Shown piece by piece: positions 1-64,000 of a stretch of DNA of 64,000 nucleotides; the stretch's first letter is position 1, and each line of letters starts with the position of its first letter. Both the position numbers and the translations under genes were made by a program. The notes under the pieces were generated by a model, which saw nothing but the letters and a program-made list of their open reading frames with translations, searched no databases and was not told where the DNA came from. Origin of the DNA: Gilliamella sp. wkB108 (lineage in GTDB: Bacteria > Pseudomonadota > Gammaproteobacteria > Enterobacterales > Orbaceae); assembly GCF_001690195.1 (NCBI RefSeq), contig NZ_LZGM01000096.1, forward strand, positions 1 through 64,000. The letters run 5' to 3'.

Positions 1-404
1 GAATATAATTTAAATTGGTTACAGATATTTTTCAGTTGACCTATTGTAAACTCATGATTAAGTATATTCTTCATCGTCAATTTATTGCTTTTTTTAATAT
101 GGACTCGATATTTTTGCAGGTGTATTTTTTAGCCCCACAATTTTCATACATTATCAAACCAATTCGTCTTCGTGATAACCTCATTCCTTGTTTTCTAAGC
201 ACTGGCTGTAGCTTCCTTAAACCATAAATCTGATAATAGGAACGATTTCTTCTTATTTTTAAACGCTGACTGAGGGGAATTTATGGTCATTGTTATTACT
301 TTATTTAGGTTTGGTTTATCATAACAGTGACTTTATAAAAGTGGTATTAATTAGTGTAACTTATCCAATAGAATGCATTAATTTGGTTCCTATAAGTATT
401 TAAT

Positions 405-476
405 TATAGTGAACGTTAAATTAATATAAAAACACAGTTTGTATATTTTTATGAAATGAGATTTTTTATTTAATGT
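405..476 (+). repeat. Left copy of an imperfect ~70-bp direct repeat
   Basis: About 72 bases that align with 4504-4572. Both begin TATAGTG, share GTTAAATTAA followed by ATAAAAA, then TATTTATGAA-like and TTTATTTAATGT blocks, with small gaps. Both copies point the same way and bracket the four-gene module between them. Nearly all of it is A/T, so chance similarity is a concern, but the shared blocks occur in the same order and at nearly the same spacing. Confidence 0.5.
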
Positions 477-510
477 CTATTAATTAGAATATCAATCAAC
501 AATAATTTGC

Positions 511-543
511 CAATGGGAGTTGAATTAGAACTCTTATCCATTG
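511..543. other. Bulged hairpin
   Basis: CAATGG at the left pairs with CCATTG at the right, and an inner GAGTT pairs with AACTC. A 4-base bulge sits on the right arm. There is no T-run directly after it, so it is not a clear terminator. It lies about 130 bp past the 3' end of the cyclophilin-like gene. Confidence 0.35.
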
Positions 544-675
544 ATATTACTATATTCCTTCCTAATTGGAATAGTTAAATTAAATCCCCCTTATTTTTTG
601 AAGAAAAAATAGATTTTTGTGAAATAAGATATCTTGTTAAATGGTATTTGATAGCTATATTTACTAATTATATGT

Positions 676-1119
676 TTAATCAATATACTCTAATGTAACT
701 GTAGTGTTTTGCTTGAGTTGTGCAAGTAGTTCTTTTCCATCTTTAATTCTACCTAATGCGTAGACACCTTCAGCTTGTCCATAGCCTTTATAAAATATGG
801 CTAAATTACCCCATGGAGCATAGTAAGTAAAATCACTCGGTATTGTGCTTGCTTTGGGTGTATCTTGTAAGATTAGTTTATTAGGGAGATAGGCAATTTT
901 TTCTTCTCCTGCAAAATCAGATAATGTTAAAGAAAGAGGAAGCTGTTTTAATAACTGTCTGCTAGCTGAGTTATCAAATAATTCAATAATAATAGGTTGG
1001 TTATCAAGGGTTAATTTGATGTGAGCGATTATTTTGGTTGAGTTATTATTAGCGTAGACTTGCATAAAAAACACCATGAGTATATTAATAATTAGTAGGT
1101 TGTAGCATAGTTTAATCAT
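676..1119 (-). CDS. Secreted cyclophilin-like domain protein
   Basis: A protein of about 147 residues with an N-terminal hydrophobic signal (MIKLCYNLLIINILMVFFMQ, ending near VYA). The rest looks like the cyclophilin-like fold family: a predicted beta-rich core, an ELFDNSASRQLLKQLP block, a LPLSLTLSDFAGEEK block, and YAPWGNLAIFYKGYG near the C-terminus, where this family typically has PWGNIAIF. The ATG at 1119 is chosen because GAGGAAG lies just upstream; the longer frame would need a TTG at 1140. It follows the alpha/beta hydrolase gene after 27 bp and is probably co-transcribed with it. The family has no well-established activity and the substrate is unknown. Family call from memory, fairly confident; function unknown. 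Confidence 0.7.
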   Translation of the reverse strand: MIKLCYNLLIINILMVFFMQVYANNNSTKIIAHIKLTLDNQPIIIELFDNSASRQLLKQLPLSLTLSDFAGEEKIAYLPNKLILQDTPKASTIPSDFTYYAPWGNLAIFYKGYGQAEGVYALGRIKDGKELLAQLKQNTTVTLEYID

Positions 1120-1146
1120 AGCTTCCTCTGTCTTGTACAATAAATT

Positions 1147-2205
1147 TTACTTTAAGTATTTGTTAAAAAAATCTGTTAATTTATCAAATGGAATAAGATC
1201 GACACGATCATAGAGATCAACATGTCCAGCTCCTTTAACATAGTAAAGCTCTTTAGGCTCTACAGCTCGCTGGTAAGCATCTTCACTAAACTCTTTAGAG
1301 TGTGCTTTGTCACCAGTGATAAATAAAAGTGGTCTTGGAGAAATCATTTCTATGTCATTAAATGGATAAAAATTCATGAATTTAACATTACTTGTAAGAG
1401 TAGGATGTGTTGTTAGCATTGGCAATTGTCCTTTAGGTGTAAACTCACCTCTAGGGGTCCGATAAAAATCGTAAAACTCACGTTCAATTGGTGTTGATTG
1501 ATCGGTTAATTGATTGACGGTACCACTAGTGTATTTGGTTTCACCACCATTGAATTCAACATAACGTTGTTCTGAAGCTTGTTCAATAATTTGTTTTCTT
1601 TGTTCAAGTGTGAGAGTGTGTCTAAGTGCTTGGCGATTAGCTGCACCCATGTCATACATACTTACTGTTGCAATCGCTTTTAGACGAGAATCAATTTTAG
1701 CTGCACTAATGGCAAAACTTCCACTACCACAGATACCAATCACACCAATACGTTCTTTATTCACAAAAGGCCTTGTGCCTAGAAAATCAACAGCAGCACT
1801 AAAGTCTTCTGCATAAATATCAGGCGATACTAGATTACGCGGAGTACCTTCACTTTCTCCCCAAAAAGATAGATCAATAGCCAGAGTAACAAAACCTTGT
1901 TCAGCCATTTTGCTTGCATACAAATTAGCGCTTTGTTCTTTTACCGCTCCCATTGGATGACCAACAATAATGGCAGGATAGGTAGTTTCACCCATTTCTT
2001 TAGGCATAAATAAATTACCCACAACCTGCATGTTATATTGATTTTTAAAGGTAACTTTTTGAACAGTTACAAGATTACTTTGATAAAAATTATTGGCATC
2101 ATTTAACATATCTTGCCCCCTTGCATTAAAAGATAGAATAATTCCAAAAATGGTTATGGCAATTACCATTACAGATTGTTTTAACAAAATAAATTGCTTT
2201 TTCAT
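1147..2205 (-). CDS. Exported alpha/beta hydrolase, dienelactone-hydrolase type
   Basis: About 352 residues. The start at 2205 is preferred over the frame start at 2223 because GAGGTG lies a few bases upstream of it. An N-terminal hydrophobic segment (residues ~8-30) ends in NARGQ and suggests export or anchoring. The body carries the alpha/beta-hydrolase signatures: an oxyanion-type GHPMGAVK, a nucleophile elbow GICGSGSF in which the central residue is Cys rather than Ser, an acidic residue in FITGDKAH and a terminal GAGHVDLYD histidine. The family cleaves esters, lactones or peptides, and a Cys nucleophile fits dienelactone hydrolase. It lies in line with the MFS pump upstream (39 bp gap) and the cyclophilin-like gene downstream, so the three probably form one operon opposite the LysR regulator. 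Substrate unknown. Confidence 0.75.
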   Translation of the reverse strand: MKKQFILLKQSVMVIAITIFGIILSFNARGQDMLNDANNFYQSNLVTVQKVTFKNQYNMQVVGNLFMPKEMGETTYPAIIVGHPMGAVKEQSANLYASKMAEQGFVTLAIDLSFWGESEGTPRNLVSPDIYAEDFSAAVDFLGTRPFVNKERIGVIGICGSGSFAISAAKIDSRLKAIATVSMYDMGAANRQALRHTLTLEQRKQIIEQASEQRYVEFNGGETKYTSGTVNQLTDQSTPIEREFYDFYRTPRGEFTPKGQLPMLTTHPTLTSNVKFMNFYPFNDIEMISPRPLLFITGDKAHSKEFSEDAYQRAVEPKELYYVKGAGHVDLYDRVDLIPFDKLTDFFNKYLK

Positions 2206-2244
2206 ATACACCTCACTAGTCAATGTACTTTTTTAAAAGTACGG

Positions 2245-3453
2245 TTACACCGGTTTTTTCATCATCTTTAAATAAATTGAAAAACTATAATGTATGAATA
2301 AAATGGCTAATAACATAACGCCTGCTGATGCAATAAAAAGTCCACTTCTTCCAAAGTAATCATATAAATTCCCGCCAATGGCTGTGGCCATACCAATAGA
2401 AAGTTGAATAGCCGCTACTGAAAGACCACCCATTAATTCAGCTTTATTTGATAATGTGCGAGTTATCCAAGTAGTCCATCCAACTGGAATAAAACCGAAT
2501 AAAAGCCCCCAAACAATAATCATTATTAGGTTTTCAGAAATAAGGTCTTTGCTAAAAAAGAGTGTTATTGCTATAACAAAAAATAACAAATGAACCACAA
2601 ACATGGTGATTTTAAAGAATTGTCCTAAGAAGTAACCAGCAATAACTGTTCCTGCACAATTGGCAATACCAAATAAAAGAAGTGTAAGAGTGACTATGTT
2701 TGATGCCAATTGAAGGTCATTTTGCAACCAAGGTCGTAAATAACTAAAAACAATATGATAACCTCCATAACTCGATATAATTGCCAGTATGCCAATAGAG
2801 ATCCATTGTTGTTTTAATAAATTGAACATTGAACTAAAGCTATTACCCTTTTGGGCGGGTAGTGAAGGTAAGGTAAGAAGTTGCCATATTAAAGAGACTA
2901 ATCCCATTAATGCAGCGATAATAAAGACATTACGCCACCCCATAATATTCCCTATATAACTTGAGAGTGGTAAAGCAATAATAGTGGCAACCGAAACACC
3001 AGCATAGATAATACTTAGTGCGCGAGATATATCTTTAGATGTTGCAAGTTGTAGTGTTACTGCCGAGGTCATTGACCAAAAACCGCCCACACAAATACCC
3101 AATAAACCACGACCAATTAACAAAATTGTATAGTTTAAGGAAAAAGCTACGATGAGATTGGATACAATCACAATAACTGAAAAGCCGAGTAAAATAATTT
3201 TACGGTTAATATGTTTAGCTACGGGAGATAACAATAAACTTGCAATTACAGCAAAAATACCAACCATAGTTATACTCTGTCCAGCTAAACCTTCACTAAT
3301 ACTTAAGTCATGTGCAATAGGTGTTAATAGGCTAATAGGTATAAATTCTGAGGTAATAAGGCTAGAGACCCCCATAAATAGGGACAGAATAGCTAACCAG
3401 TAGGTATGTTTAGGTGAAACAAATCTATTTTCAAATAGTTCTTGCTCTCTCAC
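2245..3453 (-). CDS. MFS transporter, AraJ/YdhP-like efflux type
   Basis: 402 residues with about 12 hydrophobic segments, the usual size of the DHA1-type drug or sugar efflux family of the major facilitator superfamily. Typical motifs include GLLGICVGGFWSM in TM4 and the loop after TM2 (LLSPVAKHINRKIILL), a variant of the MFS motif A. The start is GTG at 3453; the nearby ATG at 3460 is out of frame. No clear ribosome binding site is visible, so the start is uncertain. It is divergent from the LysR gene with a 131-bp gap, the common layout for a LysR-controlled exporter. Substrate cannot be told from sequence. Confidence 0.8.
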   Translation of the reverse strand: MREQELFENRFVSPKHTYWLAILSLFMGVSSLITSEFIPISLLTPIAHDLSISEGLAGQSITMVGIFAVIASLLLSPVAKHINRKIILLGFSVIVIVSNLIVAFSLNYTILLIGRGLLGICVGGFWSMTSAVTLQLATSKDISRALSIIYAGVSVATIIALPLSSYIGNIMGWRNVFIIAALMGLVSLIWQLLTLPSLPAQKGNSFSSMFNLLKQQWISIGILAIISSYGGYHIVFSYLRPWLQNDLQLASNIVTLTLLLFGIANCAGTVIAGYFLGQFFKITMFVVHLLFFVIAITLFFSKDLISENLIMIIVWGLLFGFIPVGWTTWITRTLSNKAELMGGLSVAAIQLSIGMATAIGGNLYDYFGRSGLFIASAGVMLLAILFIHYSFSIYLKMMKKPV

Positions 3454-3584
3454 GGTACATAATTTATCTAGTAATGTATGTTTATTTAAATTTTAATTGC
3501 ATTACTTATTCATAACAAATACCTATAATTTATGATGTATAATGCTTTTTAGGCATAAATATGATTTTTTAAGAGAATAAATAA

Positions 3585-4481
3585 ATGGATATTAGAGTAT
3601 TAAGGTATTTTTTAGCTGTTGCCAATGAAGGTAGTATTACTGCAGCAGCTAATGCTTTATATTTGACTCAACCTACACTTTCACGCCAATTAAAAGAGTT
3701 AGAAGATGAACTGGGAAAAAAGCTATTTCATCGTAGTAATCATCGTATTAGTTTAACGGAAGAAGGTGTTTTATTACGTAAACGTGCAAATGAGATTTTA
3801 GATTTGGTCAATAAAACCAAAGCAGAGTTTGTGGATATAAAGGAAAATATTACTGGCAATATTCACATTGGCTGCGGTGAAACAGAAGTCTTTAGATATA
3901 TAGCCCAGATAACGAAAGAGATACAAGAACAGTATCCACATATTCATTTTCATTTTTATAGTGGCAATGCTGAATATGTAATGGAAAAACTAGATAAAGG
4001 ATTGTTCGATTTTGGAATAGTAATTGAACCTGTTAATGTTTCTAATTACTATTACTTAAATATGCCAAACAATGATACGTGGGGTTTATTGATGCGAAAA
4101 GATAGCCCTTTAGCCACATTTAATATGATAACCGTTTCCCATTTAGCCAATCTACCACTTATTTGTTCTAGACAATTATTAATAGAATCATTATCTAAAA
4201 ATAATGTCATTAATTGGCTTGGAGATATGGCTACCAAACTTAATATTGTAGCCACCTATAACTTGATTTTTAATGCTTCTATTTTGGTACGTGAAGGGGT
4301 TGGTTATGCAATCACACTTGATAAACTAGCAAATACTAGTGATGAAAGTCCAATATGTTTTAGACCATTTGCACCAAAACTTGAGTCTGGTTTAAATATT
4401 ATCTGGAAAAAAGATCAAGTTTTATCAAATGCCAGTAAGTTATTTTTAGAAAAAATAAAAGAGGTTTGTGAGTTTAGTTAA
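3585..4481 (+). CDS. LysR-family transcriptional regulator
   Basis: 298 residues with the LysR layout: an N-terminal winged helix-turn-helix (residues ~1-60, with AVANEGSITAAANALYLTQPTLSRQ) and a periplasmic-binding-protein-like effector domain from about residue 90 (ITGNIHIGCGETE). Divergent from the MFS-hydrolase-cyclophilin-like operon, which it probably controls. The intergenic region around 3515-3545 has dyads of the T-N11-A kind expected for LysR regulators, but I cannot define the operator. The effector is unknown. Confidence 0.85.
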   Translation: MDIRVLRYFLAVANEGSITAAANALYLTQPTLSRQLKELEDELGKKLFHRSNHRISLTEEGVLLRKRANEILDLVNKTKAEFVDIKENITGNIHIGCGETEVFRYIAQITKEIQEQYPHIHFHFYSGNAEYVMEKLDKGLFDFGIVIEPVNVSNYYYLNMPNNDTWGLLMRKDSPLATFNMITVSHLANLPLICSRQLLIESLSKNNVINWLGDMATKLNIVATYNLIFNASILVREGVGYAITLDKLANTSDESPICFRPFAPKLESGLNIIWKKDQVLSNASKLFLEKIKEVCEFS

Positions 4482-4503
4482 CAAACACTCAAACGCCTTT
4501 GGC

Positions 4504-4572
4504 TATAGTGTGAGTTAAATTAACATAAAAAGAATTTATATATATTTATGAAGTAACATTTTTATTTAATGT
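4504..4572 (+). repeat. Right copy of the imperfect ~70-bp direct repeat
   Basis: Partner of 405-476, same orientation, starting 22 bp past the LysR stop codon. It begins TATAGTG, has GTTAAATTAACATAAAAA and ends TTTATTTAATGT. The two copies lie about 4.1 kb apart and enclose the whole accessory module. Confidence 0.5.
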
Positions 4573-4668
4573 TCAAAAAGGGGGGTAGTTATACGTGCCA
4601 TTGTTATACGATTTTTAGTTATATGTTATCCGTATAACTAAACATATACCTAAAAATTGTGGTTGTAA

Positions 4669-4687
4669 AAGTATCTTACTGATACTT
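4669..4687 (-). terminator. Possible terminator of ssrA
   Basis: AAGTATC and GATACTT form a 7-bp stem with a 5-base loop, about 90 bases past the 3' end of the tmRNA, followed on the minus strand by TTTTAC. The U-tract is short, so this is a weak call. Confidence 0.35.
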
Positions 4688-4775
4688 ACGGAATACTAAA
4701 ACAGCCTTTAAAGCTTGTTATTACAGGGTTTGGTGTGCTTTAGTGGGTTTAAAAGAATCTTACGAAATAGCGAAT

Positions 4776-5140
4776 TGGTGGAGCTGGCGGGAGTTGAACC
4801 CGCGTCCGAAATCTCTACATCCTCGGTACTACATGCGTAGTTTGTCTTTAGATTTCATCTACCCGCTGCGGACAAACACGCTACTGATAGACTAGCTTGA
4901 TTATGTTTAATGCTTCAGCCCCAAGCAAGGCATCCACACGATCTCGTTTAGGTTTGACTCCTCTTGATCCCCGTCCTACGAGCGGAGGCTAGGGAGAGAA
5001 GGCTCTATGCAGGTTATTAAGCTGCTAGTGCGTAGTTTTCGTCGTTTGCGACTATTTTTTTGCGGTTTATTTACGAGGCCTACCGCACCTCGGCATGCAC
5101 CTTGGGTTTCGCAAATCCCGTCGAATCCAGAATCAGCCCC
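4776..5140 (-). ncRNA. ssrA: tmRNA (transfer-messenger RNA)
   Basis: Read on the minus strand, the RNA begins GGGGCTGATTCTGGATTCGA at 5140 and ends with a tRNA-like T arm (GGTTCAACTCCCGCC), AGCTCCA and an encoded CCA at 4776. Its 365 nt is close to the 363 nt of E. coli. The tag reading frame runs from GCA at 5049 to TAA at 5017 and encodes ANDENYALAA, the E. coli tag; a second in-frame TAA follows. tmRNA with SmpB and EF-Tu rescues ribosomes on broken mRNAs and tags the product for proteolysis. SmpB is also in this window (46403-46888). Confidence 0.97.
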
Positions 5141-5174
5141 AATTGTGAATTGTAACTTAGTACAATGTTGGGGC

Positions 5175-5203
5175 ATTATAGGTGAATTCAAGTGGGAATA
5201 CAA
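5175..5203 (-). promoter_or_regulatory. Sigma-70 promoter of ssrA
   Basis: On the minus strand, TTGTAT (5198-5203) and a perfect TATAAT (5175-5180) are separated by exactly 17 bp. Transcription would start around 5168 and give a pre-tmRNA with a leader of roughly 28 nt to be trimmed, as expected for tmRNA. The -35 element abuts the end of ghrB. Confidence 0.7.
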
Positions 5204-5204
5204 G

Positions 5205-6185
5205 TTAACCTACTTCTGGATTCACCCAATTCTCGGTTGGTTTTTCGTCTTTTAATGCGGCAATAATATTATCGACTGCACATTTTGCCATTGCATAACG
5301 CGTTTCTACTGTTGCCGATCCTACATGAGGCGATAATAGTACATTTTCAAGCTGTAGAAGTGGTGAGTTTGTCGGTAGCGGTTCAACTTCAAATACATCA
5401 AGACCAGCTGCTTTAATTGTTTTATTTTTTAGTGCCTCTGCTAGTGCTTGTTCGTCAATAATACGTCCTCTGGCACCATTAATTAATATGGCTGACGGTT
5501 TCATTAAGGCTAGTTTTTCTTTGGTGATTAGTCGATCCGTTTCAGGTGTAAGTGGGAGTATGATGACAAGAAAATCTGCTTTGCTTAATACATCATCAAG
5601 TTCAAGTCGTTTGGCATTGAATGCTTGTTCAGCATCAGGTTGTGCCGAGCGGTTGTAGTAAATTACGTTCATATCAAATCCGTGATAGGCTCTTTTCGCA
5701 ATGGCTTTGCCAATTCGTCCCATACCTAAGATACCAATTGTTTTACCATGAATATCACAACCATAATATTCTGGAGTTATGCTTTTTTTCCATTTGCCGT
5801 TATGAATAAGGTTCGATAATTCAACAGTTCGGCGTGCCGTCGCCATAAGTAAGGTGAAAATTAGATCAGCAGTACTTTCAGTTAATACTTTAGGAGTATT
5901 CATTAAGCGTACACCATGTTTTTTTAATGCCGGTAGATCATAATTATCAAATCCAACCGAAATTGTTGATGCCGCTTTTAATTTTGGAGTTTGGCTAAGA
6001 AAGTTGTCATCTATACGGGTTGGCATGTTGGCTCCAATCATTCCGTCTGCATTGGTTAATGCTTGGATGAAAGCTTTGGGTTCGGTATCAGGATTACGAT
6101 CAAATAGTGTCAAATTGAAAGTCTGTTCTAATCGAGCTTGTTGATCTGCAGGGATTTTACTAAATAAAACAACATTCTTTTTCAT
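5205..6185 (-). CDS. ghrB: Glyoxylate/hydroxypyruvate/2-ketogluconate reductase
   Basis: 326 residues, similar to E. coli GhrB (YiaE) from end to end, for example STISVGFDNYDLPAL, the NAD(P)-binding GILGMGRIGKAIAKRA, LVIILPLTPETDRLI and SPHVGSATVETRYAMA. It is a cytoplasmic D-isomer-specific 2-hydroxyacid dehydrogenase that reduces glyoxylate, hydroxypyruvate and 2-ketogluconate with NADPH. The catalytic Arg (INGARGRIID), Glu (VFEVEPL) and His (SPHVGSA) are present. AAGGA lies 8 bp before the ATG. It is single, with ssrA downstream on the same strand. 2-Ketogluconate reduction would complement the gluconate-type PTS locus at 27-33 kb (inference). Confidence 0.88.
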   Translation of the reverse strand: MKKNVVLFSKIPADQQARLEQTFNLTLFDRNPDTEPKAFIQALTNADGMIGANMPTRIDDNFLSQTPKLKAASTISVGFDNYDLPALKKHGVRLMNTPKVLTESTADLIFTLLMATARRTVELSNLIHNGKWKKSITPEYYGCDIHGKTIGILGMGRIGKAIAKRAYHGFDMNVIYYNRSAQPDAEQAFNAKRLELDDVLSKADFLVIILPLTPETDRLITKEKLALMKPSAILINGARGRIIDEQALAEALKNKTIKAAGLDVFEVEPLPTNSPLLQLENVLLSPHVGSATVETRYAMAKCAVDNIIAALKDEKPTENWVNPEVG

Positions 6186-6319
6186 AATTTGTCCTTAGCA
6201 ACTGGCGTTTAAACTAATGTTAACAGTATATCGCTAATACTATTTAATACGCAATTTAATCGAATTGCTTTATAAATTGTTAAAAATGTAGCTGTGTTGA
6301 TTGATATGTAACTGTATGT

Positions 6320-6358
6320 TGTAAAGAAGTTTCAGGTTAACTATACGTTTCAGTATAA
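6320..6358 (+). repeat. 39-bp interspersed repeat, copy A
   Basis: Contains GTTTCAGGTTAACTATAC followed by GTTTCAGTATAA. GTTTCAG occurs twice, 18 bp apart, and TATAC pairs with GTATA around a GTTTCA loop. It is nearly identical to copies at 17856-17894 and 63329-63367, with a diverged copy at 48843-48881. It lies about 135 bp upstream of ghrB. Confidence 0.8.
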
Positions 6359-6843
6359 TTTTTGATTAAAATTGAATTTAAATAGATTAATTAGGTAATG
6401 CTTTTTAAAAAAATGGCATTTGATAACATCGGTGATAAAGAAAATAAGTTAGTTAAAATCGGCTGATTCTTTATTTAAGAAAACTGTTCAGGTATGAAAT
6501 AGCCCATGATGCTTTTTATTAATTTTGTTTATGATTTGATGTTGAATTTAGGTTATAGGTGAATGGTTAAAAGAGAATGATGTTATTGAGTGATGTTTAA
6601 ATTTGTTACTAAGGTACTATATTTTATCGATGTGATTAGATCTTAACAAAGATATCACTGATAATTGTTCACTTTTTTGTTGGTATTTATTTTTTTTGAA
6701 AAAAAATAAAAAATTATTTCCAATAAAATCAATACAATAAGATGTATTTGGTTAAATATTTAAAAAATAGGTGAAATTAAATTGAACTTTTCTTTATTTG
6801 GTCTGTCTATATTTTCAGATTACGTTTTTTCATTTTTTGCCCT

Positions 6844-6873
6844 CCACTCACTTTTTGTGAGTGGTTTTTTTTT
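6844..6873 (+). terminator. Strong orphan intrinsic terminator
   Basis: CCACTCAC and GTGAGTGG form a perfect 8-bp stem with a TTTTT loop, followed by nine Ts. No plus-strand gene precedes it for more than 2 kb: the nearest upstream plus-strand gene is the LysR regulator ending at 4481. It is too far (about 300 bp) from the EamA start to be an ordinary attenuator. Confidence 0.85.
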
Positions 6874-7170
6874 GTCTAGCGTTTACCATTTTGACATTAC
6901 AACAAGGCTAATGAAATAGTGTTAGTATGGCATCTGAATTTTGGCTTTTTGATGTAAATAAAAAATATTTGCACAAAGCTAAACAGGAAGTTAGTATTGA
7001 CCCAATAGTATATCTTTTAATTAAAATAGAGTTTTTTAATACGTTATCAAGTCCTTTCAACAAAATTATTCTAATCTAGTTTGAGTTGTTTTATTCGGAC
7101 GAGTAGGGCATTTAGAACAATAATCTATGCTGTGGTGGCGTTATATCTTATGTGAGCAGAGAGAATTTCC

Positions 7171-8067
7171 ATGTTATTATCAAAAAGGTCACAAGGGCAT
7201 CTTATTGCGCTAATGACAGTATTTATTTGGGGTACAACCTATATCGCCACTAAAGTTTTATTAACAGAATTTAAACCAATTGAGATCCTCTTTTTTCGAT
7301 TTACCTTAGGTTATATTACTCTTTGGATTTTATCGCCACGTTTTTTTGTCTGGCAAGGTTTTAGACAAGAGTTGCTATTTATGTGTGCTGGGTTTTGTGG
7401 TGTAACCTGTTATTTTTTATGTGAAAATATAGCATTAACTTATACAACAGCCTCAAATGTTGGTGTTATTACGACTTTAGCTCCTGTATTTACTGCGATT
7501 TTAGCTATATTCTTTTTGAAAGCCGAAAAACCAGCTAAAAGTTTTTATATTGGTTGTATATTTGCCATTATCGGAATTGCTTTAATTACCTTTAATGGTA
7601 AATTTGTGCTTTCTGTGAATCCATTAGGCGATTTACTCGCTGTTTTTGCATGTATTTTTTGGGCTGGTTATTCAATTTTAACCAAAAAAAGTAGTAATTA
7701 TGGTTACAATATTATTTTATTAACGCGTCGATTCTTTTTTTATGGCTTAATGCTCATGTTACCCGCGCTTTATATTTTCAATTTTGAATTGGATTTAGAT
7801 CGTTTTTCCAACCCAGTGAATATATTTAATATTATCTTTTTAGGTGTTGGAGCATCGGCTATCTGTTTTGCTTCTTGGAATTATGCAGTGAAATTGGTGG
7901 GAGCTGTTAAGATCAGTATTTATATCTATTTAGTGCCAATCATTACGATTGTTACCGCAATGATTGTTATAAATGAGCCTTTTACTTGGATCGCTGCCAT
8001 AGGCACATTATTTACACTTTGTGGTGTGTTGTTATCTGAAGGGAAAGTAAGAGTTCGCAAAAAATAG
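7171..8067 (+). CDS. EamA/DMT-family metabolite exporter
   Basis: 298 residues with ten predicted membrane segments in two EamA repeats. The first begins at GHLIALMTVFIWGTTYIATK, with the typical WGxxY of TM1, and ends near residue 135. The second begins around LGDLLAVFACIFWAGYSIL. Family members (RhaT/YdcZ/PecM types) export amino acids, sugars or other metabolites from the inner membrane. Substrate unknown. It stands alone, with a terminator at 8095-8121 behind it. Confidence 0.85.
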   Translation: MLLSKRSQGHLIALMTVFIWGTTYIATKVLLTEFKPIEILFFRFTLGYITLWILSPRFFVWQGFRQELLFMCAGFCGVTCYFLCENIALTYTTASNVGVITTLAPVFTAILAIFFLKAEKPAKSFYIGCIFAIIGIALITFNGKFVLSVNPLGDLLAVFACIFWAGYSILTKKSSNYGYNIILLTRRFFFYGLMLMLPALYIFNFELDLDRFSNPVNIFNIIFLGVGASAICFASWNYAVKLVGAVKISIYIYLVPIITIVTAMIVINEPFTWIAAIGTLFTLCGVLLSEGKVRVRKK

Positions 8068-8094
8068 TAAATCATTGCGATTTGATTATTTATA

Positions 8095-8121
8095 AAAAGG
8101 GGCATTGCCCCTTTTGTTTTT
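8095..8121. terminator. Bidirectional intrinsic terminator
   Basis: AAAAGGGGC pairs with GCCCCTTTT around ATT, with a T-rich tail on the plus strand and A-run/T-run symmetry on the minus strand. It lies between the convergent EamA and virJ-like genes and probably serves both. Confidence 0.85.
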
Positions 8122-8146
8122 ATGATTGAGTTGAGTCTATTGGTTA

Positions 8147-9424
8147 TTACATGCGTTTATCAATGGCTTGCATAATAATTTGTCCAAGGTGTTGGTAATT
8201 TTCATCAAAATGATGCCCGCCAGGCAATTTAAATGCTTCACCGTGCATTTCTGGTTGTAAGCATCCTGTTTCCTCTTTTTCCTCTTCACCATAAATACAA
8301 AATAGTTTATTGGCGGGAATAGGATTTACTTCCGGTGCAGTTTTCATTTCGTCACCAGACTGACCTAACCAACCGCTGACTTCAATTTCAAAATTAGCAT
8401 CCTTTGAGAAAGCAATTAAAACCAGTGCCTTGACACTTTGTTTATCTTCAGTTGATAAACGATTATAAAGTGCTGGTAATATATCCCCTCCAAATGAGTA
8501 ACCTGCTAAGATAAAGCGAGTGGTTCCCCATTTATCGCGATATTGTTGCATTAAGTGAGTAAGATCTTTAGCGCTTCGTTCAACGGAGCGGTGTTGCCAA
8601 AATAGCTTTAATGCATCGACGCCAACTACAGCATAACCATGCGAGGCCATATATTGGGCAGAGATTTTGTCTAAATCACGCCAGCCACCGTCGCCGGAAT
8701 AATAGAAGGTAACTGTTTTAGGGTGAATTTCATTACTTGTTGCAGGTAATTCAATAACGGGGAGTTGTTCATGTTCACCAAAGAGAATAGATGATAGATG
8801 TAAACTTAATAGTTTGGTTGGTGATGCTTCATATTCACCTATTGAGGTGTTGACGGTAATGTTTTTTTGTTCTCGAGGAAACACCGCAACATTTTCATCC
8901 GGTGGATTATTCCAAATAACTTGCCATTCGCCATGTGTTGCTTGGGTTGGTAATGGTTCATCACAGTCTTTATGATCTAAAGTAAACTCTACCGATAATG
9001 CTTTAGCTGTATCATTTTGTTGTTTTGTTAACCAGCGGTAGGCAAAAGCCGCACCTTCTTCCATACCGGCAACAGCAAAATGAGTTTCATCTAAGATTTT
9101 GGTAGCCTGATTGAAACGATTTTGTTGCTCACTACAACTCGCTTGTGGTTTCAATTCAAATTGTACTAACTTTGCGCCCATTTTTTCGGATAAATCTAGT
9201 AGTTGTTCGGCAGTGAAGTGATTTTTTTTGGTTGCAACAATAATTGCTGCCGCTTCAGCGGATTTTTTTGGTGTTGCTTTTATAAGCGAAAAATCATTGG
9301 TTATTTGAATGGTTTTAACAGATGCACTGGCTAAATTTTTTATCAAGTACCAGCCAAAAAATGCCAATATTATTATAAGTAGAGTGATAAATAGTATTAG
9401 CACACAGCGTAAAAATTTTTTCAT
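8147..9424 (-). CDS. AcvB/VirJ-family hydrolase, membrane anchored
   Basis: 425 residues. One N-terminal membrane segment (~5-30) leaves the rest in the periplasm. The C-terminal half is the VirJ alpha/beta-hydrolase domain: FYYSGDGGWRDLD (~240-252), nucleophile elbow GYSFGG with Ser310, a C-terminal acidic stretch near 380-387 and a histidine in PGGHHF (404/405). It starts one base after the mprF stop codon, so the two are translationally coupled. In Agrobacterium, AcvB next to the MprF homologue LpiA hydrolyses lysyl-phosphatidylglycerol (from memory). By analogy this protein may trim aminoacylated lipid made by the upstream gene. Family call is good; activity is inference. Confidence 0.8.
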   Translation of the reverse strand: MKKFLRCVLILFITLLIIILAFFGWYLIKNLASASVKTIQITNDFSLIKATPKKSAEAAAIIVATKKNHFTAEQLLDLSEKMGAKLVQFELKPQASCSEQQNRFNQATKILDETHFAVAGMEEGAAFAYRWLTKQQNDTAKALSVEFTLDHKDCDEPLPTQATHGEWQVIWNNPPDENVAVFPREQKNITVNTSIGEYEASPTKLLSLHLSSILFGEHEQLPVIELPATSNEIHPKTVTFYYSGDGGWRDLDKISAQYMASHGYAVVGVDALKLFWQHRSVERSAKDLTHLMQQYRDKWGTTRFILAGYSFGGDILPALYNRLSTEDKQSVKALVLIAFSKDANFEIEVSGWLGQSGDEMKTAPEVNPIPANKLFCIYGEEEKEETGCLQPEMHGEAFKLPGGHHFDENYQHLGQIIMQAIDKRM

Positions 9425-9425
9425 T

Positions 9426-12029
9426 TTATGGATTCTTGCTCTTTTTTAGTCCGGTAATACCACCCGAAATTAACATGGTTGTATCAATTAATGCCACTAG
9501 TGGATCAAGTCCTGCCGGTACGGCCATATAGCGAGGTTCCCATTGCGTGGCGAATTTTTCTTTAAAACGACGTAATCCTTGGAAATTATAAAAACGACCA
9601 CCTCGTCGAAAGACTAAGGCGCCAAGTCTTTGAATCATAGGTGCGCCTCGTCGTCTTTGCATACCAGAAAGTGGAACCATACCTAAACTAAAATATTTAA
9701 ATCCTTTTTCTTGGTAATGGAGAATTAAGCCTACCATTAAAAATTCCATCGTTAATTTAGGTATATCTTGCATAACGCGCATTAAGTCGATGCTAGCGGA
9801 ATAATTTTGTTGAGTTTCCAGTAGATTGACAAAAGCAATAATACGCCCTTCATATTTAATGACCGCAATGGTGAAATTATCTAAATACTCTTTAGAAAAT
9901 GATCCTAACGAGAATTTTTTCTCTTTAGAATGTTTATTTTTAAGCCATGTGTCAGAAACAACTTTTAATTCATCAAGTGGTGCGGTGCCGGGCGGATAAA
10001 ATACTAAAGATAAACCATCGCGTTGTCCACGGTTCCAAGTATAACGAAGATCTTTATAACCTTTTGAGGTTAAATCAAATTTTCTCAAATTAACTAAAGC
10101 TTCTTCACCAAGTTTTACTGTGCGTAACCCGATGTCCATATAAAAGGGTAAGTTAGCCGCTTTGACTTGGTAGAAAACAGGACGCAGGTGATGTTGATCG
10201 CATAAATCACGAAAAACCCAAATTAAATCTGCTCGTTCTGGATTGTCTCCAATTGGATCGTAAAGGGCTACCATACTTCGTCCTCGTCTTGCGTACATAA
10301 TAAAGGCTGTATTTTCTTCATTGAAAAGTAATGCCTTATCTCCACTCATTGCCAGTCCACCTTCGGGCTGTTTAGAGTTTAAGATAATTTGCAAAGCTTT
10401 AGAAAGTTGCTCTTTATTAGGCTTAGTTAAAATAGGTAGAGCGGGACGGAAGATCCAAAAAAGCATGATACAGCTTAATAGAATAAAACTACCTAATGCT
10501 GCCCGTAACGCTCTTGGTACCCGACTATCTAATTCAAATTGCCACCATAATGTGTGACTGTAAGGAACATCTTGATAAATAAATAAGATGAGCCAAACAA
10601 ATAGGGCAAGCATGCAAAAACAGATAGCAAAAAACTTGAAGGAAAAAGGGAGTACTCTAAGTCGGCTTTTGCGGTAAAACGCTTGTCTGAAATTAATTAA
10701 TAAGATCGCAATACCTAGTAATGTAAGCGCCTCAATCCAATGTAGCCCGCGTAATAATGAACAGACACTACCCATAAGCAATAAGCAGACTGAAACGCCC
10801 CACGCTGAAAAAAGTCGGCGACGTAATCCCAAAGCGAGCAGTAAACATAAAACACCTATTAAACTCGCGGTTAAATGCGCAATATTAATGATTTTTTTAG
10901 GGATGAAGGTAGTGACTAGATGTGGATTAAATCCGGGTATAAGGCTTGAAAACATCATGATAACACCCGCAGTAAATACAAGTGCCGCCATGACAGAAGC
11001 AGCGATCCCGGTTTCTGTTTCTTTCATTTGTGGGGCGGTTAAATAGTGCTTACCTTCATGAGCAAGTAATAAAATTCCGGCAGGAATAAGCGGAATTAAA
11101 ATATAAATAATTCGGTAAATAAGTAGCGCAACGGTTAATGAGGCAGCACCAATTTCTGAAGAGAATGCTGCCAGTATAATAGCTTCAAAAACACCCACAC
11201 CACCAGGTACATGGCTAAGTACGCCAGCGACCAGAGCAAGAATGTAGATCATGATAAATGTAATAAAATTAGGTTGCACTGGTAATAAGAAATAGAGAAT
11301 TGCACCGGCAAAAATAGCATCAAATAAAGTGATAAGAAATTGACAGGATGCTAAACGTAAATTAGGTAAGCGAATAGTCCAACGGGACAGTTGAAATAGT
11401 CTGGTGTCTTTGTTTGGTCGTTCAGTTAGTCTATGGCGATATAAAGAGATAATAAGCGCAATATAAAGACAAAATACCAGGCTAACGGTGAATCGAACCG
11501 TAGTTGCTGATACATGCAAGGCTAGCATGGTATTTTTAGTATGGATTAGCGCGGTGATAGCTGCCAATAAGGGAAGGGTAAATCCTAAAGAGAGCGTAAT
11601 AAAGATGGACATTCTCGCTACATCAATTGTGGTTAATCCATATTTGAAATAGAGACGACATCGCACTGCACCACCAGATAAAGCTGATAATCCAATGGCA
11701 TTACCAATAGCAGAAGCACAAATCCCACCAAGGATGATAATCGAAGACTTTAATTTTACGCCGGCATAACGTGCAGCTGACCATTCATAACAGATTAACA
11801 TTATATAACTTGCTACTGCAGACAGACATGCGAGTAATATTGCGTGGATAGAAAGTCTATGAAGTGAATGTTTTAGATCATGGAGATTAATTTCTTTTAA
11901 TAGATGCCAACAAACAATTAAAGCAATAAAAAATATCGATAGACCCAATAATAAAGCTAATAATTGGCGATAGCGAGTGAAGTATTCTATGAGTTGCCAC
12001 GGTAAAACTTTACGCGCTGATATTTTCAT
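9426..12029 (-). CDS. mprF: Phosphatidylglycerol lysyl/alanyltransferase, bifunctional
   Basis: 867 residues, the full two-part MprF size. The N-terminal ~550 residues hold many membrane segments including the flippase-type motif VPGGVGVFEAIILAAFSSE. The C-terminal ~300 residues are the cytosolic transferase (DUF2156, GNAT-like), with YARRGRSMVALYDPIGD, FSLGMVPLSGMQRRRGAP and FKEKFATQWEPRYMAVP. It moves lysine or alanine from aminoacyl-tRNA to phosphatidylglycerol and flips the product, lowering surface charge and giving resistance to cationic peptides. GGAG lies 8 bp before the ATG. Which amino acid is used cannot be read from sequence. Host antimicrobial peptides would be a natural reason to keep it in a gut symbiont (inference). 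Confidence 0.88.
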   Translation of the reverse strand: MKISARKVLPWQLIEYFTRYRQLLALLLGLSIFFIALIVCWHLLKEINLHDLKHSLHRLSIHAILLACLSAVASYIMLICYEWSAARYAGVKLKSSIIILGGICASAIGNAIGLSALSGGAVRCRLYFKYGLTTIDVARMSIFITLSLGFTLPLLAAITALIHTKNTMLALHVSATTVRFTVSLVFCLYIALIISLYRHRLTERPNKDTRLFQLSRWTIRLPNLRLASCQFLITLFDAIFAGAILYFLLPVQPNFITFIMIYILALVAGVLSHVPGGVGVFEAIILAAFSSEIGAASLTVALLIYRIIYILIPLIPAGILLLAHEGKHYLTAPQMKETETGIAASVMAALVFTAGVIMMFSSLIPGFNPHLVTTFIPKKIINIAHLTASLIGVLCLLLALGLRRRLFSAWGVSVCLLLMGSVCSLLRGLHWIEALTLLGIAILLINFRQAFYRKSRLRVLPFSFKFFAICFCMLALFVWLILFIYQDVPYSHTLWWQFELDSRVPRALRAALGSFILLSCIMLFWIFRPALPILTKPNKEQLSKALQIILNSKQPEGGLAMSGDKALLFNEENTAFIMYARRGRSMVALYDPIGDNPERADLIWVFRDLCDQHHLRPVFYQVKAANLPFYMDIGLRTVKLGEEALVNLRKFDLTSKGYKDLRYTWNRGQRDGLSLVFYPPGTAPLDELKVVSDTWLKNKHSKEKKFSLGSFSKEYLDNFTIAVIKYEGRIIAFVNLLETQQNYSASIDLMRVMQDIPKLTMEFLMVGLILHYQEKGFKYFSLGMVPLSGMQRRRGAPMIQRLGALVFRRGGRFYNFQGLRRFKEKFATQWEPRYMAVPAGLDPLVALIDTTMLISGGITGLKKSKNP

Positions 12030-12470
12030 TTAAACAACTCCAATACTTGCTTGCTTAATATTTTAGTTAATATTTTAGATTTGCGCATTCTACATCCCCA
12101 AATTAGTGAAAACAATCGATAGAAAATAAAAAAATTTAAAAAAAAATATTAATTCTTTGTATTAATCTTTAACAAACTTTGTTTATTTATTACTACTCAA
12201 GTTAAACGGGTATTGGACGCTTATTTTTATACTTGATTAAAGGGTGTTTATTGGTGCTATTTTGCTTTTAAAACAATAGATCTTATTTAAAGGCATTACT
12301 TTGTCGTAAATTTTTATAAAAATGAGAAGATGTATAACCAGACAGCTTTTTTATTCGTTAATGGTTATTTAATCCTTGAGATATATTTTGTAAACGCTTA
12401 GGATAACCTGCAAATTAATTTTTGTGTATCTATAATATTAACTTTTATTATAATAATATTGGTAAAAGTG
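12030..12470. other. Intergenic region between divergent mprF and HD gene
   Basis: About 440 bp, extremely AT-rich, holding the promoters of the two divergent genes. TATAAT-like boxes occur at 12431-12436 and 12449-12454, but neither has a good -35 at 17 bp. I see no operator, repeat or gene. Confidence 0.5.
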
Positions 12471-13157
12471 ATGAATAATCGAATCAATAGTCAATTAACA
12501 CCAACGCAGCAGTGCATCATTTTAAATATTCAGTCATTTGTAAGACAAAAACTGGCAGATGATTTTTCAGGGCATGATATGGCGCATATTGAGCGTGTTG
12601 TAAAATTGGCTCAGCGAATTTTAAAACATGAACCCAATGCAAATTATTTTATTGTTGTGGTAAGTGCCTATTTACATGATGTTATAGACGAAAAGGTGGT
12701 AGCTGATGTAGATCAAGCTGTGAGAGAGTTACTGACTTATTTAAAATCACAAAAAATCAATGATGATGAAATTAAAACCATTTTTGATATTATTGATAAC
12801 ATGTCATATCGAAAAAATCTTACTGAAAAAAAGGTATTATCTTTAGAGGGACAAATTGTACAAGATGCAGATCGTCTTGATGCCCTTGGTGCAATTGGGA
12901 TAGGGCGTACTTTCTATTATGGTGGGAATAAACATAATATAATGTATGATCCTAATATTCCACCGCGAACTTTACTAGATGAAAATAGTTATAAGCAACC
13001 TAGTACAGTTATCAATCATTTTTATGAGAAACTTTTTTTGCTTAAGAGTATGATGAATACAGATACAGCTAAAAAAATAGCTTTAAAAAGACATAAATTT
13101 TTAGTCGATTTTGTTAAAATTTTTGAAGATGAGTGGTATGGTGAAAACGACTTTTAA
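12471..13157 (+). CDS. HD-domain phosphohydrolase, YedJ/YpgQ type
   Basis: About 228 residues from the ATG at 12471; a TTG 12 bases upstream is in frame but less likely. It shows the HD metal-site pattern: a first His in SGHDMAHIERV (His39), HD in SAYLHDVIDEKV (69-70) and a later Asp in QDADRLDALGAIG. These are the hallmarks of the YedJ/YpgQ family of small HD hydrolases, for which nucleotide pyrophosphatase activity has been reported for some members. It lies 70 bp before the aldo/keto reductase on the same strand. Specific substrate unknown. Confidence 0.78.
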   Translation: MNNRINSQLTPTQQCIILNIQSFVRQKLADDFSGHDMAHIERVVKLAQRILKHEPNANYFIVVVSAYLHDVIDEKVVADVDQAVRELLTYLKSQKINDDEIKTIFDIIDNMSYRKNLTEKKVLSLEGQIVQDADRLDALGAIGIGRTFYYGGNKHNIMYDPNIPPRTLLDENSYKQPSTVINHFYEKLFLLKSMMNTDTAKKIALKRHKFLVDFVKIFEDEWYGENDF

Positions 13158-13229
13158 CCTTAGTTTATGGATATCAATAAATATTAATGATTTATTTATC
13201 ATTTAAAATAAGAAGTAAGGAGGCGAATG

Positions 13230-14072
13230 ATGACTTTTTCTATTAATAATAAGATTGTTTTAAGTAATGATGTAGCTATGGAGCAGTTTGGTTTTGGTAC
13301 TTATACATTAACAGAATTTGATCAGTTATCTCGCGCTATTAATGCCGCTATAAAAGTGGGATATCGAGCCTTTGACACAGCACAGTTTTACCATAATGAA
13401 AAACCTCTCGGACAAGCACTGAAACAGTGTGGAGTTCAACGCGAAAAGCTGTTTATAACCAGTAAGATTGATAATAGCAATCAAGGTTATGACAAGACTT
13501 TAATTAGCTTTGAAAATACATTAAACGATTTGCAACTTGATTATCTCGATCTCTTTTTAGTTCATTGGCCTTTGATTGATACATTTTTTGATACATGGCG
13601 AGCATTTGAGACGCTATATGAACAAAAACTTGTACGCGCTATTGGTGTTTGTAACTTTCATATTTCACATTTTGAGTTACTTGCCAAGAAAGCCAATATT
13701 CAACCGATGATTAACCAAATTGAGATTCATCCCTATTTAACACAAGTTGATTTAGTTAAATATTTACGCAAACACAATATTGCCATTGAAGCATGGTCAC
13801 CTCTTGGACGAAATAAAGTTATCAGTGATCCTTTATTAGTTGAAATTGGTGATAAATACCATAAATCTTCTTCGCAAATAACACTTCGTTGGCATTTACA
13901 AAATGGTTATATTGTTATTCCTAAATCGGGACATCCGGATCGTATCGCAGAAAATGCCAATCTATTTGATTTTGAACTTACGCCGAAAGAGATGAAACAG
14001 ATAAATGGATTAAATAAAAACTTACGTACTGGAGACAATCCAGATGAGATTTTTAAAAATAACGGATTTTAG
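13230..14072 (+). CDS. Aldo/keto reductase, 2,5-diketogluconate reductase-like
   Basis: 280 residues. Two consecutive ATGs occur; the second (13230) is 6 bp from a full AAGGAGG, the first only 3 bp, so the second is preferred. The catalytic tetrad of the AKR family is present: Asp49 (AFDTAQFY), Tyr54, Lys79 (ITSKID) and His112 (VHWPLI). The C-terminal NADPH site has VIPKSGHPDRIAENANLFDFEL. The AKR5 group (DkgA/DkgB, YvgN) reduces methylglyoxal, diketogluconate and other carbonyls. The strong ribosome binding site suggests high expression. Exact substrate undecided. Confidence 0.82.
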   Translation: MTFSINNKIVLSNDVAMEQFGFGTYTLTEFDQLSRAINAAIKVGYRAFDTAQFYHNEKPLGQALKQCGVQREKLFITSKIDNSNQGYDKTLISFENTLNDLQLDYLDLFLVHWPLIDTFFDTWRAFETLYEQKLVRAIGVCNFHISHFELLAKKANIQPMINQIEIHPYLTQVDLVKYLRKHNIAIEAWSPLGRNKVISDPLLVEIGDKYHKSSSQITLRWHLQNGYIVIPKSGHPDRIAENANLFDFELTPKEMKQINGLNKNLRTGDNPDEIFKNNGF

Positions 14073-14115
14073 CTATCATCTTTTCTCTCCCGTGGTTAGA
14101 GAGAGAATCTTGACA

Positions 14116-15039
14116 TTAAAATGGTATCGGTGCGCCGACTAGCCATAAAACAATCGGTAATGTTATTAAACTCAATATGGTACTAATTAGTGTGGCACTG
14201 GAAACTAGTTCTGGGTAAGTATCAAATTGAACTGACATTAAGGTAGTATTGGCCGCGGTTGGCATGGCAGCAAGCACAATAAGAACTTGCTTATAAATAG
14301 GTTCAATCGGCATAAAATAAACCATTGTCATAGCCACTATTGGTGAAAGAACCATACGGGTTAATAGTGCAATGGAGACTTTTGGGTAATCAAGTTGTTT
14401 AATTTTTATTTTTGCCAATTGCATTCCCAGAATAATCATAATAATCACAATTGATGCATCGCCAATCATGCCAATAGATGTCATAATTGATTTTGATAAT
14501 GGGATATGGCAAAGCTGGAAGAAGATCCCCAAAAACGCGCCATAAGCAACTGGCATACGTATAACTTTATTTATCACATCTTTTTGCGAAACAATATCGC
14601 TATGCGAGCTGCCTTTGGCAGCGTAATAAATGCCAACAGTACTCATGACAAACTGTTGTAATACCATCATAATTACGCCCAAATTAAATCCCACTGAACC
14701 AAAAAAGACTAGCAGTACTGGCGTTCCGTAATTACCGTTATTCATGAAACAGGAACTTAATATCATGGCACACCGTTCTCGGCTTGAGTATTTCATGATA
14801 ATCGACCAAATGGAGATGATCGCAACTAAGGCAAAACAGAGTCCAAAAATGTAAAAAATATAGTATAGATAATCAATAGTTAGGGTATGGGTATAGAATG
14901 TTTTAAATGCCAAAAAGGGAGAAAGGACATATAGGGACATTTTGGACAGATTTGCCACATCAAATTTCAATGCCTTTTGGGCGATAAATCCTACAATAAA
15001 AATACAAAAAATAGGAAAAAGAATAATAAAAAATTGCAT
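14116..15039 (-). CDS. AEC-family transporter (auxin efflux carrier fold)
   Basis: 307 residues with about ten membrane segments in two halves, typical of the AEC family (PF03547). Recognisable blocks are SCFMNNGNYGTPVLLVFFGSVG in the first half and MPTAANTTLMSVQFD in the second. Members export or take up small carboxylates such as malate. It converges with the aldo/keto reductase and is followed upstream by glnD on the same strand after 24 bp, though it need not be functionally linked. Substrate unknown. Confidence 0.82.
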   Translation of the reverse strand: MQFFIILFPIFCIFIVGFIAQKALKFDVANLSKMSLYVLSPFLAFKTFYTHTLTIDYLYYIFYIFGLCFALVAIISIWSIIMKYSSRERCAMILSSCFMNNGNYGTPVLLVFFGSVGFNLGVIMMVLQQFVMSTVGIYYAAKGSSHSDIVSQKDVINKVIRMPVAYGAFLGIFFQLCHIPLSKSIMTSIGMIGDASIVIIMIILGMQLAKIKIKQLDYPKVSIALLTRMVLSPIVAMTMVYFMPIEPIYKQVLIVLAAMPTAANTTLMSVQFDTYPELVSSATLISTILSLITLPIVLWLVGAPIPF

Positions 15040-15063
15040 GATTTTTATCTTTAGTTAATTAAA

Positions 15064-17718
15064 TTAATTCATTGAGTCAATAGCATTGACTATTGATTCT
15101 CGTAGTTTATGACACATATTTTCATTGAGCGCTTTGTTATGTTTATCTGTTAAAATAAACAGATCTTCAATATGTTCTCCAATCGTGGCAATTTTAGCAC
15201 TACTCAATGATAAGTCTAAATCGGCAAATACTTCACCAACACAAGCAAGCAAACCGGGTCTATCAAGCGCGATGAGTTCCATATAAGTTTGAGTTTGATT
15301 CAAGGCCGATAAGAAGTTAACTTGTGTCGGTACTGAAAATGAGCGTAACCGTTGCTTAGGTGGTTTAATTGTAACACCTTTGTAGACTGGATGTTGTAGT
15401 GCTTTTTCAAGCGACTTTATCAAGCCTTGATGTCGATCTTCTTGTACTGTTTGCCCGCTTGGCTCAAGGACAATAAAGGTATCAAGCGCAAATCCTTTTT
15501 TATTAGTAATGATAAGTGCATCGTGAATGGTTAAATTATGCATATTTAAAATATTACATGTGGTAGCAAATAGATAAGGTTTATCTGGTGAATAGATAAA
15601 GATTTCACTACCACCATGAGAAGGGTTTGGATTGATAAGGACTAATGTCTGCGTTAAATCATGGTGTATCAAATTTTGTGCATGCCAGACAATTTGTTCT
15701 GTTGTATAACGGAAGAAGTAATCAACACGGTAATCTTGCCAAAGGTTTTTAATTGTTGCCTCGTCATAATTTTGTTCCAGTAAGATTGCTAACGCTTCTT
15801 GTTTATGTTCACGGGCAATACTTCTTTGTTCTGGGATTTGATGTATTCCAGAATCCAATGAACGTTCAGCGATGTAATATAGCTCACGCATTAAGCTTTG
15901 TTTCCAACTGTTCCAAAGTGTTTCGTTGGTCGCACACACATCAGCAATGGTTAAGCAGAGCAAATATTGTAAACGGCGTTTACTTTTTACTTGTTGTATA
16001 AATTCACGTATAACGGACGGATCTTGTAAATCGCGACTTTGTGCCGTCACTGACATATATAAGTGATAGCGAACTAACCAAATAATTAACTCGGTATCTT
16101 TCGTATCGATTTGGTGTAATTGACAAAACTCTTTAACTAATTGCGCACCTATTTCAGAGTGATCACCATGACGACCTTTGCCAATATCGTGAAATAAACC
16201 GGTAATAATTAATAATTCGGGTTTGGATAATTTGGCAAATACTTTTGAACTATTTGGATGTTTTTGTATACCATTTTCGCTTTTGAGATTATCTAATTCA
16301 AGTAGTAGGCGAATAGTATGCTCATCAACAGTATATACGTGAAATAGATCGAATTGCATCATACCAGCAATATGTTTCCAACCTGGTATATAGGCTGTAA
16401 GTATTCCATATTGGTGCATAGGTAATATGGCTTTTTTTATTGCATCCGGATGCCTAATAATTTGCATGAAAAGTTGTCTGGCTTTTGGCTCTTCACACAA
16501 TAATTTTGTCAATGTTCTTCTCGCTGAGCGTAATTGCCTTATGGTATTAGAATAAAGACCTATCACTTGTGGATTGAGTAAAATGGTGTAAAAAAGCTGC
16601 ATAATCATGACAGGATCTTTTTTGAAAATAGTGTCATCTTTTACATCAATCAATTTTTCTCTTATCTGAAAATATTCATCAATATCGTAAGGTTTATTTT
16701 GTGGATTAAGTTCAAGTATAGATTCATCAAACAGCTGTAATAACATTTGATTGAGTTCAGTAATATTGTGTGCAACGCGATAATAATCATGCATCATCTT
16801 TTCAACAGGTGCGTTACCTTTACCACTATAACCTAACATATTAGCAATACTAAGCTGGCGATCAAATAACAATCGGTTATCATAGCGGCTAATCACACTG
16901 TGAAGCGCAAAACGTATTCGCCATAAAAACTTGCGGCAGGTCTTAAATTCATCAATATCTTCAGGTGTGAGGTAATTGAAATTTGCGATTTTCTGTAAAA
17001 ATTCGCCACCAAAATGACGAATGGCAATCCATTGGATGATCTGCATATCCCGTAAACCGCCAGGACTATTTTTTAAATCAGGTTCAAGATTATAACTGGT
17101 ACTGTGATACTGTTTATGTCGCTCTTGTTGTTCTTTAATTTTGGCTTGATAAAAAATCGGAGATGGCCAAATTTTGTCGCTAAAGATCTGCTTTCGAAGC
17201 TCATTTAATAATAGCTCATTACCACAAATAATTCTGGATTCAATCAGGTTGGTCATTATAGTGATATCATTTTTAGCCTCTTGCAGACAAGTTTTTAGAG
17301 TCCTGACACTGTGACCAATATCTAAATGTAGATCCCAAAGTAAACGAACTAGGTCGCTGATCTGTTTTTCAAGATCTTGTGTGAGCGGGTAATCACTTAA
17401 AATGAGAATATCAATATCTGATAAGGGATGCAGTTCAGCACGTCCATACCCACCGACAGCAATTAAAGCAATACGATTGTGTTTAAATAGCGAAGAAATT
17501 TGCTTTGGAATTTGATGATAACGCCATAAACGTTTTAGTAACCGATCTATGAATAAACTCCGTAAATGCACTAATGCATCAATATCTGCTCCTAATTTAA
17601 ATTGTGCAACTGACCATTGTTGGAATTCATCAAGTTGTTGCTTTAAATAAGTCAGATTAATCTGCTCGTCACTAAAATCCATTGGAGAGACAGAGTAGTA
17701 CAAATGAGGTTCATTCAT
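15064..17718 (-). CDS. glnD: [Protein-PII] uridylyltransferase/uridylyl-removing enzyme
   Basis: 884 residues, close to the ~890 of E. coli GlnD. Domains in order: nucleotidyltransferase with GGYGRAELHPLSDIDILIL (residues ~89-107, metal Asps 101 and 103), a helical PII-UTase linker, an HD domain with LFHDIGKGRHGDHSEIGA (around residue 500) for UMP removal, and two C-terminal ACT domains with IYSPDKPYLFATTC and ALDRPGLLACVGEVFADLDL. It senses glutamine and modifies PII proteins to control nitrogen assimilation. No ribosome binding site is evident before the chosen ATG, so the start is somewhat uncertain. Confidence 0.95.
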   Translation of the reverse strand: MNEPHLYYSVSPMDFSDEQINLTYLKQQLDEFQQWSVAQFKLGADIDALVHLRSLFIDRLLKRLWRYHQIPKQISSLFKHNRIALIAVGGYGRAELHPLSDIDILILSDYPLTQDLEKQISDLVRLLWDLHLDIGHSVRTLKTCLQEAKNDITIMTNLIESRIICGNELLLNELRKQIFSDKIWPSPIFYQAKIKEQQERHKQYHSTSYNLEPDLKNSPGGLRDMQIIQWIAIRHFGGEFLQKIANFNYLTPEDIDEFKTCRKFLWRIRFALHSVISRYDNRLLFDRQLSIANMLGYSGKGNAPVEKMMHDYYRVAHNITELNQMLLQLFDESILELNPQNKPYDIDEYFQIREKLIDVKDDTIFKKDPVMIMQLFYTILLNPQVIGLYSNTIRQLRSARRTLTKLLCEEPKARQLFMQIIRHPDAIKKAILPMHQYGILTAYIPGWKHIAGMMQFDLFHVYTVDEHTIRLLLELDNLKSENGIQKHPNSSKVFAKLSKPELLIITGLFHDIGKGRHGDHSEIGAQLVKEFCQLHQIDTKDTELIIWLVRYHLYMSVTAQSRDLQDPSVIREFIQQVKSKRRLQYLLCLTIADVCATNETLWNSWKQSLMRELYYIAERSLDSGIHQIPEQRSIAREHKQEALAILLEQNYDEATIKNLWQDYRVDYFFRYTTEQIVWHAQNLIHHDLTQTLVLINPNPSHGGSEIFIYSPDKPYLFATTCNILNMHNLTIHDALIITNKKGFALDTFIVLEPSGQTVQEDRHQGLIKSLEKALQHPVYKGVTIKPPKQRLRSFSVPTQVNFLSALNQTQTYMELIALDRPGLLACVGEVFADLDLSLSSAKIATIGEHIEDLFILTDKHNKALNENMCHKLRESIVNAIDSMN

Positions 17719-17831
17719 AGTAATAATATCAAATTATTATCATTCAATCGTTATATCGTTACGCGATTTTAAATTACTGTCAAGTTAACGCGATACTAAT
17801 TTAGATGAAATGATAAGAACGTGTCTCATAA

Positions 17832-17857
17832 CAAAGGAACAATAAATTGTTCCTTTG
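17832..17857. terminator. Hairpin after nrdB
   Basis: CAAAGGAACAAT and ATTGTTCCTTTG form a perfect 12-bp inverted repeat. It lies about 40 bp past the nrdB stop, separated from it by a copy of the 39-bp repeat. T-richness after it is slight on both strands, so termination is plausible but not certain. Confidence 0.5.
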
Positions 17858-17894
17858 TAAAGAAGTTTCAGGTTAACTATACGTTTTAGTATAA
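17856..17894 (+). repeat. 39-bp interspersed repeat, copy B
   Basis: Differs from copy A (6320-6358) at one position in the GTTTCAG block (GTTTTAG). It fills the gap between the nrdB stop codon and the hairpin at 17832-17857, overlapping its last two bases. Confidence 0.8.
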
Positions 17895-17895
17895 A

Positions 17896-19032
17896 TCACA
17901 ATTTAAAATCGCTCAAATCTTCCTCATTAATTTCTGAGTCAATTTGTCCAACCAGATAAGAACTCATTTCTGCTTCTTGTGGTGCAACTTGTACGTTATC
18001 GGATACTAACCAGTTGTTGATCCATGGGATAGGGTTAGATTTGACTGTAAATGGTAATTTAAGTCCAACGGCTTGCATACGAATATTAGTAATATATTCA
18101 ACATATTGACATAAAATATCTTTATTTAGCCCTATCATTGATCCACCAACAAACAGATATTCAGCCCAATCTTTTTCTTGGTTAGCGGCTTGTAAAAATA
18201 GGTCATAGCACTCTTGTTCACACTCCTTTGCAATTTCAGCCATTTCAGGATCATCTTCACCGCTACGCAACGTATTAATCATAAATTGGGTGCCGGTTAA
18301 ATGTAAGGCTTCATCACGAGCGATAAGCTTGATGATTTTAGCATTACCTTCCATAAGTTCTCGTTCCGCAAAGGCAAATGAGCAAGCAAAGCTGACATAG
18401 AAACGAATAGCTTCTAGGGCATTAACACTCATCAAACAAAGATAGAGTTTCTTTTTGAGTTCGCGTAAATCAATCGTTTTGGTTCTGTTATTGATTGTGT
18501 GTTTACCTTCACCAAGCAAATTATAGTAGCTTGCATAACTGATAAGATCATCATAGTAGCCAGCAATATCACCTGCGCGTTTTTGAATCTCTTTATTGGT
18601 GACTATATCATCAAAAACAACTGACGGATCGTTAACGATATTACGGATAATGTGGGTATAAGAACGAGAATGAATTGTTTCAGAAAATGACCAAGTTTCT
18701 ACCCAAGTTTCGAGTTCCGGGATTGAAATCAATGGTAATAGCGCTACATTTGGGCTACGACCTTGAATCGAATCGAGTAAAGTTTGATATTTTAAATTAC
18801 TGATGAAAATGTGTTTTTCATGTTCAGGAAGACTGGCGTAATCAATGCGATCTTGTGAAATATCAACTTCTTCTGGACGCCAGAAGAAAGAGAGTTGTTT
18901 TTCAATTAATTTTTCAAACATCTCATATTTTTGTTGGTCATAACGTGCGACGTTTACCGATTGACCAAGAAACATTGGCTCTTTAAGTTGGTCGTTATGC
19001 ACATGCGAAAAGGTACTGTAATTCATACTCAT
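17896..19032 (-). CDS. nrdB: Ribonucleotide reductase class Ia, beta subunit
   Basis: 378 residues, nearly colinear with E. coli NrdB (376). It carries the di-iron/tyrosyl radical site: Asp87, Glu118, His121 and the radical Tyr125 in [15 protein letters not shown], then ligands in [11 protein letters not shown] and [13 protein letters not shown]. The C-terminal tail ([19 protein letters not shown]) is the peptide that docks on NrdA. AGGAG lies 7 bp before the ATG at 19032. It is co-transcribed after nrdA with a 141-bp spacer holding a hairpin. With NrdA it makes deoxyribonucleotides aerobically. Confidence 0.97.
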
Positions 19033-19101
19033 AAAAGAACTCCTAACTGATTTTTAGTTACTTTTACCGCCACCTTTCGACAGTGGAAAAGGGTGGAATG
19101 C

Positions 19102-19125
19102 AAGGGGAAGCTGCCCGTTCCCCTT
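19102..19125 (-). other. Hairpin in the nrdA-nrdB spacer
   Basis: AAGGGGAA pairs with TTCCCCTT around an 8-base GC-rich loop. On the transcribed minus strand the stem is not followed by a U-tract, so it is more likely an mRNA stability or processing element than a terminator. On the plus strand it is followed by TTTAAAA, but no plus-strand transcript is expected here. Confidence 0.45.
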
Positions 19126-19173
19126 TTTAAAACTGCTTTTTAACGTAATACTTGCTGTTACCTATAAAGATAC

Positions 19174-21459
19174 TTAAATTTTACAAGCACCACCTTCACA
19201 ACCATCATCGCTGTGAGTGAGTGCAATATCACCTTGAACATCTTCAGCACCGTCACGAGTATTATGATAATAAAGGGTTTTTACCCCAAATTTGTAAGCA
19301 GTCAATAGATCGGCTAGAAGCTGTTTCATTGGTACTTTATCATTTGGGAATTTAGTTGGGTCATAATTGGTATTAGCTGAAATTGACTGATCAACAAATT
19401 TTTGCATGATGCCGACTAAATGTAGATACCCTGTATTATTAGGAATTTGCCAAAGTAGTTCATAGAAATTTTTCAGATCTTTATAATCAGGCACGACTTG
19501 TCGTAAAATACCATCTTTTGATGCTTTAACACTGACAAATCCTCGAGGGGGTTCAATACCATTGGTCGCATTTGAAATTTGCGAAGAGGTTTCTGAAGGC
19601 ATTAACGCTGAAAGTGTTGAGTTACGTAATCCATGTTTTTTTATCGATTCACGCAGTGATTCCCAATCATAATGTAGTGGTTCTTTGGTAAGTGTATCTA
19701 AATCCTTCTTATAAGTATCGATAGGTAAAATACCTTGCGAATAAGTGGTTTGATTGAATAATGTACAAGCCCCTTTTTCTTTTGCCAGATTATTTGATGC
19801 TTTTAGCAAATAGTATTGCATTGCTTCAAAAGTACGGTGTGTTAAATTATTGGCACTGCCGTCAGAATATTTAACGCCATGTTTAGCGAGATAATAAGCA
19901 TAGTTAATTACACCAATTCCTAATGTACGACGATTCACAGAGGAGTTTTTAGCAGCTGGAACAGGGTAGTCTTGATAGTCCAGTAGTGAATCAAGGGCGC
20001 GAACGGTCAAATCTGCAAGCTCTTCAAAATCATCTAAAGATTCAATTTTCCCAAGGTTAAATGCTGATAATGTACAAAGTGCAATTTCGCCATTTTCATC
20101 ATTAATATTGTTAAGCGGTTTTGTCGGTAGTGCAATTTCCATACATAAATTGGATTGATGAACAGGTGCGAGTTGTGCATTAAATGGACTATGTGTATTA
20201 CAGTGATCAACATTTTGGATATAAATACGTCCAGTAGAAGCTCTCTCTTGCATTAATAACGCAAAGAGTTCAACTGCTTTGACTACGCGTTTACGAATAT
20301 TGACATCTTGTTCATATTTTTGGTATAGCTCATCAAACTTAGCTTGATCGGCAAAAAACGCATCATAAAGACCGGGTACATCTGATGGACTAAATAAAGT
20401 AATATTTTCATTTTTAATTAGGCGTTGATACATCAATTTATTAATTTGTACACCGTAATCAAGGTGACGCACACGGTTTTCTTCAACACCACGATTGTTA
20501 CGTAATACCAGTAAGCTTTCGACTTCCAAATGCCAAATTGGATAGAAGACCGTTGCAGCACCACCACGTACGCCACCTTGTGAACATGATTTAACCGCAG
20601 TTTGAAAATATTTATAAAACGGTATACAGCCAGTATGAAAGGCTTCTCCACCTCGAATAGAACTACCTAATGCACGAATACGACCAGCATTTACACCTAT
20701 TCCTGCGCGTTGTGATACATATTTAACTATAGCGCTCGCGGTTGCATTGATAGAGTCTAAACTATCATCACACTCAATTAACACACATGAACTAAATTGG
20801 CGAGTAGGAGTTCTAACACCGGACATAATTGGAGTAGGTAATGAAATTTTAAATGTTGAGACAGCATCATAAAATCGCTTAATAAAGCTAAGACGAGTTT
20901 GTTTAGGATAATGAGCAAATAAACAGGCAGCAACAAGAATATATAAAAATTGTGCGCTTTCATAAATCTCACCAGTGACACGATTTTGTACTAAATATTT
21001 ACCTTCAAGTTGTTTTACTGCTGCGTAGGAAAAAGTCATATCTCGCCAATGATCGATGATTTTGTCCATTTGTTCAAACTCTTCTTGAGTATAATCTTCA
21101 AGTAAATGTGGATCGTAGCGTTTAGCATCAACTAATTTTTTGACATGTTCATAAAGTGGAGGTGGTGTAAATTGGTTATAGGCTTTTTTACGTAAATGAA
21201 AAATAGCTAAACGAGCTGCTAAATATTGATAATCAGGTGCATCTTGTGAAATAAGGTCGGCGGCAGCTCGAATTATTGTTTCATGAATATCAGATGTTCT
21301 AATACCATCATAAAATTGAATATGTGAACGTAATTCAACTTGAGAAACGGAAACATTTTCTAATCCTTCGGCAGCCCAATTAATAACACGATGTATTTTA
21401 TCCAGATTGATTGCTTCTTTGTTACCATCACGTTTTGTGACTAGTATTGATTTATTCAT
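19174..21459 (-). CDS. nrdA: Ribonucleotide reductase class Ia, alpha subunit
   Basis: 761 residues from the ATG at 21459, the length of E. coli NrdA; the frame extends 12 codons further but that extension has no counterpart there. Present are the N-terminal ATP cone (VTKRDGNKEAINLDKIHRVI), the active-site Cys in RQFSSCVLIE, NLCMEIALPTKP with the thiyl-radical Cys, ALCTLSAFNLG, and the redox-active C-terminal Cys pair in DDGCEGGACKI. It reduces ribonucleoside diphosphates with NrdB. Two NrdR boxes lie 60-110 bp upstream. Confidence 0.97.
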   Translation of the reverse strand: MNKSILVTKRDGNKEAINLDKIHRVINWAAEGLENVSVSQVELRSHIQFYDGIRTSDIHETIIRAAADLISQDAPDYQYLAARLAIFHLRKKAYNQFTPPPLYEHVKKLVDAKRYDPHLLEDYTQEEFEQMDKIIDHWRDMTFSYAAVKQLEGKYLVQNRVTGEIYESAQFLYILVAACLFAHYPKQTRLSFIKRFYDAVSTFKISLPTPIMSGVRTPTRQFSSCVLIECDDSLDSINATASAIVKYVSQRAGIGVNAGRIRALGSSIRGGEAFHTGCIPFYKYFQTAVKSCSQGGVRGGAATVFYPIWHLEVESLLVLRNNRGVEENRVRHLDYGVQINKLMYQRLIKNENITLFSPSDVPGLYDAFFADQAKFDELYQKYEQDVNIRKRVVKAVELFALLMQERASTGRIYIQNVDHCNTHSPFNAQLAPVHQSNLCMEIALPTKPLNNINDENGEIALCTLSAFNLGKIESLDDFEELADLTVRALDSLLDYQDYPVPAAKNSSVNRRTLGIGVINYAYYLAKHGVKYSDGSANNLTHRTFEAMQYYLLKASNNLAKEKGACTLFNQTTYSQGILPIDTYKKDLDTLTKEPLHYDWESLRESIKKHGLRNSTLSALMPSETSSQISNATNGIEPPRGFVSVKASKDGILRQVVPDYKDLKNFYELLWQIPNNTGYLHLVGIMQKFVDQSISANTNYDPTKFPNDKVPMKQLLADLLTAYKFGVKTLYYHNTRDGAEDVQGDIALTHSDDGCEGGACKI

Positions 21460-21521
21460 TTTTTTTCCAGTGAGTTTCCTTATATTTTGTGCCAATCATG
21501 ATAATTGATATTTATCAAAAT

Positions 21522-21537
21522 ATACAATATATAGTGC
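21522..21537. promoter_or_regulatory. NrdR box 1
   Basis: ATACAATATATAGTGC matches the NrdR consensus acaCwAtATaTwGtgt at 14 of 16 positions, including all capitalised ones. NrdR is the ATP/dATP-sensing repressor of ribonucleotide reductase genes. It is the box nearer to nrdA. Confidence 0.85.
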
Positions 21538-21552
21538 CTATTAATCAATTTA

Positions 21553-21568
21553 ATACAATATATGGTGT
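21553..21568. promoter_or_regulatory. NrdR box 2
   Basis: ATACAATATATGGTGT matches the consensus at 14 of 16 positions. It lies 31 bp from box 1 centre to centre, three helical turns, the usual spacing that lets NrdR bind both on one DNA face. Confidence 0.85.
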
Positions 21569-21675
21569 ATTTATTAATCATTGCGCATTTACTAGCAACT
21601 AAAACTTGAATGTTTATAAAGGTAAAGATACGTAACACAGAACAAATAAAGATGATATACAGAGAGGTAAATATA

Positions 21676-21703
21676 AAGATCTACCTATGAATAGGTAGAT
21701 CTT
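21676..21703 (-). terminator. Terminator of the secreted-protein gene
   Basis: AAGATCTACCTAT and ATAGGTAGATCTT form a perfect 13-bp stem with a minimal loop. On the minus strand it is followed by TATATTT. It lies about 47 bp past the stop codon at 21750. An AGTTTA hexamer repeated three times (21728-21745) sits between. Confidence 0.65.
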
Positions 21704-21749
21704 GGTCATGAATAAGAAAATAAGAATAGTTTAAGTTTAAGTTTAAGTT

Positions 21750-23138
21750 TTATTTAACAGCGGTACAAAGACCGTTTTTTGGTTCCCCCTCGTCTCTACA
21801 GTGATATTTAGCGTTATACATATGTAAATCACAATATTTGTTTTCTACAGTATCTCGTAACCAGATCCTTTTGTGTTGATTGTTTTGGGATTTACTTGCT
21901 GCCCATGAATTAGGATAGGCGATTTGATTTGCATTCCCCCATTCTCCTAATACTGTACCAATTTCTCGGGTAAATTTGGCATCCCCGGGGTTGTTTCCCA
22001 TTGGAGCATTGCTCACCTCATCGGCGTGACTTACGCGATAGTTACCATCTAATGAAAGGCATCCGTTAGCGATATCAGTTGCGCTTCCTATATGAGCAAG
22101 TGGTTGACCGATAATGCTTTTATCCCAGTCAGAAAACCATTTGGTAATAATGAACGAATATTCAATTATCTTTTTTGTTACTTTATTTTCGCCCTGAATA
22201 ACGACAGGGAATCCACTACCTGAACCAATAACATAATCCCAGGCAATTTGGGTATTTTTTGCATTTTCAGTATTAAAAGCAACAGTGACAAAATCTCTAT
22301 TACCGTTTTGGCTCTGATCGGGTGTAATGGTGATAAGTTCTGCGCCCTTAACAATTTTCCAATCATAATTATCAGAAAGTCCTTTTCTTGATAGCATTAG
22401 ATCGAATTTGGCACCATAAAACGCAGTTGTTGGGAAATTTTTGCTAGCATCAATATTCGATTGAATCAAGAAGCCTTGATTTTTGTCCCAATGATTTAAT
22501 TCACTATTTGCAGCTTCTATTGGTTCAAGTTCTGGTTTTGCATAACAAATACCTACATCTTCTAATATAGTATAAGTTTTAGTTGGATGGGTGAGGATAT
22601 CATCATTGGGATACTCGTTATTATTAGGAGTACCATACTTGGAAGATAAAACTATATCACCCGAAACGGTAATTTTATAAGGAGCTGATTTTCCTGCTTT
22701 AGTTAATGAACAAAAGGTATCTGATGCTTTTGGTTTAAATTCAACTAACTCATTGTTAGCATTGGTATAATACCAGACCATTTGCGAGGTATCTTTAAAA
22801 TCAAGTATGTTTAATTCGTCGCCATCGATATCGACATATTGGTTAGTATCGGGTTGTTTTATGGGAGCTACTTTAAAATTATCCCTAAATGGGTAGCTAA
22901 CAGAAATTGGTATCTGTTTTATTTCGTCACCATAATAATTTTTATTATTTACAGTTAAACCAAAAAGTGAAAAATCATCCAAACTCTTTTCAAGTGTTTC
23001 TGCTAATTTAGGTTTACTACCCACAATGGTAGTGACTGTTTTGATCGGTAAAAGAGCATAAGCTATGATGGGTATGTGTAAAAAAAATATTCCATACGTT
23101 ATGTTTTTAAAGAGTTTTTTTGTAACTAGACTCTTCAT
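21750..23138 (-). CDS. Secreted cysteine-containing protein, adhesin-like
   Basis: 462 residues. An N-terminal basic region and hydrophobic stretch (~14-30) ending in AYA form a signal peptide. The mature part is beta-rich and contains six cysteines. Two pairs lie in a C-terminal lectin-like region from about residue 350: ANGCLSLDGNYRVSHADEV, RIWLRDTVENKYCDLHMYN, KYHCRDEG and NGLCTAVK. The middle has Ig-like strands (IVKGAELITITPDQ; RDFVTVAFNTENA). From memory this resembles the DUF823/ZirU-type secreted proteins of enterobacteria, but I am not certain. AAAGGT precedes the ATG by 7 bp. It stands alone between nrdA and rarA, with long intergenic regions both sides, consistent with an acquired gene. 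Confidence 0.6.
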   Translation of the reverse strand: MKSLVTKKLFKNITYGIFFLHIPIIAYALLPIKTVTTIVGSKPKLAETLEKSLDDFSLFGLTVNNKNYYGDEIKQIPISVSYPFRDNFKVAPIKQPDTNQYVDIDGDELNILDFKDTSQMVWYYTNANNELVEFKPKASDTFCSLTKAGKSAPYKITVSGDIVLSSKYGTPNNNEYPNDDILTHPTKTYTILEDVGICYAKPELEPIEAANSELNHWDKNQGFLIQSNIDASKNFPTTAFYGAKFDLMLSRKGLSDNYDWKIVKGAELITITPDQSQNGNRDFVTVAFNTENAKNTQIAWDYVIGSGSGFPVVIQGENKVTKKIIEYSFIITKWFSDWDKSIIGQPLAHIGSATDIANGCLSLDGNYRVSHADEVSNAPMGNNPGDAKFTREIGTVLGEWGNANQIAYPNSWAASKSQNNQHKRIWLRDTVENKYCDLHMYNAKYHCRDEGEPKNGLCTAVK

Positions 23139-23797
23139 TAGTGGTACCTTTGTTCCTTATATTTTTATATTTAATATCAACTTTGTTATTTCACTTACAT
23201 GTTCCAAATGAAATTCAAGTTGATGTCTAATAAGTTAATGGTTTTATGTAGTACAAACAAATTGTTTAATTCGATCAATCATCGTCAAAATGATAGATAT
23301 TAACTATCAATAATTAGATACCGATCGTTTTAATCTCTTGATCATTAAGTGATCGAAAAAGAGATAAAAAATGATCAGGAAGATAAATTAGCGGTTTTTT
23401 TGGCGGTTTGAATCGTAGGAATTCAGATAAAAATTAAATTTAAACAAACTGTTATTTTTATCACTTATACACTGTTCGGTTTTTTCTATCAGTAGAGATT
23501 GAATTAAGCAGGTAAGTTAGTAGCATTCTAATTAAAATCTATGGATAAAATGTATAAATTATAGTTTCGTTCATTGCTATTACTTTGATGACAATGACAG
23601 CATAAAGTGTGTTTGATATTTTCAATTGATAATTCAGTAAGTTATTAGTAAAAGAGATGAGATTGACGTGACTTACAAGCAGTATTTAGCGCACTTTTGT
23701 CATATTATTAGATCGATGAAGCGAGGAATATAAGTAGAAAATTAGCTATAAAACCGATCTTGTAGCGAAAATAAGATTTACACAGACTAACTGAACA
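23139..23797. other. Long intergenic region
   Basis: About 660 bp without a credible gene. Small dyads occur, such as TGATAG/CTATCA around 23290-23308, and several GATCG/GATCA words cluster between 23273 and 23357. I see no promoter or terminator I would defend. Confidence 0.5.
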
Positions 23798-25135
23798 CTA
23801 TTTTTTAGTTTTGTAGCGTTGAATAGGGCTGCTGCGATTTTGTTCTTCTAACCATGCCAGTTTATCGGTATAAACTTTTTCAGCACCGCGATTGGTTGGA
23901 AGATAATAGTGAGTATCGGCCATTTCTGGCGGAAAGTAATTTTCACCAGCAGCAAAAGCATTTGGTTCATCATGGGCATAGCGATATTCAGCACCATATC
24001 CTAAGTTTTTCATTAATTGGGTTGGTGCATTACGTAAATGTTCGGGAACATCGTAGTCAGGTTTGGATTGTGCATCATTCATTGCTTGTTTAAAAGCTAA
24101 ATAAACAGCATTACTTTTTGGCGCACATGCTAAATAGACAATTGCTTGTGCAATGGCTCTTTCCCCTTCAGCCGGGCCGACTCGGGTGAAACAATCCCAT
24201 GCAGCTAATGCTACTTGCATTGCTCTGGGATCGGCATTACCCACATCTTCTGAAGCAATAGCCAATAACCGACGAGCCACATAGAGCGGATCGCCACCTG
24301 CTGAAATAATTCTTGCATACCAGTAAAGAGCGGCATCAGGCGCTGAACCTCGAATTGACTTATGTACCGCAGAAATTAAATCATAAAAGCGATCACCTTG
24401 ATTATCAAATCTAGCACTGCGTTCACCCATGACTTCTTTTAACAATGTTGGTGTCAGTTCTTTTCCGTCAGCCATATCAACTAAAAGTTCAAGAGTATTA
24501 AGCGCTCGCCTTGCATCACCACCAACAAATTCTGCGATTTGTTTTTTAGTTTCTTCAAGTAAGACGATTTGTCGCTTACCATAGCCACGTTCGGTATCGT
24601 CCATTGCTTGCTGTAATATATTTTCAATATCTTGATTGGTCAGAGATTTAAGCAAGTATACTCTGGCTCTTGACAATAATGCCGAGTTTAATTCAAAAGA
24701 GGGGTTTTCAGTGGTTGCACCAATAAAAGTAACGGTGCCATTCTCTACATAAGGTAGAAAGGCATCTTGCTGACTTTTATTAAAACGATGAACTTCATCG
24801 ACAAATAAAATGGTTCGCGTGTTGGCTTGTTGGTTGATTTTTGCTCGTTCAATGGCTTCGCGAATATCTTTAATGCCAGATGTAACGGCAGATAGTCGTT
24901 CAACTTTAGCATTAGCATGGTGAGCGATGATTTCTGCTAGGGTTGTTTTACCAGTACCGGGTGGTCCCCAAAGGATCATAGAGTGTAAATTACCCGCTTC
25001 AATGGCTCTAGGTAATGGTTTACCTTTTGCCAGTAAATGCGATTGCCCAATATATTCAGATAAAGTACGGGGACGCATTCTCGCTGCTAAAGGCTTAAAT
25101 TCATCTGTCGTAAATTCAAAAGACATACTCGGCAT
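23798..25135 (-). CDS. rarA: Replication-associated recombination protein A (AAA+)
   Basis: 445 residues, colinear with E. coli RarA/MgsA (447). Walker A is GPPGTGKT at residues 57-64, Walker B is [10 protein letters not shown] (~109-118), and sensor-type [20 protein letters not shown] follows. The C-terminal tetramerisation region holds [16 protein letters not shown] and [22 protein letters not shown]. RarA acts at stalled replication forks with SSB and RecA. In E. coli it follows lolA; here lolA is divergent from it, a small local inversion relative to that order. A second ATG 9 bases downstream is an alternative start. Confidence 0.96.
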
Positions 25136-25315
25136 GTTAGATAATATCCACTATTACAAAAATGGATCTATTATATACTGCTTCAATGATAAGTGAAAAA
25201 GAAAAGAAAATATCTTTTCCCACCAAGCGAAAAACGGTAATATTTAAACCACTTATACCTAATTAAATGATTAAAATATCGTTATTTAACAGTACGAAAA
25301 ATATAAGGATTCGTC

Positions 25316-25909
25316 ATGAAAAAGTTTTTATTACTAATAGGATTACTTGCTAGCGTGTCTGTATGGGCTGGTGATAAAGAAGTATTGCAACAACGTTTAG
25401 ATAAAATTGACGGATTTTATGCACGTTTTTCTCAAAATGTAAAAACCGCGGATAATCAACCTGTACAAGAAGGAAAGGGGGATCTTTGGGTAACAAGACC
25501 CTACTATTTTAATTGGACAATGAATGAACCGGATGAAACCGCTATCATTTCAGATGGTGAAAATATGTGGGTTTATACGCCTGCGGTTGAACAAGTAAGC
25601 GTATTAGACTTAAAAAAAGCTGTTGATAATCGTCTGATGTTACTTATTACCGATAGTCATAATCCTATTTGGGATGTTTATAATGTCAAACGTAAACAAG
25701 ATTCATTCACTCTGACACCAACCGATGGTTCGACTCAAAATTTTGTGATTTCGGTTCTACCTACAGGGATGATCTCAAATTTCACTATTATTGAAGAAGA
25801 TGGACAACGTAGTTTTTACGATTTATCTCATCAAGAGCTTGGTAAGATCGCGCTTAGCAAATTTAAATTTACACCACCAGCCGGTGTGATTATTGATGAT
25901 CAGCGTTAG
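25316..25909 (+). CDS. lolA: Outer-membrane lipoprotein carrier protein
   Basis: 197 residues with a signal peptide cleaved after Ala18 (SVWA-GDKE). The mature part has the LolA pattern: LQQRLDKIDGFYARFSQNV, GKGDLWVTRPYYFNWTMNEPDE, ISDGENMWVYTPAVEQVSV, and a C-terminal region with KFKFTPPAGVIIDDQ. LolA carries lipoproteins through the periplasm from the LolCDE complex to LolB. AAGGA precedes the ATG. It is divergent from rarA with a 180-bp gap. Confidence 0.94.
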   Translation: MKKFLLLIGLLASVSVWAGDKEVLQQRLDKIDGFYARFSQNVKTADNQPVQEGKGDLWVTRPYYFNWTMNEPDETAIISDGENMWVYTPAVEQVSVLDLKKAVDNRLMLLITDSHNPIWDVYNVKRKQDSFTLTPTDGSTQNFVISVLPTGMISNFTIIEEDGQRSFYDLSHQELGKIALSKFKFTPPAGVIIDDQR

Positions 25910-25965
25910 TTGGTTATAGAAATAAATCAGGAGATGTATAGTTTTACTATCATCTCCAATTTGAT

Positions 25966-26922
25966 TTAGTTTGTTGTGTTTTTACTTTTCTTAGGTGTTA
26001 TTAACAAGGCGAGTAATGAATGTAATGATTTTGAATGCTGTTCAATAATGGTATCGGATAAACCCTTATCATTACGTGAATGAGCATTATTGATTTGAAC
26101 TTGATTGTTTTCATTTAATTTACCTGATGTGATCATTAAGTAGTTTTTAAATGTTGTTTCAACTTTCCCTTCATGAAATTCAATCTGTTCAGCGTCAAAA
26201 TCGAAAGATTTAGGTTTAAAAAATAGTAGTGATTCGCTATTTCCTAAACTATCAAGAAAAATAACTTTCTTTTTGTTAATCTTATCAGAGTAATTTTCAA
26301 GCATTTTAATGCCGTATTGATTAGAACAACCTCCATCATATAATACAAAAGCAACTCTCTTTTTCTGATATTTATCCATCTTATTGATAGTATTTAACAT
26401 AACCAGAATGCTTGACGTGTTACTGACAAAATTCTTTTTGTTAGCAACGCCTTTTTTACATTTTAAGATAAGATAAAAGAGCAATAGTGTAGAGATAATT
26501 GCTAACGCACCTGACAGACTGTACATGCCAGATAGTTGAATATCAGGGAGAAAAACAAAGAGGTTGAGTGCAATAGCGATAGCTAATAAGATAAAAACGG
26601 GGATCAGTCCCAGAAAGTAACGTGGTTTACTAAAGCGTTGTTCAAATGCAAAAATTTTTGCCAAATTAAAGTAATTAACCCCAGTATCATAATAAGTACA
26701 TACAATGACATCAGCGTTATCCAGATCACCAATATAAGCATTGTAGTAATTTTCGTACTTTTTTTTCGCTAATTGTAATTTTGCTATTTTGGCATCAACG
26801 TAATAACCTAATTGAATCAACTCTTTAGAAATAACCCTTAAGAAACCTATTTTTTCTTTATAAGAAAAACGTTTACCAAATAGAACACAATAACGAAATA
26901 TTAAATCTTTTAAGCTATCCAT
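25966..26922 (-). CDS. Membrane protein with degenerate M28-peptidase-like fold
   Basis: 318 residues. Two adjacent membrane segments (~105-125 and ~133-155) split a soluble part. Blocks around them resemble M28 aminopeptidase motifs: VIVCTYYDTG where the family has an HxD ligand pair (His replaced by Tyr), NTSSILVMLNTI where it has D-x-ASG (Asp replaced by Asn), VAFVLYDGG and KKKVIFLDSLGN. If the similarity is real, the metal site is lost and the protein is not an active peptidase. It lies downstream of the PTS IIA gene on the same strand but behind a strong terminator. Family call is tentative and the function unknown. Confidence 0.5.
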   Translation of the reverse strand: MDSLKDLIFRYCVLFGKRFSYKEKIGFLRVISKELIQLGYYVDAKIAKLQLAKKKYENYYNAYIGDLDNADVIVCTYYDTGVNYFNLAKIFAFEQRFSKPRYFLGLIPVFILLAIAIALNLFVFLPDIQLSGMYSLSGALAIISTLLLFYLILKCKKGVANKKNFVSNTSSILVMLNTINKMDKYQKKRVAFVLYDGGCSNQYGIKMLENYSDKINKKKVIFLDSLGNSESLLFFKPKSFDFDAEQIEFHEGKVETTFKNYLMITSGKLNENNQVQINNAHSRNDKGLSDTIIEQHSKSLHSLLALLITPKKSKNTTN

Positions 26923-26967
26923 ATTTACTCATAACCACTCAATTACAAAATCCAGTAAAAATATTAA

Positions 26968-27002
26968 AATGACTGATAGTCTTTTTGGTACTATCAGTCA
27001 TT
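26968..27002 (-). terminator. Terminator of the PTS operon
   Basis: AATGACTGATAGT and ACTATCAGTCATT make a perfect 13-bp stem with a 9-base loop; TTAATATTTTT follows on the minus strand. It lies 35 bp past the IIA stop and separates the operon from the M28-like gene. Confidence 0.75.
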
Positions 27003-27036
27003 ATTAGTAATAACCCAATTTGAATTGTTTTATTTA

Positions 27037-27480
27037 TTAATAATCGTCACTATCTGCTGCTTTTTCTGACGATTTAAGTTCAGAAATGACATCCTTAATA
27101 TTTTGTTGCCCGGCTTCAATTGACTCGTTGGTTAAATCCACCAACGACGAAAATTCACGATTACAAACTGCGGTAATTGTCATCGGTAAATTCATACCCG
27201 AGATCACCCGCACATCGATACCTTGTTTTTGCCACTCAGGAACGCACGCCATAGAAGCATTGTATGGAGAAGCTCCATACAAATCTACTAAAATTAGCAC
27301 ACCGTCACCAGAGTTTAGTTGCTTAGATTTATTAAGGATATTAGCTTTTAACTCTTCAATATCTTGTCCAGGAATTAAAGCTAATGTTTCAAACTGTTTA
27401 GCTTCGCCAACAATCATTTCAACACTGTCTTTGATGCCTTCAGCCATTTTTCCGTGGCTAACTAATAAAACTCCAATCAT
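27037..27480 (-). CDS. PTS mannose-family IIA component
   Basis: 147 residues from the ATG at 27480, which has AGGA 7 bp upstream; a GTG two codons earlier is too close to that site. It begins MIGVLLVSHGKMAEG, with the phosphoacceptor His9, and has VLILVDLYGASPYNA typical of mannose/fructose/sorbose-family IIA domains. It receives phosphate from HPr and passes it to IIB. Last gene of the IIC-IID-IIB-IIA set on this strand. Here IIA and IIB are separate proteins, unlike E. coli ManX. Confidence 0.9.
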   Translation of the reverse strand: MIGVLLVSHGKMAEGIKDSVEMIVGEAKQFETLALIPGQDIEELKANILNKSKQLNSGDGVLILVDLYGASPYNASMACVPEWQKQGIDVRVISGMNLPMTITAVCNREFSSLVDLTNESIEAGQQNIKDVISELKSSEKAADSDDY

Positions 27481-27496
27481 GGTCACATCCTAGTAT

Positions 27497-27994
27497 TTAT
27501 GAAAATAATTTAACGGCTTCTGCTAAAGTCACTTTTTTAAGTGACGGCGTTGCTTGGAAAAAGATATTCATATTTGGGTAACTGGTTTGCAAATCCACTA
27601 ATAGATCTAATTGCGCCTTAGTTATTGCAACTTGACTAATCACCGGTGTTGTACCCGGAGATTGCGGTATGCCACCAAGATTAAGATTTTCAACAGGTAC
27701 TCCACCTTTAATGATTTTATGCATTATTTCAATGCTTTTAGTAATTAACATCACATTGTAATCATCATATTTTCTATCATTCCAATATCTTACTGCGCCA
27801 TCTTCTTTGAGTACGCGGATTTTGTATCCTGTACGTGATGCAGCACCTAAAATAATATTTTTTGTAAATTCATCATGTGCAGATACATCATCGGCAACAA
27901 AAAGAGCATTTGCACCAACTGATTTTGATACATTGGTAGCAACTTGCCCATGAATGAGGCGACTATCTACACGTGCTAAAACAACTTTACCCAT
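27497..27994 (-). CDS. PTS mannose/sorbose-family IIB component
   Basis: 165 residues, the standard IIB length. It begins MGKVVLARVDSRLIHGQVAT, with the phosphorylated His15, and continues with FVADDVSAHDEFTKNIILGAA and NLGGIPQSPGTTPVI, all signatures of this family. It transfers phosphate from IIA to the sugar passing through IIC/IID. AAAGGAAATG precedes the ATG. The gap to IIA is 16 bp and to IID 33 bp, so all are one transcript. Confidence 0.92.
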   Translation of the reverse strand: MGKVVLARVDSRLIHGQVATNVSKSVGANALFVADDVSAHDEFTKNIILGAASRTGYKIRVLKEDGAVRYWNDRKYDDYNVMLITKSIEIMHKIIKGGVPVENLNLGGIPQSPGTTPVISQVAITKAQLDLLVDLQTSYPNMNIFFQATPSLKKVTLAEAVKLFS

Positions 27995-28027
27995 AATTCA
28001 TTTCCTTTCTTTTTATAATAATGTAAA

Positions 28028-28888
28028 TTACAAAATTCCTACGGCGGCTAAAACACCTAAAATTACTGTTAAACCAATTAAAGCATTGGTAACTTTTAGG
28101 CCTTTTTTAGCAAAATAGAAATATAATCCGCTCACAACCACTAATGGTAATATTCCCGGTAAAATCTTATCTAAGGTATCTTGTATAACGAAGTTTTTAC
28201 CTGAAAGTTCAAATGAAAGGCTTGAAGTTACTTTAATATAATTAGCAGCCAAGATGCCCATCATGAATAACCCCAATATAGACAAACCTTCGATAAGCAT
28301 TTGCATGGTGTTACCAACAACTTCAGTTGCTGCATTTCTACCTAATTTGAAACCTAATTGGCTAAAGTAGTAACCAATCAATATTTGATAAAGTGAGAAT
28401 GCAACGAATGGAAATAATGCACCAATTGCCATACCTTCTTGCGCCCATGGTAATGCAATGGCAATGAAGATATATTGCATAGTACCTGAGTCTATGGAGT
28501 CACCAATACCGGCCAATGCGCCCATCAAACCTGCTTTTGTGTTATATAACAAGTTATCGTCTATACTTAGTGGTTTACCTTCATAAGTATCATTGGCGCG
28601 AACTGACTCAAGAGAGGCCATAATCCCAGTGATTGTGCCTCCACCCCATGCTAGTTGTGTGTTAAAAAATAACAAATGTCTTTGATAAGCAGCGATAAGA
28701 TCATTTTTATCTTTATAAAGTTTTTTAAGAATTGGAATTAATGCCCATAATAATGATGCGGCAATATAACGGTCAAATGCGTGCGGAATTTCGTTAGCAT
28801 AATAAAATCTTAACCATGCAATCACTACATCTTTTTTGGTAATTTCTTCCGGTTTTAAATCTATACTTCTTTGTTGAATTTCTGTCAT
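28028..28888 (-). CDS. PTS mannose/fructose/sorbose-family IID component
   Basis: 286 residues. The IID signatures are TKKDVVIAWLRFYY at the N-terminus, WGGGTITGIMASLESVRAND, and the conserved KAGLMGALAGIGDSIDSG loop, followed by C-terminal membrane segments. With IIC it forms the sugar-conducting channel. AGAAGG precedes the ATG. Part of the operon that starts with the dehydrogenase at 31552. Confidence 0.92.
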   Translation of the reverse strand: MTEIQQRSIDLKPEEITKKDVVIAWLRFYYANEIPHAFDRYIAASLLWALIPILKKLYKDKNDLIAAYQRHLLFFNTQLAWGGGTITGIMASLESVRANDTYEGKPLSIDDNLLYNTKAGLMGALAGIGDSIDSGTMQYIFIAIALPWAQEGMAIGALFPFVAFSLYQILIGYYFSQLGFKLGRNAATEVVGNTMQMLIEGLSILGLFMMGILAANYIKVTSSLSFELSGKNFVIQDTLDKILPGILPLVVVSGLYFYFAKKGLKVTNALIGLTVILGVLAAVGIL

Positions 28889-28929
28889 TGTATATACCTT
28901 CTAAAAATTTGCTTATTTACCTAATGCTA

Positions 28930-29763
28930 TTAATAATCATCTTCATCTTGACTAATACCTGACCCCATACCGCCTGAGCCAAAATTATCTTTAATAGAAT
29001 TGAATGTTTCAGATTTTGCTAGCACAAAGATGAAAGCAATGATTGCACCAAGAATCGCATAAGTTACCATAGTGACACCTAATGGTTTTGCAACAACAGC
29101 AACAAAATATGCTAATAAGAAAAAGATGATATAACTGCGTTTACCGATGACATAAACTGTCACAGCGATACCAACCGCAGCCAATCCACCACCAATAACA
29201 TTAAGAATGTGGAATATGAAACTACTTGAATTGGTTTTAATTAGGTCGGCAATAAATGGCGCGCCATAATATAAAGCAGTAAACATAAATGGTATAAAGA
29301 TGATAAAGGCAATGATGATAGGTATACCAATAATGGAGAAGGTTAATCCGGTGCTACTACCTTTAGCGGCATAATGATCAGTAAATCTTTGCATAGCAAA
29401 GGTATTAACAAAAAATCTTAATTGATATAAATAAGAACCTAAAAGACCGACAGGTACAGCAACACCGACTGCCGTTTCTGGTGACATATTACCAAGTAGT
29501 GTAACAGGCACCGCTATTGCTGTTGCAATGGCAGGCTCTGACGGCATTTGTCCACCGGGTGAAAATACACCCATATAAATTAACTGAATAGCAGCTGTGG
29601 CTATCATTGCATTATGAACATCATTAAATACAATACCGACTACTAAACCAGTCATCATCGGGGAAAATCTTAGTGTTGTTGTTGCACCACCAAGAAAGGC
29701 TCTTGACATAACTAATGCAATCCAAATAGCAACTAGTAATGCTTGAAGAAAAGTTACATGCAT
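28930..29763 (-). CDS. PTS mannose/fructose/sorbose-family IIC component
   Basis: 277 residues with eight or so membrane segments. It begins MHVTFLQALLVAIWIALVMS and has the family's GVVFNDVHNAMI-like and IQLIYMGVFSPGGQMPSEPA blocks. It forms the channel with IID. The C-terminal SGGMGSGISQDEDDY tail is acidic. GGAG precedes the ATG. A 100-bp gap separates it from the aldolase gene upstream. Confidence 0.92.
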   Translation of the reverse strand: MHVTFLQALLVAIWIALVMSRAFLGGATTTLRFSPMMTGLVVGIVFNDVHNAMIATAAIQLIYMGVFSPGGQMPSEPAIATAIAVPVTLLGNMSPETAVGVAVPVGLLGSYLYQLRFFVNTFAMQRFTDHYAAKGSSTGLTFSIIGIPIIIAFIIFIPFMFTALYYGAPFIADLIKTNSSSFIFHILNVIGGGLAAVGIAVTVYVIGKRSYIIFFLLAYFVAVVAKPLGVTMVTYAILGAIIAFIFVLAKSETFNSIKDNFGSGGMGSGISQDEDDY

Positions 29764-29863
29764 ATGTTAACTCCATTGTTTAAGTATTTATTACTGATAA
29801 GTCAATTAAAGATCACTTAACAGCGTTTCTTAACTAAAATTATTAATGCTGACATTCAGATAG

Positions 29864-30511
29864 TTAGGCAAAACTCTTTGCGCCTTCTACTGCTTCTTTA
29901 GCTAATTTAGTTATTCCTGAAAAATTGCCTTCGCGAATGAAATCAGTTGGAACAAACCAAGAACCACCAACACAAATTACATTTTTCAGCGCAAGGTAAT
30001 CGCGATAATTTTTAAGATTAATGCCACCAGTTGGGCAGAATTTTGCATCAGGAATTGGACCTGAGAATGCTTTAAGTGCAGCAGTACCGCCGTTTATCTC
30101 CGCAGGGAAGAATTTAAATGCCGTTAACCCTGCTTCTTTAGCTGTCATTAATTCGCTGATTGTTGCAACGCCCGGAATTACTGGCACTGAACCTTCAACA
30201 GCAGCTTTTAAAATAGATGGTGTTAATCCTGGGGTAATAATAAATTCAACACCTGCTTTTGTGACTTCTTTCAGTTGTTCAACTGAGGTGACCGTTCCTG
30301 CCCCTACAACTGCTTCTGGAACTTCTGCCATTATTTTTTTAATTGCTTCAAGTCCACATGCGGTACGTAAAGTGACTTCTAATACTTTTACTCCACCAGC
30401 AATTAATGCTTTTGCTAAAGGTACGGCATCTTTGATATCTTCTATTACAATTACTGGAACTACCGACCCTAAAGATAAAACTTCTTCTGCTGATCTTTTC
30501 CAATTTTTCAT
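29864..30511 (-). CDS. eda: KDPG/KHG aldolase
   Basis: 215 residues, very close to E. coli Eda over its whole length. The catalytic Glu45 (VLEVTLRT) and Schiff-base Lys133 ([12 protein letters not shown]) are both present, with [20 protein letters not shown] binding phosphate. It splits 2-keto-3-deoxy-6-phosphogluconate into pyruvate and glyceraldehyde-3-phosphate, the last step of the Entner-Doudoroff and hexuronate routes. AGAGGTT precedes the ATG by 7 bp. Its place in the PTS operon implies that the PTS substrate ends as KDPG. It could also serve the uxaCBA pathway nearby, provided a KDG kinase exists elsewhere. Confidence 0.95.
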
Positions 30512-30598
30512 GTTAGTAACCTCTAATAATGAATAAAACTCTATTTGACCTTATACAAAAATAACCCACATTTAATATGGATTTTTTGATTCTTATTT

Positions 30599-31552
30599 TT
30601 ACTGACTTACTGAATGTAATGGCTTATTGCCGTCAAGTACTCTGACTACATCTTGGGCGGCCATGACAAGTGTTTTTACTATTGCATCTTGGGTAAATGC
30701 GCCTGTATGAGGCGTTAAAATGACATTTTTATGATTAAAAAAGCGTGAATCAGTAAAAGGTTCTTCAGTAAATGCATCGAGTCCTACACCACCAATATAA
30801 CCACTGGTTAATGCTTCGTAGAGATCGTCATTATTAATTAAATCTCCGCGAGCTGTATTGATGATATAAACACCTTTTTTCATTTTACTGATGCTTTCTT
30901 TATTAATCATATTGCGCGTTTGTTCGGTTGCTGGTAGGTGTAATGAAATAAAATCTGCTGATTCAAACAGTGGTGTCATTGAATCATAATATTTAACACC
31001 ATATTTTTCTTTAAGTTCTTCGTTTTGATATAAATCATATGCCAGAACTTTCATACCAAATGCAGTGCAGCGTATTGCAAGATTTCGGCCTATTGCCCCT
31101 GTACCAAAAATAGCAATGGTTTTACCATTTAACTCAATTCCATTTTCTCTTTTCCATGAACCTGCACAAACGCTTGTATCCATGACATGGATTTTACGAG
31201 CTAATCCAGTAATAAATGAGAACGCAAGTTCACAAACAGATAAACTGTTTGTTCCTGGGGTGATTGTCACTTCGATATTATTTTTTTTGGCGGTTGTTAC
31301 ATCTACACGATCATAACCAACGCCATTACGCGCAATAATTTTTAACTTTGGGGCGGCGTTAATTACATCGGGGGTTATAAAATCTAAACCAGCAATAACT
31401 GCATCAACATCTTTTACTAGTGGAATTAATTCTTCAGCTTTTAATGGTTTATCTGGGGTGATAATTCGAATTTCATGTCCTGCATCATTTAAAACTTTTT
31501 TTGCCGCTTCACAAGTTGCAAAAGCTCTAGCGGTTGTTAAAACTACTGCCAT
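30599..31552 (-). CDS. D-isomer-specific 2-hydroxyacid dehydrogenase
   Basis: 317 residues from the ATG at 31552, with GGAG 8 bp upstream; the longer frame would overlap that site. Phosphoglycerate-dehydrogenase-like: NAD site IAIFGTGAIGRNLAIR, catalytic Arg in INTARGDLINND, Glu in FTEEPF and His in ILTPHTGAFT. In Gram-positive ketogluconate PTS operons a related enzyme sits beside KDPG aldolase and the PTS genes (from memory). Here it may reduce 2-keto-6-phosphogluconate to 6-phosphogluconate. First gene of the operon, about 100 bp downstream of two LacI-type operators. The reaction is inferred; the family is clear. Confidence 0.85.
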   Translation of the reverse strand: MAVVLTTARAFATCEAAKKVLNDAGHEIRIITPDKPLKAEELIPLVKDVDAVIAGLDFITPDVINAAPKLKIIARNGVGYDRVDVTTAKKNNIEVTITPGTNSLSVCELAFSFITGLARKIHVMDTSVCAGSWKRENGIELNGKTIAIFGTGAIGRNLAIRCTAFGMKVLAYDLYQNEELKEKYGVKYYDSMTPLFESADFISLHLPATEQTRNMINKESISKMKKGVYIINTARGDLINNDDLYEALTSGYIGGVGLDAFTEEPFTDSRFFNHKNVILTPHTGAFTQDAIVKTLVMAAQDVVRVLDGNKPLHSVSQ

Positions 31553-31653
31553 TGGTACAGCTCCTATCATCTATTTATTTTATTCACTCTATTTATCTAT
31601 TCGGGATTATTTGTAAAAAATATAACCAATAGAATTGTATAGAAATTTTCAAT

Positions 31654-31665
31654 GAAACCGGTTTC
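31654..31665. promoter_or_regulatory. LacI/GntR-type operator, promoter-proximal copy
   Basis: A perfect 12-bp palindrome GAAACCGGTTTC. Its ACCGGT core is like the E. coli GntR/IdnR operators, and the gene next door is a GntR homologue. Confidence 0.8.
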
Positions 31666-31674
31666 TTTTCCAAA

Positions 31675-31686
31675 GAAACCGGTTTC
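31675..31686. promoter_or_regulatory. LacI/GntR-type operator, distal copy
   Basis: A second perfect GAAACCGGTTTC, 21 bp centre to centre from the first (two helical turns). Together the two form a larger near-perfect palindrome (31650-31690) with one mismatched pair. Confidence 0.8.
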
Positions 31687-32105
31687 ATTGATGTATATAA
31701 GTTGAGGGAGTATATTAAATTAGATGGTGAATATCTGTAGGTAAGATCACATTTTTTAAAAAAAGTTTAAAAATATCGAAAAAATCCTATTAATTTTAAT
31801 ATCCCTATCCTTGCTGAACATATTATTAGATCAATATGATTACGATGCAATGCTTTTTAAGCAACATTTTTATAAACTCTCTTAAGTTTATATGTGCATC
31901 AATTTTTAACGTGAAGCTATTGTGACTGTAAATGTGGTATATCAGAGAAAACAGATGTACATAATTTATGTTTAACAAAGCCGATAAATAATGAAATATT
32001 GTTTGAGTATCTTTCTACCTTATAGTCATCAGCTTTGTTATTATTTATTTGTACATTAGATATTATTTTTAATAATATCAAAGGGATTTTATTGTTCTGA
32101 TTGAA

Positions 32106-33140
32106 TTATAATCGTAAGGATTCATTAACAGTAATAGGGGAAGTGGTTATACTTTCTCCTTCAATATATTTAACGGGTAGTTCAACTACATTAGACGGTA
32201 TTATCTTTCCGTTTAAACGCTTAAGTAGCATTTCAGCAGCGATTTTGCCCATTTCAAATCTTGGTGTTAGTACTGAAGCTAATTTTGGATTTACAGATTG
32301 TCCAATATCATATCCATGAAATCCTGCGATAGCTATTTGCTGAGGAACAGCAATATTAAGGCGTTGACACTCAAAAAGCACCCCTAGAGCAAGGCTATCG
32401 TTACAACAAAAAATTCCGTCGACTTGAGGGTATTCCTTTAATACTTGATGTAATAGTTGTTCGCCTAATGCATACGAAGGTAATTCTTTAGATAAGATAG
32501 CGAACGTTTCTAGGTGATGTTCAGCCATTGCCGCTTCATACCCTTTATTACGTAACACACCTCTTTCATTTAGTTGGGTACTCAAATAGACAATATGCTT
32601 TTTATTAGCTTTGATCATGCGATCAACCATATTTTTTGATGCTTGAAAATTATCATAACCGACCGCCATATCTATAAATGGTGTAACACTGTCCATTATT
32701 TCGACAATAGGAATGTTAGCTAATTGGATCATTTTTATGGATGCCGGTGAATGATTACGTTCAGTCAGTATCAAACCATCAATATTATAAGAGAGTAGTG
32801 AGCGTAATCTCATCTCTTCTTTATCTTTGTAACGCCCTGTATGGGCTATCATGACTTGGTAACCATTTTGGTCTGTTATTGTTTCGATACCTTGTAACAC
32901 ATCAGTGAAGATTTGACTCGTTACGGAAGGCAAAAAAACACCAATTGCATGACTTTTAGCATTGGATAACATATTGGGAACTTTATTAGGTAGATATCCA
33001 AGTGTTTCAATAACTGTAGAAATTCGTTTTTGTAATGAAGGAGATACAAGATCAGGTGTATTTAAATAACGACTTACTGTCGCTTTACTTACACCGACTT
33101 GTTTTGCAATATCTAATAGCCCAGTTCTTCGCTTTACCAT
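32106..33140 (-). CDS. gntR: LacI-family gluconate repressor
   Basis: 344 residues, aligned from end to end with E. coli GntR: LLDIAKQVGVSKATVSRYLN (helix-turn-helix), YLPNKVPNMLSNAKSHAIGV, SYNIDGLILTERNHSPASIKM, CNDSLALGVLFECQRL and IAGFHGYDIGQSVNPKLASV. E. coli GntR binds gluconate and represses gluconate uptake and Entner-Doudoroff genes. Here its neighbour is a mannose-family PTS rather than GntT/GntU and GntK, so phosphorylation would occur during transport. No gntK is seen in the window. The ligand may be gluconate or a ketogluconate. Confidence 0.88.
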   Translation of the reverse strand: MVKRRTGLLDIAKQVGVSKATVSRYLNTPDLVSPSLQKRISTVIETLGYLPNKVPNMLSNAKSHAIGVFLPSVTSQIFTDVLQGIETITDQNGYQVMIAHTGRYKDKEEMRLRSLLSYNIDGLILTERNHSPASIKMIQLANIPIVEIMDSVTPFIDMAVGYDNFQASKNMVDRMIKANKKHIVYLSTQLNERGVLRNKGYEAAMAEHHLETFAILSKELPSYALGEQLLHQVLKEYPQVDGIFCCNDSLALGVLFECQRLNIAVPQQIAIAGFHGYDIGQSVNPKLASVLTPRFEMGKIAAEMLLKRLNGKIIPSNVVELPVKYIEGESITTSPITVNESLRL

Positions 33141-33681
33141 TATAAATACTCATTATTGTGCAATATAAGTGCTACCATTTCTCGTAAGTGAATGGCTTTC
33201 AGATTCAAATAAGCATATTTTATCATCATTTTTTCTCTTATCTACTATCATTCATTTTTGATTTTTTATTAACTCGTTGTTTATAATTTGTATATTTCTA
33301 TTTGTTCTTTTGTTGATTCAGGTTAACGGTGCTAAAGAATTTTTTAAAATAGGCTAATACAATAATTCAATGACAACATTTCAGATCTTTTTATGTAAAA
33401 CGTGAACTATTTTTGACTGACAACTTTAAGAAAATATCAGATCCTTTATCAAAAATAAGTTGTTGGCGCAGTTATAGCATAAATAGCAGTTAAATAAAAA
33501 TTGTCATGGTTAAAAAAGATAGCAATGAATATTAAATAATAATCAGTGAATTATGTCACAGCATCAATGCAACTTTCATAAGCAAAAATTGTTGATTATT
33601 TAACACATGAATTATTACGATTTTGTGTAGACCTAACCCCAAACATGAGGTTAGGATCCTTGGGACCTTTGAGTAAAATAT
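33141..33681. other. Intergenic region upstream of gntR
   Basis: About 540 bp, AT-rich. Apart from a hairpin near the exuR 3' end (33632-33655) I see no gene, operator or repeat. No GAAACCGGTTTC copy is present, so autoregulation through that site is not supported. Confidence 0.5.
33632..33655 (-). terminator. Possible terminator of exuR
   Basis: CCTAACC and GGTTAGG form a 7-bp stem with a 10-base loop, 26 bp past the exuR stop. The minus-strand tail (TCTACACAAAA) is not a good U-tract, so efficiency is doubtful. Confidence 0.4.
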
Positions 33682-34461
33682 TTACTCCAATTCATTTTCA
33701 TTGATACTGATAACCGGATTATCAGAAAATAGATAGTGATCACGTTTAGTTTCAAAATCCTTACTGGTTGCATCAAATAGCATTTTTTTGGTATTTTCCA
33801 GATGTTGCCACATTGCAAGTTTAGCTGCTTTGGGATCTCGATTAATTAATGCTTCAAGGATTTTTTCATGTTCATCCCACCAGCTATCAATATCTTGTTC
33901 TGGTACATGTTCATGCAATTTTTTCCATAGGGGATTAAGTGTTCGTTGTTGCCACGTTTCTTGGACAATGGTTGTTAATGCGGTATTACGTGTAATCATG
34001 GCAATTTGTGTATGGAATTTTAAATCCCAATCAGAATCGCGAAAATGATCCTCTTTCTGAGCTTTATGTTGAATTTCCAGTAACTTAACAATATCATCTT
34101 TGGTGATTTGGGTTGCTGCAAACTCAGCAATATTACTTTCAATAAGTTGACGTGCTTGTAGTAATTCAAATGGTCCAGTGGTTGCAAAATTCAAACCTTG
34201 TGAAGTAGCTAGAATATTCGTTTGTAGGCTATTGCCTATAACATGAATACCTGACCCTTTTCGTGCTTCAACGAAGCCTTCAACTTCGAGCATAATAATT
34301 GCTTCTCTTACCACTGAACGGCTTACTTTAAGCTCTTCACAAATTAATCTTTCCGACGGTAATTTATCACCTATCGGATAAATTCCATTAATAATACGGT
34401 TTTTTAATTCTGTAGCGATAACTTGATACAGTCGTTGATGTTCATTTTGTTCTTGGGTCAT
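33682..34461 (-). CDS. exuR: GntR/FadR-family hexuronate repressor
   Basis: About 259 residues from the ATG at 34461, which matches the E. coli ExuR N-terminus best; an ATG at 34482 would add seven residues, and neither has a clear ribosome binding site. The match covers the full length: [70 protein letters not shown] and [21 protein letters not shown]. ExuR represses galacturonate/glucuronate genes until a hexuronate binds. It is divergent from uxaC with a promoter region holding palindromes. Confidence 0.92.
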
Positions 34462-34584
34462 AATTGATTTTGTGTAAGTCATAAATTATTTATAAATTTA
34501 AAATAACATCTAATTGCCTTTAGTTAAATAACATTACTCTAATTTTTTACAAATCTATTAATAATCCATGATTATTGTTAATCA

Positions 34585-34609
34585 ATAACCAGACATATAA
34601 TGTGGTTAT
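34585..34609. promoter_or_regulatory. Palindrome in the exuR-uxaC spacer
   Basis: ATAACCA and TGGTTAT are inverted 7-bp arms 11 bp apart. The arms resemble the TGGT/ACCA half-sites of the UxuR/ExuR family, although the spacing is wider than I expect. A candidate operator only. Confidence 0.4.
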
Positions 34610-34619
34610 ATTCAAATAA

Positions 34620-34635
34620 TGTGATGTAGGTCAAC
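34620..34635. promoter_or_regulatory. CRP-like site upstream of uxaC
   Basis: TGTGA-TGTAGG-TCAAC: one perfect and one partial half-site of the CRP consensus TGTGA-N6-TCACA. Its centre is about 50 bp before the predicted start of the uxaC transcript, a plausible activating position. E. coli uxaCA is also CRP-activated. Confidence 0.45.
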
Positions 34636-34648
34636 TTTTTTAGTTGAC
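34630..34648. promoter_or_regulatory. Palindrome overlapping the uxaC -35 box
   Basis: GTCAACT and AGTTGAC are perfect 7-bp arms around TTTTT. It overlaps both the CRP-like site and the -35 element, the place expected for a repressor such as the divergent ExuR. Confidence 0.45.
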
Positions 34649-34672
34649 TGACATGTTATTATTGATTTTAAT
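34644..34672 (+). promoter_or_regulatory. Sigma-70 promoter of uxaC
   Basis: TTGACT (34644-34649) and TTTAAT (34667-34672) with an exact 17-bp spacer, each 5 of 6 to consensus. The leader to the uxaC ATG would be about 78 nt. Confidence 0.65.
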
Positions 34673-34756
34673 GTTCCACCTCAATAATAGCGACATACAA
34701 AACCATTTTTAGATTTTGTAGTTGTAAGATAGATTCCAATGTTTGTGGAGAAAAAA

Positions 34757-36169
34757 ATGAGTTTTTTGACTAAAGATTTTTTACTAGATACTGAATTTGC
34801 TCGTCAGCTTTATCATGATTATGCTGCGGAGCAACCAATTTTTGATTATCACTGCCATTTGCCACCAGAACAAATTGCTCAAGATTACCAATTCAAAAAC
34901 TTGTATGACATTTGGTTGAAAGGCGATCATTATAAGTGGCGTGCAATGCGAACTAACGGTGTAGCTGAAAAATTCTGTACAGGTCATGAAGTGAGTGATT
35001 ATGAGAAATTTAAAGCGTGGGCTGAAACTGTACCTTATACCATTGGTAATCCACTTTATCACTGGACTCATTTAGAACTTCGTCGACCTTTTGGTATTGA
35101 TAATATTTTACTTTCTCCAACAACTGCGGAAACTATTTGGAATACTTGTAATGAAATGCTGGAAACAAAAGAATTTTCAGCCCGTGGTATTATGAAAAAA
35201 ATGAATGTAAAAATGGCTGGTACTACTGATGATCCAGTAGATGACTTAGTGCATCATAAAGCTATTGCACAAGATAACTCATTTGACATAAAAGTGTTAC
35301 CAAGTTGGCGCCCAGATAAAGCTGTTAATATTAATTCCGAATTTTTCGTTGCTTATATTGAAAAATTATCAACAGTTGCCGATATTACCATTTCTTCTTT
35401 CCATGCGCTTTGTCAGGCTTTATCAAAACGAATGGATTATTTTGCTCAACATGGCTGTAAAGTTTCTGACCATGCTTTAGATACTGTTGTTTATGCAGAA
35501 GCGACTGAAAAAGAGTTAGATGTAATTTTAACTAAACGTTTGACCGGTACAGTATTAAGCGCACAAGAAGAAGCTCAATTTAAAACTGCTGTGCTTATTT
35601 TCCTTGGTAGTGAATATAACAAACGTGCTTGGGTACAACAATATCATATTGGTGCATTACGCAACAATAATTCAAGAATGTTTAATTTAATGGGACCTGA
35701 TATCGGATTCGATTCAATTAATGACTCACCTATAGCTCAACCTCTGTCACGATTATTAGATGCTCAAGCTAAACAAAATGCTTTACCTAAAACGGTACTT
35801 TATTGTCTCAACCCTTCTGATAATGAAATTCTTGCAACCATGATTGGTAATTTCCAAGGTGAAGGTATTGAAGGCAAAATGCAGTTTGGCTCAGGTTGGT
35901 GGTTCAATGATCAGAAAGACGGCATGATCCGTCAGATGAATCAACTGGCACAACTTGGATTATTAAGTCGTTTTATCGGTATGTTAACTGATAGTCGCAG
36001 TTTCCTTTCTTATACTCGCCATGAATATTTTAGACGTATTTTATGTCGTATGATTGGACGTTGGGTTGAGGACGGTGAAGCGCCACGCGATATCCAATTA
36101 TTGGGTCAAATGGTTAAAAATATCTGTTTTGATAATGCAAAAAACTATTTTGGTATCGAACTAAACTAA
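34757..36169 (+). CDS. uxaC: Uronate isomerase
   Basis: 470 residues from the ATG at 34757 (GTGGAG upstream), exactly the E. coli UxaC length. It carries the amidohydrolase-like signature [21 protein letters not shown] at the N-terminus and [42 protein letters not shown] further on. It converts D-galacturonate to D-tagaturonate and D-glucuronate to D-fructuronate in the cytoplasm. First gene of the operon uxaC-uxaB-uxaA, which is followed by a GPH transporter and a GH28 enzyme. Confidence 0.96.
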
Positions 36170-36219
36170 AAAAATTACCTTAGTCATAAATAGATTAATT
36201 TACAAAAAGAGTTATATAA

Positions 36220-37683
36220 ATGAAGACATTAAATAGAGTTGATTTCCCCGGTGCAAAATATACTACACGTGTTGTTCAGTTTGGCGAGGGTAATTTTTTA
36301 CGCGCTTTTTTAGATTGGCAGTTAGATATCTTAAATGAGAAGACTAATCTTGATGCTGGCGTGGTTGTGGTTCGTCCTTTAAATACTGATTTTCCACCAC
36401 CTTTAAGTACCCAAGATGGCCTTTATACCACCCTCATTCGTGGATTGAATGAAAGTAATGAAGCAGTAAAAGAATTTAGGATGATTCGTTCGGTAAATAA
36501 CGAGATAAATGTTTACACTCAATATGATGAATATATGCAATTAGCTAAAGATCCTAATATTCAGTTTATCTTTTCAAATACTACCGAAGCAGGTATCAGC
36601 TATGTTGAAAGCGATCAATTAACAGACCGTCCAGCAACAAGCTATCCTGCTAAGTTAACTGCTTTTTTATATGAAAGATTTGTTCATTTTGCCGGTAGTA
36701 AAGAAAGTGGTTTGATTATTATTCCATGTGAGTTGATTGATTATAATGGTGATGCACTTAAAAAATTAGTACTTAAATATGCTCATCAGTGGAACTTGTC
36801 GGACAAGTTTATTGATTGGCTTGAAAATGATAATTTATTCTGTTCAACATTAGTCGATAGAATCGTACCAGGTTATCCGAAAGCACAAATTGAAGAGTTA
36901 CAGGCAGAACTTGGTTATAAAGATAGTTTTATTGATTCAGCTGAGTATTTCTATTTATTTGTTATTCAAGGACCACAATGGTTAGCTGAAAAACTTTGTT
37001 TAGATAAGTGCAATATGAACATCAAGATAGTTGATGATATTAAGCCATATAAAGAGCGTAAAGTAGCGATCTTAAATGGCGCTCATACTGCTTTAGTTCC
37101 AGTAGCTTATCTATCAGGTATTGATACTGTTGGCGAATCAATGAAAGATCCGCAAATTTTATCTTATATCAAAACAACTATTTTTGATGAGATTATCCCT
37201 GTTTTAGATTTACCTCATCAAGAATTAGTTGATTTTGCAGAATCAGTGATTAGCCGTTTTAAAAATCCATTTATTGAACATCAATTATTGTCGATTGCTT
37301 TAAATAGCATGACAAAATTTAAAACTCGTATTTTGCCTCAATTGATTGCTTATCAAAAAGAGCAGGGGGTTTTACCACAACATCTCGTATTCTCTTTTGC
37401 TGCATTAATCGCTTTTTATCGCGGTGTCAGAGAGGGTCAGAACTATCCATTACAAGACGACGCTATTTGGTTAACACGTTTCAATACGAGTTGGGCAAAT
37501 ATTGCTGAAGGTAAAGAAACACTATCAGCGTTAGTCCATAGTGTATTGAGTGATGAGAAACATTGGGAGCATGATTTATTAAGTATTCCTCAACTAGCAG
37601 AAACATTAACTCAATATCTATCTGTTATCACCGAAAAAGGTATGCGACAGGCAATGAAACAATGTGTGACCAATAGTAAATAA
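36220..37683 (+). CDS. uxaB: Tagaturonate reductase (altronate oxidoreductase)
   Basis: 487 residues against 483 in E. coli. A polyol dehydrogenase-type fold with [20 protein letters not shown] at the N-terminus, [33 protein letters not shown] and a helical C-terminal domain. Tagaturonate, not fructuronate, is indicated because the partner dehydratase is UxaA. It reduces D-tagaturonate to D-altronate with NADH. 50 bp after uxaC. Confidence 0.95.
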
Positions 37684-37684
37684 A

Positions 37685-39196
37685 ATGAGCAATACAATGG
37701 TAAAATTTATAAAAATAAATAATAAAGATAATGTCGGCGTGGCATTATCTGACTTAGAAGCACATGAAGCAGATATTGTGATCGATGGAAAAACCATTGA
37801 TTTACAACAACCTATCAAGCAAGGTCATAAATTTGCCCTTACTGATATTAATCAAAATGAAAATGTTATTAAATATGGTTTACCAATCGGACATGCTACT
37901 TGTCTGATAAAAGCGGGTGAACATATCCATTCACAAAATTTAAAAACCAATTTAAATGATATTGATGATTATAAATATCAACCTGATTTGTCCCAAAATA
38001 CGTTACTACATGAAATAGCCGATAAAGAAGTACAAATTTATCGTCGAAAAAATGGTGAAGTAGGGATTCGTAATGAGCTTTGGATAATACCTACCGTTAC
38101 TTGTATAAATGGTATTGCTCAGCAGATTGTTAAGCAGTTTTGTCAGGAACTGAATAATCAATTAGATATTGATGGCATTACCGTATTAGAACATCCTTAT
38201 GGGTGTTCTCAATTAGGACAAGATCATAAAAATACTAAAGTGATACTACAAGATTTAGTTAAACATCCTAATGCAGGTGCTGTGCTAGTTATTGGTCTAG
38301 GTTGCGAAAATAACCAAGTTTCAGAATTTAAAGAAGACTTAGGTGAATATGACGAATCCAGAGTTAGATTTATTGTCGCTCAACAAGAAACCGATGAGGT
38401 TGAATCAGCGTTAGTTCATTTAAGAGAACTCTACGCTATTATGAAACAAGATAAACGCGAACTTGGTCACTTAAGTGAATTGAAATTTGGTCTTGAGTGT
38501 GGTGGTTCTGACGGTTTTTCTGGCATAACCGCTAACCCAATGTTAGGGCTATTTTCCGATTATGTTATTTCACATGGTGGTACCAGTGTTTTAACTGAAG
38601 TACCCGAAATGTTTGGCGCAGAGAATATTTTAATGTCGCACTGTGTTGATGAATCAACTTTCGATAAAACGGTGCATATGATTAATGATTTTAAACAATA
38701 CTTCATTTCAAATAATCAACCAATTTATGAAAATCCCTCACCGGGTAATAAAGCGGGTGGTATTACTACACTAGAAGAAAAGTCATTGGGTTGTACTCAA
38801 AAAGCAGGTGGAAGCGAAGTTGTCGATGTACTTAAGTACGGTCAAAGGTTAACTACTCCTGGGCTTAATCTACTGAGCGCACCAGGTAATGATGCAGTTG
38901 CAACCGGCGCTTTATCCGCTGCCGGTTGCCATATGGTGTTATTTACAACAGGAAGAGGGACGCCGTATGGTGGTATTGTTCCTACAGTTAAAATTGCGAC
39001 CAATACGCAATTAGCCGAGAAAAAAATTAATTGGATTGATTTTAATGCTGGCAAACTTATCCAAGGTGTGTCAATGCAATCATTATTGACCGAATTTATT
39101 TCCCAAATTGTTCTTATTGCTAACGGAATGAAAACATGCAATGAAAAAAATAATTTCAAGAATTTAGCCATTTTAAAAAGTGGCGTAACCCTCTAA
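37685..39196 (+). CDS. uxaA: Altronate dehydratase
   Basis: 503 residues, colinear with E. coli UxaA (495): the N-terminal SAF-like part (GHKFALTDINQNENVIKYGL), the cysteine-rich iron-binding part (EHPYGCSQLGQDHKNT, LGCENNQV, LECGGSDGFSGITANPMLG, LGCTQKAGG) and a C-terminal FTTGRGTPYGGIVPTVKIATN. It dehydrates D-altronate to 2-keto-3-deoxygluconate. It starts one base after uxaB, so translation is coupled; an ATG four codons further in is an alternative start closer to the E. coli N-terminus. Confidence 0.96.
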   Translation: MSNTMVKFIKINNKDNVGVALSDLEAHEADIVIDGKTIDLQQPIKQGHKFALTDINQNENVIKYGLPIGHATCLIKAGEHIHSQNLKTNLNDIDDYKYQPDLSQNTLLHEIADKEVQIYRRKNGEVGIRNELWIIPTVTCINGIAQQIVKQFCQELNNQLDIDGITVLEHPYGCSQLGQDHKNTKVILQDLVKHPNAGAVLVIGLGCENNQVSEFKEDLGEYDESRVRFIVAQQETDEVESALVHLRELYAIMKQDKRELGHLSELKFGLECGGSDGFSGITANPMLGLFSDYVISHGGTSVLTEVPEMFGAENILMSHCVDESTFDKTVHMINDFKQYFISNNQPIYENPSPGNKAGGITTLEEKSLGCTQKAGGSEVVDVLKYGQRLTTPGLNLLSAPGNDAVATGALSAAGCHMVLFTTGRGTPYGGIVPTVKIATNTQLAEKKINWIDFNAGKLIQGVSMQSLLTEFISQIVLIANGMKTCNEKNNFKNLAILKSGVTL

Positions 39197-39228
39197 GAAT
39201 AAATTAATTATTCATTAGTTAATCATGT

Positions 39229-39270
39229 CATTAAGTCCTTTGGGCTTAATGCATAGGGGATCGTTTTTTT
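39229..39270 (+). terminator. Terminator-like hairpin between uxaA and the transporter
   Basis: CATTAAGTCC and GGGCTTAATG form a 10-bp stem (one G-T pair) with a TTT loop. A run of seven Ts begins 12 bases after the stem. The gap makes it a poor classical terminator; partial termination could set lower expression of the downstream genes. Confidence 0.45.
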
Positions 39271-39293
39271 TACAAATAATATAGGTAATATTT

Positions 39294-40814
39294 ATGAACG
39301 AAAATAAAGAGAGAAAAATTACATGGTTAGTAAGATTCTCATATGGGAGTGGTAATTTAATTGGTAGTGGTGCATTAGCAATTAGTGGTGCATGGTTACT
39401 CTATTTTTATACTACTTTTTGTGGGTTGTCGGTTGTACAAGCAGCGTTAATTTTTTCAATCGCTACATATTTAGATGTGATTCTTAATCCATTAATGGGA
39501 TTTATTACTGATAATTTCTATCAAACTAAGATAGGTAGACGTTTTGGGAGACGCCGATTTTTCATTCTTATAGGTATTCCATTAATGATTATTTATCCGA
39601 TGCTTTGGATTAATGGCATGGGATTTTGGTACTACCTGATCACATATATTTTATTTGAAATCATCTATACCAGTATTATGATCCCTTTTAATACGTTACC
39701 TGTCGAGATGACCTCTAACTTTTCACAACGTACTTATTTGACTGGTTCAAAAGCAATGTTTGGTAAAGTTGCTAATTTTTTAGGTGCGGCCATTCCTGGT
39801 TTGTTCTTCTATTTTTATAGTAAAGAATCAGCTACTCCATTCCTGTTAACCGGTATTACTTACGCATCTATTATGATGTTAGCGTTAATTTTACTTTATT
39901 GTAATAGCTGGGAAAAACCAAGAGAAGAAGTTAAAGATGAATCTGTGCATAGCTTTTGGGAAGCTTTGCAAAAACTGTTTATTGATATTTTATCAACATT
40001 TCGTATTAAAACGTTCAGAACCCATTTAGGCATGTATCTATTTGGTTTTGGTGCGGAATGGTTATTTACGGCTGTTTTCACTTATTTCATAGTATTTAGT
40101 TTGGGTGAACCACGATCTTTCGTTGCTGAAATGAATTCACTTAGCAGTATTTGTCAGTTAGTTTCAACAGCCTTTTTCATGATGTACTGTGCGAAAAAAG
40201 GCTTCAAAAAGCCATTTATTATTGCACTGTTAATCGTTATCTCTTCGATGATTGGTTATGTTGGTATTTACTACTTAAATCTTCCTCATATTACTTGGAT
40301 TGTCATTGGTATAACTATCTGGTTCGGTTTAGGAACAGGTGGTGTTTATTATATTCCATGGAGTGTCTACGTTTTCCTTGCTGATGTGGATGAAGTTGTT
40401 ACCAACAGGCGTCGTGAAGGTGTTTATGCCGGAGCAATGACTATGGCAGGTAAATTAGTTCGAGCTTCTATTGTGTTTGTTCTTGGTATGATTCTAAGTG
40501 CTTACGGTTTTGAGTCAAAATCCCATGTTCAACCACAAAGTGCGGTAAATGCAATAAATGGCATTATTCTTTATGGTGTTGTTGGTATGGCTCTTATTGG
40601 CGCTTTCTTTGCATGGCGAATGAAACTCGATCATTCTACGCATTCTGTGATTATTAATGAAGTCGCACGAATTCGTGAAGGTGGGAAAATGGAAGATGTC
40701 ACACCTGAAACGAAAAAAATTGTGGAAGAGCTATCCGGTATTGCTTATGAAAAATGTTTCGGTAATAACAATATAGGTTTCAAAGCAAAAAGTTCTGCAA
40801 CAGAACCAAAATAA
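39294..40814 (+). CDS. GPH-family sugar transporter, probable oligogalacturonide importer
   Basis: 506 residues, about 12 membrane segments. Glycoside-pentoside-hexuronide:cation symporter signatures: ITWLVRFSYGSGNLIGSGAL at the N-terminus and DVILNPLMGFITDNFYQTKIGRRFGRRR after TM2. The long cytoplasmic tail is not a IIA-like domain. In Erwinia, TogT of this family carries oligogalacturonides. The adjacent uxaCBA and intracellular GH28 genes make the same substrate likely here, but the sequence alone does not prove it. It lies 97 bp past uxaA, behind a terminator-like hairpin. Confidence 0.82.
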   Translation: MNENKERKITWLVRFSYGSGNLIGSGALAISGAWLLYFYTTFCGLSVVQAALIFSIATYLDVILNPLMGFITDNFYQTKIGRRFGRRRFFILIGIPLMIIYPMLWINGMGFWYYLITYILFEIIYTSIMIPFNTLPVEMTSNFSQRTYLTGSKAMFGKVANFLGAAIPGLFFYFYSKESATPFLLTGITYASIMMLALILLYCNSWEKPREEVKDESVHSFWEALQKLFIDILSTFRIKTFRTHLGMYLFGFGAEWLFTAVFTYFIVFSLGEPRSFVAEMNSLSSICQLVSTAFFMMYCAKKGFKKPFIIALLIVISSMIGYVGIYYLNLPHITWIVIGITIWFGLGTGGVYYIPWSVYVFLADVDEVVTNRRREGVYAGAMTMAGKLVRASIVFVLGMILSAYGFESKSHVQPQSAVNAINGIILYGVVGMALIGAFFAWRMKLDHSTHSVIINEVARIREGGKMEDVTPETKKIVEELSGIAYEKCFGNNNIGFKAKSSATEPK

Positions 40815-40870
40815 TTGAGTTATTTATCAGGATAAGTAAAAACTAAATCCTGTTATTAGTAAAGTAAGTA

Positions 40871-40900
40871 GCGAGCTATATCAAATACGATATAGTTCGC
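40871..40900. other. Inverted repeat before the GH28 gene
   Basis: GCGAGCTATATC and GATATAGTTCGC form a 12-bp stem (one G-T pair) with a 6-base loop; no U-tract follows. It sits between the transporter stop and the GH28 ribosome binding site. It may be an mRNA processing or stabilising element or an operator. Confidence 0.5.
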
Positions 40901-40925
40901 GTAATTAAATTTGAAGGACAGAATA

Positions 40926-42251
40926 ATGAATACTGTATCAGTAGTAGATTTTGGCGCAATAGGTGACGGAAAATCTATTAATACATTAGCATTTGAAAAA
41001 GCGATACAACATATTGAAAAATTAGGTGGCGGAACCGTTGTTGTTCCAGTTGGTACTTATTATACCGGTGCAATTAAATTATGTAGCCATTTAACCATGA
41101 TTATTGAGTCAGGCGCGACATTATTATTTTCTGACGATGCCAAAGATTATCCAATTGTAAATTCTCGTTGGGAAGGGGTAAAGCAAGATGTGTATATGCC
41201 ATGTCTTTACGGGCAGAACATTGAAAATGTAACCATTACAGGTGGTGGTAAAATTGATGGTAACGGTCAAAAATGGTGGCATATATTCCGTAATGATCGT
41301 AGTAATCTTAAGTACCCAAGACCTTATCTTATTGGTTTTGATTTTTGTGAACGTGTGACGATTGAACGGGTATTTTTAACTCAGTCACCGAGTTGGACGG
41401 TTCACCCAATGGAATCTAATAATGTTGTTGTTGATAATGTGTCAATTCTTAATCCTGCTGATTCACCTAATACCGACGGCATTAATCCAGAATCATGCCG
41501 TAATGTGCGGATCTCAAATTGTTATATCGATGTAGGTGATGATTGTATTGCGATAAAAGCTGGTACAGAAGAAACCGCTGAAAAAAGTCCATGTGAAAAT
41601 ATCCTAATTACTAATTGTAATATGATTCATGGTCATGGCGCGGTGGTTCTGGGTAGTGAAATGAGCGGTTGTATTCGCAATGTAACTATTACTAACTGTG
41701 TTTTCCAAAAAACCGATCGAGGCGTTAGATTCAAAACTCGTCGCGGAAGGGGGGGAACCATTTCTGATATTACTTTTAGTAATATCGTCATGGATGAAGT
41801 GCTATCTGCATTTGTTATGAACTATTACTATTACTGTGGCCCTAAAGGTAACGATCCAATTGTTTGGAATAAAGATCCATTACCGGTAAATGATGCAACG
41901 CCAGCATGTCATAATATTAGTTTCTCAAATATTATTGCTAAAAATGTTCGTGCTTATGCAGGCTTTTTATATGGATTACCTGAATCACCTATTTCCAATA
42001 TTACTTTTGATAATATTCGTGTATCAATGCAACTTAATGCACAAGCTGGTGAAGTAGACATGTTTAAAGGTGTCGAGCCAGAAGCAGGTAAAGGATTTTT
42101 TATCGAGAATGCAAACAGCATTTTATTTAATAATGTGATTGTGGATAATGTAGTGAGTGATCCATTGTGTATTAAAAATAGTACGGATGTGCATGTTACT
42201 CAGTCATTTGTAAAACAAAATGGTAAGTTATTCAGTCTTATGGTTGATTAA
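40926..42251 (+). CDS. GH28 polygalacturonase, cytoplasmic
   Basis: 441 residues; start at 40926 with GAAGGA 7 bp upstream. A right-handed beta-helix enzyme with all four GH28 motifs: NTDG (Asp184), GDDC (Asp205, Asp206), GHG (His237) and RFK (268-270). There is no signal peptide (MNTVSVVDFGAIGDG), so it should act inside the cell on imported oligogalacturonides, most likely removing galacturonate units. Last gene of the uxaC operon, followed by a perfect terminator. Exo- versus endo-action cannot be told from sequence, but a cytoplasmic site argues for exo. Confidence 0.9.
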   Translation: MNTVSVVDFGAIGDGKSINTLAFEKAIQHIEKLGGGTVVVPVGTYYTGAIKLCSHLTMIIESGATLLFSDDAKDYPIVNSRWEGVKQDVYMPCLYGQNIENVTITGGGKIDGNGQKWWHIFRNDRSNLKYPRPYLIGFDFCERVTIERVFLTQSPSWTVHPMESNNVVVDNVSILNPADSPNTDGINPESCRNVRISNCYIDVGDDCIAIKAGTEETAEKSPCENILITNCNMIHGHGAVVLGSEMSGCIRNVTITNCVFQKTDRGVRFKTRRGRGGTISDITFSNIVMDEVLSAFVMNYYYYCGPKGNDPIVWNKDPLPVNDATPACHNISFSNIIAKNVRAYAGFLYGLPESPISNITFDNIRVSMQLNAQAGEVDMFKGVEPEAGKGFFIENANSILFNNVIVDNVVSDPLCIKNSTDVHVTQSFVKQNGKLFSLMVD

Positions 42252-42261
42252 TTATGCTAGA

Positions 42262-42289
42262 AATAACCGCTATTGAGCGGTTATTTTTT
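42262..42289 (+). terminator. Terminator of the uxaC-GH28 operon
   Basis: AATAACCGCT and AGCGGTTATT form a perfect 10-bp stem with an ATTG loop and a run of Ts, 10 bp past the GH28 stop. Confidence 0.9.
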
Positions 42290-42865
42290 GTATCGTTTCA
42301 ATTTAAAAGCGCTTTATCCTAACTAGTGTTTATTTTCAATAATTGGTTTTAGATTAAATGGGTAATTAGTTTTATTGGTCTAGTGTTGCTATAGGTTAAA
42401 GTAATTTATACCGCTTTTATCAAAAAAGTTATTCTGCTACACCCTATTAAAGATAATTCAATTGCGCAATTTATTACCCTCCCAAACAAGTAATACACCA
42501 TAAATAAACAATACAACATACTTTTCCCATGAAAAGCGCTAATCCATGCCATAAATAGGCATTGCTAGCACAATTTCAAATCATAGCTATTATCTCATTG
42601 TGTTGTTACTCATCTTTTTTTTATTCGAAAACCATTTCACAGTAATTCTACCGAGCTGTGGTTTCTTATTATCTTACTTGTTGTTAACAAAAAGTTGCTA
42701 AAGAATAAGTCATTTCCATTTTGCTAATAAGGCCACATTGATGATGGAGAAAAAGCTATTTAAATAAGTAATGGTCTGTTTAGTTGTGGTAGGGATAATT
42801 TTTCTGTCTTTTTTATAAGTTTTACATATTTAAAGGTGTGTTACCGCTTCTTGGTAAAAAATAAT

Positions 42866-42881
42866 TTTGATGTTGATCACA
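42866..42881. promoter_or_regulatory. CRP-like site before the permease gene
   Basis: TTTGA-TGTTGA-TCACA matches TGTGA-N6-TCACA at 9 of 10 half-site positions. It lies 79 bp before the start codon, suggesting catabolite control of the operon. Confidence 0.5.
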
Positions 42882-42959
42882 TTTATCCAATAAACCTTTT
42901 AAAGCTAAATTTTTAGCTATTCATACTCGTTTTGTGCTTCACTCTATATAGGATAAATT

Positions 42960-44216
42960 ATGACTACAACATTTTATAAAAAACCAACTTACTGGTTCGC
43001 TTCCTGTTATAGTTTTATGTATTATGCAGCAGGTAGTTTTGTTTTTTCTTTTTATGCAATTTGGCTTAGTAAGGAGATTGGTTTAACCGCAAAACAGACA
43101 GGTATTATTTATTCTTTCAATTATTTTATCTCACTTATCATTATGATCATTTATGGTGTTTATCAAGACAAGTTGGTTCTTAAAAAGCATCTTATTTGGT
43201 TTCAAAGTATTATCATTACGTTAGCTGCACCAGCTTTGATTTATGTTTATGAACCATTATTGCGACATAATTTCTATTTTGGTGTGATTTTTGGTAGTTT
43301 CTTTTTAGGTTTTGGTTGGGTTGCTGGAATGGGCTTAATTGATTCTTATTGTGAAAAAATTAGTCGAGCTTTTGGTTTTGAGTTTGGACAATGTCGGACT
43401 TGGGGATGTATTGCTTATGCGGTTGGTACCTTTATTGCCGGTATTCTGATCAGTCTTAACCCGCATCTTAACTTTTGGGCCGCGTCGATTGTTGGTATCT
43501 GTTTTATGATCCTCAATCTGAATTTCAAACCCGATTTAAGTCAATCATCAGATGTTATTTTTCAGAAAAAAGATAAACTTAGTTTTAATGAGATTTTGAT
43601 GGTGTTTACACTCAAAAAGTTTTGGATTTTTGTTATTTATGTATTAGGTACTTATAGTCTTTACAATATTTATGATCAGCAGTTATTCCCAGTTTATTTC
43701 ACTCAACAATTTGCAGACGTTAATGATGGTTATCGTCTATACGGTATTTTAAATTCATTTCAAGTATTTTTAGAAGCAGCAGTCATGTTTTGTGTCCCAT
43801 TCGTAGTTAATCGCGTGGGTGCTAAAAATGCGTTGATTTTTGCCGCCTTTATTTCTGCTTCACGTATTTTCTTAACCGGACATGTTAATAGTATTGCAAT
43901 TATTTCTGTTATTAAATTAATGCACTGCTTGGAGATCTCCACTATTTTGGTGTCTGTCTTTAAATATATCGATATTAATTTCAATGCACGTTTATCAGCA
44001 ACTGTATTTTTAATTGGTTATCAAGTGGCGGGTTCTGTTGGTGTTATTTTGTTCTCAACATATGTAGGTCAGATTTACGATACCGACGGTCCGGCGACAA
44101 CATTTAATAACTTAGGTCTTGTCGTATTAGGATTTATGATTTTTGCGATTATTTTCTTAAGTCGTGATAGGAAATCTACAAAACAAGTTGAAATTAAGCA
44201 AGAGATAACAAATTAA
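42960..44216 (+). CDS. LacY/CscB-type oligosaccharide:H+ symporter
   Basis: 418 residues, 12 membrane segments, matching the layout of LacY (417) and CscB (415). Shared landmarks: KPTYWFASCYSFMYYAAGSF with a long TM1, the loop DKLVLKKHLIW after TM2, the LacY-like FEFGQCRTWGCIAYA in place of FEFGRARMFGCVGWA, and ILNSFQVFLEAAVMF with the acidic residue of TM10. It should import a di- or oligosaccharide with protons. In LacY the Arg144 position follows FEFGRA; here RTWG keeps an Arg one residue off, so the substrate may differ from lactose. First gene of an operon with GH172 and a LacI-family regulator. Confidence 0.85.
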   Translation: MTTTFYKKPTYWFASCYSFMYYAAGSFVFSFYAIWLSKEIGLTAKQTGIIYSFNYFISLIIMIIYGVYQDKLVLKKHLIWFQSIIITLAAPALIYVYEPLLRHNFYFGVIFGSFFLGFGWVAGMGLIDSYCEKISRAFGFEFGQCRTWGCIAYAVGTFIAGILISLNPHLNFWAASIVGICFMILNLNFKPDLSQSSDVIFQKKDKLSFNEILMVFTLKKFWIFVIYVLGTYSLYNIYDQQLFPVYFTQQFADVNDGYRLYGILNSFQVFLEAAVMFCVPFVVNRVGAKNALIFAAFISASRIFLTGHVNSIAIISVIKLMHCLEISTILVSVFKYIDINFNARLSATVFLIGYQVAGSVGVILFSTYVGQIYDTDGPATTFNNLGLVVLGFMIFAIIFLSRDRKSTKQVEIKQEITN

Positions 44217-44245
44217 GTTTAAACAATTAATATTAAGGATTGAGT

Positions 44246-45364
44246 ATGAGTATTTTTAATTCTGTTACTGAGTTTCATTTTGAACAAACAAGGACTATTT
44301 CACCAGAAAATATGACTGGTGAAAAAGGTAAATCTTGTATGAAGGCAAGTGTACTAGGTCCAAGTAGAAAAGGGCAGGGGTTTATTTCTATACCTGCAGG
44401 GGAAAAGGTAACAATAGCTGAAATTACAGGTCCTGCTGAAATTCGTCATATGTGGTTTACATTAACTGATAGAACGCATCGAGGTAGCTTTGTGTTGAGG
44501 GATGTTGTGTTACGTATCTATTGGGATGATGAAGAAACCCCGTCAGTTGAAAGCCCGATTGGTGACTTTTTTTGTAATGGTTTTGGTGCAAGATGCGATA
44601 TTAATTCAATGCCGATTGTAGTTAATCCAACAGGTGGGTTTAACTGTTATTTTAAAATGCCATTCAATAAGAAAGCGAGAATTGAGATCACCAATGAGCA
44701 TGAAGCCGATTTACAACATTTCTTCTTTACTATTAATTATGCTTTAATGCCTAAGCCATTTGCTAATCCGCTCTATTTCCATGCACAATGGCGTAGACAA
44801 CGGGTTACTAATATTGCGCAAGATTATGTGTTGTTAGATAACGTTGAAGGTTTTGGTTATTATGTCGGTACTTACCTGGCTCTTACTGCATTAGAGCGTT
44901 ATTGGTGGGGAGAAGGTGAATTTAAGTTCTATCTTGATGGCGATAGTGATTATCCAACCCAACATTCGACAGGATCTGAAGACTATTTTGGTGGCGCATG
45001 GGCTTTTCATAATCGTGATAGTCAAGGACGTCCGTCTGCTAAATGTTTCCAGACTTTATTTATGGGATATCCTTATCAAACTAAACGAGATCATACACGT
45101 GACTTTTTCCAAACTGGGGATGCTAACCCTGTTCATGGTTTTGGTGATGATGCGTTACCGATGCATGGTTTATATCGTTGGCATTTGCCTGATCCGATTG
45201 CATTTCATCAAAATATTAAACTTGCATTTCAACAAATTGGTAATGATGATATAAGATTATATGAACGTTGTGATGATATTGCGAGTGTTGCATATTGGTA
45301 TCAGAATCCAACAGTAAATCATTATCCACCGTTTCCTAATAAACAACAACGAACTCCGCGTTAA
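44246..45364 (+). CDS. GH172 (DUF2961) glycoside hydrolase
   Basis: 372 residues; start at 44246 with AAGGA upstream. The DUF2961 pattern is complete: TGPAEIRHMWFTLTDR (~61-76), IGDFFCNGFG (105-114), a jelly-roll core, YWWGEGEFKFYLDGD (219-233), GSEDYFGGAW (243-252) and GLYRWHLPDPIAFH. This family was recently made GH172; characterised bacterial members cleave alpha-D-fructofuranosides, including difructose anhydride, and some act on arabinofuranosides (from memory). There is no signal peptide, so the substrate arrives through the adjacent permease. The acidic residues in GEGE and GSEDYF are the likely catalytic region. Enzyme class confident; exact substrate not. Confidence 0.85.
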   Translation: MSIFNSVTEFHFEQTRTISPENMTGEKGKSCMKASVLGPSRKGQGFISIPAGEKVTIAEITGPAEIRHMWFTLTDRTHRGSFVLRDVVLRIYWDDEETPSVESPIGDFFCNGFGARCDINSMPIVVNPTGGFNCYFKMPFNKKARIEITNEHEADLQHFFFTINYALMPKPFANPLYFHAQWRRQRVTNIAQDYVLLDNVEGFGYYVGTYLALTALERYWWGEGEFKFYLDGDSDYPTQHSTGSEDYFGGAWAFHNRDSQGRPSAKCFQTLFMGYPYQTKRDHTRDFFQTGDANPVHGFGDDALPMHGLYRWHLPDPIAFHQNIKLAFQQIGNDDIRLYERCDDIASVAYWYQNPTVNHYPPFPNKQQRTPR

Positions 45365-45379
45365 CAAAAGGTATTATTT

Positions 45380-46378
45380 ATGGCGAGTAATAAACTGAAA
45401 ATTAATGATATTGCTCGTTTGGCTGGCGTGTCGGCAACGACCGTCAGTCATATCTTTAATAAACGTGATAAAAAATATCGGATTTCACCTCAAACCCGAC
45501 AAAGAGTGTTGGCAATTGCTCAACAATACAGTGATCAACCCCATGTCCGTCAATATATTATCAAGGCAAACAGTACTAACACTATTGGTGTGATTGTACC
45601 GGATATGTCAAATACGTTTTTTTCAATATTCTTACATCATTTAGAAGCTTCGTTTCGACAAAAAAATATCCAACTTTTAATTACCTGTAGTCATTATAAT
45701 AAAGAGGTGGAAATTAAAGTCGCGCAAAATCTTGTAGAGCGTAAAGTTGATGCGATGATAGTTGTTACTTCTTTAGATAGTGATCAGTTTTATGTTGGCA
45801 TTAATCAACATACACCAGTTCTATTTTTTGATCGTTATTTAAAAGATACAGTATTACCATTTATAACCAGTGAATCTACAAGTTCTGTCGCAAACTTAAT
45901 TAAACCTTATGCCAAGCAGTTAGATGAGTTTTATTTTATTGGTTGTGATCTTCAATTAACATCGATTGGAGCTAGGTTAGAAGGTTTTAAACAGGGTTTA
46001 GCTAATGTTGGTATGACCTTTAAACCTGAATGGTTAGTCACAGATGATTATAGTCCAAATAAAGGCTATTATTTGCTTAAAGATCTACACGAAAAATTAG
46101 GTCGATTACCCAAAGCCATTTTTACCCCTTCAGGTAATTTATTACAAGAAGTACTTTGTTATTTAGTTGAAGTTAAAGTCGATCCAAAATCTATTTGTTT
46201 ATGTTCTTATGATTATAATATTTACCTTGATTATTCGTATTATCCCATTGATGCAATCGCTCAAGATCATCAAAGTATGGCGCATACGTGTGTCGAAGTG
46301 ATTAATAATTTACTGAATTTCAAAGAATTAAAAAGTAATGCATTTTTAATTGAACCACAGATAATACGTCACCGGTAA
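45380..46378 (+). CDS. LacI-family regulator, Cra/ScrR-like
   Basis: 332 residues. The N-terminal helix-turn-helix (KINDIARLAGVSATTVSHIF) with a longer linker (NKRDKKYRISPQTRQRVLAIAQQ) is the form seen in Cra and the sucrose repressor ScrR. The effector domain begins NTIGVIVPDMSNTFFSIFLHHLE. It follows the GH172 gene by 15 bp and is the last gene of the operon, so it probably controls its own operon. A fructose-related effector is suggested by the family and by GH172, but not proven. Confidence 0.85.
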   Translation: MASNKLKINDIARLAGVSATTVSHIFNKRDKKYRISPQTRQRVLAIAQQYSDQPHVRQYIIKANSTNTIGVIVPDMSNTFFSIFLHHLEASFRQKNIQLLITCSHYNKEVEIKVAQNLVERKVDAMIVVTSLDSDQFYVGINQHTPVLFFDRYLKDTVLPFITSESTSSVANLIKPYAKQLDEFYFIGCDLQLTSIGARLEGFKQGLANVGMTFKPEWLVTDDYSPNKGYYLLKDLHEKLGRLPKAIFTPSGNLLQEVLCYLVEVKVDPKSICLCSYDYNIYLDYSYYPIDAIAQDHQSMAHTCVEVINNLLNFKELKSNAFLIEPQIIRHR

Positions 46379-46391
46379 ATAAATTACCGGT
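46371..46391. terminator. Hairpin at the end of the GH172 operon
   Basis: ACCGGTAA and TTACCGGT pair around ATAAA. The left arm includes the stop codon of the LacI-family gene. It lies between that gene and convergent smpB. No strong U-tract follows on either strand. Confidence 0.45.
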
Positions 46392-46402
46392 AAGCGGTAA
46401 AA

Positions 46403-46888
46403 TTAGCCACGATTAGCATTTTTCATGATACGAGCTTTATCGACTTGCCATTGACGTTCTTTAATGTCAGTACGTTTGTCAAACTCTTTTTTACCTTTAG
46501 CAACGCCGATTTTAACTTTTGCCCATGCATTTTTCCAATATAATGAAAGTGCAACTACGGTATAACCTTGACGATTGATCTGTCCAAATAATGAGTTCAA
46601 TTCGCGCTGACTTAAAAGTAATTTACGCGTGCGCATAGGTTCACATACTACATGTGTTGAGGCTACATTGAGAGGTGTAATTGTGGCACCAAAAAGCCAT
46701 GCCTCACCATTTTTAAGTAATACATAGCTGTCACTAATATTAGCTTTGCCTGCGCGCAGTGATTTAACTTCCCAGCCTTGCAGGGATAATCCCGCCTCAA
46801 TTTCCTCTTCAATAAAGTACTCATGGCGTGCGCGTTTATTTAATGCAATTGTTGCCGAACCCGGCTTGTGTGATTTTTTCTTAGTCAT
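46403..46888 (-). CDS. smpB: SsrA-binding protein
   Basis: 161 residues against 160 in E. coli. SmpB motifs: [41 protein letters not shown] and a basic C-terminal tail ([20 protein letters not shown]). It binds the tRNA-like part of tmRNA and places it in stalled ribosomes. It pairs with ssrA at 4776-5140. It is divergent from ratA, as in E. coli. Confidence 0.96.
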
Positions 46889-46955
46889 AATGTGCGTTAT
46901 TATAGAGTTACGTGATACTATATGCTACTAATTTTATTTTTTAATTTATATTGTT

Positions 46956-47384
46956 ATGGCGCATGTTTTTCACGAAGTGATTGAACCTTATTCTATCCAA
47001 CAAATGTTTGAGTTGGTGAATGATATTGCTCGTTACCCCGAATTCGTTCCTGATTGTATCGCAACTGGCATTATTAGCAAACAAGATAATATTGTTGCTG
47101 CTTTTATTGAAGTTGAAAAATTAGGATTTAAGAAATCTTTCACCACGCTAAATCAAATTAATCAGCCAAATTCTATTGATATGAAGTTACTCGAAGGTCC
47201 ATTTAAACATTTGTCGGGTAAATGGTGCTTTATTGCTCTGGATGAAAACAAGAGTAAAATTAGCTTAAGTTTAGATTTTGAATTTAAAAATAAGTTGTTA
47301 GATCTCGCTTTTACGCCTGTATTTAAGGAAGTAATGGCAAATATGGTTAATGCATTTTCACAGCGAGCAAGGCAGATATACTAA
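46956..47384 (+). CDS. ratA: RatA, COQ10/START-domain protein
   Basis: 142 residues. The match to E. coli RatA covers EPYSIQQMFELVNDIARYPEF, the LLEGPFKHLSGKWCFIALDE block and LDFEFKNKLLDLAFTPVFKEVMANMVNAF. The family is a START-like fold that binds ubiquinone-type lipids (Coq10). RatA was also described as an inhibitor of 70S assembly in E. coli. Followed by rnfH one base after its stop. Confidence 0.9.
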   Translation: MAHVFHEVIEPYSIQQMFELVNDIARYPEFVPDCIATGIISKQDNIVAAFIEVEKLGFKKSFTTLNQINQPNSIDMKLLEGPFKHLSGKWCFIALDENKSKISLSLDFEFKNKLLDLAFTPVFKEVMANMVNAFSQRARQIY

Positions 47385-47385
47385 A

Positions 47386-47658
47386 ATGATAAATATTCAA
47401 GTTGTTTATGCATTACCTAATAATCCAACGATAATTAGTTGTGAAGTTGATGAGCAAACTAATGTCTTGCAAGCAATTACAAAATCCAATATCTTATCAA
47501 TATGTCAGATCAAGTTAGATAATCATTTGGTCGGTATATATGGTAAACGTTGTGATCTAAATGATTTGGTTAAAAACGGTGATCGTATTGAACTTTATCG
47601 ACCTTTAATTAATGATCCTAAAGAGATTAGACGAAGAAAAGCAGCTCGAAAAACATAA
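47386..47658 (+). CDS. rnfH: RnfH family ubiquitin-like-fold protein
   Basis: 90 residues from the ATG at 47386, right after ratA; a longer frame starting inside ratA is unlikely. Motifs are INIQVVYALPNNPTIISCEV, VGIYGKRCDLNDLVKNGDRI and ELYRPLINDPKEIRRRKAA, typical of RnfH/RatB. The biological role is poorly known. ratA-rnfH is conserved in many gammaproteobacteria. Confidence 0.9.
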   Translation: MINIQVVYALPNNPTIISCEVDEQTNVLQAITKSNILSICQIKLDNHLVGIYGKRCDLNDLVKNGDRIELYRPLINDPKEIRRRKAARKT

Positions 47659-47681
47659 CGACTAAAAGCAAAGGAAATAGA

Positions 47682-48116
47682 ATGCACACTCTGCTAATTG
47701 AAAAGATTGAAACTCTATGCAAAAAACGGAATATCAAATTAACAACTCAGCGTCGAACTGTCTTGGATATTATGTTGAAAGCAAACAAAGCAATGAGTGC
47801 ATATGATCTTTTGGATCTGTTAAAAATTAGCGAACCTCAAGCTAAGCCCCCTACAATTTATCGTGCGCTTGAATTTTTACTTGAACAAGGTTTTATTCAT
47901 AAAGTTGAATCTTCCAATAGTTATATTATTTGTCCTCATTTTCATAATCCTGAACATATTTCAATCCTGTTTATTTGTGATAAGTGTCAACAGATTATTG
48001 AAAAACATTCAGAAGATATTGAAAAGCAACTAAAACAATTAGCACAGCAAAATGTGTTTTCAATAAAGCATAGTGTGCTTGAAATTCATGGATTTTGTCA
48101 GCAGTGTCAGCCTTAA
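47682..48116 (+). CDS. zur: Zinc uptake regulator, Fur family
   Basis: 144 residues, shorter than E. coli Zur (171) because the C-terminal His-rich tail is absent. The best match is Zur rather than Fur: SAYDLLDLLKISEPQAKPPTIYRALEFLLEQGFIHKVES. Metal-site features are ICPHFHNPEHIS, CDKC and CQQC. It represses zinc import genes when zinc is bound. Its end overlaps the start of the next membrane-protein gene. Confidence 0.9.
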   Translation: MHTLLIEKIETLCKKRNIKLTTQRRTVLDIMLKANKAMSAYDLLDLLKISEPQAKPPTIYRALEFLLEQGFIHKVESSNSYIICPHFHNPEHISILFICDKCQQIIEKHSEDIEKQLKQLAQQNVFSIKHSVLEIHGFCQQCQP

Positions 48117-48460
48117 TTATTATACTTTGGATAATTAATCTTGCTTGCGATACGGTAGGGCAGATTGCCTTTAAGTATGCTGCGATTACTTCTAAACATA
48201 ACCAAGGTATGCATTATTGGCGTAAGTTGTTTGGTAATCTTTGGCTATGGTTGGGTTTTGGAACCTATGTTTTAGGGTTTATTTTTTGGTTAGCTTTTTT
48301 AAGTCAGGTACCTTTATCGCAGGGTATTTTATTAGGCTCTTTTAATATGATAACGGTCATGCTTGCTGGACGAATTCTTTTTAAAGAACAGATCACCCCG
48401 TTTCGTCTTATTGGCATTTTATTTATTACTACAGGTGTTGTTTTGGTAGGGCTTGCGTAA
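48095..48460 (+). CDS. Small DMT/SMR-type membrane protein, first of a pair
   Basis: About 121 residues with four membrane segments. The frame starts with a TTG at 48095, inside the end of zur; a GTG at 48104 is an alternative, and no ATG is suitably placed. The family signature is NLACDTVGQIAFKYAA in TM1 and GILFITTGVVLVGLA in TM4. It overlaps the next gene by one base (TAATGA), so the two are coupled and probably form a heterodimer like MdtIJ, EbrAB or ArnEF. Substrate unknown; the link to zinc via zur is only positional. Confidence 0.75.
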   Translation: MSAVSALIIILWIINLACDTVGQIAFKYAAITSKHNQGMHYWRKLFGNLWLWLGFGTYVLGFIFWLAFLSQVPLSQGILLGSFNMITVMLAGRILFKEQITPFRLIGILFITTGVVLVGLA

Positions 48461-48858
48461 TGAAAAAATATTATTTACTTGGTTTTATCTTTTTACTGTT
48501 TTTTGATACCTTTGGTCAGACAAGTTTTAAATTAACCGCTTTATCTGCATTACCATTTGAATTTAATATTGATTGGATAATTCGTATATTTAGCCATTAT
48601 TGGGCTTATGTGGTGATCCTTGGCTACTCAGGTGCATTTATAACTTGGATGGTTTTACTCAAGAACGCGCCAATTGGCCCAGCTTTTGCCGCTTCTCATT
48701 TACAAGTAGTGACGGTAATGTTAGTTTCAGTTATTGTTTTTAATGAACACTTAACATGGACACGTATATTTGGGGCGCTATTTATTATTATTGGAATTAT
48801 TTTCCTCGCATTAGCTGAACAAAGATTGCATAAAAAAAATCTTTATACTAAGACATAG
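48460..48858 (+). CDS. Small DMT/SMR-type membrane protein, second of a pair
   Basis: 132 residues, four membrane segments, with LLFFDTFGQTSFKLTALSAL in TM1 and IFGALFIIIGIIFLALAEQR in TM4; TM1 is similar to that of the gene before it. Its last codons (LYTKT) are read from a diverged copy of the 39-bp repeat. Convergent with mutT. Confidence 0.75.
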   Translation: MKKYYLLGFIFLLFFDTFGQTSFKLTALSALPFEFNIDWIIRIFSHYWAYVVILGYSGAFITWMVLLKNAPIGPAFAASHLQVVTVMLVSVIVFNEHLTWTRIFGALFIIIGIIFLALAEQRLHKKNLYTKT

Positions 48859-48881
48859 TGTTAACCTGAAACATCTTGACA
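48843..48881 (-). repeat. 39-bp interspersed repeat, copy D (diverged)
   Basis: Same 39-bp length and order as the other copies when read on the minus strand: TGTCAAGATGTTTCAGGTTAA, then a diverged middle, then the AGTATAA end. It overlaps the stop codon of the second small membrane-protein gene. Confidence 0.65.
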
Positions 48882-48892
48882 ATAATTGATGA

Positions 48893-49297
48893 TTAAATTT
48901 GTTTATCCAGATTTTTTAGCATTTCAATAATCGGACGATTAGCATCAGGAAATTCGTCAGCGTTAAGATCTTCTTGATCTACCCAGCGACTCGGTTGTCC
49001 TTCTTTTGCAAAAGGAACGCCATCCCATTCTTCCACTAAATAAGCATGGATAGTGATATCGCGATCATCGTAACTATGTTTAACTATTTTTAAAAATTGG
49101 GCTTCATGGATGTGAATATCGACTTCTTCAGCAATTTCTCTTTGTAACGTTTGAAAAGGAGTTTCTCCCGCTTCGATTTTCCCACCAGGGAACTCCCAAA
49201 AACCAGCAAGATGAGAATCCTCTCCTCGTTGGGTGATAAAGATTTTACAATCTTGTGAACGAATAATACCTACAGCAATTTCAGTATGTTTTTTCAT
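48893..49297 (-). CDS. mutT: 8-oxo-dGTP diphosphatase (Nudix)
   Basis: 134 residues, similar to MutT: AVGIIRSQDCKIFITQRGEDSHLAG, WEFPGGKIEAGE and the Nudix core REIAEEVDI. The consensus Gly at the end of the Nudix box (EExG) is Asp here; the catalytic Glu residues are all kept. It removes 8-oxo-dGTP from the nucleotide pool. Downstream of secA, as in E. coli. Confidence 0.9.
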   Translation of the reverse strand: MKKHTEIAVGIIRSQDCKIFITQRGEDSHLAGFWEFPGGKIEAGETPFQTLQREIAEEVDIHIHEAQFLKIVKHSYDDRDITIHAYLVEEWDGVPFAKEGQPSRWVDQEDLNADEFPDANRPIIEMLKNLDKQI

Positions 49298-49350
49298 GAT
49301 CCTGTCTGTTTGTTTTACTTAAAAAATAGTTATTTTCCCTTACATTTTTT

Positions 49351-49372
49351 ACGCCGACGATTTAGTCGGCGT
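49351..49372. other. GC-rich hairpin after secA
   Basis: ACGCCGAC and GTCGGCGT form an 8-bp stem with a GATTTA loop, 41 bp past the secA stop. On the transcribed strand it is followed by As, not Ts, so it is a poor intrinsic terminator and may be an mRNA 3' processing or stability element. Confidence 0.5.
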
Positions 49373-49412
49373 TGTTGTCTATCAACACTATTGATGATAC
49401 TAAATTTTTTGT

Positions 49413-52142
49413 TTAGTGAACAGCACCATGACAATGTTTGTACTTTTTACCAGAACCACATGGGCATGGATCATTACGTCCGACTTTAGCTTGGGTTCTA
49501 ACTATCGGTTGTGCTGGTCCTGAAGCTTGTTCATTGCTTTCTCCATTCATACCTGCCATAGATTCATGATTAGTTTGTTGTTTAGCTAATAATTTCTCCA
49601 TTTCGGCTTTACGTTGACGTTCAGCTTCATCTACCTCTTCTTGTGAACGAATTCTGACTCGACTAAGAATACCAATTACATCATATTTTAGTGATTCTAA
49701 CATGCGAGCAAACATATCAAATGATTCACGTTTATATTCCTGTTTTGGATCTTTTTGGGCGTAGCCACGTAAGTGAATGCCTTGACGTAAATAATCCATA
49801 GCAGCTAAATGCTCTTTCCATAAACTATCAAGTGTTTGTAGCATTACCGTTTTTTCAAAGTGCCTAAATGCCTCTGATCCGGCGGTATTTTCTTTTTCTT
49901 GATAGCTGTCTTGCGCAATTTGTAAAATACGTTCACGCAGCGTTTCTTCATGTAGGTTTTGTTCTTCATCTAACCATTTGGCTATTGGTAAGTCTAAATC
50001 AAAATCAGTTTTTAACGCTGTCTCTAATCCCGGAACATCCCACATTTCTTCAATTGACTGTGGTGGAATATATTGATCTATTAACGCATTAAAGACATCA
50101 CCGCGGATAGAATCAATCGTTTCTTTAATATCGGAATTATCTAACAGCTCATTTCTTTGACGATAAATGGCTTTACGTTGGTCGTTGGCGACATCGTCAA
50201 ATTCAAGTAATTGTTTACGAATATCAAAGTTTCGACTCTCTACTTTCTTTTGGGCATTAGCAATTGCTCTTGATACCCATGGATGTTCAATCGCTTCACC
50301 TTCTTTCATACCTAATTTACGCATCATGACACCGACACGTTCTGATGCAAAAATTCGCATCAGAGGATCTTCCAGTGATAGATAAAAACGCGATGCGCCT
50401 GGGTCACCTTGGCGTCCTGCACGGCCACGTAACTGGTTATCAATACGGCGTGATTCGTGTCGCTCTGTACCTAAAATATAAAGTCCACCAAGAGCAATCA
50501 CTTCTTCATGTTTAACTTGCCATGCTTGCTTAGCCTTTTCGATATCTTCCGGAGTTGGATTTTCCAGTTTTGCAATATCACTTTGCCAGTTACCACCAAG
50601 CATAATATCCGTACCACGACCAGCCATATTGGTGGCGATAGTTACGGCACCTTTACTACCGGCATTAGCAATTATTTCTGCTTCTTGCGCATGGAATTTA
50701 GCATTCAATACATTATGTTTTATACCGACTTTTTTAAATGCATTTGAAACCAGTTCTGATTTTTCAATAGAAGCCGTACCGACTAATACTGGTTGACCTC
50801 GTTTTAAACATTCTTGTACATCAGCAACAATGGCATTAATTTTTTCTTTCTCTGTCATATAGACCAGATCTGCATTATCTTTACGAATCATTGGACGATT
50901 AGTTGGGATAACAATAGTATCTAAACTATAAATTTGGTTAAATTCGAATGCTTCAGTATCAGCAGTACCAGTCATACCTGCTAATTTTTCATATAAGCGG
51001 AAATAGTTTTGGAAAGTAATTGATGCTAATGTTTGATTCTCATTTTGAATCTTAACATGTTCTTTCGCTTCAACCGCTTGGTGTAAACCGTCTGACCAAC
51101 GACGCCCTTCCATAGTTCGTCCGGTATGTTCATCAACAATGATAACTTCGTTATCTTTAACGATATAGTCAACGTCTTTATGGAATAGGTGATGAGCGCG
51201 CAATGCAGCATTAACATGATGCATTAATACAATATTACTCGGGGCATAGAGTGATTCGTCACCTTTCATAATACCTTGTTTTATTAGCAACTCTTCCACT
51301 TTAACTAAGCCACGTTCAGTTAGGTTGACTTGACGTGATTTTTCATCCACAGAGAAGTCGCCGTCTCCTTGAAATTGGTCTGAATCTTCTTTTTCTTGAC
51401 GTACTAAATATGGGATAATTTTATCGACACTAATATAACGGTCTGAACTATCTTCTGCTTGTCCGGATATAATCAAAGGTGTTCTAGCTTCATCAATTAA
51501 GATAGAGTCAACTTCATCGACTAAGGCATAGTGAAGGGGGCGTTGTACGCGAGATTCTTTATTAAAGACCATATTATCACGCAAATAATCAAAGCCATAT
51601 TCATTATTTGTACCATAAGTTATATCGGCATTATAAGCATCACGTTTCATTTCTGGTGGCATATTCGGTAAATTTACACCAACAGATAGCCCAAGAAATT
51701 CGAATAATGGACGGTTATTTTCAGCGTCACGTTGTGCTAAGTAATCATTAACAGTAACCACGTGAACGCCTTTACCTGTTAAAGCATTTAAATAGGCAGG
51801 TAATGTTGCAGTTAATGTTTTACCTTCACCAGTACGCATTTCTGCAATACAGCGTTCATTTAATACCATACCACCGATTAATTGCACATCAAAATGGCGC
51901 ATGCCAAATACACGTTTACTTGCTTCACGTACAACAGCAAAAGCTTCTTCTAAGATATTGTCTAATTTAGTACCTGATGCTAATTTTTCTTTAAATTCTA
52001 CTGTTTTGGCTTTTAATTGGTCATCGGTCAACGCTTCCATTGCTGGTTCAAGTGCATTGATTTTTTCTACACGTTTGCGCATCATTTTTAAAACGCGTTC
52101 ATTACGGCTACCAAATACTTTAGTTAATAGTTTTAATAACAT
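49413..52142 (-). CDS. secA: Protein translocase ATPase SecA
   Basis: 909 residues against 901 in E. coli. Present: Walker A in [17 protein letters not shown], the [19 protein letters not shown] box, [16 protein letters not shown], the R-finger region [22 protein letters not shown] and a C-terminal zinc-binding [15 protein letters not shown] that contacts SecB. It drives post-translational secretion through SecYEG. AAGAG lies 7 bp before the ATG. The SecM-like gene is 82 bp upstream, the arrangement through which secretion status controls SecA synthesis in E. coli. Confidence 0.97.
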
Positions 52143-52224
52143 AGTTTTTCTCTTATTTTTTTCAATAGGGATTGCAAGGCCAATGCCTTATATAACAAAT
52201 TAATTTAACAGAGTAATAAACTCT

Positions 52225-52569
52225 TTAGGCAGTGACTTTAGGGCCGGCTCTTATGCCATTATTGGGTGATAAGCGGACGACTTTGCTTGGTGTTGTTTCA
52301 CCATAATTTAATGAAATAATTTCAACTGCAGAGTGCTGTTTTTGTGAATAGGCTAATGTTGGCGATTCAGTTTTGGTTGCAGTTTGATTTTCTTGAACAA
52401 TTGCTGTAATGGCAATGATACCGACCTGTGATACAGAAGATTCAGAGGGTAGCGCGTTTTGCTGACATAAACTAAACCCAGTAGCAATCACACCTAATAA
52501 TAAGTGCGATAATGCAGTTTTAATAATCAAGCGTTTGCTGAGTTTTTGCCAATAATCAATAACAGTCAT
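52225..52569 (-). CDS. secM: Divergent SecM-like secretion monitor
   Basis: 114 residues, much shorter than E. coli SecM (170). Basic residues then SHLLLGVIATGFSL give a signal sequence. The protein ends RLSPNNGIRAGPKVTA: GIRAGP (105-110) is intact and four residues follow the Pro, exactly as in E. coli. The other arrest residues are changed: F150 is Pro94, W155 is Arg99, I156 is Leu100. The gene lies directly upstream of secA. By position and C-terminus it is a secM; whether this variant stalls ribosomes is unknown. No clear ribosome binding site precedes the ATG. Confidence 0.8.
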   Translation of the reverse strand: MTVIDYWQKLSKRLIIKTALSHLLLGVIATGFSLCQQNALPSESSVSQVGIIAITAIVQENQTATKTESPTLAYSQKQHSAVEIISLNYGETTPSKVVRLSPNNGIRAGPKVTA

Positions 52570-52664
52570 AATAGCGTTATGTTAGCATTTTTTGCCAAAA
52601 TGAAAAACAATTATTGCTTCTGGCTAAATATTATGTCGAAGAAATTGTTGATATTATAAAAATC

Positions 52665-52695
52665 TATCCTATCAAATAGTAAGATTGATAGGATA
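52665..52695 (-). terminator. Terminator of the multicopper oxidase gene
   Basis: TATCCTATCA and TGATAGGATA make a perfect 10-bp stem with an 11-base loop. On the minus strand GATTTTTAT follows. It lies 18 bp past the stop. Confidence 0.8.
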
Positions 52696-52712
52696 AATAT
52701 GAAGTTGAGACA

Positions 52713-54257
52713 TTATTTGACTAGAAGTTGCCCCATCATACCGAGTGTTTCATGTTCAATTATATGGCAGTGATACATACGAATACCGGGTAGATTCTGT
52801 TGTAGTCTCACGGTGATTTTTTCTTTAGGTCGCAAATTAATCGTATCTTTTAACGCTTTATATTCAGGCGATTTTTTAACTCCGTTTAATTCGTGAGATA
52901 TCACCATAAATTGTGTGCCGTGTATATGAAAATTATGATCCATGTGTGAGTTGTTAAAAATTGTCCATTCTTCAACGTCATGAATTTTACTTTCTAGATC
53001 GATTCTATCCATATCATGACGCTTGCCATTTATTAAAAACAACATTCCACCGCGAGGCTCTTTCATATCCATTACTTCGGTATATTCAAGTGATTTGTAT
53101 GCAACTGGTTGTCCTAATGTTGGTAATTGGCGTAACTTTTCAGGAAAGTTGATTGAATCTGTTTTATGAAGTTCCAGTTCAGCCAGTATCATATCATGAT
53201 CTGCTGGTACATTTCCCATTTTACTTCGATCATAAGCTAATGATTGCAAAAAAGTAGAGCCTGATTTTTTTGGAATTATTACTATTTCTGCGCGTTCTGC
53301 TGGTGTAAGTAGTAATGGTTTATCTAGTAAATAAGGTTGAGCAATTAATCCACCATCAGTGGCAACTAAATAGACATCGCAGTTTGGTACTGATAAATTT
53401 AAATAACGACCAGAACAAGCATTCCATACTCTTACTCGGGTAGCCGTTTGGATATTTATTTTCGGACGGTAAGCGCCATTTATTAACACAAATTGTCCTT
53501 CACGACCATTCATCCAATCTACCATTGAATTATCGGCAATTTCACCTTTTTCAGTTAACTTTAAATCAGAGAAAAACCAATTTAATTCGGGCAACGAGGA
53601 TAGGGGATCGTGTTTACTACGCACAATAAATAATCCAGCTAATCCTTTAGCTACTTGTTCGGCTACTGTATTATGTCCGTGGGGATGATACCAATATGTA
53701 CCAGCCGTACCTTCTGGAATAGTAAACTCATAGAGACGGCTACTATTAGCAGGGATCTCATCTTGAGGATTACCATCTTGATTTGAAGGCACAAGCAAGC
53801 CATGCCAATGCACTGTAGTTGGTTGAGAAAGGCTATTTTTAACGTTGATTTTAACTTTGTCGCCCTCAAATACTTCAATAACAGGGCCGGGTATTGTATT
53901 GTTATACGCCCAAAATTCGGTGGTAATTTCGGGTGTCAAACTAATTTTGACGGGTTTTGCCTCAATCGTAGCTTCAAAAACATCTTGTTGATGACTGGTA
54001 TTTTTTAATAGGTTTAATGTTGGTAATTCATGGCCTTGTGGTAGAGCTGAAGTTGGTAACAATTTTTGCGATTTTTCGTTACCCATTTTCATGTGCATAT
54101 TATTCATATTTTCCATATCTCCTGTTTCACAATTGTTGGAATTAACATCACAAACCATGCCTGACATAGTTGAGTGATTCATTTTAGCGATAGCTTTAGT
54201 TGTTACAATGCCCCCTAATGCAGCGGTAATATTCATCAAAAAAGTTCGACGTTTCAT
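52713..54257 (-). CDS. Periplasmic multicopper oxidase, CueO-like
   Basis: 514 residues; start at 54257 with TAGGA 6 bp upstream. A twin-arginine-type signal (MKRRTFLMNITAALGG) is followed by a Met/His-rich stretch (MNHSTMSGM...MENMNNMHMKMG) likely to bind copper. All four copper motifs are present: HWHG, HPHGH, HNFHIHG and HCHIIEHETLGMM, giving the T1 and T2/T3 sites. The CueO Met-rich insert between domains 2 and 3 seems to be missing and the N-terminal Met cluster may stand in for it. Such enzymes oxidise Cu(I) or Fe(II) to protect the periplasm. A Fur-like site lies upstream, so iron is possible. Confidence 0.88.
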   Translation of the reverse strand: MKRRTFLMNITAALGGIVTTKAIAKMNHSTMSGMVCDVNSNNCETGDMENMNNMHMKMGNEKSQKLLPTSALPQGHELPTLNLLKNTSHQQDVFEATIEAKPVKISLTPEITTEFWAYNNTIPGPVIEVFEGDKVKINVKNSLSQPTTVHWHGLLVPSNQDGNPQDEIPANSSRLYEFTIPEGTAGTYWYHPHGHNTVAEQVAKGLAGLFIVRSKHDPLSSLPELNWFFSDLKLTEKGEIADNSMVDWMNGREGQFVLINGAYRPKINIQTATRVRVWNACSGRYLNLSVPNCDVYLVATDGGLIAQPYLLDKPLLLTPAERAEIVIIPKKSGSTFLQSLAYDRSKMGNVPADHDMILAELELHKTDSINFPEKLRQLPTLGQPVAYKSLEYTEVMDMKEPRGGMLFLINGKRHDMDRIDLESKIHDVEEWTIFNNSHMDHNFHIHGTQFMVISHELNGVKKSPEYKALKDTINLRPKEKITVRLQQNLPGIRMYHCHIIEHETLGMMGQLLVK

Positions 54258-54974
54258 AATATTCCTATAATCAATTATTAAGTTAAACAATAACTGTTTT
54301 AATCATGAATGATAAAACCAATAACGAAAGATAATCATTATTGTGTTATTGACTGTTCTTACTTATTTCTATTGTTTAGACTAATTAATAAAGCAATTCT
54401 AGTTGTTTTAACGCAGGAATAAATTCTATAGGTAGATACAGTTTGTGGTGAATTGCACAAAAACATTCACCTTTTTATTTGATACTCTTTGTTCTAAATC
54501 CAACACATTGATTAATTGGAACACAAATTGATACGGTAGTTGATTTAAATGAAAATAAATCGATTTTGAGACTATGAGTGCTAGTTTAAAAGCCTTTAGA
54601 TGAAGCGATGTACTAAATCGCAACTCAAAAAGCGAAGTAATTAGTTCGGATAGATGCCATATTGATAAATCATTATCAATCCGACAAATAGTTGCTCCAT
54701 TCTACTGAAAAAAAGAGAAAAATAATATATTTTTTAAACCTATTCACCGAGAAAAGTATCATTGAATGATATATTTGTTACAAATATATAAAAAATAAAG
54801 TATAAATGATTATGCTATCTTAATTATATTTAAACGAATCAATATTCTTTTGATAACTGAAATTATTTGTAATTAAGTTGTTTATAGCTAAATGTGAATT
54901 TTTTCCAATCTATCATTAACTAGATAACAGTGTAAAGTGTTACCAGAAATATATAACTTTATATTATTACCTTT
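54258..54974. other. Long AT-rich intergenic region
   Basis: About 720 bp. It holds a Fur-like site near the oxidase start (54324-54342) and a second dyad near 54661-54680 (ATTGATAA/TTATCAAT). A 65-codon frame here has a TTG start and no recognisable product. Nothing else is supported. Confidence 0.5.
54324..54342. promoter_or_regulatory. Fur-box-like site
   Basis: GATAATCATTATT (54330-54342) matches the right 13 bases of the Fur consensus at 12 positions; the left 6 match at 2, giving 14 of 19. It lies within an inverted CAATAAC/GTTATTG pair, about 70 bp before the oxidase start. Confidence 0.4.
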
Positions 54975-55490
54975 TTATTGAGTCTTATTGGCAAGTATCG
55001 GCTTAAATTCGTATTCACTTTTACCTGCTAATATTTGAAAGAGTTTATCCTCAAATATCATAACCTCTTTATCTTCGCTATCAGATGAATCAAAGTTCCA
55101 TAAATTGCAATGACCTTCAGTAAAACAGATTGCTATTTTATATCCAGAACCATCATGTTTCCTTGGATCAAAAAAAGAAGAACCTGATAAAAAAGTTGTT
55201 GGAACCAAATCAAAAAAATCATGATGTCCTTCATATTCAGCTTCTTCCCTATTATTTAAACAATAAGTTGCTTTCAGTTCTTCTTGACTACAAATCCATT
55301 CAGGATAATCAGGATATTTTATAATTGAATTAGGTGTGATTTTAAGTACTGTTGTTTCAAAAAAAGGGTCATATACCAATTTATTTAGATAAATAGTAGC
55401 TATATGTTTTCTGTCCATTATTTCAGCTTTAACAGTGAAACTAATAAAAAAAATCATTACCGCATAATAATAGAGTTTTTTACTAATCAT
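54975..55490 (-). CDS. Small secreted protein of unknown function
   Basis: 171 residues. A signal peptide (KKLYYYAVMIFFISFTVKA) is cleaved near KA-EI. The mature part is acidic and holds four cysteines (WICSQ, ATYCLNN, IAICFTEGHCNLW). I do not recognise the family. It lies 275 bp downstream of the putative immunity gene on the same strand, so it may belong to the same accessory block. Confidence 0.55.
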   Translation of the reverse strand: MISKKLYYYAVMIFFISFTVKAEIMDRKHIATIYLNKLVYDPFFETTVLKITPNSIIKYPDYPEWICSQEELKATYCLNNREEAEYEGHHDFFDLVPTTFLSGSSFFDPRKHDGSGYKIAICFTEGHCNLWNFDSSDSEDKEVMIFEDKLFQILAGKSEYEFKPILANKTQ

Positions 55491-55765
55491 TCCATTTCCC
55501 GTTAATATCCTTATCTTTAAGTGTGATGTCCAATTACTATTTAAAGCATGAATACATGTTAAATAGCAACTATCACTGATTATTCACAATACAATTAATA
55601 TATTAAAGTATTTTTCGTTTGCTACTTGAAACAATACTGATTAAGAAATATCAGTGAAATATTTATAATTATATAGAATATGCCAAAACCAGTTTTAAAT
55701 GGTTTTTGGCTTAGATTAATGTTTTAAATTGAGTTTAGTCACAAGTTAAACTTTTTGTTCAAAGC

Positions 55766-57013
55766 TTATTTTAAATACACTTCTCCACCATCATCTCGAC
55801 GAAGTAGATGCCAGATAACATCATCATAAATTTTCCCAGTTTCACTATTTCTAAATGGGGCAACTATATGACCTAATGAAAGCTCTCTATGCTCAATTTT
55901 ACCGTCGATAGAAGCGGAATAAAGACCACTATAGCGGCATAATTCTCCACTTTTTACTTGAATACGGACACGTTGTTTTTCAGTGGTTGCATCAATATTG
56001 TTGACAGATTCAGCCGGAATATCACTGGGTATTATATCATCAAATCGAGCCTGCCAGATTTTAGAGGTTCGATTATTAAAACGTATTACACCATTTATAG
56101 AGCCAAAACCTAATGAACCAATATCAGGTGCTCGTGCCGGTTTTAACAGCGCATTTACATTTACATAATGCTTTGGATAGGGTTTATGTTCGACTTTTGC
56201 CAATTCTGGTACTTCTCCTGCCCGAACAATTATACCTCCATGATAAGGATAAAACTCAATTGCTTCATCATGATTGTTGTTTTTTAATTCAGTAATACTA
56301 CCAAGTTTAGCGTTTATCAACTCATCACCTAATATCGTTAACCAGTTAATGCATTTAAAGCCTTTCCGAAAGCGTAAATCACTTTCAGTATTTGAAATAT
56401 CTAATCCGAAATACTTATGTGCTATTTCATATTCCAAATGTTGATAACCATAGAATTCATGGCTATGCTGCACGCCTAAACCAAAAAATCCATGCATTGG
56501 TTGTAAGAGTTGACTCATCTCTTTAATCAGTTCAATCATCTTCTTACACCCTAGCGTTGCCAGCTCACTTATTGGTAAATAAAACTGTAAATAACTTATA
56601 CCTCTGTGTACTTCTTCATGCCAATCAGCAAATGACATCGTTTTTATCATATAAGCAGGAGTAAAATCTAAATTATTAACATTACTCCAATAAAAATTTA
56701 AAGAATCATAACCATTTGAGATAATTTCATTTTGTTTTTCAACAATATTCATTTTTTCATATGGAATTATCTGATTAGGATCTCCATCTGAAAATCCGTA
56801 ATGTAATTTATTTCCCCAATATTTATCATATAACGCTAATACTTTTCCAAGCGCTTGACGTTTTTCCGGTAGGTAGGCTTGATTTAGATAAAAACAGCCA
56901 ACCAAGCCTGTTTTCAAGGCAAATTGATTATCTTTATCTAAATAGTGTAAATAAGTAAATTCGTTATAATTTTCCTCATATTCATCTAAAAGCTGCTGTA
57001 GTTTTTCGTTCAT
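55766..57013 (-). CDS. Putative type VI immunity protein (DUF3396)
   Basis: 415 residues, no signal peptide or membrane segment. The N-terminal ~280 residues look like DUF3396, the type VI immunity family: GLVGCFYLNQAYLPEKRQALGKVLALYDKYWG, the YLQFYLPISEL strand, PMHGFFGLGVQHSHE and CINWLTILGDELI. The last ~75 residues (VKSGELCRYSGLYSASIDG, LGHIVAPFRN, VIWHLLRRDDGG) look like a separate small domain. I see no effector, PAAR, VgrG or Rhs gene next to it, so it seems to be an orphan. Family from memory, moderately sure. Confidence 0.65.
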   Translation of the reverse strand: MNEKLQQLLDEYEENYNEFTYLHYLDKDNQFALKTGLVGCFYLNQAYLPEKRQALGKVLALYDKYWGNKLHYGFSDGDPNQIIPYEKMNIVEKQNEIISNGYDSLNFYWSNVNNLDFTPAYMIKTMSFADWHEEVHRGISYLQFYLPISELATLGCKKMIELIKEMSQLLQPMHGFFGLGVQHSHEFYGYQHLEYEIAHKYFGLDISNTESDLRFRKGFKCINWLTILGDELINAKLGSITELKNNNHDEAIEFYPYHGGIIVRAGEVPELAKVEHKPYPKHYVNVNALLKPARAPDIGSLGFGSINGVIRFNNRTSKIWQARFDDIIPSDIPAESVNNIDATTEKQRVRIQVKSGELCRYSGLYSASIDGKIEHRELSLGHIVAPFRNSETGKIYDDVIWHLLRRDDGGEVYLK

Positions 57014-57486
57014 AATTTACCCTTTATTAATTACCGTACACGGTTAATAACGATGTTATGTTTTTTATTTGGTTGGCTCATCACTAAACTTAATATTGCC
57101 AATTATTGAAGATATACTATTAACAACTTTATCCATTGAGGCCATAAATAGTTCCTTACTTCCAAATTATTATTGATTTTATGTAAGTATTGAAGAAAAT
57201 TTCATTAAATAGTGTATGTAAAATAATTGTTTTTTAATCATGTTGCAATATTTTAAAAATTTTTATTTTACCTTTTAAAGGTGAATAAACAAAAATTTTA
57301 AGGAGGTTTTTTTATATGTTATATAAGCTTAAATAAGTAAGAATAGTGAACAATTATAAAAAGCTGTAAATTTGACTTGATAACAAGTTAAGGTGATTTT
57401 TTATTTTATCTACTTAAAATAGTTAAGATAATTATCAATGCTTCTGGTATGATATTTACATAATTAAATTTGCGAATAATAACGAT
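57014..57486. other. Intergenic region before the glycosyltransferase
   Basis: 473 bp, AT-rich. It has a palindrome ACCTTT-T-AAAGGT (57270-57282) and a consensus AAGGAGG (57300-57306) followed 9 bp later by an ATG opening a six-codon frame (MLYKLK). No other feature is supported. Confidence 0.5.
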
Positions 57487-58551
57487 ATGAAAATTCTTTT
57501 TGGCGTGCAAGGTACCGGAAATGGTCATGTCAGTCGTTGTAGAACATTAGCCAAAGCGTTGAAAAAGGCTGGAGCTGATGTCGATTATATTTTAAGTGGT
57601 CGTGATCCTAAAGACTATTTTGATATGGAAGCTTTTGGGAATTATAAGACCTATCGTGGTGTAACATTTGCGACTTTAAATGGCAAGATAAATTTCCGGA
57701 AAACAGTTCAACGTATACGGGCTTTTAGATTAATTAAAGACGTTCGTGAACTTGATTTATCTAAATATGATTGCATTATTAGTGATTTTGAACCGGTAAG
57801 TGCTTGGGCTGCTTATTATCAGCATCGTGAGTGTCTTGGTATCAGTAATCAAGCGGTTTATCAATATTTAAAACAGAAAGAATATGGATTAATTGCAAAT
57901 GTGATTATGAAATATTACGCACCTGTGTCTCAGCCTATTGGTTTGCATTGGTTTCATTTTGGGCATAAATTATTGCCTCCGATGATTGATCCTTTCCCTG
58001 CGCTACCAAAAGAAGATGGTAATGTAGTGGTTTATTTGCCATTTGAAGGGTTAGATGAAATCATTACTTCGTTAAAACCCTATCCACATCAGAAGTTTAT
58101 CTGTTTTCATCCCGATGTGAAGCAAACAAATCAGCAGGGTAATGTAATTTTTCAACCATTAGGTAGAGAAAGTTTTATGCAGAGCTTAATTAATTGTTCA
58201 GGTATTATTTCAAATACAGGGTTTGCTTTAATTTCAGAAGCCTTATCGTTGGGTAAAAAAATCCTTACCAAACCAGTCTCTGGACAGTTTGAACAACTTT
58301 ATAATGCTCAGTGTTTGGAGTCATTAGATATGGCTACAGTTGTGGAAAATTTAAATAGTATAAAACTCAAATATTGGCTTGATTTACCTTCACCAAAACC
58401 AACTGTTTATCCAGACGTGGCGACTGAATTAGCTAAGTGGATTGTTTCTGGGCAGAAGGAATCATTGCTTTCTTTGAGTGAAAGACTATGGAGTCAAACC
58501 GTGTTCCCAGAAAATGTCAATCGTCGAATTAAATCTTTAGGTTATGTGTAA
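57487..58551 (+). CDS. Glycosyltransferase-like protein, MJ1255/VC2487 family
   Basis: 354 residues with a GT-B fold. The N-terminal domain begins MKILFGVQGTGNGHVSRCRT, similar to the MurG/UGT nucleotide-sugar family. The C-terminal domain has SGIISNTGFALISEALSLGKKILTKP, the usual donor-binding region. Members are common next to lipid or cell-surface genes but their reaction is not established. It is 11 bp upstream of folA, so the two are co-transcribed. Function unknown beyond the fold. Confidence 0.7.
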   Translation: MKILFGVQGTGNGHVSRCRTLAKALKKAGADVDYILSGRDPKDYFDMEAFGNYKTYRGVTFATLNGKINFRKTVQRIRAFRLIKDVRELDLSKYDCIISDFEPVSAWAAYYQHRECLGISNQAVYQYLKQKEYGLIANVIMKYYAPVSQPIGLHWFHFGHKLLPPMIDPFPALPKEDGNVVVYLPFEGLDEIITSLKPYPHQKFICFHPDVKQTNQQGNVIFQPLGRESFMQSLINCSGIISNTGFALISEALSLGKKILTKPVSGQFEQLYNAQCLESLDMATVVENLNSIKLKYWLDLPSPKPTVYPDVATELAKWIVSGQKESLLSLSERLWSQTVFPENVNRRIKSLGYV

Positions 58552-58562
58552 AGGAAGAAAAA

Positions 58563-59054
58563 ATGCTAAGTATTATTGTGGCTATGGCACATAACCGTGT
58601 TATTGGTTTGGATAATCAAATGCCTTGGCATTTACCAGCCGATTTAGCTTGGTTTAAAAAAAATACACTTAATAAACCAGTTATAATGGGTCGTAAAACT
58701 TTTGAATCTATAGGAAGGCCTTTACCAAATCGGCATAATATTATTATTAGTCGGCATGCAGACAGAGAGGTTAAACCAAATATCAGTTGGGTAAAATCCA
58801 TTGATGAAGCATTGCAATTAGCGAATACACTACAGAGTAGTGAAACATTTATTATTGGTGGTGGTAATATCTATAATCAGGTGTTGCCGATAGTTAATCG
58901 TCTCTATTTAACCCATATTGATGCAGATTTACATGGTGACACTTACTTTCCTGATTATTCTCCCGAACAGTGGCAAGTGATCTATCAAGAAGATCATTTG
59001 GCGGATGATAAAAATTCTTATCCTTATCAGTTTCAAATCTTAGAGAGAAAATAA
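58563..59054 (+). CDS. folA: Dihydrofolate reductase
   Basis: 163 residues against 159 in E. coli. It matches throughout: IIVAMAHNRVIGLDNQMPWHLPADL with catalytic Asp27 and Trp22, TLNKPVIMGRKTFESIGRPLPN, FIIGGGNIYNQVLP and LTHIDADLHGDTYFPDY. It reduces dihydrofolate with NADPH. Trimethoprim contact residues look like the sensitive type (Leu/Met20, Asp27), but this was not modelled. Confidence 0.96.
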   Translation: MLSIIVAMAHNRVIGLDNQMPWHLPADLAWFKKNTLNKPVIMGRKTFESIGRPLPNRHNIIISRHADREVKPNISWVKSIDEALQLANTLQSSETFIIGGGNIYNQVLPIVNRLYLTHIDADLHGDTYFPDYSPEQWQVIYQEDHLADDKNSYPYQFQILERK

Positions 59055-59067
59055 CGTCGCCATTAAT

Positions 59068-59090
59068 ATTGCCACTATTTTAGTGGCAAT
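59068..59090. terminator. Terminator between folA and relA
   Basis: ATTGCCACTA and TAGTGGCAAT are perfect 10-bp arms with a TTT loop, placed between convergent genes. U-tracts on both strands are short. Confidence 0.65.
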
Positions 59091-59102
59091 TTCAGTCATG
59101 AT

Positions 59103-61358
59103 TTAACCTAAGCGTTTTGCTTCTATTACATCTGGTAATTGTTTAATTTTGTTGAGTACCCGATTTAACGAATCCTGATCGAAGATTTCCATATCCATAT
59201 CAATAGTTGCTAACTGTTGTTTCATATCACTGCGACTGGATAAACTAAGGACATTAACTTTTTCGTTAGCTAATATAGTAGTGATATCACGTAATAAACC
59301 ACTGCGATCGTTAGCGACAACGCGAGTTACCATGGTGTAACTTGTTTGACGATCACCGCTCCAAACCGCTTCTATAATGCGTTCAGGAGCATGGTTTTTT
59401 AGTTCTTGTAATTGTTCACAATCGGCTCTATGTATTGAAATGCCTCGACCTTGTGTAATAAAACCAATAATTGGATCACCCGGAATAGGGCGACAGCAGT
59501 TAGCTATGGTATGCATTAAATTGCCGACACCTTCAATAATGATTTCACCACTTTTTTTATTGTTACTTTTAGTTGTATTTTTGGCTTGGGTATTAGATTT
59601 TTGTGCGATCTGTTTTAACGCGGCTTCATCTTCTTCTTCAGCTGTAGGTTTATTGAATTGTGCATTTAAGAAGTTAACCAATTGATTGATTCTAACATCT
59701 CCACTACCAATACCAGCCAGCACTTCATCAAATGAATGCGCGTTATATTTATTGATTAGAATTTTTTCGACATTTTTTAAACTAATATTTAAGGGTTCAA
59801 GTTCACCTATTAAAATTTGCTCACCAGCAGTAATATTTTTATGGCGGTCTTGTTTTTTGAACCATGCTTGAATTTTGGCTCGCGCCCGACTACTATTGAC
59901 AAAACCTGTATTGGGATTTAACCAATCACGGCTTGGGTTAGGTTGCTTTTGGGTAATGACCTCTACTTGATCTCCAGTCTTTAAGATGTAAGTAAAAGGG
60001 ACAATTCGTCCCGCAACTTTTGCGCCAATGCAACGGTGGCCGACATCACTGTGGATGTGATATGCAAAATCTAGAGGCGTCGAACCTGCTGGTAAATCAA
60101 CTACATCACCTTTAGGAGTAAAAACATAAACGCGATCATCAAAAATTTGGCTGCGAACGGTTTCTTGAATTTCACCACTTTCTGACATCTCTTGTTGCCA
60201 CGTTAATAATTTGCGTAGCCATGAAATTCGCTGATCATATGCAGTCATTTTGTCGGTACTGCCTTCTTTATATTTCCAATGTGCGGCAATACCTAATTCA
60301 GCATCATTGTGCATCTGTTCTGTACGAATTTGAATTTCGATGGTTTTATCTTGCGGTCCATAAACAACCGTATGAATTGATTGATAACCATTGGGTTTTG
60401 GATTGGCAACATAATCGTCAAATTCTTTGGCAATATGTTTGTAATGGCTATGAACGATACCTAAAGCGTTATAACAATCTTCAATTCGGTCACAGATAAT
60501 ACGTACAGCACGGATATCATACAGATCTTCAAATTCCAGATGTTTACGTTCCATTTTTCGCCATATACTATAAATGTGTTTAGGGCGGCCATAAACTTCG
60601 GCACGGATATGATCTTTGTTCATCATATCTTGTAGGCCTTCAACAAATTGGTTGATGTATAATTCGCGATCTAGTCTTTTTTCATGTAGTTTTTTGGCAA
60701 TAAATCGATATTCATCAGGATGTAAGTAACGGAAACAAAAGTCTTCTAATTCCCATTTTAGTTGTCCAATACCTAAACGGTTGGCAAGTGGTGCATAAAT
60801 ATTGAAACACTCTTTAGCAGCAAGGACTTGTTCTTCTTTAGGTGCATTTAATAAACTGCGTAGGTAAGTGATTCGTTCAGCTAATTTAATGACAACACTA
60901 CGGAAATCATTCACCATTGCAAGTAACATTCGTCGGATACTGTCAATCTGCTCAGTTGTTGCATGTCCATTACGGATAGCGCGAAGTTGGCGGATCTCTT
61001 TCATTCTCATAATGCTGGAAATGATATGAATAATTTCACGGTCGAAATCTTCTTGGATATCTTCACGACGAATAATTTTGGCATCAAGAAATGGGAATAG
61101 TAATGAAGCACATAAGCTATTTACATCCATATTGAGGGTAGATAGGATTTCAACCATTTCTACAGCATTTTGAAAACAGCGAGTCTGTTCTGGTGCGCCA
61201 GCACTATTTTCAAAGCAAAAATCCCATATATTTTTAAATTTTTGATAAGATTCAGGATTAGTAAGTAATAGCTCTTCTTTTGCCCATTGTTCAACATCAA
61301 ACTGTGCTAAGGAGTAATGTTCTTCACTGTGTTGATGTGCGCCTCTAATTGATACCAT
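59103..61358 (-). CDS. relA: GTP pyrophosphokinase (ppGpp synthetase I)
   Basis: 751 residues against 744 in E. coli. The N-terminal pseudo-HD region has LLFPFLDA in place of the hydrolase HDxxED, so the hydrolase half is dead, as in other RelA proteins. The synthetase has YGRPKHIYSIWRKMERK, YDIRAVRII and NGYQSIHTVV. TGS (VYVFTPKGDVVDLPAGSTPLDFAYHIH), a zinc-finger-like CCRPIPGD and a C-terminal ACT domain follow. It makes (p)ppGpp on starved ribosomes. Follows rlmD by 6 bp. Confidence 0.96.
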   Translation of the reverse strand: MVSIRGAHQHSEEHYSLAQFDVEQWAKEELLLTNPESYQKFKNIWDFCFENSAGAPEQTRCFQNAVEMVEILSTLNMDVNSLCASLLFPFLDAKIIRREDIQEDFDREIIHIISSIMRMKEIRQLRAIRNGHATTEQIDSIRRMLLAMVNDFRSVVIKLAERITYLRSLLNAPKEEQVLAAKECFNIYAPLANRLGIGQLKWELEDFCFRYLHPDEYRFIAKKLHEKRLDRELYINQFVEGLQDMMNKDHIRAEVYGRPKHIYSIWRKMERKHLEFEDLYDIRAVRIICDRIEDCYNALGIVHSHYKHIAKEFDDYVANPKPNGYQSIHTVVYGPQDKTIEIQIRTEQMHNDAELGIAAHWKYKEGSTDKMTAYDQRISWLRKLLTWQQEMSESGEIQETVRSQIFDDRVYVFTPKGDVVDLPAGSTPLDFAYHIHSDVGHRCIGAKVAGRIVPFTYILKTGDQVEVITQKQPNPSRDWLNPNTGFVNSSRARAKIQAWFKKQDRHKNITAGEQILIGELEPLNISLKNVEKILINKYNAHSFDEVLAGIGSGDVRINQLVNFLNAQFNKPTAEEEDEAALKQIAQKSNTQAKNTTKSNNKKSGEIIIEGVGNLMHTIANCCRPIPGDPIIGFITQGRGISIHRADCEQLQELKNHAPERIIEAVWSGDRQTSYTMVTRVVANDRSGLLRDITTILANEKVNVLSLSSRSDMKQQLATIDMDMEIFDQDSLNRVLNKIKQLPDVIEAKRLG

Positions 61359-61364
61359 AATTTA

Positions 61365-62699
61365 TTATCCTGATTTGGTTAACAACAACATTGATTCAAT
61401 ATGCTTTGTTTGCGGAAACATATCTAAAATAGCAACTTGGGCGATTTGATAGCCCGCTTCTATAAATTGTTTACAATCTCTAGCTAGAGTAGCAGGATTA
61501 CAGGAAATATAAACAACTTTTGCAGGTGCTATTTTAATAATTTCTGTTGTTACATTTAATGCTCCAGCTCTTGCAGGATCTAATAACACTTTGTTAAATA
61601 CTGATTGATTCCATTGTGAAAATTGCTGATTATCTTCTAAGTTACTGGTATAGAAATTAGTGTTAGCACAAAGGTTATTTTTATTTAATATAGTATTAAA
61701 TTTGGCTTTTTCAACTAATGCATCAATACCTTCGATACCCGTTACAGATTGGCATAAAGTAGCCATTGGTAATGAAAAATTGCCCATTCCACAAAACAGA
61801 TCTAAGACTTTATCAGTAGTTTTTAAGTTCAACCAGTTAAGTGCCTGAGCGATCATCTTTTGGTTAATTTTGTTATTAACTTGTATAAAATCGAGTGGAC
61901 TAAAAGTCAATTTAAGTTGGTTAATTAAATAATAATGTTCGCTATTTCCCGATATATGTACTAATTTTGTGCCATGTAAATAGAGGGAAATATGGTTATT
62001 TTCAGCAAATTGCTTTAATAGCTCTGTATCTGCTTGCGTGAGTGGCTGTGTGTGCCTTAACACCAGAATCGTACCGCTATCGACACAAATTAACTCGACG
62101 TGTCCTAGTGCTTTAGTTTGTTTGATTTTACGTAAGCAGTTTTGTAATGGGGAAAGTAATTCATCTAATTGTTGAACCAAAACCGGACAATATTCAATGT
62201 TGATAATTTGGTTTGATTCAGCTTGGCGAAAACCAATGCATAATTCACCTTTTATAATATTGATGGCAAGTCTTGCACGACGTCGATAATGATAAGGTTG
62301 ATCAGCAATAATAATAGGAGGTTTATCTAAAACATGTTCTAAGGAGGCGCCACTTTCTTTTTGTAAAAGTTTAATAAGTGCGTCATATTTAGCATGTTGT
62401 TGCAACGGTGTTGCAATATGTTGCAATTCACAGCCTCCACATTTTTGATAATAACTACATTGTGGCGTCACACGATCTGTGCTTTGATTATGATATTTAA
62501 TTACTTTGGCTTTAGCGTAATTTCTTTTATCTTCAGTTAGTTGTATATCAACGGTTTCATTAGGTAAAGCAGATTTGATAAAAATTGTTTTGCCTTTATG
62601 ATTAGCGACGCCATGCCCAAAGGCATCTAAACCGGAGACAGTTAAAGTCAATTTCTGGGGAGCGGGTTTTCTTTTTGTGGGAGTGTAAAAATTAACCAT
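61365..62699 (-). CDS. rlmD: 23S rRNA m5U1939 methyltransferase
   Basis: 444 residues. A TRAM domain (KLTLTVSGLDAFGHGVANHKGKTIF) is followed by a 4Fe-4S binding set (Cys in PQCSYYQKCGGC and later in EYCPVL) and a SAM-dependent methyltransferase with VLDLFCGMGNFSLPMA, LLDPARAGA, the catalytic YISCNPATLARD and base HIESMLLL. It methylates U1939 of 23S rRNA. Gene order coaD-rlmD-relA on one strand; rlmD-relA is also the E. coli order. Confidence 0.95.
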   Translation of the reverse strand: MVNFYTPTKRKPAPQKLTLTVSGLDAFGHGVANHKGKTIFIKSALPNETVDIQLTEDKRNYAKAKVIKYHNQSTDRVTPQCSYYQKCGGCELQHIATPLQQHAKYDALIKLLQKESGASLEHVLDKPPIIIADQPYHYRRRARLAINIIKGELCIGFRQAESNQIINIEYCPVLVQQLDELLSPLQNCLRKIKQTKALGHVELICVDSGTILVLRHTQPLTQADTELLKQFAENNHISLYLHGTKLVHISGNSEHYYLINQLKLTFSPLDFIQVNNKINQKMIAQALNWLNLKTTDKVLDLFCGMGNFSLPMATLCQSVTGIEGIDALVEKAKFNTILNKNNLCANTNFYTSNLEDNQQFSQWNQSVFNKVLLDPARAGALNVTTEIIKIAPAKVVYISCNPATLARDCKQFIEAGYQIAQVAILDMFPQTKHIESMLLLTKSG

Positions 62700-62714
62700 A
62701 TTTGTTTATTCAAT

Positions 62715-63203
62715 TTAAGTTAATCGCCTTAATATTTCTGTTTTGACATGGGTTGGAACTAAATTAGAAATATCGCCACCATGGTATGCTACGTCTTTGA
62801 CTATGGTTGATGAAATAAATCCCATAGCAATAGAAGGCATTAAAAATATAGTGTCTAAGTCAGCTTTTAATGAACGATTCATTTCAGCCAGTTGTCTTTC
62901 ATACTCAAAATCGTGGGTGGTTCTCACGCCACGAATAATGACGGTTGCATTATGGGTTTGTGCAAAATCAGCCATTAAATTATCAAATCCGATAACTTCA
63001 ACATTGAGTAAATGCTCGACAGACGTCGATGCCAAATTGACACGTTCATCTAAGGCGAATAAGGTTTTTTTATTTGGATTTTCAGCAATAGCAATAATTA
63101 AGCGAGGAAATAGTAAAGACGCTCGCGTAATAAGATCGATATGACCATTAGTGATAGGATCAAAGGTACCAGGAAAAATGGCGGTTAAAGTATTGCTTTT
63201 CAT
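62715..63203 (-). CDS. coaD: Phosphopantetheine adenylyltransferase
   Basis: 162 residues. Nucleotidyltransferase signatures are TAIFPGTFDPITNGHIDL (T/HxGH-type motif), VIIRGVRTTHDFEYERQLAEMNR, and ISSTIVKDVAYHGGDIS near the end. It makes dephospho-CoA from phosphopantetheine and ATP. 15 bp upstream of rlmD. Confidence 0.95.
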   Translation of the reverse strand: MKSNTLTAIFPGTFDPITNGHIDLITRASLLFPRLIIAIAENPNKKTLFALDERVNLASTSVEHLLNVEVIGFDNLMADFAQTHNATVIIRGVRTTHDFEYERQLAEMNRSLKADLDTIFLMPSIAMGFISSTIVKDVAYHGGDISNLVPTHVKTEILRRLT

Positions 63204-63535
63204 TTATGATATAATCCATGAACAATGATAATTATATCATACAGAATTTTGATGGAAATTGTTAGTTTAACCTGATTAAAATCCTGTTTAACACGATTCG
63301 CACTTAGATATTGAATTTAGCGTGATATTTATACTGAAACGTATAGTTGACCTGAAACATCTTTACAAAGTTTGGCTATTTGATAAATGGCTATATCTAG
63401 TTGAAAAGTATGATAGGCGAATTATTGCCTGCAATAATTCAAATTAACGGTTTGATTCTATTATTGATGAGGTAAATCTACACTCATCAATAATATCCTC
63501 TGCTGATTAATGATTTAAAAATTTAGTTAATGTTG
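63204..63535. other. Intergenic region with repeat and two hairpins
   Basis: 332 bp between coaD and galM. It contains repeat copy C (63329-63367) and two perfect inverted repeats downstream of galM: GAATTATTGC/GCAATAATTC (63419-63440) and TTATTGATGAG/CTCATCAATAA (63461-63493). The latter is the likelier galM terminator although its U-tract is poor. Confidence 0.55.
63329..63367 (-). repeat. 39-bp interspersed repeat, copy C
   Basis: Reads on the minus strand as TGTAAAGATGTTTCAGGTCAA then CTATACGTTTCAGTATAA; differs from copy A at two positions. About 130 bp upstream of coaD. Confidence 0.8.
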
Positions 63536-64000
63536 TTATTTTACTGTAAATCGATAACTCGTTTGATGATGATAAGTTTGCTCAGGCGATAACCAACAGC
63601 TTGGTTGTGGCCATTCAGGATGATTTGGCGTGTCGGGTAAAAATTGTGTTTCTAAAGCTACACCGGCAAAATTATCGTACTCTCCATTTTGTCTATTTGG
63701 TGTAGGTCGTAAAAAATTACCCGTGTAAACCTGTAAAGCGGGTTTGGTGGTGATCACATCCATAACGACTTTTTTATCAGATGAGGTTAATTGAGCTGCG
63801 ATTGGTTGTGTTTTATTTAGTAGATAAGCATGATCATAACCACCGACCAATTGACGTTCAGAACTCTCTAAAATTCGTTCTGATAAAATTTTCGGTTGAC
63901 GAAGATCCATGTCATGCTCTGTAACCTTTGTTAAATCCCCATTCGGAATACCATTAACATCAACTGGCAAATAGTAATCAGCATTTACTTGTAAAGTGTG
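63536..64000 (-). CDS. galM: Aldose 1-epimerase, 3' part only
   Basis: The frame is open from the right edge of the window (HTLQVNADYYLPVDVNGIPNG...) to the stop at 63536, giving about 154 C-terminal residues of GalM; the N-terminal half lies beyond the window. Motifs are LPVDVNGIPNGDLTKV, YDHAYLL, ALQVYTGNFL and GVALETQFLPDTPNHPEWPQP, with the catalytic Glu in the last. It interconverts anomers of galactose and glucose. A TTG at 63970 is an internal codon, not the start. Confidence 0.9.
   Translation of the reverse strand, partial: HTLQVNADYYLPVDVNGIPNGDLTKVTEHDMDLRQPKILSERILESSERQLVGGYDHAYLLNKTQPIAAQLTSSDKKVVMDVITTKPALQVYTGNFLRPTPNRQNGEYDNFAGVALETQFLPDTPNHPEWPQPSCWLSPEQTYHHQTSYRFTVK

What the first reader, a model, noticed from the sequence alone, without database searches (positions are those of the whole stretch)
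54975..57013. Orphan two-domain immunity gene beside a small secreted protein
The 415-residue protein joins a DUF3396-type immunity region to a distinct C-terminal domain, with no toxin next to it. Orphan immunity genes protect against toxins of rivals. The neighbour is a secreted 171-residue protein with four cysteines that I cannot assign. Gut symbionts with type VI systems often collect such genes.
Basis: partly seen in the sequence, partly recalled or inferred. Interest (0 to 1): 0.5.

Follow-up and report, generated by a model that had tools for sequence, protein, structure and literature searches.

The report
Orphan two-gene toxin-immunity islet in Gilliamella
A bee-gut bacterium carries, in an otherwise ordinary spot of its chromosome, two genes that very likely act as antidotes to two different toxins that close relatives inject with type VI secretion systems, one antidote for the cytoplasm and one for the periplasm; such antidote collections are known, but the second antidote belongs to no family in the catalogues we searched.

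Summary
Both genes exist exactly as described. The 415-residue protein is a TsiV (formerly DUF3396) immunity protein plus a C-terminal domain of about 70 residues. Its genome has a type VI secretion system (T6SS), but no VRR-Nuc toxin was found in it. The toxin partner exists elsewhere: in four congeners the homologue lies directly behind vgrG and a VRR-Nuc-like effector. Named congeners are Gilliamella. The secreted four-cysteine neighbour can be assigned too: relatives lie among metzincin-like zinc-protease effectors behind vgrG and a DUF4123 gene, so it is most likely a periplasmic immunity protein. The pair forms a roughly 3-kb islet between two genes that are neighbours in 23 of 29 congeners examined; no toxin remnant was found in it. 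In three congeners orphan TsiV genes are under purifying selection (dN/dS 0.08-0.11) while the adjacent vgrG remnant is relaxed (0.45-0.50). The C-terminal domain is not unique: related domains end other TsiV proteins and unrelated immunity proteins such as PoNi; its function is unknown. Against a simple story: one congener has four protease effectors and no relative of the 171-residue gene, and protection was not tested.

The parts
55766..57013 (-). 415-aa TsiV-family immunity protein, orphan
   Evidence: ORF; Pfam TsiV E 3.7e-41; PA0821 (7drg) by sequence E 2.2e-13, by fold Foldseek E 5.5e-7 and VIA Z 8.3; no VRR-Nuc effector found in own genome
56042..56839 (-). TsiV (DUF3396) region, residues 59-324
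   Evidence: Pfam range, converted to bases
55769..55981 (-). C-terminal domain, residues ~345-415; G, G and W invariant in a mixed alignment
   Evidence: Absent from the short TsiV forms of three congeners; pLDDT 79-89; related domains in other immunity proteins
54975..55490 (-). 171-aa protein with signal-peptide-like start and four cysteines; probable periplasmic immunity protein of a metzincin-like T6SS effector family, orphan here
   Evidence: Relatives in 7 of 60 genomes, own included, in arrays with HExxHxxxxxH effectors, vgrG and DUF4123 genes
54431..57377 (.). inserted islet (approximate limits) between the conserved flanks of the multicopper-oxidase-like gene and the glycosyltransferase-like gene
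   Evidence: blastn of 54291-57486 against 29 congener regions aligns at about 54305-54430 and 57378-57486; one further row (L113, 54751-54848, 71.6%) joins the A+T-rich interior to the other flank and is taken as chance
57027..57050 (.). near-perfect 24-bp palindrome 13 bp before the start codon of the TsiV gene; possible operator
   Evidence: 1 match in the window with up to 3 mismatches, 0.03 expected; its core is found only in 3 of 155 loci, all copies of this place

Best explanation
The two genes are a small islet of orphan T6SS immunity genes in a Gilliamella. The 415-aa protein stays in the cytoplasm and would bind VRR-Nuc DNases injected by other Gilliamella, most likely covering their DNA-binding site as TsiV3 does for TseV3. 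The 171-aa protein is exported to the periplasm, held by disulphides, and would bind and inhibit injected metzincin-like zinc proteases delivered with VgrG. The cell keeps both antidotes without an intact matching toxin. Shown here: gene identity, failure to find the matching VRR-Nuc toxin in the genome, both toxin families next to homologues in congeners, insertion in a site that is empty in the congeners examined, and purifying selection on orphan TsiV genes of three congeners. Inferred: binding, compartment, protection, and the role of the C-terminal domain, which I take to be an accessory module (stability or contact surface).
For: TsiV match. Homologues right behind vgrG + VRR-Nuc-like effector in G008, G010, G012, G027; all 4 genomes with that effector have the TsiV gene, 4 have TsiV alone, 27 neither (Fisher p 0.0013 over 35 genus genomes, not corrected for kinship). 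Own genome: no such effector found, but a T6SS with TssK, Hcp, sheath and ClpV-like ATPase and several VgrG. 171-aa family and protease effector: both in 5 genus genomes (effector broken in 2 of them), family alone in 2, effector alone in 1, neither in 27 (p 0.0004, same caveat); 10 of 10 full-length effector frames carry HExxHxxxxxH and N-x-M-D-Y. The own genome holds two further paralogues: C29 with a broken effector upstream, C66 with only a ~22-residue remnant of the effector's C-terminus upstream. Neither islet gene at this site in the 29 congeners examined. Orphan short TsiV genes of G002, G007, G012: dN/dS 0.08-0.11 against 0.45-0.50 for the adjacent 75-aa vgrG-derived frame (Fisher p 7e-6 to 2e-4 on rounded counts, three pairs that are not independent).
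Against: No protection, binding or localisation was tested. G029 has four protease effectors (three in tandem, almost no space between) and no 171-family match, and in G012 the first of four effectors has no family member directly behind it. Selection was measured on congeners' orphans, not on the window gene, where synonymous sites are near saturation. In print, TsiV proteins neutralise only their cognate effector (PMC9635880, passages), so at 61-66% identity cross-protection is uncertain. The Gilliamella VRR-Nuc-like effectors match Pfam VRR_NUC weakly: E 0.003, 0.0024 and 4.6e-5, one of three over the cut-off. The effector-to-metzincin link rests on motifs, a Pfam match over the cut-off in 1 of 4 scanned effectors and weak profile matches (E 0.014-0.65). 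The own assembly is in 129 contigs; of the 4 genomes with TsiV alone, G015's copy lies at a contig start, so its effector may only be unassembled.
Confidence: 0.77

Rival explanations
1. The genes are remnants: former toxin-immunity cassettes that lost their toxins and now decay without function.
For: Own genome has a broken protease effector with a paralogue (C29) and a paralogue with a mere effector remnant (C66); some Snodgrassella orphan immunity genes carry nonsense mutations (PMC5727410, passages).
Against: Both window frames are intact; no effector or vgrG remnant was found in the islet, so it does not look like a cassette decayed in place; orphan TsiV genes in three congeners are under purifying selection.
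Confidence: 0.12
2. The 171-aa family is not immunity but another accessory of the effector operons (chaperone, or a second secreted factor).
For: G029 carries the effectors without it; the first effector of the G012 array has none directly behind it; no structure or family match.
Against: In the arrays of G012, G018, G005 and G015 family members lie directly behind effectors, as single or double-domain forms, and copies persist without any effector in G025 (a broken one in G032), as expected of immunity genes; signal-peptide-like start and cysteines fit a periplasmic inhibitor.
Confidence: 0.2
3. The 415-aa gene belongs to an anti-phage defence system (PADLOC candidate PDC-M20B).
For: PADLOC match E 5.6e-18. 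The G012 VRR-Nuc-like effector weakly matches another PADLOC candidate, PDC-M09B (E 4.9e-4).
Against: The same M20B models match the TsiV protein of an Edwardsiella plasmid, which lies beside its VRR-NUC gene, so the match probably reflects the TsiV fold; the 171-aa protein and the neighbours at 52713 and 57487 matched no PADLOC model.
Confidence: 0.04

Closest known systems
TseV/TsiV pairs of Salmonella bongori (PMC9635880, passages read)
   Same: DUF3396/TsiV protein next to a VRR-Nuc T6SS effector and VgrG in congeners; DNase target; paired immunity genes also seen there
   Different: Here the immunity gene is orphan and carries an extra C-terminal domain; TsiV3 is given as 37.4 kDa, and PA0821 (7drg, 362 residues) matches the window protein over residues 38-333 only
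VgrG2b-PA0261, periplasmic metallopeptidase and its immunity protein (PMC6899460, passages read)
   Same: HExxH T6SS effector; exported immunity protein with conserved cysteines
   Different: The Gilliamella effector is a separate ~500-aa protein with HExxHxxxxxH and MDY motifs; homology of the 171-aa protein with PA0261 was not tested
Orphan immunity sets: Salmonella Typhi islet SAIDI-1 (PMC7400221, passages) and Gilliamella orphan Rhs immunity genes (PMC8125069, passages)
   Same: Immunity genes without their toxins
   Different: Those reported for Gilliamella concern Rhs toxins; here VRR-Nuc and protease effectors
PoNi (DUF1911) immunity proteins (PMC6688995, passages) with a related C-terminal domain
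   Same: A related C-terminal domain in 4 PoNi proteins; PDB 9vy2 and 9waq may contain it
   Different: Unrelated N-terminal immunity part

Membership tests
TsiV immunity family (PF11876) | Pfam TsiV domain above curated cut-off | tested here: met
   141.7 bits against 25
TsiV immunity family (PF11876) | Fold of a solved member (PA0821) | tested here: met
   Foldseek E 5.5e-7; VIA Z 8.3, 201 residues, rmsd 6.4; the model is of low confidence outside the C-terminal domain
TsiV immunity family (PF11876) | Homologues encoded behind a VRR-Nuc effector | tested here: met
   4 of 8 genus genomes with the gene; Edwardsiella, Xenorhabdus and Serratia plasmids as annotated; not at the window gene itself
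TsiV immunity family (PF11876) | Neutralises a VRR-Nuc effector | not testable with these tools
   needs an assay
Orphan T6SS immunity gene | No cognate effector in the genome | tested here: met
   VRR-Nuc-like effector not found; for the 171-aa gene no intact protease effector, only a broken one and a remnant elsewhere; assembly in 129 contigs, 99.99% complete by estimate
Orphan T6SS immunity gene | Kept by selection | tested here: inconclusive
   Met for orphan TsiV of three congeners; window gene: dS near saturation
Periplasmic metallopeptidase immunity (PA0261-like by function) | Gene next to a metallopeptidase T6SS effector | tested here: met
   For homologues in G005, G012, G015, G018 and a broken case in the own genome; G029 has effectors only, G025 family members only
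Periplasmic metallopeptidase immunity (PA0261-like by function) | Signal peptide and export | tested here: inconclusive
   Read by eye from the N-terminus; no predictor or assay
Periplasmic metallopeptidase immunity (PA0261-like by function) | Sequence homology to PA0261 | not tested
   PA0261 was not compared
Metzincin peptidases (the effector family) | HExxHxxGxxH and Met-turn (recalled definition) | tested here: inconclusive
   10 of 10 full-length frames have HExxHxxxxxH and N-x-M-D-Y, but glycine stands at the eighth place in only 1 of them; Reprolysin_5 over cut-off in 1 of 4
PDC-M20 phage-defence candidate | Partner component beside it | tested here: inconclusive
   Neighbours at 52713 and 57487 and the 171-aa protein matched no PADLOC model; the definition of PDC-M20 was not read

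The most novel reading that the evidence does not exclude
The C-terminal domain is a portable module shared by unrelated T6SS immunity proteins (TsiV, PoNi and others), with a common job such as recognising a part shared by injected effectors; it could widen what one antidote blocks, so orphan islets would be broad rather than one-toxin defences.
Probability: 0.15. Interest if true: 0.65.

Novelty: new member of a known kind. Interest (0 to 1): 0.43.

Why it matters
It points to two toxin families that probably act between Gilliamella strains in bee guts besides Rhs toxins, proposes a function for an unclassified secreted protein family and for its protease effector, and shows, in congeners, orphan antidotes kept by selection while the neighbouring weapon gene decays. 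The C-terminal domain shared by unrelated antidotes is an open, testable question.

Tried and rejected
A single-sequence model of the 171-aa protein failed (mean pLDDT 34.5) and was not searched. A first scan of named genomes with the single TsiV protein found nothing; the alignment found four Gilliamella records. Plasmid searches with the protease effector and the 171-aa protein found nothing. Promoter-like sites in the islet are no more than chance (22 against a mean of 21.8) and terminator-like sites little more (2 against 1.2). No effector or vgrG remnant was found in the islet, nor between the ClpV-like and PAAR-like genes of the own T6SS cluster, where the G027 cluster holds the vgrG-effector-TsiV cassette (PAAR and the G027 ClpV named by eye). 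I considered whether the C-terminal domain is the conserved motif of RdnI immunity proteins (PMC12483513, passages) and rejected it: that motif is described as helical. The fold look at the C-terminal domain gave only low Z rows (2.2-2.6), which says nothing. The VgrG-like look of the frame with the G543 effector match was not confirmed by Pfam. On the protease family in print I ran two searches: 'metzincin' with 'type VI secretion' and 'VgrG' gave 0 papers; a search with 'metalloprotease effector', 'HExxH' and 'immunity protein' listed 13, of which I read passages of one, PMC6899460. I make no claim beyond that.

Rows dropped or not examined: one search listed 4 of 274 genomes (own included), of which two (E 0.003, 0.006) are treated as chance. 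One search gave 18 places in 10 of 149 genomes; 14 loci were read and 10 proteins scanned. Of 33 other congeners with the glycosyltransferase-like gene, 4 had no locus and were not examined for the insertion site. In one search one chance-like row (L113) was set aside. Papers other than PMC9635880, PMC8125069, PMC5727410, PMC6899460, PMC7400221, PMC6688995 and PMC12483513 were seen as listings only; of these seven I saw passages.

Full report
What is there. Two genes lie on the minus strand: 55766-57013 (415 aa) and, 275 bases further on in the direction of transcription, 54975-55490 (171 aa). On either side are an oxidase of the multicopper type and a glycosyltransferase-like gene (names by eye). 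Named records among the relatives that carry the gene are Gilliamella sp. Choc4-2, G. bombi, Gilliamella sp. Pra-s52 and a Gilliamella MAG, so the window is from that genus, known from bee guts.

The 415-aa protein. Pfam TsiV (PF11876, 'Type VI immunity for VRR-NUC') covers residues 59-324 at E 3.7e-41. The only PDB sequence match is PA0821, 7drg (E 2.2e-13), also the best fold match, followed by TsiT/Imm52 chains at Z 4.5-4.9 mixed with rows of other proteins at the same level. The model, built with five sequences, is poor (mean pLDDT 51) except for the C-terminal domain (79-89 over residues 351-410).

Its toxin partner. Of 60 relatives searched (own included), 8 have a homologue, all among the 35 genomes of the genus. 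In G008, G010, G012 and G027 it starts 34-42 bases behind a frame of 525-572 aa that itself follows vgrG (vgrG confirmed by Pfam in the two of four scanned). Three of the four effector frames were scanned: Pfam VRR_NUC E 0.003, 0.0024 and 4.6e-5, one over the cut-off. A search with the G012 effector finds exactly these 4 of 60 genomes and not the own genome; Pfam VRR_NUC also finds nothing there. G012 has three tandem TsiV copies. G015's copies begin at a contig end, so whether it has the effector is open. Plasmid records of Edwardsiella, Xenorhabdus and Serratia annotate a VRR-NUC gene next to the TsiV gene. The published TsiV3 likely covers the DNA-binding site of TseV3, and the tested effectors were neutralised only by their own TsiV (PMC9635880, passages).

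Orphan state and selection. G002, G007 and G012 (second locus) have a short TsiV form (339-345 aa) without the C-terminal domain and without an effector beside it, preceded by a 75-aa frame that matches the start of VgrG (38-47% identity). Between these genomes TsiV has dN/dS 0.08-0.11 and the vgrG-derived frame 0.45-0.50 (Nei-Gojobori; Fisher p 7.1e-6, 1.8e-4, 6.7e-5 on rounded counts). The three pairs are not independent. For the window gene the ratio to nine relatives is 0.13-0.21 but dS is 1.5-2.1, so it says little.

The islet. The glycosyltransferase-like gene is found in 34 of 35 genus genomes. Of the 29 other congeners with a locus, 23 have the oxidase gene 693-1211 bases from it (3196 in the window), 3 have secA with the small orf there, 1 has another frame, 2 show none of these; none of the 29 has a match to either islet gene in the 1500 bases examined. 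Window and congeners align only near the outer edges of the interval, to about 54430 and from about 57378, apart from one chance-like row. The 171-aa gene is A+T-richer (28.7% G+C) than the window (34.4%), the TsiV gene is not (33.5%).

The 171-aa protein. It has no family match and none in the PDB, alone or as a profile. Relatives occur in 7 of 60 genomes, own included, all in the genus. In G012 the order is vgrG, DUF4123 gene, a 277-aa gene, then four ~490-aa frames with five one- or two-domain relatives of the 171-aa protein behind the second, third and fourth; the first frame has none directly behind it. G018, G005 and G015 have parts of the same arrangement, two of them at contig ends. 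The ~490-aa frames carry HExxHxxxxxH and N-x-M-D-Y in 10 of 10 full-length cases, four of them from G029; Pfam Reprolysin_5 is over its cut-off in 1 of 4 scanned; a profile of the ten gives ADAMTS-5, mirolysin, myroilysin and ADAMTS-1 as all 11 PDB rows, at E 0.014-0.65 (that these are metzincins is recalled). The reading is a VgrG-borne zinc protease with the 171-aa family as its antidote. Outside the genus 2 of 368 class genomes matched the effector profile, G298 strongly (E 1.3e-95) and G543 weakly (5.7e-5). Against the reading: G029 has effectors in tandem and no relative of the 171-aa protein.

The own genome's arsenal. It has TssK, Hcp, sheath protein and a ClpV-like ATPase on C85 and six vgrG frames of 804-965 aa, one of 294 aa and a 79-aa fragment. 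On C29 a broken protease effector lies before a 171-family paralogue; on C66 only a ~22-residue remnant of the effector's end lies before another. So this genome has carried the protease family before.

The C-terminal domain. tblastn with the whole protein reaches TsiV proteins of Edwardsiella, Burkholderia vietnamiensis and Acinetobacter plasmids to query residues 402-414, at 23-25% identity. The domain alone finds, weakly (E 0.007-0.009), Rahnella proteins of a T6SS locus; the one scanned that ends in the domain has no TsiV match. A profile without PoNi members finds it at the end of a PoNi protein in G223 (E 9.2e-8), one of 2 convincing genomes (own included) of 274. With G223 added, 10 of 149 genomes of G223's family match; of 11 such proteins scanned PoNi_C is in 4, no family in 5, Sel1 repeats in 1, a sub-threshold Imm72 match outside the domain in 1. 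Two disjoint profiles, window-type and PoNi-type, match with probability 86% over 40 columns, which is moderate. Two solved DUF1911 proteins (9vy2, 9waq) show similar C-termini. What the domain does is unknown.

What is known. Orphan immunity genes are established: Gilliamella other than G. apicola tend to have many for Rhs toxins (PMC8125069, passages), some Snodgrassella orphans have nonsense mutations (PMC5727410, passages), and Salmonella Typhi has an islet of them (PMC7400221, passages). A periplasmic metallopeptidase effector with an exported antidote that depends on the Dsb system is established in Pseudomonas (PMC6899460, passages). So the kind is known; the 171-aa family is not in the libraries searched.

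Noticed in passing
window 57027-57050: A 24-bp near-perfect palindrome just before the TsiV start codon, expected 0.03 times in the window; its core occurs in no fetched locus other than copies of this place, so the orphan may have its own regulation.
   Followed up: partly
L148:6008-10747 and L149:7559-9154 (G029): Four metzincin-like effector frames with no 171-family match in the genome; three stand in tandem 16-26 bases apart. How this strain protects itself is open.
   Followed up: partly
L052:291-917 (own genome C29): A 171-family paralogue with a long run of alternating Q and T behind its signal-like start, next to a broken effector.
   Followed up: no
L153:1-2347 (G543): A long frame ends in an HExxH...NIMDY protease part and is followed by a lipoprotein-like frame, perhaps another effector and antidote; Pfam did not identify the long frame.
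   Followed up: partly
L127 and L131 (G477): Frames with two neighbouring matches to the C-terminal domain near their ends; the one scanned (L127) also has Sel1 repeats.
   Followed up: no
window 55766-57013 and L056:1542-2762, against PADLOC PDC-M20B: A phage-defence candidate model that matches TsiV immunity proteins, so some of its calls may be T6SS immunity genes.
   Followed up: partly
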